From contig NZ_JAMBLS010000029.1 of the NCBI RefSeq assembly GCF_023336905.1, positions 1-36,211 of the forward strand: a DNA stretch of 36,211 nt, written 5' to 3'. The stretch comes from Bacteroides sp. ET71. Lineage in GTDB: Bacteria; Bacteroidota; Bacteroidia; Bacteroidales; Bacteroidaceae. The notes under the pieces are model-generated. The model made no database searches. It worked only from the letters and a program-made list of their open reading frames with translations, and was not told where the DNA came from. Made by a program: the position numbers and the translations under genes. This document shows positions 1-36,211 of the stretch, piece by piece. Numbering within the stretch: the stretch's first letter is position 1; each line of letters opens with the position of its first letter.

Positions 1-1268
1 TCTACAATGTTCATGCGCGAAGCCCTCCAGGCAGGGATGCCGGTGCTGAGCAGGTTGAGCACGAAGCAGAACAGCAAGGCCCATCCGAAGGTGGAGGCGT
101 GCAACAGGATAGAGGCATCGACCGTGGGCGGGTTGAGCGTCACGCTGTACTCCTGTGCGAAGAACACCGAGTCGCCCAGATAAGCAAAGAGCACACTCAA
201 GAACAGTCCGACGATGCCCGCCAGGAGGGTGACGATAAGGTTCTCTCCCAATATCTGCCCCATCAGTTCACGGCGGGTGGAGCCGAAGGCACGGCGCACG
301 CCTATCTCGCTGACCCGTTGCCGCAGGCGGCTCTGCGTCATGCTGCTCAGGTTGATGGCCGGCACGATGAGGAGGATGAGAAAGATGACCCATCGCTCGC
401 GGCGGGCGGCCTCTACGTCAGGTTCCCAGTTGGCAGCCGTGGCAAGGACGTGCTTCTCCTGGTCGTAAGGACGGTTACGGCTGATGAACTTCCAGCCGTC
501 CTCGGCCAACGACTGGTTGTAGGCCTCCAGGCGACGGTTACATTCTTCACGGATGGCGGGGAAGTCGGCACGGTCCCTGGCCAGGATGGTGCACGACATC
601 ATGCCCATCAGGTCTTTGTTCCAGGTGTTGTCCACCTGGTCGGTCGAGGTGAATGGAATCCATACCTGCGCGTAGGCGCTCTCGGCCAGGGTGCTGACGT
701 CGCGCACCACACCACTCACCCGGTAGGGCGCATGAGCCAGGAGGAACTCGCGCCCGGTGGCCTGCGTGGTGCCAAACAACTGGCGCGCCACACTCTCGGT
801 GATGACGGCCAAGGGTATCCCGGCGTCAAAGGTAGCCCGGTCGTAAGGTTTGCCATCAATGAAGGCAAAGTCAAACACACGCCAGAAGTCATCGTCCGTC
901 TCCTTTACGTCTACCGCCGTAGCTGGCTGATTGGGCAGGCTGACAGGCATCGCCACCGTTATGCAGGTGTAGAGCGTGACGGCCTCGGGCGTCTCCAACG
1001 ATTTATACAGTTCACGTCCCGTACGCACACTCATGGGACCATTGCTGCTGCTGTCGCCCCAATCCTTGTTGGTGATGCTGCTAAAACGCACGTGCAAGTA
1101 GCGGTCGCGGTTCGACTCTGGTGCATAGGGCGACACCTTTACTTGCTGCATCATCACCACCAGCATGATGAGGAAGATGGACAGGGCCGTGCCCGCCACA
1201 TTCACCATGCTGATGAGCGGCTGTTGCCGCAGTTGTGCCCAGGCTTGTTGTATGTATTGCTTAATCAT
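1..1268 (-). CDS. FtsX/MacB-type ABC transporter permease (3' end cut by window)
   Basis: This is an inner-membrane permease of a MacB/Lol-type export system. Translation from the ATG whose complement is at 1266-1268 starts MIKQYIQQAWAQLRQQP and gives 422 codons before the window edge, so only the last residues are missing. Visible parts are a first membrane segment (about residues 19-40), a large periplasmic MacB_PCD-like domain (about 45-285) with the motif pattern AVITESVARQLFGTT, and a C-terminal FtsX block with VSEIGVRRAFGSTRRELMGQ. The end, AWRASRMNIV, matches the usual family terminus. It is the last visible gene of a minus-strand operon, after the DUF2807 gene. The substrate cannot be read from the sequence. 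Confidence is high for the family and low for the substrate. Confidence 0.9.
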   Translation of the reverse strand, partial: MIKQYIQQAWAQLRQQPLISMVNVAGTALSIFLIMLVVMMQQVKVSPYAPESNRDRYLHVRFSSITNKDWGDSSSNGPMSVRTGRELYKSLETPEAVTLYTCITVAMPVSLPNQPATAVDVKETDDDFWRVFDFAFIDGKPYDRATFDAGIPLAVITESVARQLFGTTQATGREFLLAHAPYRVSGVVRDVSTLAESAYAQVWIPFTSTDQVDNTWNKDLMGMMSCTILARDRADFPAIREECNRRLEAYNQSLAEDGWKFISRNRPYDQEKHVLATAANWEPDVEAARRERWVIFLILLIVPAINLSSMTQSRLRQRVSEIGVRRAFGSTRRELMGQILGENLIVTLLAGIVGLFLSVLFAYLGDSVFFAQEYSVTLNPPTVDASILLHASTFGWALLFCFVLNLLSTGIPAWRASRMNIV

Positions 1269-1397
1269 GATTACAGTTATTTGATAGTTGACAAGGAAAC
1301 GAGTTAATGAGGCTACAAGGTCTTGTAGGAAGCAAAATGAAAAGGGGTAAGCTCTGTCCTTGTGGTCTTGTTAACTTGTTCCCTAAATTCCTAATTC

Positions 1398-2033
1398 TTA
1401 CTCCCCGACCTTCAGCCCGCCACGGTTCAGCTCGCCGATGCCGCTGCGGTGCAGGTCGGCCGTCTTGGCACGACCGCGCAGGGTGACGCTGCCCACGCCG
1501 CTCATGGAGGCATCCACGTGGTCGCAATCGACAGTCACCTTGGCATCGCCCACCCCGCTCATGTGCAAGTCGAGGTTGCGGCAGCGCAGGTCGTCGATGA
1601 CCGCCTCGCCCACTCCGGTGATGCGGATGTCCAGGTCGCCGTCCAGTTTCAGGGTCTCCTCACAACGGAAGCTGCCCACACCTTTGAACTCAATGTCGTC
1701 CAGGCCGGGGGCGGTGAGATAGATGGTAACGCCGTTGTTATTGCCCCTGTTCAGGTTCTTCTTCTTGTTCTTGAAACCGATGGACAGGGTGCCGTCCTTG
1801 GACACGGTAGTCACGGTGTTGTTCACATACTTCTCCCGCCCCTCGATACGGAGGGAGTAGGCATCATCTTGCGTAAAGATGATGTCGCCCACGGTCGTGA
1901 TGTCTATGGCGTGGAAAGCTTCCACCTTGCGTGTTTGGGTTACACGTGCATCGCCGTCGTCGGCCGTCACGGATGAAACACAAAAGAAAGCCAGCGTAGC
2001 GGCCAGCAACGTATAGATAGTTGTAGTCATCAT
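1398..2033 (-). CDS. DUF2807 (head GIN domain) secreted protein
   Basis: A small exported protein of the DUF2807 / 'GIN domain' family, a right-handed beta-solenoid family common in Bacteroidetes. The likely start is the MMTTTIYTLL methionine pair (2033 or 2030), because it gives a clean signal peptide ending near SSVTA. Upstream in-frame residues lie in the intergenic repeat. The mature part, about 190 residues, carries repeated GVG turns (FKGVGSF, ITGVGEA, MSGVGDA, MSGVGSV) typical of the solenoid. It lies inside the exporter operon between the ATPase and a permease, so it is probably an envelope accessory or a cargo. That role is inference; no enzymatic residues are seen. Confidence 0.85.
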   Translation of the reverse strand: MMTTTIYTLLAATLAFFCVSSVTADDGDARVTQTRKVEAFHAIDITTVGDIIFTQDDAYSLRIEGREKYVNNTVTTVSKDGTLSIGFKNKKKNLNRGNNNGVTIYLTAPGLDDIEFKGVGSFRCEETLKLDGDLDIRITGVGEAVIDDLRCRNLDLHMSGVGDAKVTVDCDHVDASMSGVGSVTLRGRAKTADLHRSGIGELNRGGLKVGE

Positions 2034-2066
2034 AATTCTGAGTTGTTTAGTTAAATGATAATTTAT

Positions 2067-2187
2067 GTGCGCGAAGCGCACAATGGTTAATGGTTAATGA
2101 TAAATGGTTAATAGGCTTGTGCATGGTTCCTTTTGCTACGTATTAACCATTAACCATTTATCATTAATCATTGCGGCCTTCGGCCGC
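2067..2187. repeat. REP-like doublet: nested inverted repeats capped by two GC-rich hairpins
   Basis: A 121-bp mirror-like element between the ATPase stop and the DUF2807 start. The outer ends are two perfect hairpins, GTGCGC-GAA-GCGCAC at 2067-2081 and GCGGCC-TTC-GGCCGC at 2173-2187. Just inside are AT-rich arms in inverted orientation: TTAATGATAAATGGTTAAT at 2094-2112 is the exact reverse complement of 2149-2167. Short ATTAACC-type direct repeats extend both arms. The layout resembles bacterial REP/BIME doublets or a small MITE. It could fold in the polycistronic mRNA between two genes. Confidence 0.75.
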
Positions 2188-2197
2188 TAAATTCCTA

Positions 2198-2869
2198 TTA
2201 CCCCACCAGATGCCCGTCGAAGAAGTGCACCGTGCGCTTCGTCAGCCTGGCCTGGGCTTCGTTGTGCGTCACCATGACGATGGTGCGGCCGTCTTCCTGG
2301 TTCAGCCGTTGCAGGATGTCCATCACCTCGGCACCCATCTTCGAGTCCAGGTTACCTGTCGGCTCGTCCGCCAGGATTATTTCCGGGTTGCCGATAATGG
2401 CGCGGGCTATGGCCACGCGTTGGCACTGTCCGCCGGAGAGCTGTGTGGGCATGTGGCGCATGCGGTGTGTCATGCCCACCTTGGCCAGCACTTCCTCGGC
2501 CATGCGGTGCCGTTCCTTGGCACCTACCTTGCGGTAGAGCAGCGGAAGCTCCACGTTGTCTATCACGTTCAGGGAGTTGATGAGATGGAACGACTGGAAC
2601 ACGAATCCCAGGTTGCGGTTGCGGAAGGCAGCCAGTTCCTTGTCTTTCATGCGGGTGGTGTCCGTACCGGCTATCTCTACCGTACCCGTGGTGGGCACGT
2701 CCAACAGCCCCATGATGTTCAGCAGGGTGGATTTGCCACAGCCTGAGGGTCCCATGACGCTGAGAAACTCACCCTTCTCTACTTCCATGTTTACGTCCTC
2801 CAGTGCGAGGGTTTCTACCTCATCGGTACGGTAAATCTTTGTGATGTTAGTTAGCTTAATCATTGACAT
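2198..2869 (-). CDS. ABC transporter ATP-binding protein (MacB/LolD type)
   Basis: The cytoplasmic ATPase powering the FtsX-type permeases around it; 223 aa from the ATG at 2869 (M3 at 2863 is an equally good start). Walker A is GPSGCGKST (about 40-48), the Q-loop VFQSF is near 90, the signature is [14 protein letters not shown] (about 144-157), Walker B ILADEPT is near 165-171, and the H-loop is in VTHN. The spacing and the TGNLDS motif after Walker B are those of the LolD/MacB/FtsE group. Two adjacent sequence signals, a sigma-54-like promoter at 3026-3040 and a palindrome at 3081-3106, suggest it can be transcribed separately from the upstream permeases. Confidence 0.93.
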
Positions 2870-3025
2870 AATGCTTAGTGTTTTATGAGTTAATAATATG
2901 ATTCTATTCTTTAGTCTGTGATGGTCTGCTATTCCGAGCATAGCTGAGGAATCTCAAGAGATTATAAGCATGTAGTGAGTTCCCTCGACTACGCTCGGGA
3001 TGACAGTGCCATCGGTGATAAACAT

Positions 3026-3040
3026 CCAAATGCCGTGCCA
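3026..3040 (-). promoter_or_regulatory. Sigma-54 (-24/-12) type promoter before the ATPase gene
   Basis: On the minus strand this reads TGGCACGGCATTTGG. The consensus TGGCACGnnnnTTGC is matched at every fixed position except the last base, with the correct GG-to-GC spacing. The predicted start is near 3014, leaving a leader of about 145 nt before the ATPase gene. The palindrome at 3081-3106 lies 55 bp upstream (centre to the GG of -24), a normal place for an NtrC-family activator site. Confidence 0.7.
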
Positions 3041-3080
3041 AAACAGCAAGCATCTGATTGTTTGTAGTTTATCTATCTGG

Positions 3081-3106
3081 CAGGGCGTCCGATATCGGAC
3101 ACCCTG
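3081..3106. promoter_or_regulatory. 26-bp palindromic upstream activator site (copy 1)
   Basis: The core GTCCGATATCGGAC (3087-3100) is a perfect palindrome. The symmetry extends to 26 bp (3081-3106) with a single mismatched pair (C3086/A3101). The same core occurs at 7621-7646 before the adaptor gene, again upstream of a sigma-54-like promoter. Extra TGTCCG half-sites lie at 3105-3110 and 3118-3123. This is probably the binding site of an NtrC-type response regulator encoded outside the window. Confidence 0.7.
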
Positions 3107-3124
3107 TCCGCTTTTGGTGTCCGT

Positions 3125-4435
3125 TCACTCATCGCGCAGGGCTTCGGTGGGCGGGATGCGGCTAATCTTGCGGGCGGGGATGTAGACGCCCACCGACACC
3201 ACCAGCAGCAGGATGGCATAGACGATGAACGACACGAAGAGGAAGTGCGTCCAGAAGTAGTCTGTCCAATACTCCGGCCGCAGGATGTCATTCCACATCG
3301 CGCCCTTGGAGAAGCCCTCGCTGATGGCATATTGCAGGTAGATGAAGCAGCCGACAAGGGTGCCCAGCGTGGTCAGCACCGCACCTTCGCCCAGCAGGAG
3401 GCGGACGATGTGCCCCGGCGTGGCCCCGAAGGACAGCATCACCCCGACTTCCTCGCGGCGGGTGCGGGTCTGCAGCCAGAAGGTGCCTACCACGCCCAGG
3501 CAGAGGTTCACCAGGAAGAAGACGGCCACCAGCAGGTTGCGCCGGTAGATGGGGGTGGAACTCCAGGCCTCCGCCTCGGCAATGCCCTGGCGGTAGGTTT
3601 TGAGGTCGCGGGCATAGAGATTGCCTGCCCGCAGGTTCTGGAGCATCCAAGGCTTGAAGTCGTGCAGGAAACGGTCCATGCTGACGCCCTCCTTCAGGCG
3701 GATGAGGATGCGGGCATCAGCGGGCATATAGTCGCGGGCCATGTCTTCCTCTTTGCCGGGCAGGAAAGCAAGGGGGATGGGACGCTGGTCGCTATAGAAT
3801 TTGACGGAGCCTACGGTACCTATTATATTAATGTAGGTAGTGTCCTTCTCGTCGCACTCCCAGAAGCGCTTGTGGCGCGGGTCGTCGGTATGGAACAGAT
3901 AGTCCAAGGTGTTCTCGTCTATCACCAGGTCGTTCACACCGTAGGCATGGTCGGACAGCTCGGCGGGGGTCAGGCCCTTGCCGGGGCGGAAGCCGTAGGT
4001 CTCGAAGAAATGGGTGTGGGGCAGGAACTGGATAACATAGACGTCGGTACCGTTCTGTGCTGTGTCGCCTTCTGCCCGGTAGGAAGACGACATGCTGCCC
4101 TGCGAACCGGGATAGCTGAAGCCCATCAGGGGGGTGGCCTGCTCGACGTCGGTGTGTTGGCGTACGCGGTCGATGATATGGAGATAGGATTCCATCAGGG
4201 CACCGGGTTCGGCGGATGAGGAATCGTAGCCGGGCGCCGAGGGTTGCAGGGCGTCCATGGAAACGAGACAGAGGCGGTCGGCATCGTAGCCCAGGGGGAG
4301 CATACGGTCGTGCGTCACTACGATGACGGGGTCGAAGATGGCCCATGACAGTACGGCCACCAGGATGAGTTCGGCCAGCAGCCAGGCATTGCGACGGCGG
4401 CGGGTCCAAAGGGTTTTGAGTATCAAATGAAACAT
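3125..4435 (-). CDS. FtsX/MacB-type ABC transporter permease
   Basis: Inner-membrane permease, 436 aa, starting MFHLILKTLWTRRRRNAWLL. There is one N-terminal membrane segment (about 18-38), a periplasmic domain of about 240 residues, and a C-terminal FtsX domain with three hydrophobic stretches (about 300-325, 350-375 and 395-420). The sequence REEVGVMLSFGATPGHIVRLLLGEG is the usual cytoplasmic coupling region, and the protein ends ISRIPPTEALRDE, the family's standard tail. It is the most divergent of the three permeases here. It lies between another permease and the ATPase. The upstream activator palindrome abuts its 3' end. Confidence 0.92.
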   Translation of the reverse strand: MFHLILKTLWTRRRRNAWLLAELILVAVLSWAIFDPVIVVTHDRMLPLGYDADRLCLVSMDALQPSAPGYDSSSAEPGALMESYLHIIDRVRQHTDVEQATPLMGFSYPGSQGSMSSSYRAEGDTAQNGTDVYVIQFLPHTHFFETYGFRPGKGLTPAELSDHAYGVNDLVIDENTLDYLFHTDDPRHKRFWECDEKDTTYINIIGTVGSVKFYSDQRPIPLAFLPGKEEDMARDYMPADARILIRLKEGVSMDRFLHDFKPWMLQNLRAGNLYARDLKTYRQGIAEAEAWSSTPIYRRNLLVAVFFLVNLCLGVVGTFWLQTRTRREEVGVMLSFGATPGHIVRLLLGEGAVLTTLGTLVGCFIYLQYAISEGFSKGAMWNDILRPEYWTDYFWTHFLFVSFIVYAILLLVVSVGVYIPARKISRIPPTEALRDE

Positions 4436-4454
4436 AATGAGCGGCCCCCTCCAA

Positions 4455-4572
4455 CCTCCCCCCGGCGGGGGAGGCTAAAGTTATAGGGGCAATATTTTAT
4501 CAGTTATACATATTTCTTATTACATACTATCTTAATTACATACTATCTTACTCCCTCCCTACGGGGGAGGGA
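4455..4572. repeat. C-rich hairpins flanking a 16-bp tandem repeat
   Basis: The 150-bp gap between the two permeases holds a hairpin CCTCCCCC-CGGC-GGGGGAGG (4455-4474), then AT-rich sequence with two perfect tandem copies of ATTACATACTATCTTA (4519-4534 and 4535-4550). A second hairpin follows, TCCCTCCC with GGGAGGGA (4552-4572). C-rich intergenic hairpins like these are dispersed repeats in several Bacteroidales genomes as far as I know. Here they may stabilise mRNA between the two permeases or attenuate it. Confidence 0.6.
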
Positions 4573-4585
4573 TAGGGAGGGGCTT

Positions 4586-5899
4586 TTATCTCCTTTCATA
4601 TAATGAGTGGATGATGGGTTTGCGGAGCGACAGCCATGCCGGCAGCAGGGCGGACAGGAGGTTGAGCAGCACGCAGAGGACAAATGCACAGAGGAAGACC
4701 AGTGGGGCGAAGAGCATCTCGCCGCTGACGTAGGCATTGGCGCCCTCGGGGACAGACCTTGTGAAGTCGTCCAGCAAGAAGAACAGCCATTCGCGGCCTG
4801 CATAGATGGCCAGCCAGGCAATGAGCAGTCCTAACACACCGCCCAGGAGCGTGAGCAGCAGGTTCTCCCACATCACCTGCCCCAACAGCTTGCCACGTCC
4901 TGCGCCGAAGGACTTGCGCACGCCCATCTCTGCCAGGCGGCTCTCCATGCGACTGGCTATCATGCCGCTCAGGTTGAGGGCGGGCACCAGCAGGAGGACG
5001 AGGAGCATGAGGCCGAAGTAGCGTACCCGGGACCAGAAGTCGAAGTCTTGGGCGGGGTATTCCTGGAAGACGCTGAGGGCATGTGTGCGTGGCTGTTCCC
5101 ACAGGTCCATCTGCCACTGACCTTTGTGTTGCTGGTTGAGCCGTCGGGTGACGTCTTTCACCTCGGCCTGCAGGGCCCGGGCCTGGTCGTCGTCTTTCAC
5201 CAGGAAGGTCAGGCTGAAGGAGCCGACGTAGGGGTAGCGGTCGGTCTGGCTTTTGCGGTAGTTGTCGTCCACTGAATAGGGCAGATAGACCTGGGCATAG
5301 GATTGCGGGGTGAGGTAGCTGCCGCCCCGGACGACGCCGCACACGCGGTAGGGGATGTAACTGAGGCTGAACGTCTGCCCCACCACGCCCCGGGTGGTGC
5401 CGAAGAGTCGCCGGGCCAGGTCGTCGGTGATGACGGCTGTGCGGATGCCGCTCTGCAGGTCGCTGTCGGTGAAGGGGTTGCCCTCCAGGAAGCGGAAGGT
5501 GTATATGCGGAAGAAGGCGGGGTCTACCAGCTTGATGGGTGGGTGGAAGTCGCCGCTACGGTCGGCCGGTTGGATGTAGGCATTGTCCGTAAAGCGCCAG
5601 GATGCGTATTGGGCTGAGATGGTTTCTGTGTTCTCGAAGTGCAGCGCCCAGTCCTGCAAGGCTACGTAGGAGAGGGCGGCCTGGTGGGTGTTGTGTCCGT
5701 CGGTGAAGCTGGCGTGGGTCAGGTAGAGCGTCCGGCTGCGGTTCGCCTCCGGGTAGACGGGTGCGAGCTTCACGTAGTAAATCTCCGCCACAATCATCGT
5801 CATGGCGATGGCCAGCCCGGTGCCTGCGATGTAGAGTCCGCTGAACAGGGGGTTCTGCCGCAGCAGGGTCCAGGCTTGTTTCAAGTAGAGTTTAAGCAT
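4586..5899 (-). CDS. FtsX/MacB-type ABC transporter permease
   Basis: Inner-membrane permease, 437 aa, starting MLKLYLKQAWTLLRQNPLFS. It has an N-terminal membrane segment (about 20-42), a periplasmic MacB_PCD domain containing AVITDDLARRLFGTT (about 150-165), and a C-terminal FtsX unit with LAEMGVRKSFGAGRGKLLGQ (about 325-345) and further membrane segments. It closely resembles the truncated permease at 1-1268 in motif order, so the two are probable paralogues. It follows the adaptor gene on the same strand after a 347-bp gap. Confidence 0.92.
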   Translation of the reverse strand: MLKLYLKQAWTLLRQNPLFSGLYIAGTGLAIAMTMIVAEIYYVKLAPVYPEANRSRTLYLTHASFTDGHNTHQAALSYVALQDWALHFENTETISAQYASWRFTDNAYIQPADRSGDFHPPIKLVDPAFFRIYTFRFLEGNPFTDSDLQSGIRTAVITDDLARRLFGTTRGVVGQTFSLSYIPYRVCGVVRGGSYLTPQSYAQVYLPYSVDDNYRKSQTDRYPYVGSFSLTFLVKDDDQARALQAEVKDVTRRLNQQHKGQWQMDLWEQPRTHALSVFQEYPAQDFDFWSRVRYFGLMLLVLLLVPALNLSGMIASRMESRLAEMGVRKSFGAGRGKLLGQVMWENLLLTLLGGVLGLLIAWLAIYAGREWLFFLLDDFTRSVPEGANAYVSGEMLFAPLVFLCAFVLCVLLNLLSALLPAWLSLRKPIIHSLYERR

Positions 5900-6246
5900 A
5901 ATAGTTGGGTTGTCTGATGCCGGGCGTCACGAAGACGGACGGCGGGTTACACATTATTATATATGTTCTCATCTTTCGGTGTTTGTCCATTTATTTTCCC
6001 ACTTTCCGGGACTGGGGGCGGGTGTGTGCCGGCAACAGTCCCCACCTTTTCCCTACCCTCTCCACAGGGGGCTGTGGCCGGGGTGGCGGAGATGGTGGGA
6101 TGAGGTTGGCAGTTTGTCAAATATTCTGACCATCGTTGGCAGGCAGTCCCCCACCCCCTTTTACAATGGCTTCTGACGGGGGGTAGGGAAAGACGCCGCC
6201 TTTCCCTGCCTCAGACGCCGCCTTTGGCGGGGAGGGGCGGCGCGGG
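5900..6246. other. 347-bp intergenic gap with GC-rich inverted and direct repeats
   Basis: No convincing gene is visible between the adaptor stop and the next permease. The sequence has a long-range inverted pair, TTTCCCTACCC near 6049-6059 with GGGTAGGGAAA near 6181-6191. It also has a 13-bp direct repeat AGACGCCGCCTTT (6191-6203 and 6213-6225), the second copy reading into a GCCGCC/GGCGGC-rich hairpin just past the adaptor stop codon. I see no sigma-54 motif here, so read-through from the adaptor promoter is the simplest source of permease transcription. Confidence 0.5.
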
Positions 6247-7497
6247 TCACTGTTTCAGCTTCAGTTTGTTCTTATTTTTGAACATGCTCATGTCGCTGAC
6301 CACCACCTGCTCGCCGGGCTTCAGTCCGGAGACGACCTCGACATACTCGAAGTTCGAGTCGCCCAGTTGCACCTTGCGTTTCTGCAACTCGTCGGAGGCG
6401 GTGCGGACAAAGAGCTCGTATTCGCCGCGGCCCACGTAGTACGAAGCGTTGGCGATGCGCATCACGTCCTCCTTTACGGCGTTCATCACGTAGACATCGG
6501 TCTTCAGCCCCGAGCGCAAGCGGCGGTTGCTGTCGTCGTCCAACTGCACGGTGAAGCTGATGACCCCGTTCTTCGAAAGCGGCGTCACACTGCTCACCCG
6601 GCCCACAAGCTGCTCCCGTCCTATCTTGACGATGGCCTTGCCACCGGCCGCCACCCGGTCGCCATACGTGTCAGCAATCTCCCCCTCCACCTTGAAATGG
6701 CTCAGGTCGGAGATGATGGCAATCTGCGTGCCCTGCGTCACCTGCACGCCAATCTGGTCGTTGATATACGTCAGAATGGCCTTGCGCGGCGAACGCACCT
6801 GCGCATCGTCCAGCGTGCGCTTCATCTCGGCCAGGTCCTTCCGGAAGATAGACAGCTCCAGCTCCTTCACCTTGTAGTCGGCCGCCAGCGTCTTCTGCTT
6901 GCCCGCATACTGCTGGCGTAGCTGCTCCAGCTCCAGTTCGCTGACGTTCAAGTCCAGCTCAGCCTGGCGCACCTGGTCAGTCGTTCCCGAACCGATACTG
7001 TCCAAGTACCGCTCGTTGCGCAGCACCACCCGCTTGCGGTTCAACTGCATCTCACTCACCTTTATCTGATTGGCCATATCATTCAGTGCCACCTCGTTGT
7101 TGATACGCAACTGCTCCAGCTCATACTGCTTGGTCTTCTCCTCGTCCAACAACTTCTGATACTCCGTCTCCGTGCTCTGCAAGTCCAGCTTCAGAATAGG
7201 CGTGCCCACATCCACGCTGTCGCCACCCTTCTTGTAAACCTCGACGATGCGCGTGTTGATGGGCGAATTGATAATCTCTTCGAAGGCCGGAACCACCTTG
7301 CCCGACGCACTCACACTCACCTCGATGGTACCTTGGTCCACGGTGGAGAACACCACATCCTTCTCCCTGACCCCCGTCCGCATCACAGAGACTAGCACAC
7401 TGATGACCACGATGACTGCCACACCGCCGATGCCATAACGCATCAACCTCTTGTTGCGCTCCCTTCGGCGCACCTCTTTCGGAATTTCTCTATCCAT
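6247..7497 (-). CDS. HlyD/MacA-family periplasmic adaptor (membrane fusion protein)
   Basis: Periplasmic adaptor linking the inner-membrane ABC exporter to an outer-membrane channel; 416 aa. It has a short basic cytoplasmic N-terminus, a single membrane segment (about 21-40), a biotinyl/lipoyl-like half (VSASGKVVPAFEEIINSP), a long coiled-coil hairpin (about 110-230, rich in Glu/Gln/Leu heptads), the second lipoyl half (DAQVRSPRKAILTYI), then beta-barrel and membrane-proximal domains ending GLKPGEQVVVSDMSMFKNK. It is the first gene of the exporter operon and sits 58 nt after the predicted sigma-54 start. The matching TolC-like protein is not in the window. Confidence 0.93.
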   Translation of the reverse strand: MDREIPKEVRRRERNKRLMRYGIGGVAVIVVISVLVSVMRTGVREKDVVFSTVDQGTIEVSVSASGKVVPAFEEIINSPINTRIVEVYKKGGDSVDVGTPILKLDLQSTETEYQKLLDEEKTKQYELEQLRINNEVALNDMANQIKVSEMQLNRKRVVLRNERYLDSIGSGTTDQVRQAELDLNVSELELEQLRQQYAGKQKTLAADYKVKELELSIFRKDLAEMKRTLDDAQVRSPRKAILTYINDQIGVQVTQGTQIAIISDLSHFKVEGEIADTYGDRVAAGGKAIVKIGREQLVGRVSSVTPLSKNGVISFTVQLDDDSNRRLRSGLKTDVYVMNAVKEDVMRIANASYYVGRGEYELFVRTASDELQKRKVQLGDSNFEYVEVVSGLKPGEQVVVSDMSMFKNKNKLKLKQ

Positions 7498-7533
7498 ATC
7501 TATCTATCCAAATTAATGATACATTCACTTTCC

Positions 7534-7551
7534 GTCCGCACCCGTGCGGAC
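7534..7551. promoter_or_regulatory. Palindrome in the adaptor leader
   Basis: GTCCGCAC-CC-GTGCGGAC has perfect 8-bp arms. On the minus strand the outer bases read TGTCCG..CGGAC, like a spaced version of the activator palindrome at 7621-7646. It lies immediately downstream of the predicted sigma-54 start, so it could be an mRNA hairpin or a second regulator site. Confidence 0.45.
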
Positions 7552-7566
7552 ACCACCCCCCTACAA

Positions 7567-7581
7567 GCGAAATCTGTGCCA
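7567..7581 (-). promoter_or_regulatory. Sigma-54 (-24/-12) type promoter before the adaptor gene
   Basis: On the minus strand this reads TGGCACAGATTTCGC. It matches TGGCACGnnnnTTGC except for two positions, with exact -24/-12 spacing. The predicted start is near 7555. The perfect palindrome at 7621-7646 is centred 54 bp upstream of the GG, almost the same geometry as the copy before the ATPase gene (55 bp). Confidence 0.65.
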
Positions 7582-7620
7582 AACATGCAGACCACTGATT
7601 ATCAGCACCGAGCAAAAACA

Positions 7621-7646
7621 AGGGGTGTCCGATATCGGACACCCCT
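7621..7646. promoter_or_regulatory. 26-bp perfect palindromic upstream activator site (copy 2)
   Basis: Each 13-nt arm reads AGGGGTGTCCGAT inward to the dyad, and the palindrome is perfect over 26 bp. Its core is identical to that at 3087-3100. It is placed between the adaptor gene and the 3' end of the glucosaminidase gene, both on the minus strand, so by position it serves the adaptor. Confidence 0.75.
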
Positions 7647-7680
7647 GTACATTTTCGGATACACCGGCCGCACAACCGGC

Positions 7681-8604
7681 TCACCGCAACCGCAACCGCG
7701 TCCCCACCTCGGGCACGTAGTCCTCGTCACACTTGTTCATCTTATACAGATTCTTCAGGCGGATACCAAACTTCTGCGAGATAGAGTGCATCGAATCCCC
7801 GTCGCGCACCACATACTCCTCATAAGGCTTCTGCGCCTTCTTGTTCTTCTTCTTCAGGTAAATGATGTCGCCCGCCTCCAGCGTATACTCCTTATGCAAG
7901 TCATTATACTTCACCAGCTTCTTCCAACTGATGTCGAACTCACCGCCCAACAGCCGGAACGTATCGCCGTCACGTGCCACCACATACACCAACCCGTTGG
8001 CCAAGTAAGTCTGGTGCGGATTGGCCAGCCACGGCTTCTTCTTCAACAGCTTGGCCCAACGGCGTGCCTCACGCTTGCTCATCCCCTTGCTGTCATACTT
8101 ATAAAGGTCATAATCCTCAATGATGGTGATAAGGCGGTTGGCATACGAAGGGTCGGTGGCATACCCCGCCTTCTTGAGCCCCTTGGCCCATCCCTTGTAA
8201 TCAGTTATCTTCAGCTTGAACAGGAACGCATAGCGGGGCCTCTCCCTCAGAAACTTGGAATGGTCCTCATACGAATCTTCAGCCTTCCGGTATGCACGGA
8301 AACACTCATCCTTGGCATCATCATCATGATAGACCTTCCGCCCCCTCCAACCATGACACTTGATGCCGAAATGATTGTTGCTCTTGCGCGCCAGCACACT
8401 ACGCCCGGCCCCACTCTCCAGCAGCCCCTGTGCCAAAGTAATGCTGGCAGGAATCTTGTATTTCTTCATCTGCTCCACCGCCAGCGGCGCATATGTCTTG
8501 ATATACTCGTTGTATGCCGAATTACGGCGTTGGGCATAACTCATGGCCGATACACATAGCATGCAAAGCAAGCATACGGCACCCATGCGAATAGTCTGTC
8601 TCAT
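7681..8604 (-). CDS. Secreted N-acetylglucosaminidase (GH73-like) with two LysM domains
   Basis: A cell-wall hydrolase predicted to cut peptidoglycan glycan strands in the periplasm. The start chosen is MRQTIRMGAVCLL (8604), because it begins a clean signal peptide ending near SYAQ. The longer frame would add a non-signal extension. The glucosaminidase domain spans roughly residues 35-175, with the likely catalytic Glu in LAQGLLESGAGRS and the family motif NNHFGIKC. Two LysM modules follow (VVARDGDTFRLLGGEF and VVRDGDSMHSISQKFGI), expected to bind glycan. It is divergent from cytidine deaminase. About 307 aa. Confidence 0.9.
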   Translation of the reverse strand: MRQTIRMGAVCLLCMLCVSAMSYAQRRNSAYNEYIKTYAPLAVEQMKKYKIPASITLAQGLLESGAGRSVLARKSNNHFGIKCHGWRGRKVYHDDDAKDECFRAYRKAEDSYEDHSKFLRERPRYAFLFKLKITDYKGWAKGLKKAGYATDPSYANRLITIIEDYDLYKYDSKGMSKREARRWAKLLKKKPWLANPHQTYLANGLVYVVARDGDTFRLLGGEFDISWKKLVKYNDLHKEYTLEAGDIIYLKKKNKKAQKPYEEYVVRDGDSMHSISQKFGIRLKNLYKMNKCDEDYVPEVGTRLRLR

Positions 8605-8786
8605 GAATGTAATATTTGAATCAGGCACAAAAGTCAGCAAAAGATTCGAGAAAAACAATCGTTTTTACTTATTTTCAACATCTGCCGCACTTATACCACA
8701 AACATGCCCCAGCCTTCAAACCACAGACTTCGGCCATTTTATTATTTATTAGGGCATATCCGTATAGAAATATGGCGCAAAATGCC

Positions 8787-8794
8787 TACTTTTG
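8787..8794 (+). promoter_or_regulatory. Bacteroidetes -7 box before cdd
   Basis: TACTTTTG fits the TAnnTTTG consensus and lies 50 bp before the cdd ATG. Its position argues against the longer in-frame start at 8616. No clear -33 element is seen. Confidence 0.55.
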
Positions 8795-8843
8795 GCCAGA
8801 CAAAAGAATACATTACAGAAACCATTCAATAAAACCTCGCCCC

Positions 8844-9326
8844 ATGAGAGAACAAAATATCCACATCTCCCTTCGCCTCTACCAAGAGGAAGAACTGAAT
8901 ACAGATGACCTCGAACTTTTGGAGGCCGCACGTCAAGCCACTTACCGCAGCTATACGCCCTATTCACATTTTTCCGTAGGGGCAGCCGCACGCCTGGCCA
9001 ATGGAACTATTGTGACTGGCAGCAACCAGGAAAACGCTGCCTATCCATCAGGACTTTGTGCCGAACGTACGGCACTTTTCTATGCCAATGCACAATACCC
9101 CGACCAGGCCATTGACACTTTGGCCATTGCCGCACGCAATGAACGCGGAGATTTTCTGTCTGCCCCCATCCCGCCTTGTGGAGCCTGCCGCCAGGTAATG
9201 CTAGAAACCGAACAACGTTTCCAACGCCCCATGCGTATCCTGCTTTTCGGTACAAAAGGAATTTATGAAGTAAAGGATGCCGGCAGCTTATTGCCTCTCT
9301 CTTTTGACGCATCTGCTATGAAATAA
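8844..9326 (+). CDS. cdd: Cytidine deaminase
   Basis: Hydrolytic deamination of cytidine and deoxycytidine to uridine and deoxyuridine in pyrimidine salvage; cytoplasmic. The protein is 160 aa from ATG 8844 (MREQNIHISLRLYQ). Zinc ligands and catalytic residues are visible: C72 and E74 in SGLCAERTA, then C112 and C115 in PCGACRQ. The substrate motif NQENAAYPSG precedes the first Cys. Three Cys ligands indicate the homotetrameric short type. The following asparaginase gene is 71 bp away with its own promoter. Confidence 0.95.
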   Translation: MREQNIHISLRLYQEEELNTDDLELLEAARQATYRSYTPYSHFSVGAAARLANGTIVTGSNQENAAYPSGLCAERTALFYANAQYPDQAIDTLAIAARNERGDFLSAPIPPCGACRQVMLETEQRFQRPMRILLFGTKGIYEVKDAGSLLPLSFDASAMK

Positions 9327-9360
9327 GCCCTCCATCATAGGGTATCTCACTATTTTTTCT

Positions 9361-9368
9361 TACTTTTG
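9361..9368 (+). promoter_or_regulatory. Bacteroidetes -7 box before asparaginase
   Basis: TACTTTTG matches TAnnTTTG and lies 29 bp before the ATG at 9398. No good -33 box is seen. Confidence 0.6.
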
Positions 9369-9397
9369 CGCCGAGAAAACAGGTAAAAGAAGAATTT

Positions 9398-10441
9398 ATG
9401 GCAAAAGACTACCCTTCCGTCCTGCTGATTTACACGGGCGGCACCATCGGCATGATTGAGAACCCAGAGACTGGTGCGTTGGAGAATTTCGACTTCGACC
9501 ACTTGCTTCGACATGTACCCGAGCTGAAGAGGTTCAACTACGACATCTCGTCCTATCAATTTGACCCGCCCATTGATTCTTCGGATATGGAACCGGAGTT
9601 GTGGGCCAAGATTGTTGGCATCATACATGACAATTATGATAAGTTCGACGGATTCGTCATTTTGCACGGCACGGACACCATGGCTTATACAGCCTCGGCC
9701 TTGAGCTTTATGCTGGAGAACTTAGGAAAGCCTGTTATCTTGACCGGGTCACAACTGCCCATAGGAACACTGCGTACGGATGGCAAGGAAAACCTCATTA
9801 CAGCCATAGAAATTGCAGCCGCGCGTCGTCCGGATGGTTCGCCAATGGTGCCGGAAGTGTGCATTTTCTTTGAAAACGAGCTGATGAGGGGGAATCGCAC
9901 AACAAAGATCAATGCCGAAAACTTCAATGCTTTCCGTTCATTTAATTATCCGTCATTAGCTAAAGCAGGTATTCACATTCGCTATAATGAACACCTGATC
10001 AGGCGCCCGGACCCTGCACGGCCGATGAAACCGCACTACCTGTTTGATACAAATGTGGTGATGCTGACGTTGTTTCCTGGAATACAAGAAAGTATCATCG
10101 ATTCAGTATTACACGTACCAAGTCTGAAAGCTGTGGTACTGAAAACATATGGTTCAGGAAATGCGCCCCAGAAAGAATGGTTCATCCGGCAACTGAAGGA
10201 GGCGACTGAACGTGGCATCATTATCGTCAACATCACGCAATGTCCCAGCGGAGCGGTGGAGATGAACCGTTATGAAACGGGGTTGCAACTGCTGCAGGCG
10301 GGCGTTATCAGCGGATATGACAGCACACCGGAGTGTGCGGTGACCAAGCTGATGTTCCTGTTGGGGCACGGTCTGTCATTGCCGGAAATGCGGCGGCTGA
10401 TGAATTCCGACCTGGCCGGGGAAATCACCAAAGACAGTTAG
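9398..10441 (+). CDS. ansA: Type I L-asparaginase (cytoplasmic)
   Basis: Hydrolyses L-asparagine to aspartate and ammonia. The protein is 347 aa with no signal peptide, consistent with the cytosolic type I (AnsA) class. The N-terminal nucleophile motif YTGGTIGM places T16 as the catalytic Thr. The second catalytic motif, HGTDTMAYTASAL, gives H90, T92 and D93. The C-terminal half carries the small asparaginase domain (VVLKTYGSGNAP, VNITQCPSGAV). It is monocistronic by appearance, with its own -7 box and a strong terminator at 10581. The related Glu-tRNA(Gln) amidotransferase GatD is less likely given the length. Confidence 0.93.
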   Translation: MAKDYPSVLLIYTGGTIGMIENPETGALENFDFDHLLRHVPELKRFNYDISSYQFDPPIDSSDMEPELWAKIVGIIHDNYDKFDGFVILHGTDTMAYTASALSFMLENLGKPVILTGSQLPIGTLRTDGKENLITAIEIAAARRPDGSPMVPEVCIFFENELMRGNRTTKINAENFNAFRSFNYPSLAKAGIHIRYNEHLIRRPDPARPMKPHYLFDTNVVMLTLFPGIQESIIDSVLHVPSLKAVVLKTYGSGNAPQKEWFIRQLKEATERGIIIVNITQCPSGAVEMNRYETGLQLLQAGVISGYDSTPECAVTKLMFLLGHGLSLPEMRRLMNSDLAGEITKDS

Positions 10442-10580
10442 TCAGGCTTGCCTCTCCCCCTGCCTATCCTTTTGTTGGCCCGCAGCCTGCGACTGTTCAA
10501 ACCTGTCTCCGACAGTTTCCGCCATGGGTAGCCGATACTGTCGGCAAAGAGCCACTGCATGCCCCCTCCAGATTGTCTTT

Positions 10581-10615
10581 CCCGAAGTGTCACTTCGGGA
10601 TGTTTTTCTTTTTGT
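10581..10615 (+). terminator. Rho-independent terminator after asparaginase
   Basis: A perfect 9-bp stem CCCGAAGTG-T-CACTTCGGG (10581-10599) is followed by ATGTTTTTCTTTTT. It lies 140 bp past the asparaginase stop. Confidence 0.85.
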
Positions 10616-10692
10616 AAATATCTTTAAATGTCAGCTCAGATGCAAGAGTTTAATCAGGTATTTCCTAATGTCCTCAGCATGAGCGTATTGAA

Positions 10693-10802
10693 ACTTAGCA
10701 CAAGTATCGGTAACACTTAGCACAAGTGTCAGTAATACTTAGCACAAGTGTCAGTGACACTTAGCACAGGTGTCGGCGACACTTAGCACAGGTGTCAGCC
10801 AC
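10693..10802. repeat. Tandem array, five 22-bp units with internal dyads
   Basis: Units begin at 10693, 10715, 10737, 10759 and 10781, each 22 bp, each with the form ACTTAGCACA then R-GTGTC and a GAC-type end. Neighbouring units create dyads across their junctions: GTGTC-AGT-GACAC between units 3 and 4, and GTGTC-GGC-GACAC between 4 and 5. Both stay symmetric although the centre bases differ. The array lies 80 bp past the asparaginase terminator, in a 630-bp gap before glgB. No coding use is supported. Confidence 0.85.
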
Positions 10803-10843
10803 CTTGCCCAAGGTCGTCGCCCGCCCGTATGGGATGTCAAGAT

Positions 10844-10990
10844 TTATTCAATGGCAGACATCCGGGCACCGCCGCCTGTCGGACCGCTGCCCCAAAGCGT
10901 GATGATGCAGGTGTACACCTTGCCTAGTGCGAGGTCCGGGCTGATGGCCGTGCGTTTTCCCAATACTTCAAATGATATTCTTTTGATTAA
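10844..10990 (-). pseudogene. Possible 3' fragment of a surface-protein gene
   Basis: The minus strand reads as an open stretch ending at TAA (10844-10846). The reading includes RTAISPDLALGKVYTC, IITLWGSGPTGG and GARMSAIE. The alternating beta-strand pattern with a 'G-K-x-Y-T' segment resembles the C-termini of Bacteroidales fimbrillin-like or other beta-sandwich surface lipoproteins. There is no start, signal peptide or body. The match is to a style rather than to a firmly recalled family, so confidence is low. Confidence 0.3.
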
Positions 10991-11017
10991 AGCTTGCAGA
11001 TTCTCAAATATTATGTT

Positions 11018-11025
11018 TAAATTTG
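11018..11025 (+). promoter_or_regulatory. Bacteroidetes -7 box before glgB
   Basis: TAAATTTG fits TAnnTTTG. A TTG lies at 10994-10996, 21 bp upstream, slightly long for the usual spacing. It is 47 bp before the glgB ATG. Confidence 0.5.
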
Positions 11026-11072
11026 GCAGATATTTCTGAAACAGACACCATCAAACTCTAAATGCATATGTT

Positions 11073-13082
11073 ATGGAAACATTGAACCTTATTAAAAATG
11101 ATTCTTGGCTAGAGCCATATTCAGAAGCTATCAACGGCCGTCACCAGCACGCTATTGACAAAGAAAAAGAACTGACAAATAATGGTAAAAAAAGCCTATC
11201 CGATTTTGCTACCGGTTATTTATATTTTGGATTACATCGTACAGCAACCGGATGGGTTTTCCGTGAATGGGCACCCAATGCTACACAAATTTTTCTTATT
11301 GGCACATTCAACGATTGGAAAGAACTAAAAAAATATAGCCTAAAGCGTAAAAGCAATGGGAATTGGGAAATTACCCTCCCCTTAAATGCCATAAACCACG
11401 GTGATTTATATAAATTAAAAATATACTGGGACGGAGGATGTGGTGAGCGTATTCCTGCATGGGCAACACGTGTGGTTCAGGATGAGCAAACTAAAATATT
11501 CAGTGCACAAGTTTGGAGTCCGGCAAAGCCATATAAGATGAAAAAACGCACTTTCAAACCTTTTACTGACCCTCTTTTGATATATGAATGTCACATCGGA
11601 ATGGCCCAACAAGAGGAAAAAGTTGGTACATATCGTGAATTTCAAGAAAAAGTATTGCCACGCATTGTGAAAGATGGTTATAATTGTATCCAAATCATGG
11701 CTATACAGGAACATCCCTATTATGGCAGTTTTGGCTATCATGTATCCAGTTTTTTTGCACCGTCATCACGCTTCGGCACTCCAGATGAGCTAAAAGAATT
11801 AATCGACACGGCCCATAAAATGGGACTGACAGTCATCATGGATATTGTTCACTCACATGCTGTAAAAAATGAAGTGGAAGGTTTAGGCAATTTTGCAGGA
11901 GATCCCAATCAATATTTCTATCCAGGCGATCGTCATGAACATCCTGCATGGGATTCTCTTTGTTTTGATTATGGCAAAAACGAAGTATTACACTTCTTAC
12001 TCTCAAATTGCAAATATTGGTTAGATGAATTTCATTTTGATGGTTTCCGTTTTGATGGTGTAACATCTATGCTATATTATAGTCATGGCCTAGGAGAAGC
12101 ATTTTGTAATTATAATGACTATTTCAATGGACATCAAGATGACAATGCCATTTGCTATTTGACCTTAGCCAACCGATTGATTCATGAAGTGAATCCGAAT
12201 GCTATTACCATTGCAGAAGAAGTATCTGGCATGCCTGGTTTAGCTGTAAAATTTGAAGATGGAGGCTATGGTTTCAACTATCGTATGGCTATGAATATCC
12301 CAGATTATTGGATTAAAACCATTAAAGAAAAGATAGATGAAGATTGGAAACCTTCAAGTATGTTTTGGGAAGTAACCAATCGACGTAGTGATGAGAAGAC
12401 CATTTCATATGTTGAAAGTCATGACCAGGCCTTAGTCGGAGACAAAACTATCATCTTCCGCTTGATAGACGCTGACATGTATTGGCACATGCAAAAGGGA
12501 GATGAGAATTATACAGTAAATAGAGGCATTGCTCTGCATAAAATGATAAGACTATTAACAGTTACAACCATCAATGGCGGATATCTAAACTTCATGGGCA
12601 ATGAGTTCGGACATCCAGAATGGATTGATTTCCCACGCGAAGGAAATGGATGGTCATACAAATATGCTCGTCGTCAATGGGATTTGGTAGATAACCAGAA
12701 TTTGGATTATCACTACTTAGGAGATTTTGATCAAGCGATGCTTCAAGTAGTAAAAAGTGTTCGTAAATTCCAAGGAACTCCTATTCAAGAGATTTGGCAT
12801 AATGATGGTGATCAGATTTTAGCTTATATGCGCAAAGATTTAATCTTTGTATTCAATTTCAACCCTAAACAATCATTCACTGATTATGGCTTTTTAGTAC
12901 CTGAAGGAGCTTACGAAGTCATATTAAATACAGACAGTCCAGCGTATGGTGGTAACGGATTGAATGATGATAGTGTGACGCATTTTACAATGCCTGATCC
13001 CTTGTATAAAAAAGACAAGAAAGGATGGATGAAACTGTATATCCCGGCACGTACGGCCATGGTTTTGCGTAAGAAAAAATAA
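11073..13082 (+). CDS. glgB: 1,4-alpha-glucan branching enzyme (GH13, eukaryotic-like type)
   Basis: Makes alpha-1,6 branches in glycogen by cutting and transferring alpha-1,4 chains; cytoplasmic. The protein is 669 aa. An N-terminal CBM48 domain (about 50-140, GWVFREWAPNATQIFLIGTFND) precedes the GH13 barrel. Catalytic residues are D328 (DGFRFDGVTSML), E382 (ITIAEEVSG) and the H450-D451 pair (VESHDQAL). The MLYYSHGLG stretch and overall length match the GH13_8 group that includes eukaryotic enzymes, as expected in Bacteroides. The gene is much more AT-rich, with A/T-ending codons, than the asparaginase or exporter genes. A hairpin terminator follows at 13091. Confidence 0.95.
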   Translation: METLNLIKNDSWLEPYSEAINGRHQHAIDKEKELTNNGKKSLSDFATGYLYFGLHRTATGWVFREWAPNATQIFLIGTFNDWKELKKYSLKRKSNGNWEITLPLNAINHGDLYKLKIYWDGGCGERIPAWATRVVQDEQTKIFSAQVWSPAKPYKMKKRTFKPFTDPLLIYECHIGMAQQEEKVGTYREFQEKVLPRIVKDGYNCIQIMAIQEHPYYGSFGYHVSSFFAPSSRFGTPDELKELIDTAHKMGLTVIMDIVHSHAVKNEVEGLGNFAGDPNQYFYPGDRHEHPAWDSLCFDYGKNEVLHFLLSNCKYWLDEFHFDGFRFDGVTSMLYYSHGLGEAFCNYNDYFNGHQDDNAICYLTLANRLIHEVNPNAITIAEEVSGMPGLAVKFEDGGYGFNYRMAMNIPDYWIKTIKEKIDEDWKPSSMFWEVTNRRSDEKTISYVESHDQALVGDKTIIFRLIDADMYWHMQKGDENYTVNRGIALHKMIRLLTVTTINGGYLNFMGNEFGHPEWIDFPREGNGWSYKYARRQWDLVDNQNLDYHYLGDFDQAMLQVVKSVRKFQGTPIQEIWHNDGDQILAYMRKDLIFVFNFNPKQSFTDYGFLVPEGAYEVILNTDSPAYGGNGLNDDSVTHFTMPDPLYKKDKKGWMKLYIPARTAMVLRKKK

Positions 13083-13090
13083 AGTCGATT

Positions 13091-13152
13091 AGAAGCAGAG
13101 GAAGTATATCAAATCAATAAAAGATAAAGATATTGTCCTCTGCTTCTTTTAT
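13091..13152 (+). terminator. Hairpin terminator after glgB
   Basis: AGAAGCAGAGGA (13091-13102) pairs perfectly with TCCTCTGCTTCT (13136-13147) across a 33-nt loop, and TTTTAT follows. The long loop is unusual but the 12-bp stem and T run fit termination. Confidence 0.6.
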
Positions 13153-13159
13153 ACTCTTT

Positions 13160-13598
13160 CGAAATCAACGCCGCGGAGCGCTGTCGCGCAACTGCACCGC
13201 TGGATTGTTCTCAATACGGAACTCCATGCGAGGTTGGAGGAACTTCATTTCAAACCCAGGCAGAGGGCACTTACTACGTTGCAACACGAGACTATATTGA
13301 GATTTCTGGGGGAGCCGTAAGAAATAAGGATGGTATTATTTATCGTCACATATTGGGAAACCATGCCTACCTTTGCGGAAAAACATCTAACATGAATAAA
13401 TTCAGGATACTCCGCTTTACCCGCTGGCAATTCTTCAAGAACAAGCTCGCCTACCGGATTGCTGAAGCTTATGAGCTTCACCGTATACACGAATAGATAT
13501 GCCGGCATATGCCAGGACAGCGGCAAGATTATTTGGCTGACCGCCTGTGCGGGCAAGCTGAAGTATGAAACGCCCTCGTATGTAGAGGAAGGAAGTTA
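13160..13598 (+). pseudogene. Frame-broken remnant of an unidentified gene
   Basis: Between glgB and the IS element the plus strand holds protein-like sequence in two overlapping frames. Frame A is open to TAG at 13494-13496 and includes YGTPCEVGGTSFQTQ, EGTYYVATRDYIEISGGAVR, NKDGIIYRHILGNHAYLCG and KLAYRIAEAYELHRIHE. A +1 frame continues with MSFTVYTNRYAGICQDSGK and IIWLTACAGKLKYETPSYVE to a stop at 13596-13598. No valid start with a signal peptide is visible. A beta-rich surface protein is possible, but I do not recognise the family. A 34-codon ORF starting at ATG 13392 is contained within it and is probably not a gene. Confidence 0.4.
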
Positions 13599-13783
13599 GC
13601 CCCCAATCTTTATATTGCAACCAGTAGGTACATAAGCACAAGTATTTGCTTCGAGCAAATCATCCTCTATAGCCTTTCGGAGTTGCTCATCGCTACCCCA
13701 ACGTACACTTTGGCTGTCCATGATGCCTGCACATGCTTCCGCTTGCTGTCCATTTTTACACGAACTTTTTCCCGTAAATAATT
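13596..13783 (-). pseudogene. Fragment of an IS5/IS1182-like transposase
   Basis: The minus strand, ending at a stop (13596-13598), reads CKNGQQAEACAG, IMDSQSVRWGSDEQ and LRKAIEDDLLEANTCAYVPT. The IMDSQSVRWG piece matches the '[IL]DSQSV+' motif around the first catalytic Asp of IS5-superfamily transposases common in Bacteroides. The sequence after it does not look like the expected continuation (GxKxxGRKRH), so the fragment may be joined to other DNA. It is cut on the upstream side by the IS982 element. Confidence 0.4.
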
Positions 13784-13784
13784 A

Positions 13785-14816
13785 ACGTGAGTTTGATATA
13801 AGGAATAAAATTATTCGTTTGATAATTAGGAACATAGCGATAAAAGCATTAAATTTATAGTGTCAAGTTATAACATTTAAGCGATTACCACTATGTTCTC
13901 AGAGGATAAAGTTACGGAGATTTATTGTATGGCGGATGATTTTTGCAAAGAATTTGCCAAAGTACAGGAAAAATACATGGTTGAAGCCAAGAATCATAAA
14001 CATCGGAACAAGCCGAACCGGATGAGCGATGCGGAAATCATGGTCATCCTGATCCTGTTCCACTCGGGAGGTTTCCGATGTTTCAAGCATTATTACAAGG
14101 AATATGTCTGCAAGCATCTGCCCCACCTCTTCCCCAGCCGTGTGTCCTACAACCGTTTTGTGGAACTGGAGAAAGAAGTCCTGTTGCAACTTACCGTCTT
14201 CATCAAGGAGGTCTTGCTGGGCACTTGTACCGGTATCAGCTTTGTGGATTCCACACCGCTGCGTGTATGCCGGAGACAACGCATATTGATCCATAAAACC
14301 TTTGAGGGGCTTGCGGAACGTGGAAAATGCTCCATGGGATGGTTCTTCGGCTTCAAACTGCATTTGATTATCAATGACAAAGGGGAAATCCTTAACTTTA
14401 TGTTTACACCCGGAAATGTGGATGACCGTGAGCCGTTGAAACAAACCAGGTTCTTGAAAAATATAAAGGGCAAGCTCTGTGCGGACAAAGGGTACATCGG
14501 TCAGGCACTATTTGAGAATCTTTTCACGGGCGGCATACAACTGATAACCAAAGTGAAGAACAACATGAAAAATTCCCTGATGAGCGTAGCGGACAGAATC
14601 CTGCTGAGAAAACGCGCTTTGATAGAAACGGTCAATGATGAGTTGAAGAATATCGCACAGATTGAACACTCCAGACACCGTTCCTTCAATAACTTCATTG
14701 CCAATTCTCTATCTGCCATAGCAGCATACTGTTTCTTTGAAAAGAAGCCCGCCATTGACCTGTGTTTTGTCAAAGACGGGCAACTTACTATGTTTTGAAT
14801 TATATCGAACTCACGT
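13785..14816 (+). mobile_element. IS982-family insertion sequence (complete copy)
   Basis: A 1032-bp element with terminal inverted repeats: the left end ACGTGAGTTTGATATAA (13785-13801) matches the reverse complement of the right end, ACGTGAGTTCGATATAA (14800-14816), with one mismatch. It contains one transposase gene on the plus strand. The length, single ORF and AC-starting termini fit IS982. No clear target duplication is seen; the flanks read AATAATTA and AATATTAA. The right end is 15 bp from the stop codon of the convergent GH51 gene. A second copy starts at 36010. Confidence 0.88.
13893..14798 (+). CDS. IS982-family transposase
   Basis: A DDE transposase, 301 aa, starting MFSEDKVTEIYCMADDF 108 bp inside the element. 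The first catalytic Asp is in FVDSTPLRVC (about residue 117), the second probably in LCADKGYIG (about 196), and the Glu in ALIETVNDELKN (about 249). KCSMGWFFGFKLHLIINDKG between the first two is characteristic of IS982 proteins. The frame is intact with no internal stop, so the copy may be active. Confidence 0.92.
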   Translation: MFSEDKVTEIYCMADDFCKEFAKVQEKYMVEAKNHKHRNKPNRMSDAEIMVILILFHSGGFRCFKHYYKEYVCKHLPHLFPSRVSYNRFVELEKEVLLQLTVFIKEVLLGTCTGISFVDSTPLRVCRRQRILIHKTFEGLAERGKCSMGWFFGFKLHLIINDKGEILNFMFTPGNVDDREPLKQTRFLKNIKGKLCADKGYIGQALFENLFTGGIQLITKVKNNMKNSLMSVADRILLRKRALIETVNDELKNIAQIEHSRHRSFNNFIANSLSAIAAYCFFEKKPAIDLCFVKDGQLTMF

Positions 14817-14831
14817 AATATTAAGTTGAGC

Positions 14832-16382
14832 TTATTTCAAAGTTAAGGTTACAATGGATTTGGCGGGTAGTGTTACCCGTAATATACCCTTATTTATCTG
14901 AGCTTCGTTGAAGGTGTTGGGTTGAACTTTGTCAGGGTGGTCGAAGGTGTTGTGGTCACTGATATCAGCAGATGTCAAAATCTCGCCGCTGACGTGTTTT
15001 GCTTTTAGGCTGCCCAGAGGAATTTCTATTTCACACGATTGTTTTAAGTCGATGTTGGCTAATGAAAGATGTACACAACCTTGCTTGTCGCGCGAGGCTG
15101 TAGCACTGAGAGTGGGAATGATGCGGTCATCGCGCACGATGCGCCGTTTGCATTGGATGTCTAGCGGCAGGAAGGTAGCATCTTGGTGTACTTTGTACAT
15201 TTTGAATACGTAGTATGTCGGCGTCAATACCATCTGGTCTTCGCGGGTGAGAATCATTGATTGCAATACGTTGGCAATCTGTGCAATGTTCGCCATGCGT
15301 ATGCGATCGGTGTATTTGTGGAAAACATTCAATGTAAGTGCTGCTACGAATGCGTCACGCATCGTGTTCTGTTGGAACAAATGTCCGGGGATAGTACCTG
15401 GTTCTTGCTCCCACCATGTGCCCCATTCGTCTACCATTAGGCCTACGTTTTTGTCTGGGTCATAGTGGTTCATGATATCGATGTGACGCTGTAAAACCTT
15501 TTCTATTTCAAGGCATTTACCTAATGTCCAATAATAGTCATCTTCGGTGAATTGTGTGGCCGATCCTTTCTTATTCCAGTCCATTGCAGTGTAATAGTGC
15601 AGCGAAAGCCCATTCATGCGTGTGCCTACGTTTTTCATCAGTACTTCTGTCCAGTTATAGTCATAGTCGCTGGCTCCACTGGCAATCTTGAAGAGCTCGT
15701 TTCCATTGTAGTTTCGGCAATAAGTGGAATACCTCCGGTAGAGGTCTGCATAATATTCTGGTCTCATGCTGCCACCGCATCCCCAGCATTCATTGCCTAC
15801 TCCGAAGAAATGCACTTTCCACGGCTTTTCTCTTCCGTTCTGTTTGCGTAGCTTGGCCATGGGGCCATCCTGTGCGGTCATGTATTCTATCCACTTGGCC
15901 ATTTCTTCTACTGAACCGCTTCCTACATTGCCGCTGACATAGGGCTCACAGTTCAGCAGCTCGCAGAGGTTGAGAAACTCATGTGTACCAAAGCTGTTGT
16001 CTTCTACTGTTCCTCCCCAGTTGTTGTTGACCATACGTGGGCGTTGTTCGCGAGGGCCAATGCCATCCATCCAGTGATATTCGTCGGCAAAGCAGCCTCC
16101 GGGCCATCGTAAATTGGGAATGGACAGTGCTTTCAGAGCCTCCAGTACGTCATTCCGGTATCCCTGTGTGTTCGGTATGGATGAATTTTCTCCTACCCAA
16201 AGTCCTCCGTAGATGCAAGTGCCCAGGTGTTCGGCAAATTGACCGTAAATGTGTCGGCTGATAATGTTCTTTCCTTGATCGGGATGCAATGTGATGGATA
16301 TTTTCTCTTGGGCTGTCATTATCATCGGCGTGAAAGCCAAGGCTGTTAAAACGCATGCTTTAAAGTTCCTTTTGTTTATCAT
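14832..16382 (-). CDS. Alpha-L-arabinofuranosidase, GH51, secreted
   Basis: Removes terminal alpha-L-arabinofuranosyl residues from arabinan or arabinoxylan. The protein is 516 aa with a signal peptide ([23 protein letters not shown]), so it is periplasmic or surface-located. The catalytic acid/base is E198 in [10 protein letters not shown] and the nucleophile is E319 in [30 protein letters not shown] (about 90-109) is the family's conserved stretch, and a C-terminal beta domain follows. It stands alone here: no SusC/D pair is adjacent, so it is not in an obvious complete PUL within the window. The IS982 copy lies 15 bp beyond its stop and may have replaced its terminator. Confidence 0.94.
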
Positions 16383-16395
16383 AATCTTATTTATT

Positions 16396-16436
16396 AATAA
16401 TTGGTAATAATATTTATTGGTAATAATTGGTAATAA
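16396..16436. repeat. Three copies of TTGGTAATAA in the GH51 leader
   Basis: TTGGTAATAA occurs at 16401-16410, 16417-16426 and 16427-16436. The first and third are part of a 15-bp repeat AATAATTGGTAATAA (16396-16410 and 16422-16436), offset by 26 bp. On the GH51 sense strand these read TTATTACCAA just upstream of the start codon, inside the predicted 5' leader. They could be regulator half-sites or simply an AT-rich duplication. Confidence 0.55.
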
Positions 16437-16549
16437 GTAGATGCTGAAATTTAGCTTATACTATCATGAAAGAAAACAATGGTAACTGAATTCTCATTCA
16501 TAAATGTGAACAGTTACTTATAAGTAAATTTGTTTGTAAGTTATTGATG

Positions 16550-16557
16550 CAAAGTTA
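16550..16557 (-). promoter_or_regulatory. Bacteroidetes -7 box for the GH51 gene
   Basis: The minus strand reads TAACTTTG, fitting TAnnTTTG. It is about 170 bp before the GH51 ATG, giving a leader of about 160 nt that contains the TTATTACCAA repeats. No clear -33 element is seen, which suits an activator-dependent promoter. The remaining divergent region to 16827 holds no gene. Confidence 0.5.
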
Positions 16558-16827
16558 ACAGTAATTCGGTATATTCACCAGGTTTAAATGTTGCAGATTG
16601 ATGCCCTATTTGTTGCATGTATGCTTTTTTTGCTGTTGGCAACCTGTCGGTAGGTAGTGTGATTTTCCTTAAATAATGTAAGTTATCTTAAGTGTGTTCT
16701 ACAACATAGTTTAGTAACACAGTCGGATTAGTTGCATTTTCTTTGATTAATTTCTAATTTGCGCCCCACTTAAGTTAAAGGTGTGCGAAGGCATGCCATA
16801 TTTATTCATACTAAATCTTGAGGTATC

Positions 16828-18984
16828 ATGAAAGTATATCAAACGAATGAAATTAAAAACATTGCTCTTCTTGGCAATGATGGTTCAGGTAAAACCACTC
16901 TCACAGAAGCATTGCTCTATGAGAGTGGTATTATAAAACGTCGCGGCAGAATTACTGCCAAAAATACGGTTAGTGATTATTTTCCTGTGGAACAGGAATA
17001 TGGTTATTCTGTATTTTCTACGGTTTTTCATGTGGAATGGAATGGAAAGAAACTGAATATCATTGACTGTCCGGGAAGTGATGACTTTGTGGGAGCTGCT
17101 ATTACGGCACTGAATGTGACGGATACGGCAATCTTGCTGTTGAATGGCCAGTATGGTGTGGAAGTAGGTACGCAAAATCACTTCCGTTATACGGAGAAAT
17201 TAGGTAAGCCAGTTATTTTCCTGGTAAACCAATTGGATAGCGAGAAGTGTGATTATGACATGGTGCTTGAGCAGTTGCAAAGTATTTATGGACCCAAAGT
17301 GGTGCCGGTGCAATACCCGTTGGCTACAGGACCTAATTTCAATTCGTTGATTGATGTACTTTTGATGAAAAAATATTCGTGGGGACCTGAAGGTGGCGCT
17401 CCTACCATTGAACCGGTACCTGCTGAAGAGATGGAAAAGGCTACGGCTTTGCATAAGGCATTGGTAGAGGCTGCTGCCGAGCATGACGAAGCGCTGATGG
17501 AGAAATTCTTCGAGGCTGACTCTCTTACGGAAGATGAGATGCGTGAAGGCATACGTAAGGGATTGGCTGCGAGAGGAATGTTCCCGGTATTCTGTGTTTG
17601 TGCCGGTAAAGACATGGGCGTGCGTCGTTTGATGGAATTTTTAGGTAATGTAGTACCTTTTGTGGATGAGATGCCGCCTGTGCATAATACACGCGGAGAA
17701 GTGGTGAAGCCGGATGCCAATGCGCCTACTTCACTTTATTTCTTCAAAACGGCTGTAGAACCTCATATCGGTGATGTGCAGTATTTTAAAGTAATGAGTG
17801 GTAAGGTGCATGAAGGCGATGATTTTACCAATGCCGACCGTGGATCGAAGGAGCGTATTGCACAGATTTACGCCTGTGCAGGTGCTAACCGTATCAAGGT
17901 GGAGGAAATGGTGGCCGGTGATATAGGTTGTACTGTGAAGCTGAAAGATGTGCATACAGGTAATACGTTGAACGCCAAAGGGGCTGAAAATCGTTTCAAT
18001 TTCATTAAATATCCTAACTCAAAGTATTCGAGAGCTATTCGTCCAGTGAATGAAGCGGATACGGAAAAGTTGATGGTTGTTTTGAACCGTATGCGTGAGG
18101 AAGATCCGACATGGGTGGTTGAACAGTCGAAAGAATTGCGTCAGACCATTGTGCACGGACAGGGCGAGTTCCATCTGCGTACGTTGAAATGGCGTTTGGA
18201 AAATAATGAAAAGTTGTCTGTAATATACGAGGAACCCCGTATTCCTTATCGGGAAACGATTACGAAAGCTGCACGCGCAGACTATCGTCATAAGAAACAG
18301 TCGGGTGGTGCCGGACAGTTTGGTGAGGTTCACTTGATTGTAGAACCTTATTATGAAGGCATGCCTGCTCCTGATACCTATAAATTCAATGGGCAGGAGT
18401 TTAAGATGAATGTGAAGTCAACAGAGGAAATCCCTTTGGAATGGGGTGGTAAGCTGGTGTTCGTGAATAGTGTCGTAGGTGGTGCCATTGATGCACGTTT
18501 CATGCCAGCCATCCTGAAAGGTGTCATGTCTCGCATGGAGCAAGGGCCATTGACGGGTTCTTATGCCCGCGATGTGCGTGTCATTGTTTATGACGGTAAG
18601 ATGCATCCGGTAGATTCCAATGAAATCTCTTTCATGCTGGCCGGACGTCATGCGTTTAGCGATGCTTTCAAAAATGCAGGTCCAAAGATTCTGGAGCCTA
18701 TTTATGATGTGGAAGTCTTTGTGCCTTCTGATAAGATGGGCGATGTAATGAGCGATTTGCAAGGGCGTCGTGCCATGATTATGGGTATGAGCAGTGAAGC
18801 GGGTTACGAGAAACTGGTTGCTAAAGTGCCTTTGAAAGAGATGTCTTCCTATTCTACCGCATTGAGTTCGTTGACGGGTGGACGTGCTTCGTTTATTATG
18901 AAGTTTGCAAGTTATGAGCTTGTACCCGGTGATGTGCAAGAGAAGCTGATTAAAGAGTTTGAAGCGAAGAATGCAGATGAATAA
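16828..18984 (+). CDS. fusA2: EF-G2, elongation factor G paralogue with altered GTPase motifs
   Basis: A ribosomal translocation factor paralogue, 718 aa, with all five EF-G domains: G domain about 1-285, domain II about 300-390, III about 405-480, IV about 485-600 (KQSGGAGQFGEV), V about 605-690 (YDVEVFVPSDKMGDVMSDLQ). The G motifs differ from housekeeping EF-G: G1 is GNDGSGKT (16-23), G3 is DCPGSDDF (80-87) where the catalytic His of DTPGH is replaced by S84, and G4 is NQLD (134-137). Published work on Bacteroides thetaiotaomicron EF-G2 describes a paralogue that supports translation without ribosome-stimulated GTPase activity and is needed for gut colonisation. The sequence here fits that protein. 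It appears monocistronic with a terminator at 19028. Confidence 0.9.
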   Translation: MKVYQTNEIKNIALLGNDGSGKTTLTEALLYESGIIKRRGRITAKNTVSDYFPVEQEYGYSVFSTVFHVEWNGKKLNIIDCPGSDDFVGAAITALNVTDTAILLLNGQYGVEVGTQNHFRYTEKLGKPVIFLVNQLDSEKCDYDMVLEQLQSIYGPKVVPVQYPLATGPNFNSLIDVLLMKKYSWGPEGGAPTIEPVPAEEMEKATALHKALVEAAAEHDEALMEKFFEADSLTEDEMREGIRKGLAARGMFPVFCVCAGKDMGVRRLMEFLGNVVPFVDEMPPVHNTRGEVVKPDANAPTSLYFFKTAVEPHIGDVQYFKVMSGKVHEGDDFTNADRGSKERIAQIYACAGANRIKVEEMVAGDIGCTVKLKDVHTGNTLNAKGAENRFNFIKYPNSKYSRAIRPVNEADTEKLMVVLNRMREEDPTWVVEQSKELRQTIVHGQGEFHLRTLKWRLENNEKLSVIYEEPRIPYRETITKAARADYRHKKQSGGAGQFGEVHLIVEPYYEGMPAPDTYKFNGQEFKMNVKSTEEIPLEWGGKLVFVNSVVGGAIDARFMPAILKGVMSRMEQGPLTGSYARDVRVIVYDGKMHPVDSNEISFMLAGRHAFSDAFKNAGPKILEPIYDVEVFVPSDKMGDVMSDLQGRRAMIMGMSSEAGYEKLVAKVPLKEMSSYSTALSSLTGGRASFIMKFASYELVPGDVQEKLIKEFEAKNADE

Positions 18985-19027
18985 TCGGGCTTTTTTTTAG
19001 AAACTTATTGCTATATTTTGTTTAGGG

Positions 19028-19068
19028 CCGTCTTTGCTCTTTTGTATAGGGCAAAGACGGTTTCTTTT
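19028..19068 (+). terminator. Terminator after EF-G2
   Basis: CCGTCTTTGC (19028-19037) pairs perfectly with GCAAAGACGG (19051-19060) over a 13-nt loop, followed by TTTCTTTT. Confidence 0.85.
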
Positions 19069-19202
19069 ATTTATACTGCTTGTCGGTGATATGATTATGG
19101 CAAGCAAAAGAATATGATTCCTTAATTTTTTATTAATTTCACAAACAAAGAGTCCTTTATTTTGTTATTATGTGCATGAGGATATTTAAAACTTATTCAT
19201 CG

Positions 19203-19270
19203 GTTAATTAACGAGAATCCCGGGTTAAAACAGGTTAATGATGTCGGAATGTTAATTAGGGAGTGTTAAT
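19203..19270 (+). promoter_or_regulatory. GTTAAT direct repeats upstream of rprX
   Basis: GTTAAT or GTTAAA hexamers start at 19203, 19224, 19234, 19251 and 19265, all on the plus strand. The pair GGTTAAAACAGGTTAAT (19223-19239) has a 10-bp period, as expected for OmpR-family response regulators that bind tandem half-sites. The last hexamer overlaps the -7 box. Autoregulation by RprY is a plausible but untested reading. Confidence 0.4.
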
Positions 19271-19274
19271 TTTG
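19267..19274 (+). promoter_or_regulatory. Bacteroidetes -7 box directly before rprX
   Basis: TAATTTTG fits TAnnTTTG and ends only 5 bp before the rprX ATG at 19280. If used, transcription would begin at or next to the start codon, giving a leaderless or nearly leaderless mRNA. Confidence 0.5.
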
Positions 19275-19279
19275 CAGTT

Positions 19280-20815
19280 ATGAAAAAGTCTACTATATGG
19301 ATATTGGGCGTCGTCATGGGACTGTCTTTTCTAAGTTTGCTGTATTTGCAGATCAGCTACATTGAAAAGATGGCTAAGATGCGCAATGAACAGTTTGATG
19401 AATCGGTGAAGCGGGCTTTGATGGCTGCTTCGAAAGATGTGGAGTCTGAGGAAGTGGATCGCTGGTTGCGGGAAGACATTTCTGAAGCAGAAAAGAAAGC
19501 ATGGGAACAATCACGTAATAAAGGTATTACGCAGAGTATTACCATGGCTCTGCCTGATGGTACGGTACATTCGGCCATCAAATTTAGGAGTTTTAGTAAA
19601 GAACCGGCCAATCTGCCTCGGGCAATGATTTCGCGTAAGCATGGGGCTAAAACTATCCCCAAAACGTCGCGTACAATTGCTGATATGATAAAGAACCGTT
19701 ATTTGTATCAGCGGGCTTTGGTGGATGAAGTTGTCTGGGAAATGGTTTATCACGCGAGTGATAAACCGTTGCAGGAGCGTGTAAACTTCAGAAATCTGGA
19801 CCGGTATCTCCAGTCGGGATTGATTGATAATGGTATAGATTTGGATTATCATTTTAAAGTGATAGATGGAGAAGGAAGGGAAGTTTATCGGTGTAGCGAT
19901 TATAGTGGTGTGGGGAGTGAGAAGTCTTACTCGCAGCCGTTGTTTTTAAATGATCCGCCGGCACGGATGAGTGTGGTGAAGATTCACTTCCCGGAGCGGC
20001 AGAATTATATTTATGATTCTGTCAGTTTCATGATTCCTTCGATGATTTTCACGTTTGTGTTGTTGATAACATTCATCTTTACGATTTGCATTATTTTCAG
20101 GCAAAAGAAGCTGACAGAGATGAAGAATGACTTTATCAATAATATGACGCATGAGTTTAAGACTCCGATTTCGACCATTTCATTGGCTGCTCAGATGTTG
20201 AAGGATCCTGCTGTGGGAAAATCGCCGGCCATGTTTCAACATATATCGGGTGTGATTAATGATGAAACGAAACGTTTGCGTTTTCAGGTAGAGAAAGTCT
20301 TGCAAATGTCTATGTTTGACCGGCAGAAGGCTACGTTGAAGATGAAGGAGCTGGATATGAACGAGCTGATTGCAGGGGTGGTCAATACGTTTACCCTGAA
20401 GGTGGAGCGATATAACGGAAAGATTGAGACGGAACTGGAGGCGGCGGAACCGTTTGTTGAAGCTGATGAGATGCACATTACGAATGTGATATTCAATCTG
20501 ATGGACAATGCCGTGAAATATAAGCGTCCAGATGAAGACTTGAAGTTGGTGGTAAAAACATGGAATGAACCTGGCAAGGTGATGATATCTGTGCAAGATA
20601 ATGGTATCGGCATTAAAAAAGAGAATCTGAAGAAGATATTTGATAAGTTTTATCGCGTGCATACGGGTAATCTGCACGATGTGAAAGGTTTCGGCCTGGG
20701 CTTGGCTTATGTGAAGAAAATCATTACGGATCATAAGGGAACCATTCGGGCAGAGAGTGAATTGAATGTAGGAACCAAGTTTATTATTGCATTACCTCAA
20801 ATTAAAATAGATTGA
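19280..20815 (+). CDS. rprX: Sensor histidine kinase RprX
   Basis: A membrane sensor kinase, 511 aa, paired with RprY. Membrane segments lie at about 7-27 and 250-275, enclosing a periplasmic sensor region of roughly 220 residues. The cytoplasmic part has the dimerisation/phosphoacceptor motif NNMTHEFKTPISTISLAAQM with H291, then the ATPase domain with the N-box NLMDNAVKY, G1 VQDNGIGIKKENLKKIFDKF and G2 GFGLGLAYVKKI. There is no HAMP domain between the second membrane segment and the His box. The architecture and sequence match Bacteroides fragilis RprX, originally found as a regulator affecting tetQ expression. The stop is one base before the rprY ATG, so the two are cotranscribed. Confidence 0.9.
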   Translation: MKKSTIWILGVVMGLSFLSLLYLQISYIEKMAKMRNEQFDESVKRALMAASKDVESEEVDRWLREDISEAEKKAWEQSRNKGITQSITMALPDGTVHSAIKFRSFSKEPANLPRAMISRKHGAKTIPKTSRTIADMIKNRYLYQRALVDEVVWEMVYHASDKPLQERVNFRNLDRYLQSGLIDNGIDLDYHFKVIDGEGREVYRCSDYSGVGSEKSYSQPLFLNDPPARMSVVKIHFPERQNYIYDSVSFMIPSMIFTFVLLITFIFTICIIFRQKKLTEMKNDFINNMTHEFKTPISTISLAAQMLKDPAVGKSPAMFQHISGVINDETKRLRFQVEKVLQMSMFDRQKATLKMKELDMNELIAGVVNTFTLKVERYNGKIETELEAAEPFVEADEMHITNVIFNLMDNAVKYKRPDEDLKLVVKTWNEPGKVMISVQDNGIGIKKENLKKIFDKFYRVHTGNLHDVKGFGLGLAYVKKIITDHKGTIRAESELNVGTKFIIALPQIKID

Positions 20816-20816
20816 T

Positions 20817-21515
20817 ATGGACGAGAAATTGCGTATTTTGTTGTGCGAAGATGACGAGAATCTTGGCATGCTTTTAAGGGAGTATCTGCAGGCAAAGGGT
20901 TATGCTGCCGATTTGTGCCCTGATGGTGAGGCTGGTTATAAGGCTTTCTTGAAGAATAAGTATGACATGTGTGTGTTCGACGTGATGATGCCGAAGAAAG
21001 ACGGGTTCACGTTGGCACAAGAGGTGCGTGCCGCTAATTCGGATATACCTATTATATTCTTGACGGCCAAGACGCTGAAAGAAGATATCTTGGAAGGATT
21101 CAAGATAGGGGCGGACGACTACATCACCAAGCCGTTCAGCATGGAAGAGTTGACGTTCCGCATCGAGGCTATCTTGCGTCGTGTGCGTGGCAAGAAGAAT
21201 AAGGAGAGCAATATTTATAAGATAGGTAAGTTTACGTTTGACACGCAGAAGCAGATTCTGTCCACACCGGAGAAGCAGACGAAGCTGACCACGAAGGAGT
21301 CGGAGCTGCTGGGCTTGTTGTGTGCGCATGCCAACGAGATATTGCAGCGTGACTTTGCCCTGAAGACCATCTGGATTGACGACAATTATTTCAATGCCCG
21401 CAGCATGGATGTGTACATCACCAAGTTGCGCAAGCATTTGAAAGAGGATGATTCTATTGAGATTATCAACATCCACGGCAAGGGCTATAAACTGATTACG
21501 CCGGAACAGGATTGA
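20817..21515 (+). CDS. rprY: Response regulator RprY (OmpR/PhoB family)
   Basis: A DNA-binding response regulator, 232 aa. The receiver domain (about 1-120) has the acidic pair EDDEN, phosphoacceptor D55 in VFDVMMPKKDG, and the conserved Lys in DDYITKPFSMEEL. The winged-helix effector domain (about 130-230) contains LTTKESELLGLLCAHANEIL and MDVYITKLRKHLKEDDSIEI. It follows rprX immediately, and a GC-rich terminator closes the operon. Targets cannot be read here, though repeated GTTAAT hexamers upstream of rprX are candidates. Confidence 0.93.
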   Translation: MDEKLRILLCEDDENLGMLLREYLQAKGYAADLCPDGEAGYKAFLKNKYDMCVFDVMMPKKDGFTLAQEVRAANSDIPIIFLTAKTLKEDILEGFKIGADDYITKPFSMEELTFRIEAILRRVRGKKNKESNIYKIGKFTFDTQKQILSTPEKQTKLTTKESELLGLLCAHANEILQRDFALKTIWIDDNYFNARSMDVYITKLRKHLKEDDSIEIINIHGKGYKLITPEQD

Positions 21516-21542
21516 TGCCTGTGCCCGGTATTAGGTGGGGAG

Positions 21543-21577
21543 CCGTCCTGGCCCGTAAGGGCCGGGGCGGTTTTTTT
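21543..21577 (+). terminator. Terminator after rprY
   Basis: CCGTCCTGGCCC and GGGCCGGGGCGG form a 12-bp stem with two G-U pairs around a GTAA loop (21543-21570), followed by seven T. Confidence 0.88.
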
Positions 21578-21601
21578 GTGTCCTTTTCGCGGGAGGGGTG
21601 C

Positions 21602-21631
21602 TTGGGAGAACGAGGATATTGCGTATCTTTG
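21602..21631 (+). promoter_or_regulatory. Bacteroidetes promoter (TTG-N19-TATCTTTG) for the M23 gene
   Basis: A -33 TTG (21602-21604) and a -7 TATCTTTG (21624-21631) are 19 bp apart. The promoter lies inside the longest possible reading frame (from 21598), so the real start codon must be downstream (21664 or 21655). Confidence 0.75.
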
Positions 21632-21663
21632 CCGGGACGATTTATTTCTATCTGATGCAACGT

Positions 21664-23325
21664 ATGTCAATGAACAAGTTATTACGGGGATGCCAGTTGG
21701 GCGTCGTGCTGCTGGCCGTGTTCGTGGCGAGGGGGCAGGAGAGGGGCTTTGTGCCTCCGTTCGATTTTCCCATCACCTTCAGTGGTAATTTCGGGGAGAT
21801 ACGGGCCAACCACTTCCACGGGGGGCTGGATTTTAAGACGGGCGGCGTGACGGGCAAGCGGGTGCGGGCGCTGGCCGATGGTTATGTGTCGCGCATCCGG
21901 GTGACGCACGGGTCGGGTTATGTGCTGCATGTGACGTATGACAATGGTTATACGACCATCAATCGGCACCTCAGCGCTTTTGTGGGCGACATTGCCCGCA
22001 GGGTGGAGGAGCGGCAGTATGCCGAGGAGAGCTGGGAGGTGGACATCACGCCCGAGCCGGGCGAGTATCCCGTGCGGGCGGGGCAAGTGATAGCTCTGAG
22101 TGGGAACACGGGTTATTCGTTCGGCCCGCACCTGCATCTGGATGTGATGGAGGACGAGACGGGCGACAGTGTGGACCCTCTGCCTCTGTTCCGGCCGTAT
22201 GTGAAGGACCACACGGCGCCTCGCGCGCTGGGCATCATGCTCTTTCCCCGGCCGGGCAAGGGGGTGGTGAACGGGCGGCAGGAGCCGCAGGCGTTTTCGC
22301 TCCAGGCATCGAAGACGGTGGAGGCTTGGGGACAGGTGGGCGCGGCCATCCGGGCGTATGACTACATGGAGGGGGCGGCCAACCGCTACGGCGTGCACAC
22401 GGTGGTGCTCGAGGTGGACAGCCAGGAGGTGTTCCGCAGTGTGGTCGACCGCTTCAGTCCGGAGGAGAACCGGTATATCAATACGTGGACATACGGGCAG
22501 TATATGAAGTCGTTCATCGACCCGGGCAACCGCCTGCGCATGTTGCACGATGGCAACGGGCAGCGGGGCTGGGTGACGATTGACGAGGAAAGGCCCTACC
22601 GCTTCCGCTATACGCTGAGCGATGCGCTGGGCAACACGTCGCACGTGTCGTTCACCGTCGTGGGGCGGCGGATGGAGGTACGTCCGGTGGAGCACCGGGA
22701 GAAGTACACGCTGCATTGGGACCGGGTGAACGTCTTGCAAGAGCCCGGCCTGCAGGTGGTCATCCCCCGCGGGCGGCTGTACGATGACGTGCGGTTGGAC
22801 TATGGCGTGCGGGCCGACAGCGGCGACGTGGCCTGGACTTATCGGCTGAACCCGCGGGCCGTCCCCCTGCACCGTGCCTGTGGGCTGAGCATCGCCCTGC
22901 GCCGTCGTCCGGTGGAGGATTCGACGAAGTACTACGTGGCGGGCGTGACCGCGCGGGGTAAGAAATACTACGTGGGCGGACGCTACGAGGACGGATGGAT
23001 GAAGGCCGACGTGCGCGAACTGGGCACGTACACCGTGGCCGTCGACACTGTGCCGCCCGCGCTGACGCCTGTCAACCCCAAAGCCTGGAAGCGCACGGGG
23101 CGCATCGTGCTGAAAGTGAGCGACCGGGGGGCAGGCCTCCGTTCGTATCGCGGCACCATCGACGGGCAGTATGCCCTGTTCGGCCGGCCCAATTCCGTGC
23201 TGGGCGACCTCGTCTGTCGTCTCGACCCCCGGCACGTGCGGCGGGGCGGGCGGCATGTGTTGCAGATGACCGTAGAAGACCGGTGCGGCAACCGCACCAC
23301 AGAGCTGTTCGAGTTCACATGGTGA
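21664..23325 (+). CDS. Secreted M23-family metallopeptidase (LytM domain)
   Basis: A peptidoglycan endopeptidase candidate, 553 aa from ATG 21664. This start gives a signal sequence (MSMNKLLRGCQLGVVLLAVF) and lies after the promoter. The LytM domain (about 30-175) has zinc ligands H52 and D56 in HFHGGLDF, and H156/H158 in GPHLHLD, so the active site looks intact. The remaining 370 residues form beta-rich modules with Ig-like features (YRFRYTLSDALGNTSHVSF, IVLKVSDRGAGLRSYRGTID), a common layout in Bacteroidales M23 proteins. The gene is strongly GC-rich compared with rprXY. Ten bp after its stop the 24-bp hairpin array begins. Confidence 0.92.
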   Translation: MSMNKLLRGCQLGVVLLAVFVARGQERGFVPPFDFPITFSGNFGEIRANHFHGGLDFKTGGVTGKRVRALADGYVSRIRVTHGSGYVLHVTYDNGYTTINRHLSAFVGDIARRVEERQYAEESWEVDITPEPGEYPVRAGQVIALSGNTGYSFGPHLHLDVMEDETGDSVDPLPLFRPYVKDHTAPRALGIMLFPRPGKGVVNGRQEPQAFSLQASKTVEAWGQVGAAIRAYDYMEGAANRYGVHTVVLEVDSQEVFRSVVDRFSPEENRYINTWTYGQYMKSFIDPGNRLRMLHDGNGQRGWVTIDEERPYRFRYTLSDALGNTSHVSFTVVGRRMEVRPVEHREKYTLHWDRVNVLQEPGLQVVIPRGRLYDDVRLDYGVRADSGDVAWTYRLNPRAVPLHRACGLSIALRRRPVEDSTKYYVAGVTARGKKYYVGGRYEDGWMKADVRELGTYTVAVDTVPPALTPVNPKAWKRTGRIVLKVSDRGAGLRSYRGTIDGQYALFGRPNSVLGDLVCRLDPRHVRRGGRHVLQMTVEDRCGNRTTELFEFTW

Positions 23326-23334
23326 GGCGCGAAA

Positions 23335-23600
23335 ATCTGACATATCCGTTAGCGCATACTCTAACACCCCCGTTAGAGCATAACCTAACACCCCTGTTAG
23401 AGCATAACCTAACATACCCGTTAGATTTCTCTCTTCCCCACCCGGGGAAAGCATACGTTCCCCACCCCCCGAACGCATACGTTCACCACCCCATGAACGC
23501 ATTAGTTCAGTACCCCATGAACGCATTAGTTCAGTACCCCATGAACGCATTAGTTCAGTACCTCATGAACGCATAAGTTCAGTACCCCATGAACAATCAC
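23335..23600. repeat. Array of 11 hairpin-forming units, 24-bp period
   Basis: Units begin at 23335, 23359, 23383, 23407 (26 bp), 23433, 23457, 23481, 23505, 23529, 23553 and 23577. Most units are a 5' arm, a C-rich loop (ACCCC core), a complementary 3' arm and a GCATA-type linker. The stems change along the array while staying paired: CTGAC/GTTAG (with a G-T pair), CTCTAAC/GTTAGAG, CTAAC/GTTAG twice, TTCCCC/GGGGAA, GTTC/GAAC, then GTTCA/TGAAC five times. Loop and linker are far more constant than the stems. The units at 23505 and 23529 are identical. The array exactly fills the gap between the M23 stop and the C69 peptidase leader. Both strands lack stops through most of it only because 24 is a multiple of three. 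Confidence 0.9.
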
Positions 23601-23621
23601 TTACTAATACATATTTATATT

Positions 23622-25268
23622 ATGAACATCAAACGACTGATTCTATCCATCCTGTTGCCGGCGGCCATGGCCTCTTACGCCCCCGCCTGCACCAACCTGA
23701 TTGTGGGCAAGAACGCTTCGACGGACGGCTCCACCATCGTGTCTTATTCGGCCGACTCCTACGGGTTGTTCGGCGAGTTATACCACTATCCCGCCGGGGT
23801 CTATCCGAAGGGGACGATGATTGACATCCACGAGTGGGACACAGGCAAGTACCTGGGCCAGATTGAACAGGCCCGCCAGACGTACAGCGTCATCGGCAAC
23901 ATGAACGAATTTCAACTGACCATCGGCGAGACCACCTTCGGCGGACGCCCCGAGCTGGTTGACACGCTGGGCATCATTGACTACGGCAGCCTCATCTACC
24001 TCACCCTCCAGCGCTCGCGCAACGCCCGCGAGGCCATCAAGGTCATGACCGAGCTGGTGCAGGAATATGGCTATTACAGCAGCGGTGAGTCCTTCACCAT
24101 CGCCGATCCCAACGAAGTGTGGATTATGGAGATGATAGGCAAAGGTCCCGGCGTGCGCGGAGCCGTCTGGGTGGCCGTGCGCGTGCCCGACGACTGCATC
24201 GCCGCCCATGCCAACCACAGCCGCATCCACCAGTTCCCCCTCGACGACAAGGACAACTGCCTCTACTCGCCCGACGTCATCTCCTTCGCCCGCGAACGAG
24301 GCTATTTCGACGGCGTCAACAGCGACTTCAGCTTCTCCGACGCCTACGCACCCTTGGGCTTTGGCGAACTGCGCTACTGCGAGGCTCGTGTCTGGAGCTA
24401 CTACAACCTCTTCACCGACCGCGGACAAGAGTTCCTGCCCTACATCCAGGGTAAAGACACCACTCCCATGCCCCTCTACCTCAAGCCCAACCGCAAACTC
24501 TCTGTCCAAGACATCAAGAACGCCATGCGCGACCATTACGAAGGAACTCCCCTCGACATCAGCCAGGACTTCGGCGCCGGCCCCTACCACGCACCCTACC
24601 GCCTCTCGCCCCTCGACTTCGAGGTCGACGGCCAGAAGTACTTCAACGAACGCCCCATCTCCACCCAGCAGACCGGCTTCGTCTTCGTCGCCCAGATGCG
24701 TGCCAACCTACCCGACGCCGTTGGCGGAGTACTCTGGTTCGGCACTGACGACGCCAACATGACCGTCTTCACCCCTGTCTACTGCTGCACCGACCGCGTG
24801 CCCCAATGCTACACCCGTGTTGACGGCGCCGACTACATCACCTTCTCCTGGCGCTCCGCCTTCTGGATATTCAACTGGGTCTCCAACATGGTTTACCCCC
24901 GCTACGACCTCCTCATCGGCGACCTCCGTGCCACCCAGACCGAGCTTGAGACAGCCTTCAACCAAGCCCAGCCCGGCATCGAGTCCGCCGCCCTTCAGCT
25001 CTGGCAGACCGACCCTGACCAGGCCAAGGCCCTGCTGACCAACTACACCAACATGACTGCCCAAAGCACCTTCGACACCTGGAAGCAACTCGGACAATAC
25101 CTCGTGGTGAAATACGCCGACGGCGTCATTCGCCGCACCAACCCCGACGGAACCTTCCAGCGCAACTCCATCGGTCAGCCCGCCGGCGTCATCCGCCCCG
25201 GCTACCCCGAAGACTTCCTGCGCGAATACATCAAACAGACTGGCGACCGATATAAAATGCCCGAATAG
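23622..25268 (+). CDS. C69-family dipeptidase (Ntn hydrolase), secreted
   Basis: A peptidase of family C69 (PepD type), 548 aa from ATG 23622. This start (MNIKRLILSILLPAAMASYA) is preferred because it begins a signal peptide; the frame-start at 23589 lies in the last repeat unit. C23, at APA-CTNLIVGKNAS, would become the N-terminal nucleophile after cleavage, as the Ntn mechanism requires. Further family motifs are SYSADSYG, MNEFQLTIGETTFGGR, ADPNEVWIMEMIG and AANHSRI-like AHANHSRIHQFPLDD. The codon use is extremely C-ending. A textbook promoter for the next genes overlaps its stop codon. Confidence 0.92.
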   Translation: MNIKRLILSILLPAAMASYAPACTNLIVGKNASTDGSTIVSYSADSYGLFGELYHYPAGVYPKGTMIDIHEWDTGKYLGQIEQARQTYSVIGNMNEFQLTIGETTFGGRPELVDTLGIIDYGSLIYLTLQRSRNAREAIKVMTELVQEYGYYSSGESFTIADPNEVWIMEMIGKGPGVRGAVWVAVRVPDDCIAAHANHSRIHQFPLDDKDNCLYSPDVISFARERGYFDGVNSDFSFSDAYAPLGFGELRYCEARVWSYYNLFTDRGQEFLPYIQGKDTTPMPLYLKPNRKLSVQDIKNAMRDHYEGTPLDISQDFGAGPYHAPYRLSPLDFEVDGQKYFNERPISTQQTGFVFVAQMRANLPDAVGGVLWFGTDDANMTVFTPVYCCTDRVPQCYTRVDGADYITFSWRSAFWIFNWVSNMVYPRYDLLIGDLRATQTELETAFNQAQPGIESAALQLWQTDPDQAKALLTNYTNMTAQSTFDTWKQLGQYLVVKYADGVIRRTNPDGTFQRNSIGQPAGVIRPGYPEDFLREYIKQTGDRYKMPE

Positions 25269-25299
25269 TTTGCTGGTTCGTTTTATCTTGCTATCTTTG
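25269..25299 (+). promoter_or_regulatory. Consensus Bacteroidetes promoter (TTTG-N19-TATCTTTG)
   Basis: A -33 TTTG (25269-25272) and a -7 TATCTTTG (25292-25299) have exactly 19 bp between them. It starts right at the C69 stop codon and drives the 33-codon ORF and the phosphohexomutase. Confidence 0.85.
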
Positions 25300-25337
25300 T
25301 AGGGCTAAGTGAAGAAGATACGTAAAGAGAATATGTT

Positions 25338-25439
25338 ATGACATTGGTAACAGTATTTCAGTTTATGTGTGTAGTCTGCGCAGTAGGACTATTTCTTACT
25401 GTAGTCACTCAATGGAAGAACTTAGTACATAAGCATTAA
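25338..25439 (+). CDS. 33-residue single-pass membrane peptide
   Basis: ATG 25338 to TAA 25437-25439 encodes 33 residues: MTLVTVFQFMCVVCAV followed by GLFLTVVTQWKNLVHKH. Residues 3-24 form a hydrophobic membrane helix followed by a basic tail (K-N-L-V-H-K-H), giving a positive-inside orientation. A consensus promoter begins 69 bp upstream, and the phosphohexomutase ATG is 18 bp after the stop, so it is the first gene of that transcript. I do not recognise a family. It may be an uncharacterised small protein or a leader ORF for the enzyme gene. Confidence 0.6.
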   Translation: MTLVTVFQFMCVVCAVGLFLTVVTQWKNLVHKH

Positions 25440-25457
25440 CTATTTAATTATTATATC

Positions 25458-27200
25458 ATGGAGAATCAAGAACTCATCAAACAAGTAACCGAGAAGGCCG
25501 AACAGTGGTTAACCCCTGCCTACAACGCAGAAACCCAGGCCGAAGTAAAGCGTATGCTGGACAGTGACGACAAGACCGAACTGATTGACAGCTTCTACAA
25601 GGACCTGGAATTCGGCACAGGCGGCCTGCGCGGCATCATGGGTGCCGGCAGCAACCGCATGAACATCTATACCGTAGGCGCCGCCACCCAAGGCCTGGCC
25701 AACTACCTGAACAAGTGCTTCAAGGACCGCGACCAAATCTCCGTCGTCGTAGGCCACGACTGCCGCAACAACAGCCGCAAGTTCGCCGAGATTTCGGCAG
25801 CCATCTTCTCGGCCAACGGCATCAAGGTCTACCTCTTCGACGACCTGCGCCCCACGCCCGAAGTATCTTTTGCCATCCGTCACTTGGGCTGTCAGAGCGG
25901 TATCAACATCACCGCCAGCCACAACCCGCGCGAGTATAACGGCTACAAAGCCTACTGGGACGACGGCGCACAAGTCCTGGCCCCGCATGACACCGCCATC
26001 ATCGAAGAAGTCAACAAGGTGAAGGTCAGCGACATCAAGTTCGAAGGCAATCAGGACCTCATCCAAGTCATCGGTGAGGACGTTGACAAAGTCTATCTCG
26101 ACATGGTACACGGTATCTCCATCGATCCCGCCGTCATCAAGCGCCAGAAAGACCTTTGCATCGTCTACACTCCGCTGCATGGAGCCGGACGCACCCTCAT
26201 CCCCCGCTCCCTCAAGGAATGGGGCTTCGAAAATGTCCATTGCGTGGAAGAGCAGATGGTGAAAGACGGTAACTTCCCCACCGTTGTCTCTCCCAATCCC
26301 GAGAACGCCGAAGCACTGACTTTGGCCATCAAGCTGGCCAAGCAACTGGATGCCGACATCGTCATGGCCAGCGACCCCGACGCAGACCGCGTGGGCATGG
26401 CCTGTAAGAACGACAAAGGCGAGTGGGTGCTTATCAACGGTAACCAGACGTGCCTCATCTTCCTTTACTACATTATCCGCAACCGCCTCGCCATGGGCAA
26501 GATGAAACCCAACGACTTCATCGTGAAGACCATCGTGACGACGGAACTCATCAAGGCCGTGGCCGACAAGAACCACATCGAGATGCGCGACTGCTACACA
26601 GGCTTCAAGTGGATTGCCCGCGAAATCCGCCTAAGCGAAGGCAAGCAGCAATACATCGGCGGCGGCGAAGAGAGCTACGGCTTCCTGGCCGAAGACTTCG
26701 TGCGCGACAAAGACGCCGTGTCTGCCTGCTCCCTGCTGGCCGAAATCTGCGCCTGGGCCAAGGACCAAGGCAAGACGCTGTATGACATTCTGATGGAAAT
26801 CTACGTGGAATACGGCTTCTCGAAAGAGACGACTGTCAACGTGGTGAAGCCCGGAAAGACCGGCGCCGAGGAAATCCAGAAGATGATGAGCGACTTCCGC
26901 GCCAATCCCCCGAAGGAAATCGGAGGTTCGCCCGTGGTGCTGACCAAGGATTACAAGGTGTTGAAGGCTACGGACGGGCAGGGCAACGTGAGCGACCTGG
27001 TGATGCCGGAAACGTCCAACGTGCTGCAATATTTCACGGAAGACGGCACGAAGATTTCCGTTCGTCCCTCGGGCACAGAGCCTAAGATTAAGTTCTACAT
27101 CGAGGTGAAGGGCCAGATGAAATGTGCCGGATGCTACGAAAAGGCATGTGCCGAGGCCGAGCAGAAGGTAGAGGCCGTGCGCAAATCGCTGGGCATTTGA
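25458..27200 (+). CDS. Phosphohexomutase (phosphoglucomutase/phosphomannomutase family)
   Basis: Interconverts hexose 1- and 6-phosphates in glycogen and nucleotide-sugar metabolism; cytoplasmic. The protein is 580 aa with the four alpha-D-phosphohexomutase domains. The phosphoserine is S154 in TASHNPREYNGYK, the magnesium loop is ASDPDADRVG (about 304-313), the sugar-binding loop is GGGEESYGF (about 400-408), and the phosphate-binding loop is VRPSGTEPKIKFY near residue 537. The length and the SHNPREYNGYKAYWDDG segment match the PgcA-like group rather than short PMM/GlmM. Phosphopentomutase activity is an alternative. A strong terminator follows. Confidence 0.93.
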   Translation: MENQELIKQVTEKAEQWLTPAYNAETQAEVKRMLDSDDKTELIDSFYKDLEFGTGGLRGIMGAGSNRMNIYTVGAATQGLANYLNKCFKDRDQISVVVGHDCRNNSRKFAEISAAIFSANGIKVYLFDDLRPTPEVSFAIRHLGCQSGINITASHNPREYNGYKAYWDDGAQVLAPHDTAIIEEVNKVKVSDIKFEGNQDLIQVIGEDVDKVYLDMVHGISIDPAVIKRQKDLCIVYTPLHGAGRTLIPRSLKEWGFENVHCVEEQMVKDGNFPTVVSPNPENAEALTLAIKLAKQLDADIVMASDPDADRVGMACKNDKGEWVLINGNQTCLIFLYYIIRNRLAMGKMKPNDFIVKTIVTTELIKAVADKNHIEMRDCYTGFKWIAREIRLSEGKQQYIGGGEESYGFLAEDFVRDKDAVSACSLLAEICAWAKDQGKTLYDILMEIYVEYGFSKETTVNVVKPGKTGAEEIQKMMSDFRANPPKEIGGSPVVLTKDYKVLKATDGQGNVSDLVMPETSNVLQYFTEDGTKISVRPSGTEPKIKFYIEVKGQMKCAGCYEKACAEAEQKVEAVRKSLGI

Positions 27201-27222
27201 TAAGTCAGGCCAATAAATAGGC

Positions 27223-27262
27223 AGAGGGGGTGCGTCTGAATGAAGTGCACCCCCTCTTTTTG
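27223..27262 (+). terminator. Terminator after the phosphohexomutase gene
   Basis: AGAGGGGGTGC (27223-27233) pairs perfectly with GCACCCCCTCT (27247-27257) over a 13-nt loop, followed by TTTTTG. Confidence 0.88.
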
Positions 27263-27276
27263 TCCGCTTGCGCCCT

Positions 27277-27360
27277 TGTCCGGAAGGAGCAATTCCTTTG
27301 TTCGGGAGGGGCGTCGTGCCTGTCCGTGAGGAAGAAATTCCCTGTCCGGGGTGCATCCGT
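27277..27360. repeat. Degenerate 22-bp-period repeat with TGTCCG starts
   Basis: TGTCCG (or TGTTCG) recurs at 27277, 27299, 27321 and 27343, exactly 22 bp apart, with another at 27261. Units 1 and 3 contain a small dyad, GGAA..TTCC. It fills the gap between the terminator of the phosphohexomutase and the 3' end of the convergent AraC gene. The unit bodies are poorly conserved, so this is a weak array. Confidence 0.45.
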
Positions 27361-27372
27361 TGGAGTAGGGGA

Positions 27373-28266
27373 TTAAGTCATTGCCCGGTATTCTTTGGGG
27401 GTACACCCCACTTGTTTCTTGAAGAAACGTGAAAAGTGTTGGGGATACTGAAAGCCCAGCATGTCGGCAATCTGTTTAGTGTTTAGGCGAGGATTGAGTA
27501 TGGCTTCCTTGGCCATTCCCGTAATCTGAGACTGGATACATTCTTGTGCGCTTCTTCCTGCGACCGATTTTATCAGGTCTCCGAAGTAGTTGGGAGAAAG
27601 GCATAGCTTGTCTGCAAAATACTTCACCGTAGGAAGCCCGTGGAGCTTTGCTGCGCCAGAGTCCCAGTATCCGTTCAGTAGCTGTTCAAAACGGGCCAGG
27701 ACATCGTTGTTCAGTTTCTCGCGGCTGGCAAACTGCCGTTCGTAGAAACGCATGCAGTAGTTGAGCAGTACCTCGATGTTGGAAACAAACAATTGGCGGG
27801 AGAAGTTGTCGATGAGATGATTCAGTTCCCGTTCTATGTGCTCCATGTAGTTTTGGATGATGCCACATTCGTCCGAAGACAAGTGCAGTGCCTCGTTGGA
27901 TGTGTAGGAAAAGAAGGTGAACTGCTTTATTCTCTGCGCCAGGGTTGTGCCATATAAAAGGTCGGGATGAAACATCAAACCGATAGCTTCGGGCACCGGG
28001 CCGCCTGGCATGCGATGTACCCCGATGGTTTGTCCGGGAGCCAGGCAGATAACGGTTCCATCGTTAAAATCATACTGCGTTTTGCCGTAATCCATGGTTA
28101 TCCCAACCGTTTTTACCAGGTATAAAGCATAGAACCCAAACGTCATCTTATGCGTCGGCTGGTTTTCCGAACGTTTAAAATGAATGATGCCAACTTGCGG
28201 ATGCAGAGTCTTCACCCCGAAAAACTGGTTATATTGCTGGATGTTGTCAGCCGTTACTATCTCCAT
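27373..28266 (-). CDS. AraC-family transcriptional regulator
   Basis: A DNA-binding regulator, 297 aa from ATG 28266 (MEIVTADNIQQYNQFFG). The frame opens at 28299, but that codon is upstream of a -7 box (28288-28295), so 28266 is chosen. The N-terminal half is a ligand-sensing region of the AraC type (about 20-180). The C-terminal domain has the two helix-turn-helix motifs: KYFADKLCLSPNYFGDLIKS and TKQIADMLGFQYPQHFSRFF followed by KKQVGCTPKEYR. It is divergent from a frameshifted small gene, an alpha/beta hydrolase and a cyclophilin-like lipoprotein, which it probably controls through two matched operators at 28341-28371 and 28411-28441. Confidence 0.92.
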   Translation of the reverse strand: MEIVTADNIQQYNQFFGVKTLHPQVGIIHFKRSENQPTHKMTFGFYALYLVKTVGITMDYGKTQYDFNDGTVICLAPGQTIGVHRMPGGPVPEAIGLMFHPDLLYGTTLAQRIKQFTFFSYTSNEALHLSSDECGIIQNYMEHIERELNHLIDNFSRQLFVSNIEVLLNYCMRFYERQFASREKLNNDVLARFEQLLNGYWDSGAAKLHGLPTVKYFADKLCLSPNYFGDLIKSVAGRSAQECIQSQITGMAKEAILNPRLNTKQIADMLGFQYPQHFSRFFKKQVGCTPKEYRAMT

Positions 28267-28287
28267 ATCTACCTTGTTTTTGAACTG

Positions 28288-28295
28288 CAAATATA
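28288..28295 (-). promoter_or_regulatory. -7 box for the AraC gene
   Basis: The minus strand reads TATATTTG, fitting TAnnTTTG, 21 bp before ATG 28266. No -33 box is evident. Operator A (28341-28371) ends about 46 bp upstream of it. Confidence 0.6.
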
Positions 28296-28340
28296 ACACT
28301 TCCCGTTTGCAGGCTGAGCATAGGACTGCTGTATGCAGGT

Positions 28341-28371
28341 AATCCGGGTTCGTTTTCCCGTCATTCGGGTA
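28341..28371 (+). promoter_or_regulatory. AraC-type operator A (21-bp direct repeat)
   Basis: Two half-sites, (C)CGGGT at 28345-28349 and (T)TCGGGT ending at 28370, are 21 bp apart, two DNA turns on the same face. The whole 31-bp block begins AATC and ends ATTCGGGTA. It aligns without gaps to operator B at 28411-28441. It is nearer the AraC promoter, which suggests autoregulation. Confidence 0.6.
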
Positions 28372-28410
28372 TTTTTCCCTCTTCTTGTGGCCGTTTTTTG
28401 TGGAAACCGT

Positions 28411-28441
28411 AATCGAGGTATTTCTGGCAGTTATTCAGGTA
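28411..28441 (+). promoter_or_regulatory. AraC-type operator B (21-bp direct repeat)
   Basis: Half-sites CGAGGT (28414-28419) and TCAGGT (28435-28440) are 21 bp apart. The shared 31-bp pattern with operator A includes AATC at the start, GGT in each half and ATTCnGGTA at the end. Its downstream half abuts the -33 region of the promoter at 28465-28472, the position of a class II activator site. Confidence 0.65.
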
Positions 28442-28464
28442 GCTGTCGATATTGGTTTGGCGGT

Positions 28465-28472
28465 TACTTTTG
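28465..28472 (+). promoter_or_regulatory. -7 box of the AraC-linked operon
   Basis: TACTTTTG fits TAnnTTTG, 25 bp before the ATG at 28498. The -33 position has no TTG, consistent with a need for the activator bound at operator B. Confidence 0.65.
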
Positions 28473-28497
28473 CAATAGAATAAATAACACCAGATAT

Positions 28498-28810
28498 ATG
28501 AAACGTACAACATTAGCTATGATTGCAGGTTTATTTGCTATGGCTACGGCAGCCATTGCCCAGCCTGTCTTCTACTGACATACTTGCTCTCGACCAGGCG
28601 TGTGTCGATTTGATATACGCCATGACTGAAGCCGAACACCACGACCTGGTGGAACATATGGAAAGCCGACACGGGCTGCGTCAGTTATCTTACATGAAAG
28701 AACTTGGCATGGGAAACAATCGGTATGTGCTTATAGACTTGGATAATGGAGGAAAGCGCATCACGGCTGCCGAAGCAGTAAAAGGACTCAAACCGTTCGT
28801 TCAGGAATAA
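28498..28810 (+). pseudogene. Small secreted protein gene with an apparent frameshift
   Basis: ATG 28498 begins an excellent signal peptide, MKRTTLAMIAGLFAMATAAI then AQ, but the frame stops at 28576-28578 after PVFY. The adjacent frame then stays open to 28810 and reads SLSSTDILALDQACVDLIYA, MTEAEHHDLVEHMESRHGLR, QLSYMKELGMGNNRYVLIDL and DNGGKRITAAEAVKGLKPFV. A single-base change near 28562-28566 would join signal and body into a secreted protein of about 103 aa. An internal ATG at 28621 could alternatively start a 62-aa cytoplasmic protein. The family of the body is not recognised. A sequencing error must be excluded. Confidence 0.55.
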
Positions 28811-28829
28811 TTATTAAAACAGAACAGAT

Positions 28830-29894
28830 ATGAAAATTATGAAAGCATTGACAATTCTTGTTGCAAGTCAGTTGGTTCTTGGCTTATCCGCCTTTGCGCA
28901 GGCTGGTCAGGCAGTCGATACTCCAACAGAAAAGCTTGAATTGACGCAGGAATGGGATAAAGTATTTCCTAAAAGCTCTCAAGTGAAACACAGTAAAGTA
29001 ACCTTCCACAATCGTTATGGCATCACACTTGCCGCTGACCTCTACATCCCCAAGAATGTATCGGGCAAACTTCCGGCCATTGCAGTCAGCGGCCCGTTTG
29101 GTGCGGTGAAAGAGCAGTCCTCCGGACTCTATGCACAGACTTTGGCCGAACGTGGTTTTCTGACCATCGCTTTCGACCCTTCTTTTACAGGGGAGAGTGG
29201 CGGTCAGCCTCGTAGCGTGGCTTCACCGGACATCAATACGGAAGATTTCAGTGCAGCGGTGGATTATCTGGCAACGCGTGACGACGTAGATGCAGAACGT
29301 ATCGGTATACTGGGGATTTGTGGATTCGGCGGTTTTGCTATCAATGCGGCTGCCGTGGACACACGCATTAAGGCTACGGTCGCATCTACCATGTACGACA
29401 TTTGCCGAGGGACGGCCAATGGTTATTTCGATGCTAACGACAATGCCGAAGCTCGTTACCAAATGCGCAAACAACTGAACGCTCAACGTACGGAAGATTA
29501 CCGGAACGGTACGTACAAGCGTACAGTTATGAATCCTAAACCGGAAGCGGATGCCCCCCAATTCATGAAGGATTATTACGATTACTACAAAACGGAACGA
29601 GGCTTTCACCCTCGTTCTATCAACTCAGGTTTGGGCTGGAATGTCACTTCGTCGCTTTCGCTCCTCAATATGCCGATATTGGCTTACAGCGATGAAATAC
29701 GTAGTGCTGTACTGGTGGTGCACGGCGAAAAGGCTCATTCCCGCTATTTCGGTGAAGATGCGTTCAAGAAATTGAAAGGAGACAACAAGGAACTTCTGAT
29801 TGTGCCGGGAGCCAATCACACAGACCTTTACGATAATCTGGAAAAAATTCCGTTTGACAAGATTGAACAGTTTTATCGCAAATATCTGAAATAG
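28830..29894 (+). CDS. Secreted alpha/beta hydrolase (dienelactone hydrolase-like)
   Basis: An exported hydrolase, 354 aa, with a signal peptide ending near AFAQ (M4 at 28839 is an alternative start). The alpha/beta fold is shown by YGITLAADLYIPKN, an oxyanion region around AVSGPFGAVKEQ, the nucleophile elbow GICGFGG with C164 in place of the usual Ser, and the His loop VPGANHTDLYD near residue 330. A Cys nucleophile is typical of dienelactone hydrolases. The acid is probably the D or E near VVHGEKAHSRYF. The substrate is unknown. It follows the frameshifted gene by 19 bp and precedes the cyclophilin-like gene by 24 bp, so all three are likely one AraC-controlled operon. Confidence 0.85.
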   Translation: MKIMKALTILVASQLVLGLSAFAQAGQAVDTPTEKLELTQEWDKVFPKSSQVKHSKVTFHNRYGITLAADLYIPKNVSGKLPAIAVSGPFGAVKEQSSGLYAQTLAERGFLTIAFDPSFTGESGGQPRSVASPDINTEDFSAAVDYLATRDDVDAERIGILGICGFGGFAINAAAVDTRIKATVASTMYDICRGTANGYFDANDNAEARYQMRKQLNAQRTEDYRNGTYKRTVMNPKPEADAPQFMKDYYDYYKTERGFHPRSINSGLGWNVTSSLSLLNMPILAYSDEIRSAVLVVHGEKAHSRYFGEDAFKKLKGDNKELLIVPGANHTDLYDNLEKIPFDKIEQFYRKYLK

Positions 29895-29918
29895 AATATA
29901 TGTAAAGACCAGATGGAT

Positions 29919-30425
29919 ATGAAACAGATGATTCGATGGATACTGGCAGCTTTATCCTTTATGTTGGCAACCGGACTTGCCGCCTGTGCGGATGATACCC
30001 CTTTGCCAGAAACGGAAACTCCTGTGCAACCAGGAAATGAAGGAGATAATTCAGATGAAGAAAGCCCTATGAATAGAAATATTGCCATAGAGATAAACGG
30101 TACATCTTTCAGTGCCACACTTACTGAAAATGAGGCGGCGCGAGTTTTTGCATCGATGTTGCCCCTGACGATGCAGATGAGCGAATTGAATGGAAACGAA
30201 AAATATTACTACCTCGACAACGACCTACCAACAGACAGCTATCGACCTGGGACTATACAAACCGGCGACCTGATGCTTTATGGCTCATCGTGTGTGGTAC
30301 TCTTTTATGAGACTTTCTCATCCGGTTATAATTATACCCGGCTTGGGCGGATAGACAATCCCGAAGGACTGGCGGATGTTGTAGGAACTGGGGCTGTGAC
30401 TGTCAGGTTTGCAGCACAATATTGA
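29919..30425 (+). CDS. Cyclophilin-like fold lipoprotein
   Basis: An exported lipoprotein, 168 aa from ATG 29919 (a second ATG at 29913 is also possible). The signal peptide ends in a lipobox, LAAC, and a flexible Asp/Glu/Pro-rich linker (about 25-50) follows. The C-terminal domain, IAIEINGTSFSATLTENEAA..YYYLDNDLPTDSY..GDLMLYGSSCVVLFYETF..YTRLGRIDNPEGL, matches the bacterial cyclophilin-like family in its N-G-x-x-F/L-A-T-L-x-x-N and G-D-L-x-L-Y/W motifs. This family shares the cyclophilin fold but its biochemical role is not established. It is the last gene of the AraC-linked group. Confidence 0.82.
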   Translation: MKQMIRWILAALSFMLATGLAACADDTPLPETETPVQPGNEGDNSDEESPMNRNIAIEINGTSFSATLTENEAARVFASMLPLTMQMSELNGNEKYYYLDNDLPTDSYRPGTIQTGDLMLYGSSCVVLFYETFSSGYNYTRLGRIDNPEGLADVVGTGAVTVRFAAQY

Positions 30426-30455
30426 TACAGGTTGCTTCATAAGGCCATTCTGTTT

Positions 30456-30629
30456 TCAATATTTTCTCTGTTTATTCAGGAGGATGTAAACCAATAATCC
30501 CACGATAATGCTGGTCAGTGCACCGCCTAGGATGGCATTATTTATATGTTGGCTAAATGCGCTGACGATAAGTGTAATTACGCCAGCGACGACAAACAGC
30601 AGTCCGAGGTTCTTAAATAATCCATTCAT
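30456..30629 (-). CDS. Small two-helix membrane protein
   Basis: 57 aa from ATG 30629 (MNGLFKNLGLLFVVAGVITL). Two hydrophobic helices (about 5-23 and 31-50) flank a short loop (SQHINNAILGG), ending in a basic tail, KQRKY. Longer in-frame starts at 30656 or 30692 are disfavoured because a -7 box lies at 30668-30675. I cannot assign a family. It is convergent with the cyclophilin-like gene and divergent from rpsF. Confidence 0.65.
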   Translation of the reverse strand: MNGLFKNLGLLFVVAGVITLIVSAFSQHINNAILGGALTSIIVGLLVYILLNKQRKY

Positions 30630-30667
30630 TGTTTTATTCGATTGCATTGGGAGCATATTTCTTCTTG

Positions 30668-30675
30668 CAAAGTTA
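30668..30675 (-). promoter_or_regulatory. -7 box for the small membrane protein gene
   Basis: The minus strand reads TAACTTTG, fitting TAnnTTTG, about 38 bp before ATG 30629. Confidence 0.55.
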
Positions 30676-30810
30676 ATAGCCTTCTCTGTCATTTCCTAAC
30701 ATATCGGAAAGAACGAGCGAGAATGGGGTAATTCTGATATAATATGTCGGGAGAATTGAGGCAAACAGCCTACTTTGTTGAATACAAATAGCAAAAAGAA
30801 CCTGAGAGTG

Positions 30811-30841
30811 TTGGTGGTTACAAGTAAAATCCTTACCTTTG
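30811..30841 (+). promoter_or_regulatory. Bacteroidetes promoter for the rpsF operon
   Basis: A -33 TTGG (30811-30814) and a -7 TACCTTTG (30834-30841) are 19 bp apart. The leader before rpsF is about 35 nt and AT-rich. Confidence 0.8.
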
Positions 30842-30883
30842 CACCGCTTTTTACAAAAAACACTTATTTAATTATTTAAAAGT

Positions 30884-31228
30884 ATGAATCAATACGAAAC
30901 CGTTTTCATTTTAACTCCCGTTTTGTCTGATGCTCAGATGAAGGAAGCGGTAGAGAAATTCAAAGGCATCCTTACCGCCGAAGGTGCTGAGATTGTGAAT
31001 GAAGAAAACTGGGGATTGAAGAAACTGGCTTATCCTATCCAGAAGAAATCCACAGGGTTCTATCAACTGATTGAGTTCAATGCAGAGCCTTCTGTCATTG
31101 AGAAGCTGGAAGTCAATTTCCGTCGTGACGAGCGTGTTATCCGCTTCCTGACTTTCAAGCAGGACAAGTATGCTGCTGAATATGCTGCAAAGAGAAGAAG
31201 TATGAAATCAACTAAAAAGGAGGATTAA
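30884..31228 (+). CDS. rpsF: Ribosomal protein bS6
   Basis: A small-subunit ribosomal protein that forms a heterodimer with bS18 on the 16S rRNA platform. It is 114 aa, starts [20 protein letters not shown], and contains the typical [22 protein letters not shown] strand and the [10 protein letters not shown] segment. The basic tail ([12 protein letters not shown]) is usual in Bacteroidetes. It is the first gene of the rpsF-rpsR-rplI operon, with rpsR starting 2 bp after its stop. Confidence 0.98.
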
Positions 31229-31230
31229 TC

Positions 31231-31503
31231 ATGGCACAACAAGTTCAATCAGAAATCAGATATTTGACTCCGCCTTCTGTAGACGTGAAGAAAAAGAAAT
31301 ATTGCCGTTTCAAAAAGAGCGGTATCAAGTACATTGACTACAAGGATCCCGAGTTCCTGAAGAAGTTCTTGAACGAACAGGGCAAGATTCTTCCGCGTCG
31401 CATCACAGGTACTTCGTTGAAGTATCAGCGTCGTGTGGCTCAGGCCGTTAAGAGAGCGCGTCACTTGGCTTTGCTGCCTTATGTAACAGACTTGATGAAA
31501 TAA
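31231..31503 (+). CDS. rpsR: Ribosomal protein bS18
   Basis: A small-subunit protein of 90 aa, the partner of bS6. The diagnostic core is [20 protein letters not shown], followed by [20 protein letters not shown] and [12 protein letters not shown]. The N-terminus ([15 protein letters not shown]) is lineage-typical. The operon order bS6-bS18-bL9 is a widespread arrangement. Confidence 0.98.
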
Positions 31504-31518
31504 ATAGGAGGAGGAAGT

Positions 31519-31968
31519 ATGGAAATCATTTTGAAAGAAGACATCGCGAATTTGGGTTATAAGAACGATATCGTGAACGTTAAGTCGGGTTATGGACGTA
31601 ACTACCTCATCCCTACGGGCAAGGCTGTCATTGCTTCTCCGGCTGCAAAAAAAATGCTGGCTGAAGAATTAAAGCAACGTGCACACAAACTGGAGAAAAT
31701 CAAAAAAGATGCTGAAGAACTGGCTGCTAAGCTGGAAGGTGTATCTTTGAAAATTGCTACAAAGGTTAGCTCTACGGGTACCATCTTCGGCTCTGTGGGT
31801 AATATTCAGATTGCTGACGAATTGGCCAAGTTGGGTCATAACGTTGACCGCAAGCTCATCACAGTGAAAGACACGGTGAAGGAAGTTGGTAGCTACAAGG
31901 CTGTAGTTCGTCTGCACAAGGAAGTTTCTGTAGAGATTCCTTTCGAGGTTGTTGCAGAAGAGGCTTAA
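31519..31968 (+). CDS. rplI: Ribosomal protein bL9
   Basis: A large-subunit protein of 149 aa with two domains joined by a long helix. The N-domain starts [21 protein letters not shown] with the [13 protein letters not shown] signature. The linker helix is charged ([20 protein letters not shown]), and the C-domain contains [20 protein letters not shown]. It ends the operon with a terminator 27 bp later. Confidence 0.98.
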
Positions 31969-31994
31969 AATATTTTTCTAATAAAGTTAGTCTA

Positions 31995-32033
31995 AAGGGT
32001 ATATCTCATAGGAGGATATACCCTTCTTTTTTT
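31995..32033 (+). terminator. Terminator after rplI
   Basis: AAGGGTATATC (31995-32005) pairs with GATATACCCTT (32015-32025) over a 9-nt loop, followed by a run of T. Confidence 0.88.
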
Positions 32034-32151
32034 GTCTTTTTCCCAATACGGTGTTTAGAGTTGTAAAGAGGGATTTGAGCGGGCTAAACATTGATTTGGG
32101 AAACGTAAAGTACCTCTTTTGAAAAAGAAAGAAAAGGAAGCAGCCGGGCAT

Positions 32152-32187
32152 AAAAAAAAGTCTGGGTGCTTATGCACGTCAGACTTT
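32152..32187 (-). terminator. Terminator after the small lipoprotein gene (minus strand)
   Basis: On the minus strand AAAGTCTG, an inner GTGC-ATAA-GCAC stem, and CAGACTTT form a hairpin ending in eight T. It lies 33 bp past the lipoprotein stop. Confidence 0.85.
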
Positions 32188-32219
32188 CAATTCTCTCTTA
32201 AACCTTTCGCTTAGCCGAG

Positions 32220-32411
32220 TTATTCAGCAACAGCGGCAGAGTCATTTGCTACGCTATCGTTGGCAGCAACAGTGCTGTCATTAGCAGCAACTACTTCTTC
32301 AGTAGCGGGAGTAGTTGTTTCAGTAGCTTCAGCGTTAGCTGCTTTGTTACCACCACAAGATGCGAAAGATACGGCCACAAAAGCTACGGCCATCAAAACT
32401 AACTTTTTCAT
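32220..32411 (-). CDS. Small Ala/Thr/Asp-rich lipoprotein
   Basis: 63 aa, with a signal peptide (MKKLVLMAVAFVAVSFAS) and a lipobox ending at C19 followed by GGN. The mature part is about 45 residues of low complexity (NAEATETTTPATEEVVAAND) with a repeated AANDS/ANDS motif near the end, and is probably unstructured. Promoter and terminator frame it as a single-gene unit. Small lipoproteins of this kind are often abundant in Bacteroidetes, but no function is known to me. Confidence 0.85.
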   Translation of the reverse strand: MKKLVLMAVAFVAVSFASCGGNKAANAEATETTTPATEEVVAANDSTVAANDSVANDSAAVAE

Positions 32412-32461
32412 TTTCTTTGCTTTTTAAACGTAATACAATCAGTTGCTTTGTTAAAACGCTG

Positions 32462-32469
32462 CAAAGGTA
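32462..32469 (-). promoter_or_regulatory. -7 box for the small lipoprotein gene
   Basis: The minus strand reads TACCTTTG, fitting TAnnTTTG, about 50 bp before ATG 32411. No -33 TTG is at the usual distance. Confidence 0.65.
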
Positions 32470-32619
32470 TGGACTTTTTGGATATGTTGTGCTATAAATT
32501 GCAATTTTTTTTATGATTTTTTGCCAGTAGTGCGTTTTTGGCATCTTTTTGTCACAGTATTGTAACCGTTTGAAACAAGAAATCCTGGCAACTCTGCCAG
32601 ATAAACAGATAATAATACG

Positions 32620-32627
32620 TACCTTTG
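32620..32627 (+). promoter_or_regulatory. -7 box for mtaB
   Basis: TACCTTTG fits TAnnTTTG, 22 bp before ATG 32650. It probably serves mtaB, the acyltransferase and the glycosyltransferase, which follow with little spacing. Confidence 0.7.
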
Positions 32628-32649
32628 TACGATTGTTGTATGAATATTT

Positions 32650-33972
32650 ATGATCGATACAAATATATTTCAAGATAAGACAGCGGTTTATTACACATTG
32701 GGCTGCAAGCTGAATTTTTCGGAAACTTCTACTATCGCTAAAGCACTGCAAGAATTGGGTGTGCGGAAGGCACGTAAAGGGGAAGAAGCTGATATTTGTG
32801 TGATAAATACTTGTTCGGTGACGGAAGTGGCCGATAAGAAATGTCGTCAAGCTATTCATAAGCTGCTCAAGCAACATCCAAATGCCTTTGTCGTGGTAAC
32901 AGGATGTTATGCACAGTTGAAGCCCGATACGATAGCCGATATTGAAGGAGTGGACATGGTACTGGGGGCTGAACAGAAGAAAGATTTGGCGCATTATTTG
33001 GGTAATTTGCAGAAAAAAAAGGTCGGCGAGATACATGCTTCACCTGTGAAGGATATCCGTAGTTTTGCACCTTCTTGTTCGCGAGGCGACCGTACACGTT
33101 TTTTCTTGAAAGTGCAAGATGGTTGTGACTATTTCTGTTCTTATTGCACTATCCCATTGGCTCGGGGGCGCAGTCGGAATGGGAGCATTGCTTCTTTAGT
33201 AGAACAAGCTAAAAAAGCCGCTGCTGAGGGTGGAAAAGAAATCGTATTGACCGGAGTGAATATTGGTGATTTTGGCCGCTCTACCGGAGAAACTTTTTTT
33301 GACTTAGTGAAAGCGCTCGATGAAGTGGAAGGAATAGAACGCTTTCGTATATCTTCTATTGAGCCCAATTTATTGACGGACGAGATTATTGATTATGTAG
33401 CTCATTCTCGTCATTTCATGCCTCATTTCCATATTCCTTTGCAATCAGGCTGTGACGAAGTATTGAAATTGATGCGTCGTCGTTATGATACAAATCTGTT
33501 TGCTGCCAAGATTGATAGAATCAGGAGTGTGATGCCCGATGCTTTTATTGGTGTGGATGTAATAGTGGGAACCCGAGGTGAAACGGAAGACTATTTCGAA
33601 CAATCATGCAATTTTTTGCGGCAATTGGATGTAACTCAGCTTCATGTGTTCAGTTATTCGGAACGTCCGGGTACTCAGGCTTTGAAAATTGAGCCTGCAG
33701 TTTCTCCTCAAGAAAAACATCGTCGCAGTCAGTGCCTGTTGGAAATATCTGATGAAAAATGGCATGCTTTTTATGCCCGGCATATTGGGCAGATAATGCC
33801 CGTATTGTTGGAACGCTCCAAATCCGGTATGCCTATGCATGGTTTTTCGGCTAATTATATTCGGGTGGAAGTCCCTCATGACGATGCTTTGGACAACTGT
33901 GTGGTACAAGTTCAATTGGGAAATTTCAATGCAGATTCTACAGCCCTGGAGGGGATGATATTGACAAGATAG
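32650..33972 (+). CDS. mtaB: tRNA t6A37 methylthiotransferase MtaB
   Basis: A radical SAM enzyme that converts t6A37 to ms2t6A37 in ANN-decoding tRNAs. It is 440 aa. The N-terminal UPF0004 domain has cluster-binding Cys residues in TLGCKLNFSE, INTCSVT and VTGCYAQ. The radical SAM motif CDYFCSYC gives C159, C163 and C166, followed by TIPLARGRSRN. TGVNIGDFG and HIPLQSGCDEVLKLMRRRYD complete the family signature. The GCKLNFSE form and lack of RimO features favour MtaB over MiaB or RimO. The TRAM domain is short or degenerate. The acyltransferase gene begins 11 bp after the stop. Confidence 0.92.
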   Translation: MIDTNIFQDKTAVYYTLGCKLNFSETSTIAKALQELGVRKARKGEEADICVINTCSVTEVADKKCRQAIHKLLKQHPNAFVVVTGCYAQLKPDTIADIEGVDMVLGAEQKKDLAHYLGNLQKKKVGEIHASPVKDIRSFAPSCSRGDRTRFFLKVQDGCDYFCSYCTIPLARGRSRNGSIASLVEQAKKAAAEGGKEIVLTGVNIGDFGRSTGETFFDLVKALDEVEGIERFRISSIEPNLLTDEIIDYVAHSRHFMPHFHIPLQSGCDEVLKLMRRRYDTNLFAAKIDRIRSVMPDAFIGVDVIVGTRGETEDYFEQSCNFLRQLDVTQLHVFSYSERPGTQALKIEPAVSPQEKHRRSQCLLEISDEKWHAFYARHIGQIMPVLLERSKSGMPMHGFSANYIRVEVPHDDALDNCVVQVQLGNFNADSTALEGMILTR

Positions 33973-33983
33973 ACAATAAAACT

Positions 33984-34883
33984 ATGAAATCAAAGATATT
34001 TTATTGGTTGACGTATGCGGGCATGTGGATATTGGCATCCTTGCCTTTTGCGGTTCTTTACGTTATTTCTGATGTGCTATGCTTTCTGATGTACAGGGTG
34101 GTAGGCTATCGCCGTCGAGTGGTTCGTACCAATCTGCGTAATTCTTTTCCCGAAAAAAGCACCGCGGAATTACGCCGTATAGAGCACGATTTCTATCAAT
34201 ATTTGTGCGATTATTTGTTGGAAGATGTCAAAATGATGCGCATGTCTTTCTCGGAGCTTTGCCGGCGCATGGAGTATAGGAATAAAGAAGAATACTTGTC
34301 CATGATAGAAAAGCATGGTGGCATCGTATTGCTTATTCCACATTATGCCAACTTTGAGTGGATTACAGGAATGAGTTCTATCATGCACCCGGATGATGTA
34401 CCTGTGCAAGTTTATAAGCCTTTGAAGAATAAATACCTGGATAAACTTTTTATCCGGATACGTGCTCGTTTTGGAGGTTATAATATCCCGAAACATAGCA
34501 CAGCACGTGAACTGATAAAACTTCGTAAAGATGGGAAGAGGATTGCAGTAGGGCTGATTACTGACCAGTCACCCAATCCGAATGAAGCCCATTATTGGAC
34601 GACCTTTCTGAATCAAGATACGGGATTTATGGATGGTGCGGAACGCATTGCTAAATTAATGGATTTCCCTGTATTTTATTGTGAATTGTATTATGTGAAA
34701 CGCGGTTACTGTTCTGTACATTTTGATTTAATAACCGAAACGCCTAAGCAAACAGCCGATGGCGAAATCACAGGATGTTTCGCTCGGAGATTGGAAGCAA
34801 CCATCCGTAGGGCGCCGGCCTATTGGTTCTGGTCACATAAACGTTGGAAATTGAAACGTGAGGACGCAGTGCATCATGGATAA
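33984..34883 (+). CDS. Lysophospholipid/lipid A acyltransferase (LpxL/HtrB family)
   Basis: An inner-membrane enzyme predicted to add a secondary acyl chain to lipid A. It is 299 aa, with an N-terminal membrane segment (about 9-38, IFYWLTYAGMWILASLPFAV), then the acyltransferase domain. The catalytic HX4E motif is H120-YANF-E125. Conserved blocks are YKPLKNKYLDKLF, KRIAVGLITDQSPNP and PAYWFWSHKRWK, all usual in LpxL/LpxM. Bacteroides lipid A is typically penta-acylated, so a single late acyltransferase of this kind is expected. It overlaps the following glycosyltransferase start by 8 bp, so translation is coupled. Confidence 0.92.
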   Translation: MKSKIFYWLTYAGMWILASLPFAVLYVISDVLCFLMYRVVGYRRRVVRTNLRNSFPEKSTAELRRIEHDFYQYLCDYLLEDVKMMRMSFSELCRRMEYRNKEEYLSMIEKHGGIVLLIPHYANFEWITGMSSIMHPDDVPVQVYKPLKNKYLDKLFIRIRARFGGYNIPKHSTARELIKLRKDGKRIAVGLITDQSPNPNEAHYWTTFLNQDTGFMDGAERIAKLMDFPVFYCELYYVKRGYCSVHFDLITETPKQTADGEITGCFARRLEATIRRAPAYWFWSHKRWKLKREDAVHHG

Positions 34884-35898
34884 GGTAGCTGTTGTCATAT
34901 TGAATTGGAATGGCTGCGAGATGCTTCGCCGTTTTTTGCCTTCCGTAGTCCGTTTCTCTGAAGCGGATGGTGGAGTTGTATGGGTAGCAGATAATGCTTC
35001 AGAAGATACGTCATGTGAGATGGTAAAGCATGATTTCCCTTCGGTGCGTCTGATATGCTTGGAGAAGAATTATGGTTTTGCTGAAGGCTATAACCGTGCT
35101 TTGGCGCAGGTAGAGGCAGAGTATGTGATATTGCTTAATTCAGATGTAGAAGTGCGTGAGCATTGGTTGCTTCCGATGATTATTTATATGGATGCTCATC
35201 CGGAAGTAGCGGCTTGCCAACCTAAACTGCTTTCCTATGACCATCGGGATTATTTTGAATATGCGGGTGCGGCAGGTGGTTTCATAGACCGTTACGGTTA
35301 TCCTTTTTGTCGTGGACGTCTGTTGGGAAATGTAGAGGCCGACAAGGGACAATACGATAGCGTGCAACCTGTTTTTTGGGCTTCAGGTGCTGCCTTGTTT
35401 ATACGTAGGAAAGATTATTTTGAAGTAGGAGGACTTGATGGGCGATTTTTTGCTCATATGGAAGAAATAGACCTGTGTTGGCGTCTTCGTGCCCGGGGAC
35501 GTGTTTTGGTTTGCATACCGGAAAGTGAGGTTTATCATGTAGGAGGGGCTACATTGAAACGTGATAATTCGATGAAGACCTTCTTGAATTTCCGGAATAA
35601 CTTGCTGATGTTGTATAAGAATTTGCCGGAAAAAGAACTTCCTTCTGTAATGCGGGTTCGTACGTTGCTTGATGTCATAGCAGCTTTGCATTTCTTGCTT
35701 CAACTTGATTTTTCCAATGCATGGGCTGTTTGGAAAGCCCGCAGGGCTTTTGCACGTTTAAAAGCTTCTTTTAAAGAGGCTCGTTTGGAAAATCTGTCCA
35801 AGGCTGTGTGGTCTGATATTCCGGAACGAAAGTCATTTAGCTTGTTGTGGCAATTCTATGTGAGAGGTAAGAAATGTTTCTCACGGTTGCCGGATTGA
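34876..35898 (+). CDS. GT2-family glycosyltransferase
   Basis: An inverting nucleotide-sugar transferase, 340 aa. The ATG at 34876 overlaps the upstream stop (ATGGATAA) and starts the family's first strand, MDKVAVVILNWNGCEMLRR; the alternative 34858 adds six residues. The GT-A motifs are VWVADNASEDTS (about 41-52), ILLNSDVEV with the DXD-like site (about 90-98), FWASGAALFIRRKDYFEVGG, and FFAHMEEIDLCWRLRARG with the catalytic ED. The C-terminus has a weak hydrophobic stretch (about 260-280) for membrane contact. The rhamnosyltransferase-like pattern and the acyltransferase neighbour suggest envelope polysaccharide or LPS assembly; the acceptor is unknown. Confidence 0.9.
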   Translation: MDKVAVVILNWNGCEMLRRFLPSVVRFSEADGGVVWVADNASEDTSCEMVKHDFPSVRLICLEKNYGFAEGYNRALAQVEAEYVILLNSDVEVREHWLLPMIIYMDAHPEVAACQPKLLSYDHRDYFEYAGAAGGFIDRYGYPFCRGRLLGNVEADKGQYDSVQPVFWASGAALFIRRKDYFEVGGLDGRFFAHMEEIDLCWRLRARGRVLVCIPESEVYHVGGATLKRDNSMKTFLNFRNNLLMLYKNLPEKELPSVMRVRTLLDVIAALHFLLQLDFSNAWAVWKARRAFARLKASFKEARLENLSKAVWSDIPERKSFSLLWQFYVRGKKCFSRLPD

Positions 35899-35985
35899 AG
35901 AGATACTTCTCAAGATTTTCCGTATTCAGCGATATAAATCATTTAAATGCTCGCTTGGAAAACAAGACTTATACCCCAAAATCCG

Positions 35986-35993
35986 TATCTTTG
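35986..35993 (+). promoter_or_regulatory. -7 box just before the second IS copy
   Basis: TATCTTTG fits TAnnTTTG. The IS982 end begins 17 bp later, so the element appears to have inserted just downstream of a native promoter. Which gene it served is outside the window. Confidence 0.6.
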
Positions 35994-36009
35994 TGATTAG
36001 ATATAAATA

Positions 36010-36211
36010 ACGTGAGTTCGATATAAGGAATAAAATTATTCGTTTGATAATTAGTAACATAGCGATAAAAGCATTAAATTTATAGTGTCAAGTTATAACA
36101 TTTAAGCGATTACCACTATGTTCTCAGAGGCTAAAGTTACGGAGATTTTTGCAGGGCGGATGATTTTTGCAAAGAATTTGCCAAAGTACAGGAAAAATAC
36201 ATGGTTGAAGA
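36010..36211 (+). mobile_element. IS982-family element, second copy (left end only)
   Basis: From 36010 the sequence repeats the left end of the element at 13785 in the same orientation. The inverted repeat begins ACGTGAGTTCGATATAAGG. The 108-bp leader is nearly identical, with a T/C difference in the inverted repeat and a G/T difference near position 46. The window ends 202 bp into the element, so completeness cannot be judged. Confidence 0.9.
36118..36211 (+). pseudogene. IS982 transposase start, frameshifted
   Basis: The start MFSEAKVTEI corresponds to MFSEDKVTEI in the intact copy. The next bases read GAGATTTTTGCAGGGCGG where the intact copy has GAGATTTATTGTATGGCGG: two or three substitutions and one missing base. 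The reading frame then goes to FAGRMIFAKNLPKYRKNTWL instead of YCMADDFCKEFAKVQEKYMV. Unless compensated beyond the edge, the transposase is inactive. Confidence 0.75.

Follow-up and report, generated by a model that had tools for sequence, protein, structure and literature searches.

Tandem 24-nt hairpin arrays in Bacteroides change both stem arms together and may be shaped by template switching

Eleven tandem hairpin units lie between two peptidase genes of a gut Bacteroides (Bacteroides sp. ET71), and the array is best explained as one copy of a dispersed 24-nt hairpin family found in a small group of Bacteroides species. In this family the two arms of a stem were found to change together, both within and between species. 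The reading that we prefer, at a probability of a little under one half, is that the hairpins are homogenised by template switching during replication, amplified by slippage and dispersed to other sites. The window referred to throughout is the whole stretch of 36,211 nucleotides that was analysed.

Structure of the array

The array was located at 23335-23599 of the window. Each unit follows the same plan, namely an arm, a C-rich loop, the reverse-complement arm and a short linker, and the units recur at a 24-nt step, one of them measuring 25 nt. The features of this region are listed below.

21598..23325, + strand: M23-family peptidase gene, upstream of the array (Pfam)
23335..23430, + strand: units 1-4, stem type A, CTAAC/GTTAG
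23431..23455, + strand: unit 5 (25 nt), TTCCCC/GGGGAA
23446..23469, + strand: 24-nt stretch across the unit 5/6 junction, identical to part of an array in an AcrB-family gene of the sister genome (L171:8171-8194)
23456..23599, + strand: units 6-11, stem type C, CGTTCA/TGAACG and later AGTTCA/TGAACG (GTTCA/TGAAC)
23622..25268, + strand: C69-family peptidase gene, downstream of the array (Pfam)

The original prediction of a 266-bp array of eleven 24-nt hairpin units was confirmed in its coordinates, unit count and paired arms. When positions were numbered from the base after GCATA, the arms paired according to i+j=21 (1-20 to 6-15). Most units had an ACCCC core in the loop, which spanned approximately positions 7-14, and positions 21-24 were usually CATA. 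The loops of units 1-4 were ATATCC, ACCCCC, ACCCCT and ATACCC, and the linker in these units was GCATA, with TTTCT after unit 4. The loop core of units 6-11 was ACCCC (ACCTC in unit 10). The arms had been described as always complementary, which held for most of the inner pairs but not for the outer pairs 1-20 and 2-19, which were frequently mismatched. Further departures were a G-T pair in unit 1 (CTGAC/GTTAG), a C-C mismatch in the stem of unit 6, and unit 5, which pairs as TTCCCC/GGGGAA only with a one-base register shift. The description of the stems as unrelated was not upheld: all of them sit in one common 24-nt frame, and T4-A17 was kept in all 20 aligned 24-nt units of the window and its sister species, a count that omits the two 25-nt units.

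Both neighbours were assigned by Pfam to peptidase families (M23 and C69), as predicted. Judged from the N-terminus, the C69 gene likely starts at 23622 rather than at the first ATG (23589). The array starts 9 nt past the M23 stop (23325) and ends 22 nt short of that likely start, and therefore occupies nearly the whole gap rather than filling it entirely as first claimed. No intrinsic terminator (stem plus T run) was present in 23200-23750, a scan for sigma-70 types gave no promoter pattern in the gap, and Rfam 15 gave no match above the gathering score within the window. A plasmid search with the flanks returned four records covering at most 52% of the query, the best three lying under the peptidase genes (one without annotation). 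A CRISPR array was rejected, as the loop and linker are largely conserved and there are no unrelated spacers.

Folding z-scores against dinucleotide shuffles were -8.7 for the + strand and -4.9 for the - strand. That both strands fold better than shuffles, and that the array lies between two genes of the same strand, would suit an alternative in which the hairpin, as RNA or single-stranded DNA, is maintained by selection (for example through mRNA stability or a loop-binding protein), with only compensated changes surviving. We regard such selection on structure as possible rather than probable.

Paired change of the stem arms

Relatives were fetched through the C69 gene and, with this gene as the bait, the presence of an array did not steer their choice; the comparisons rest on one genome per species. 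Eleven units were again found in the corresponding M23-C69 gap of the sister species, Candidatus Bacteroides merdipullorum (L097; L003 is the same locus), which is 93.4% identical to the window over a 13.9-kb alignment. Stem types A and C were common to the two. The middle block of the sister array consisted of three CTGTCC/GGACAG units, an additional stem type, one of which (L097:6662-6686, CTGTCCC/GGGACAG) has 25 nt and matches unit 5 of the window in length and place. In G141, where C69 is 90% identical, the C69 gap held a short degenerate array.

An upstream ORF was called at 78 of 80 C69 loci. The gap was at most 60 nt in 45 of these 78, and a mechanical call found hairpin chains of at least three only in L038 and L099, having missed the known L097 array, probably because that array reads open. 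This distribution counts against selection on structure. The C69 gaps of L038, L040 and L103 contained 22-nt tandem repeats, and that of L027 a different repeat.

Pairing was measured in two alignments. In A2 (16 two-unit rows from the window and the sister, adjacent rows sharing units and rows with 25-nt units omitted), 86.1% of cells were paired, compared with 62.0% when shuffled and at most 33.3% when slid by 1-3 columns. In A5 (21 rows from five sites in three genomes), the corresponding values were 87.1%, 67.1% and at most 40.5%. Covariation, proposed originally as a test on the unit alignment, was 0.536 vs 0.150 in A2 and 0.452 vs 0.114 in A5. The structure was read from the aligned sequences themselves, which favours the real pairing over the slid versions, and paired units are favoured among those A5 rows that a model found; the sister rows at the M23-C69 gap are free of the latter bias. 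The predicted paired replacement of arms was thus borne out by a sister locus that had not been chosen for it and by both alignment counts.

Core pairs 3-6 were Watson-Crick in 150 of 164 cells, the remainder being 2 G-T, 1 A-C and 11 other. This count covers 41 of 47 hand-listed distinct units, the list omitting the two 25-nt units, the third L251 unit, the AAGTT-type G141 units and the first partial G062 unit at site S2, loop-inverted units, site S5 and further L171 units. The core mismatches show no G-U bias, a point against selection on structure. Units with only one arm changed were also observed, with CTCAC opposite GTTAG in G141 (L251) and CTTCA opposite TGAAC in G141 at site S2. Such one-arm states would equally fit stepwise compensation under selection.

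Other sites of the family

Searches with two models gave matches in 6 of 149 genus genomes (R1, E<=0.01) and in 9 of 158 genomes (R2). Inspection supported family arrays in G000, G062 (the sister genome) and G141 and, more distantly, in G065. Matches in G047, G086 and G151 contained no such array on inspection; those in G016, G055, G076 and G126 proved to be repeats of another kind or only distantly similar ones, and are left out of the family sites. The G016 repeat (L277, G016:C42:15362) comprises approximately six 23-nt units with the stem TGCACA/TGTGCA and does not belong to the family. At L276 (G126:C1:4896280-4896327), CTAACA-CACC-TGTTAG units coincide with an apparent change of reading frame in a coding region.

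Besides the window gap, family sites were S2, S3, S4, S7 and S8, together with S5, which has a shorter loop. G000 gave 13 model matches at 5 places at E<=0.01 (four inspected, plus G000:C38:11671). At L160:11280-11720 (G000:C9, approximately 36.3-36.7 kb), family units in both orientations surround another, AT-rich repeat, and an inverted repeat encloses all of these.

Across the sites, the stems CTAAC, CTGTCC, GTTCA, CTCAC, CTACA, TTCC, GTTGC and CTTAA were each found opposite their own complement in at least one unit. The stem at S2 differed by species, being GTTGC in G000, GTTCA in G062 and CTACA in G141, where the last unit was a CTTCA/TGAAC hybrid. The stems at S3 and S4 were nearly unchanged between the sister species, which counts against the template-switch reading. 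In G062, an array of approximately four units was found in frame within the ORF of an AcrB-family transporter; the gene has about one unit in G000 and none in G141 or G049, so that copy number differs between genomes. The array inside an ORF counts against selection on structure, and the preservation of the C-rich loop across sites speaks for it.

Ordinary tandem duplication was also considered, each stem type having entered once as a paired founder palindrome and then multiplied. Units within a block are nearly identical, as this would predict, and the type C stem was found at both S1 and S2, which indicates that stems can be imported whole. This explanation moves the question to the founders, as seven stem variants (CTAAC, CTGTCC, GTTCA, CTCAC, CTACA, TTCC and CTTAA) share one pairing frame and one loop type. 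The units having one arm of each type also tell against it. Founder duplication was accordingly judged unlikely.

Spacer inversion and template switching

The spacers between identical 4-nt arms were compared within arrays. In 6 of 35 arrays a spacer occurred as its exact reverse complement with the stem kept, compared with 2 of 35 for the reverse and 0 of 35 for the complement; the scan took spacers of 4-7 nt, the numbers are small, and two of the six arrays are one site in two species. Examples were ATACCC/GGGTAT (S4, two species), the linker GCATG/CATGC (G065, L176) and CAGTT/AACTG (Bacteroides sp. 519, L091). An ACCCCC/GGGGGT inversion at S3 in both sister species lay beyond the scan margin. 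Loops that occur inverted argue against selection on structure.

According to one report (PMC8604942), a switch of template between short inverted repeats makes their arms alike and inverts the spacer; another (PMC8794818) describes template switching as able to generate and preserve hairpins and to flip their loops. In the arrays described here, slippage or unequal exchange would produce the tandem copies. A nascent strand that switches template across a hairpin during replication would use one arm as the template for the other, so that a mutation in one arm would either be carried into both or be erased. A switch could also flip the loop or the linker while keeping the stem. Stems would in this way drift in pairs with no need for a conserved RNA function, and units would also spread to other places, in one case landing in frame within a gene.

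The paired-change pattern is explained by this template-switch reading no less well than by a conserved RNA. Parts of the reading are inferred, namely that template switching is the cause and slippage the amplifier, which way the changes ran, and that a dedicated function is lacking. The arms in these arrays are mostly 4-8 bp, below those in yeast coding genes, for which the available text of PMC8604942 reports spacer inversions only with arms >9 bp.

A wider class of tandem arrays

In 2.07 Mb of the genus and near relatives, TRF reported 40 intergenic arrays with a period of 20-24, compared with none at 15-19, none at 25-29, 16 at 9-14 and 4 at 30-70. This count required at least 2.9 copies and set aside arrays inside ORFs >450 nt, three of which had a period of 20-24; the 40 arrays are not independent, as some are common to close relatives. 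Other families, classes and phylum members of Bacteroidota gave one array of period 20-24 in 0.63 Mb. The rate varied: unselected stretches of G000 yielded 7 arrays in 280 kb, genomes of other genus members 4 in 380 kb and the C69 flanks 29 in 1.41 Mb. A stem of at least 5 was present in 22 of the 40, compared with 4.6 expected from shuffled units. Hairpin chains that were also tandem numbered 18 in 1.86 Mb, including some stretches fetched for their family matches. Some of the shuffles destroy tandem order by construction, making their low or zero counts a weak control, and the shuffled-unit control is the better one. One further array, at L150:1093-1407 (G000:C1), has thirteen 24-nt copies with the stem CCACA/TGTGG in a divergent gap.

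The window itself holds a second array.

10693..10798, + strand: second tandem hairpin array, approximately five 22-nt units, GACACTT-AGCAC-AAGTGTC, of a dispersed family

Matches to this 22-nt family numbered six in G000 and, counting one that covers flank only, five in G062, with C/T and G/A variants in the arms. Among 35 units, G-T mismatch cells outnumbered A-C (17 vs 8), an excess that weakly favours an RNA structure, the distinct states being few and orthologous loci being included.

Hairpin arrays of this wider class showed no clear orientation preference: 13 of 22 were in codirectional gaps, 4 in divergent and 2 in convergent gaps and 3 at contig ends, against a background of 146 codirectional, 54 divergent and 44 convergent gaps. 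Their occurrence in all three kinds of gap, approximately as in the background, is a point against selection on structure. Compensated double changes accounted for 3.1% of the event types (2 of 64) in 22 other hairpin arrays of period 20-24 and were no more frequent than in four slid controls, where they accounted for 2.9% (8 of 279). One-sided changes that break or weaken a pair made up 49 of 64 (26 other, 12 A-C and 11 G-T), and the near equality of G-T and A-C gave no strand asymmetry of the kind that selection on structure would leave. Arm homogenisation was therefore not seen in these 22 arrays; the event scan favours uniform arrays, since those in which the stem switches are split up by TRF.

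These results bear on each explanation differently. The original prediction had offered either selection on structure or a mechanism that copies both arms together. The copying option gains from the exact inversions, the non-G-U core mismatches, the array inside an ORF and the lack of a clear orientation preference, but it is not proven, since both arms change together in the 24-nt family and not in the 22 other arrays. Strong covariation confined to one family is what a family-specific function would give, and mostly uncompensated changes elsewhere would also agree with founder duplication. With no excess of compensation in the 22 arrays, and with arms shorter than those published, selection on structure stays a serious rival to template switching.

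A broader and rather doubtful proposal is that Bacteroides has a clade-specific process which generates tandem hairpin arrays, with a step of approximately two helical turns (20-24 nt), in many intergenic gaps unrelated to one another, homogenising the arms and inverting the loops in some of them. If so, template switching would leave a natural record in the arrays. It is usual to regard paired stem changes as proving a functional RNA; in a family that also has inverted loops and one array inside a gene, replication alone may give that signal. The arrays would then serve as a natural assay of template switching in a gut bacterium, and they would call for care when RNAs are discovered by covariation.

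Comparison with known repeats

Rickettsia palindromic elements are palindromic inserts kept in frame in coding genes, and are longer, single inserts. The present family differs in having 24-nt tandem units, with only one array found in an ORF. REP/BIME elements and REPINs, in the available text of PMC3733652, are short intergenic palindromes that are both dispersed and clustered, some of them in coding regions. The array family resembles these and the associated RAYT systems in consisting of short dispersed palindromes, once in a coding gene, and an identical 24-mer was found at two loci in two genomes; both observations would be expected of a mobile palindrome of the REP/BIME type, whether its mover were a transposase or some other dedicated enzyme. 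A search for the Y1 transposase (PF01797) gave no match in G000, a 99.58% complete genome, and was positive in 5 of 14 named control genomes. REP elements usually exceed 100 per genome (available text of PMC2817692), whereas the present family has few sites per genome. Its head-to-tail step of 20-24 nt and its variation of the stem by site are also unlike REP/RAYT. A mobile palindrome was on these grounds considered very improbable.

The closest likeness is to quasipalindrome template-switch mutation, in which arms are corrected to each other and loops inverted; the cases described in the available text of PMC8604942 and PMC8794818 are single hairpins in yeast genes and RNA genes, unlike the tandem arrays at several sites found here. 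The arrays are best read as short palindromic repeats whose behaviour comes closest to that of a template-switch hotspot, a quasipalindrome repeated in tandem. Searches of an open-access collection turned up no description of arrays of this kind, PMC4679880, PMC3733652 and PMC6749651 being among the papers compared, in agreement with the claim that they fit no named repeat class. The TAACTGA heptamer repeats are likewise intergenic tandem repeats and also occur in some Bacteroidetes; according to the available text of PMC4679880, they have a 7-nt unit of one fixed sequence, six copies of which are predicted to form one pair and no stem-loop.

Elsewhere in the window, at 2082-2172, two 7-nt tandem repeats, AATGGTT and ATTAACC, face each other and are mutual reverse complements up to rotation.
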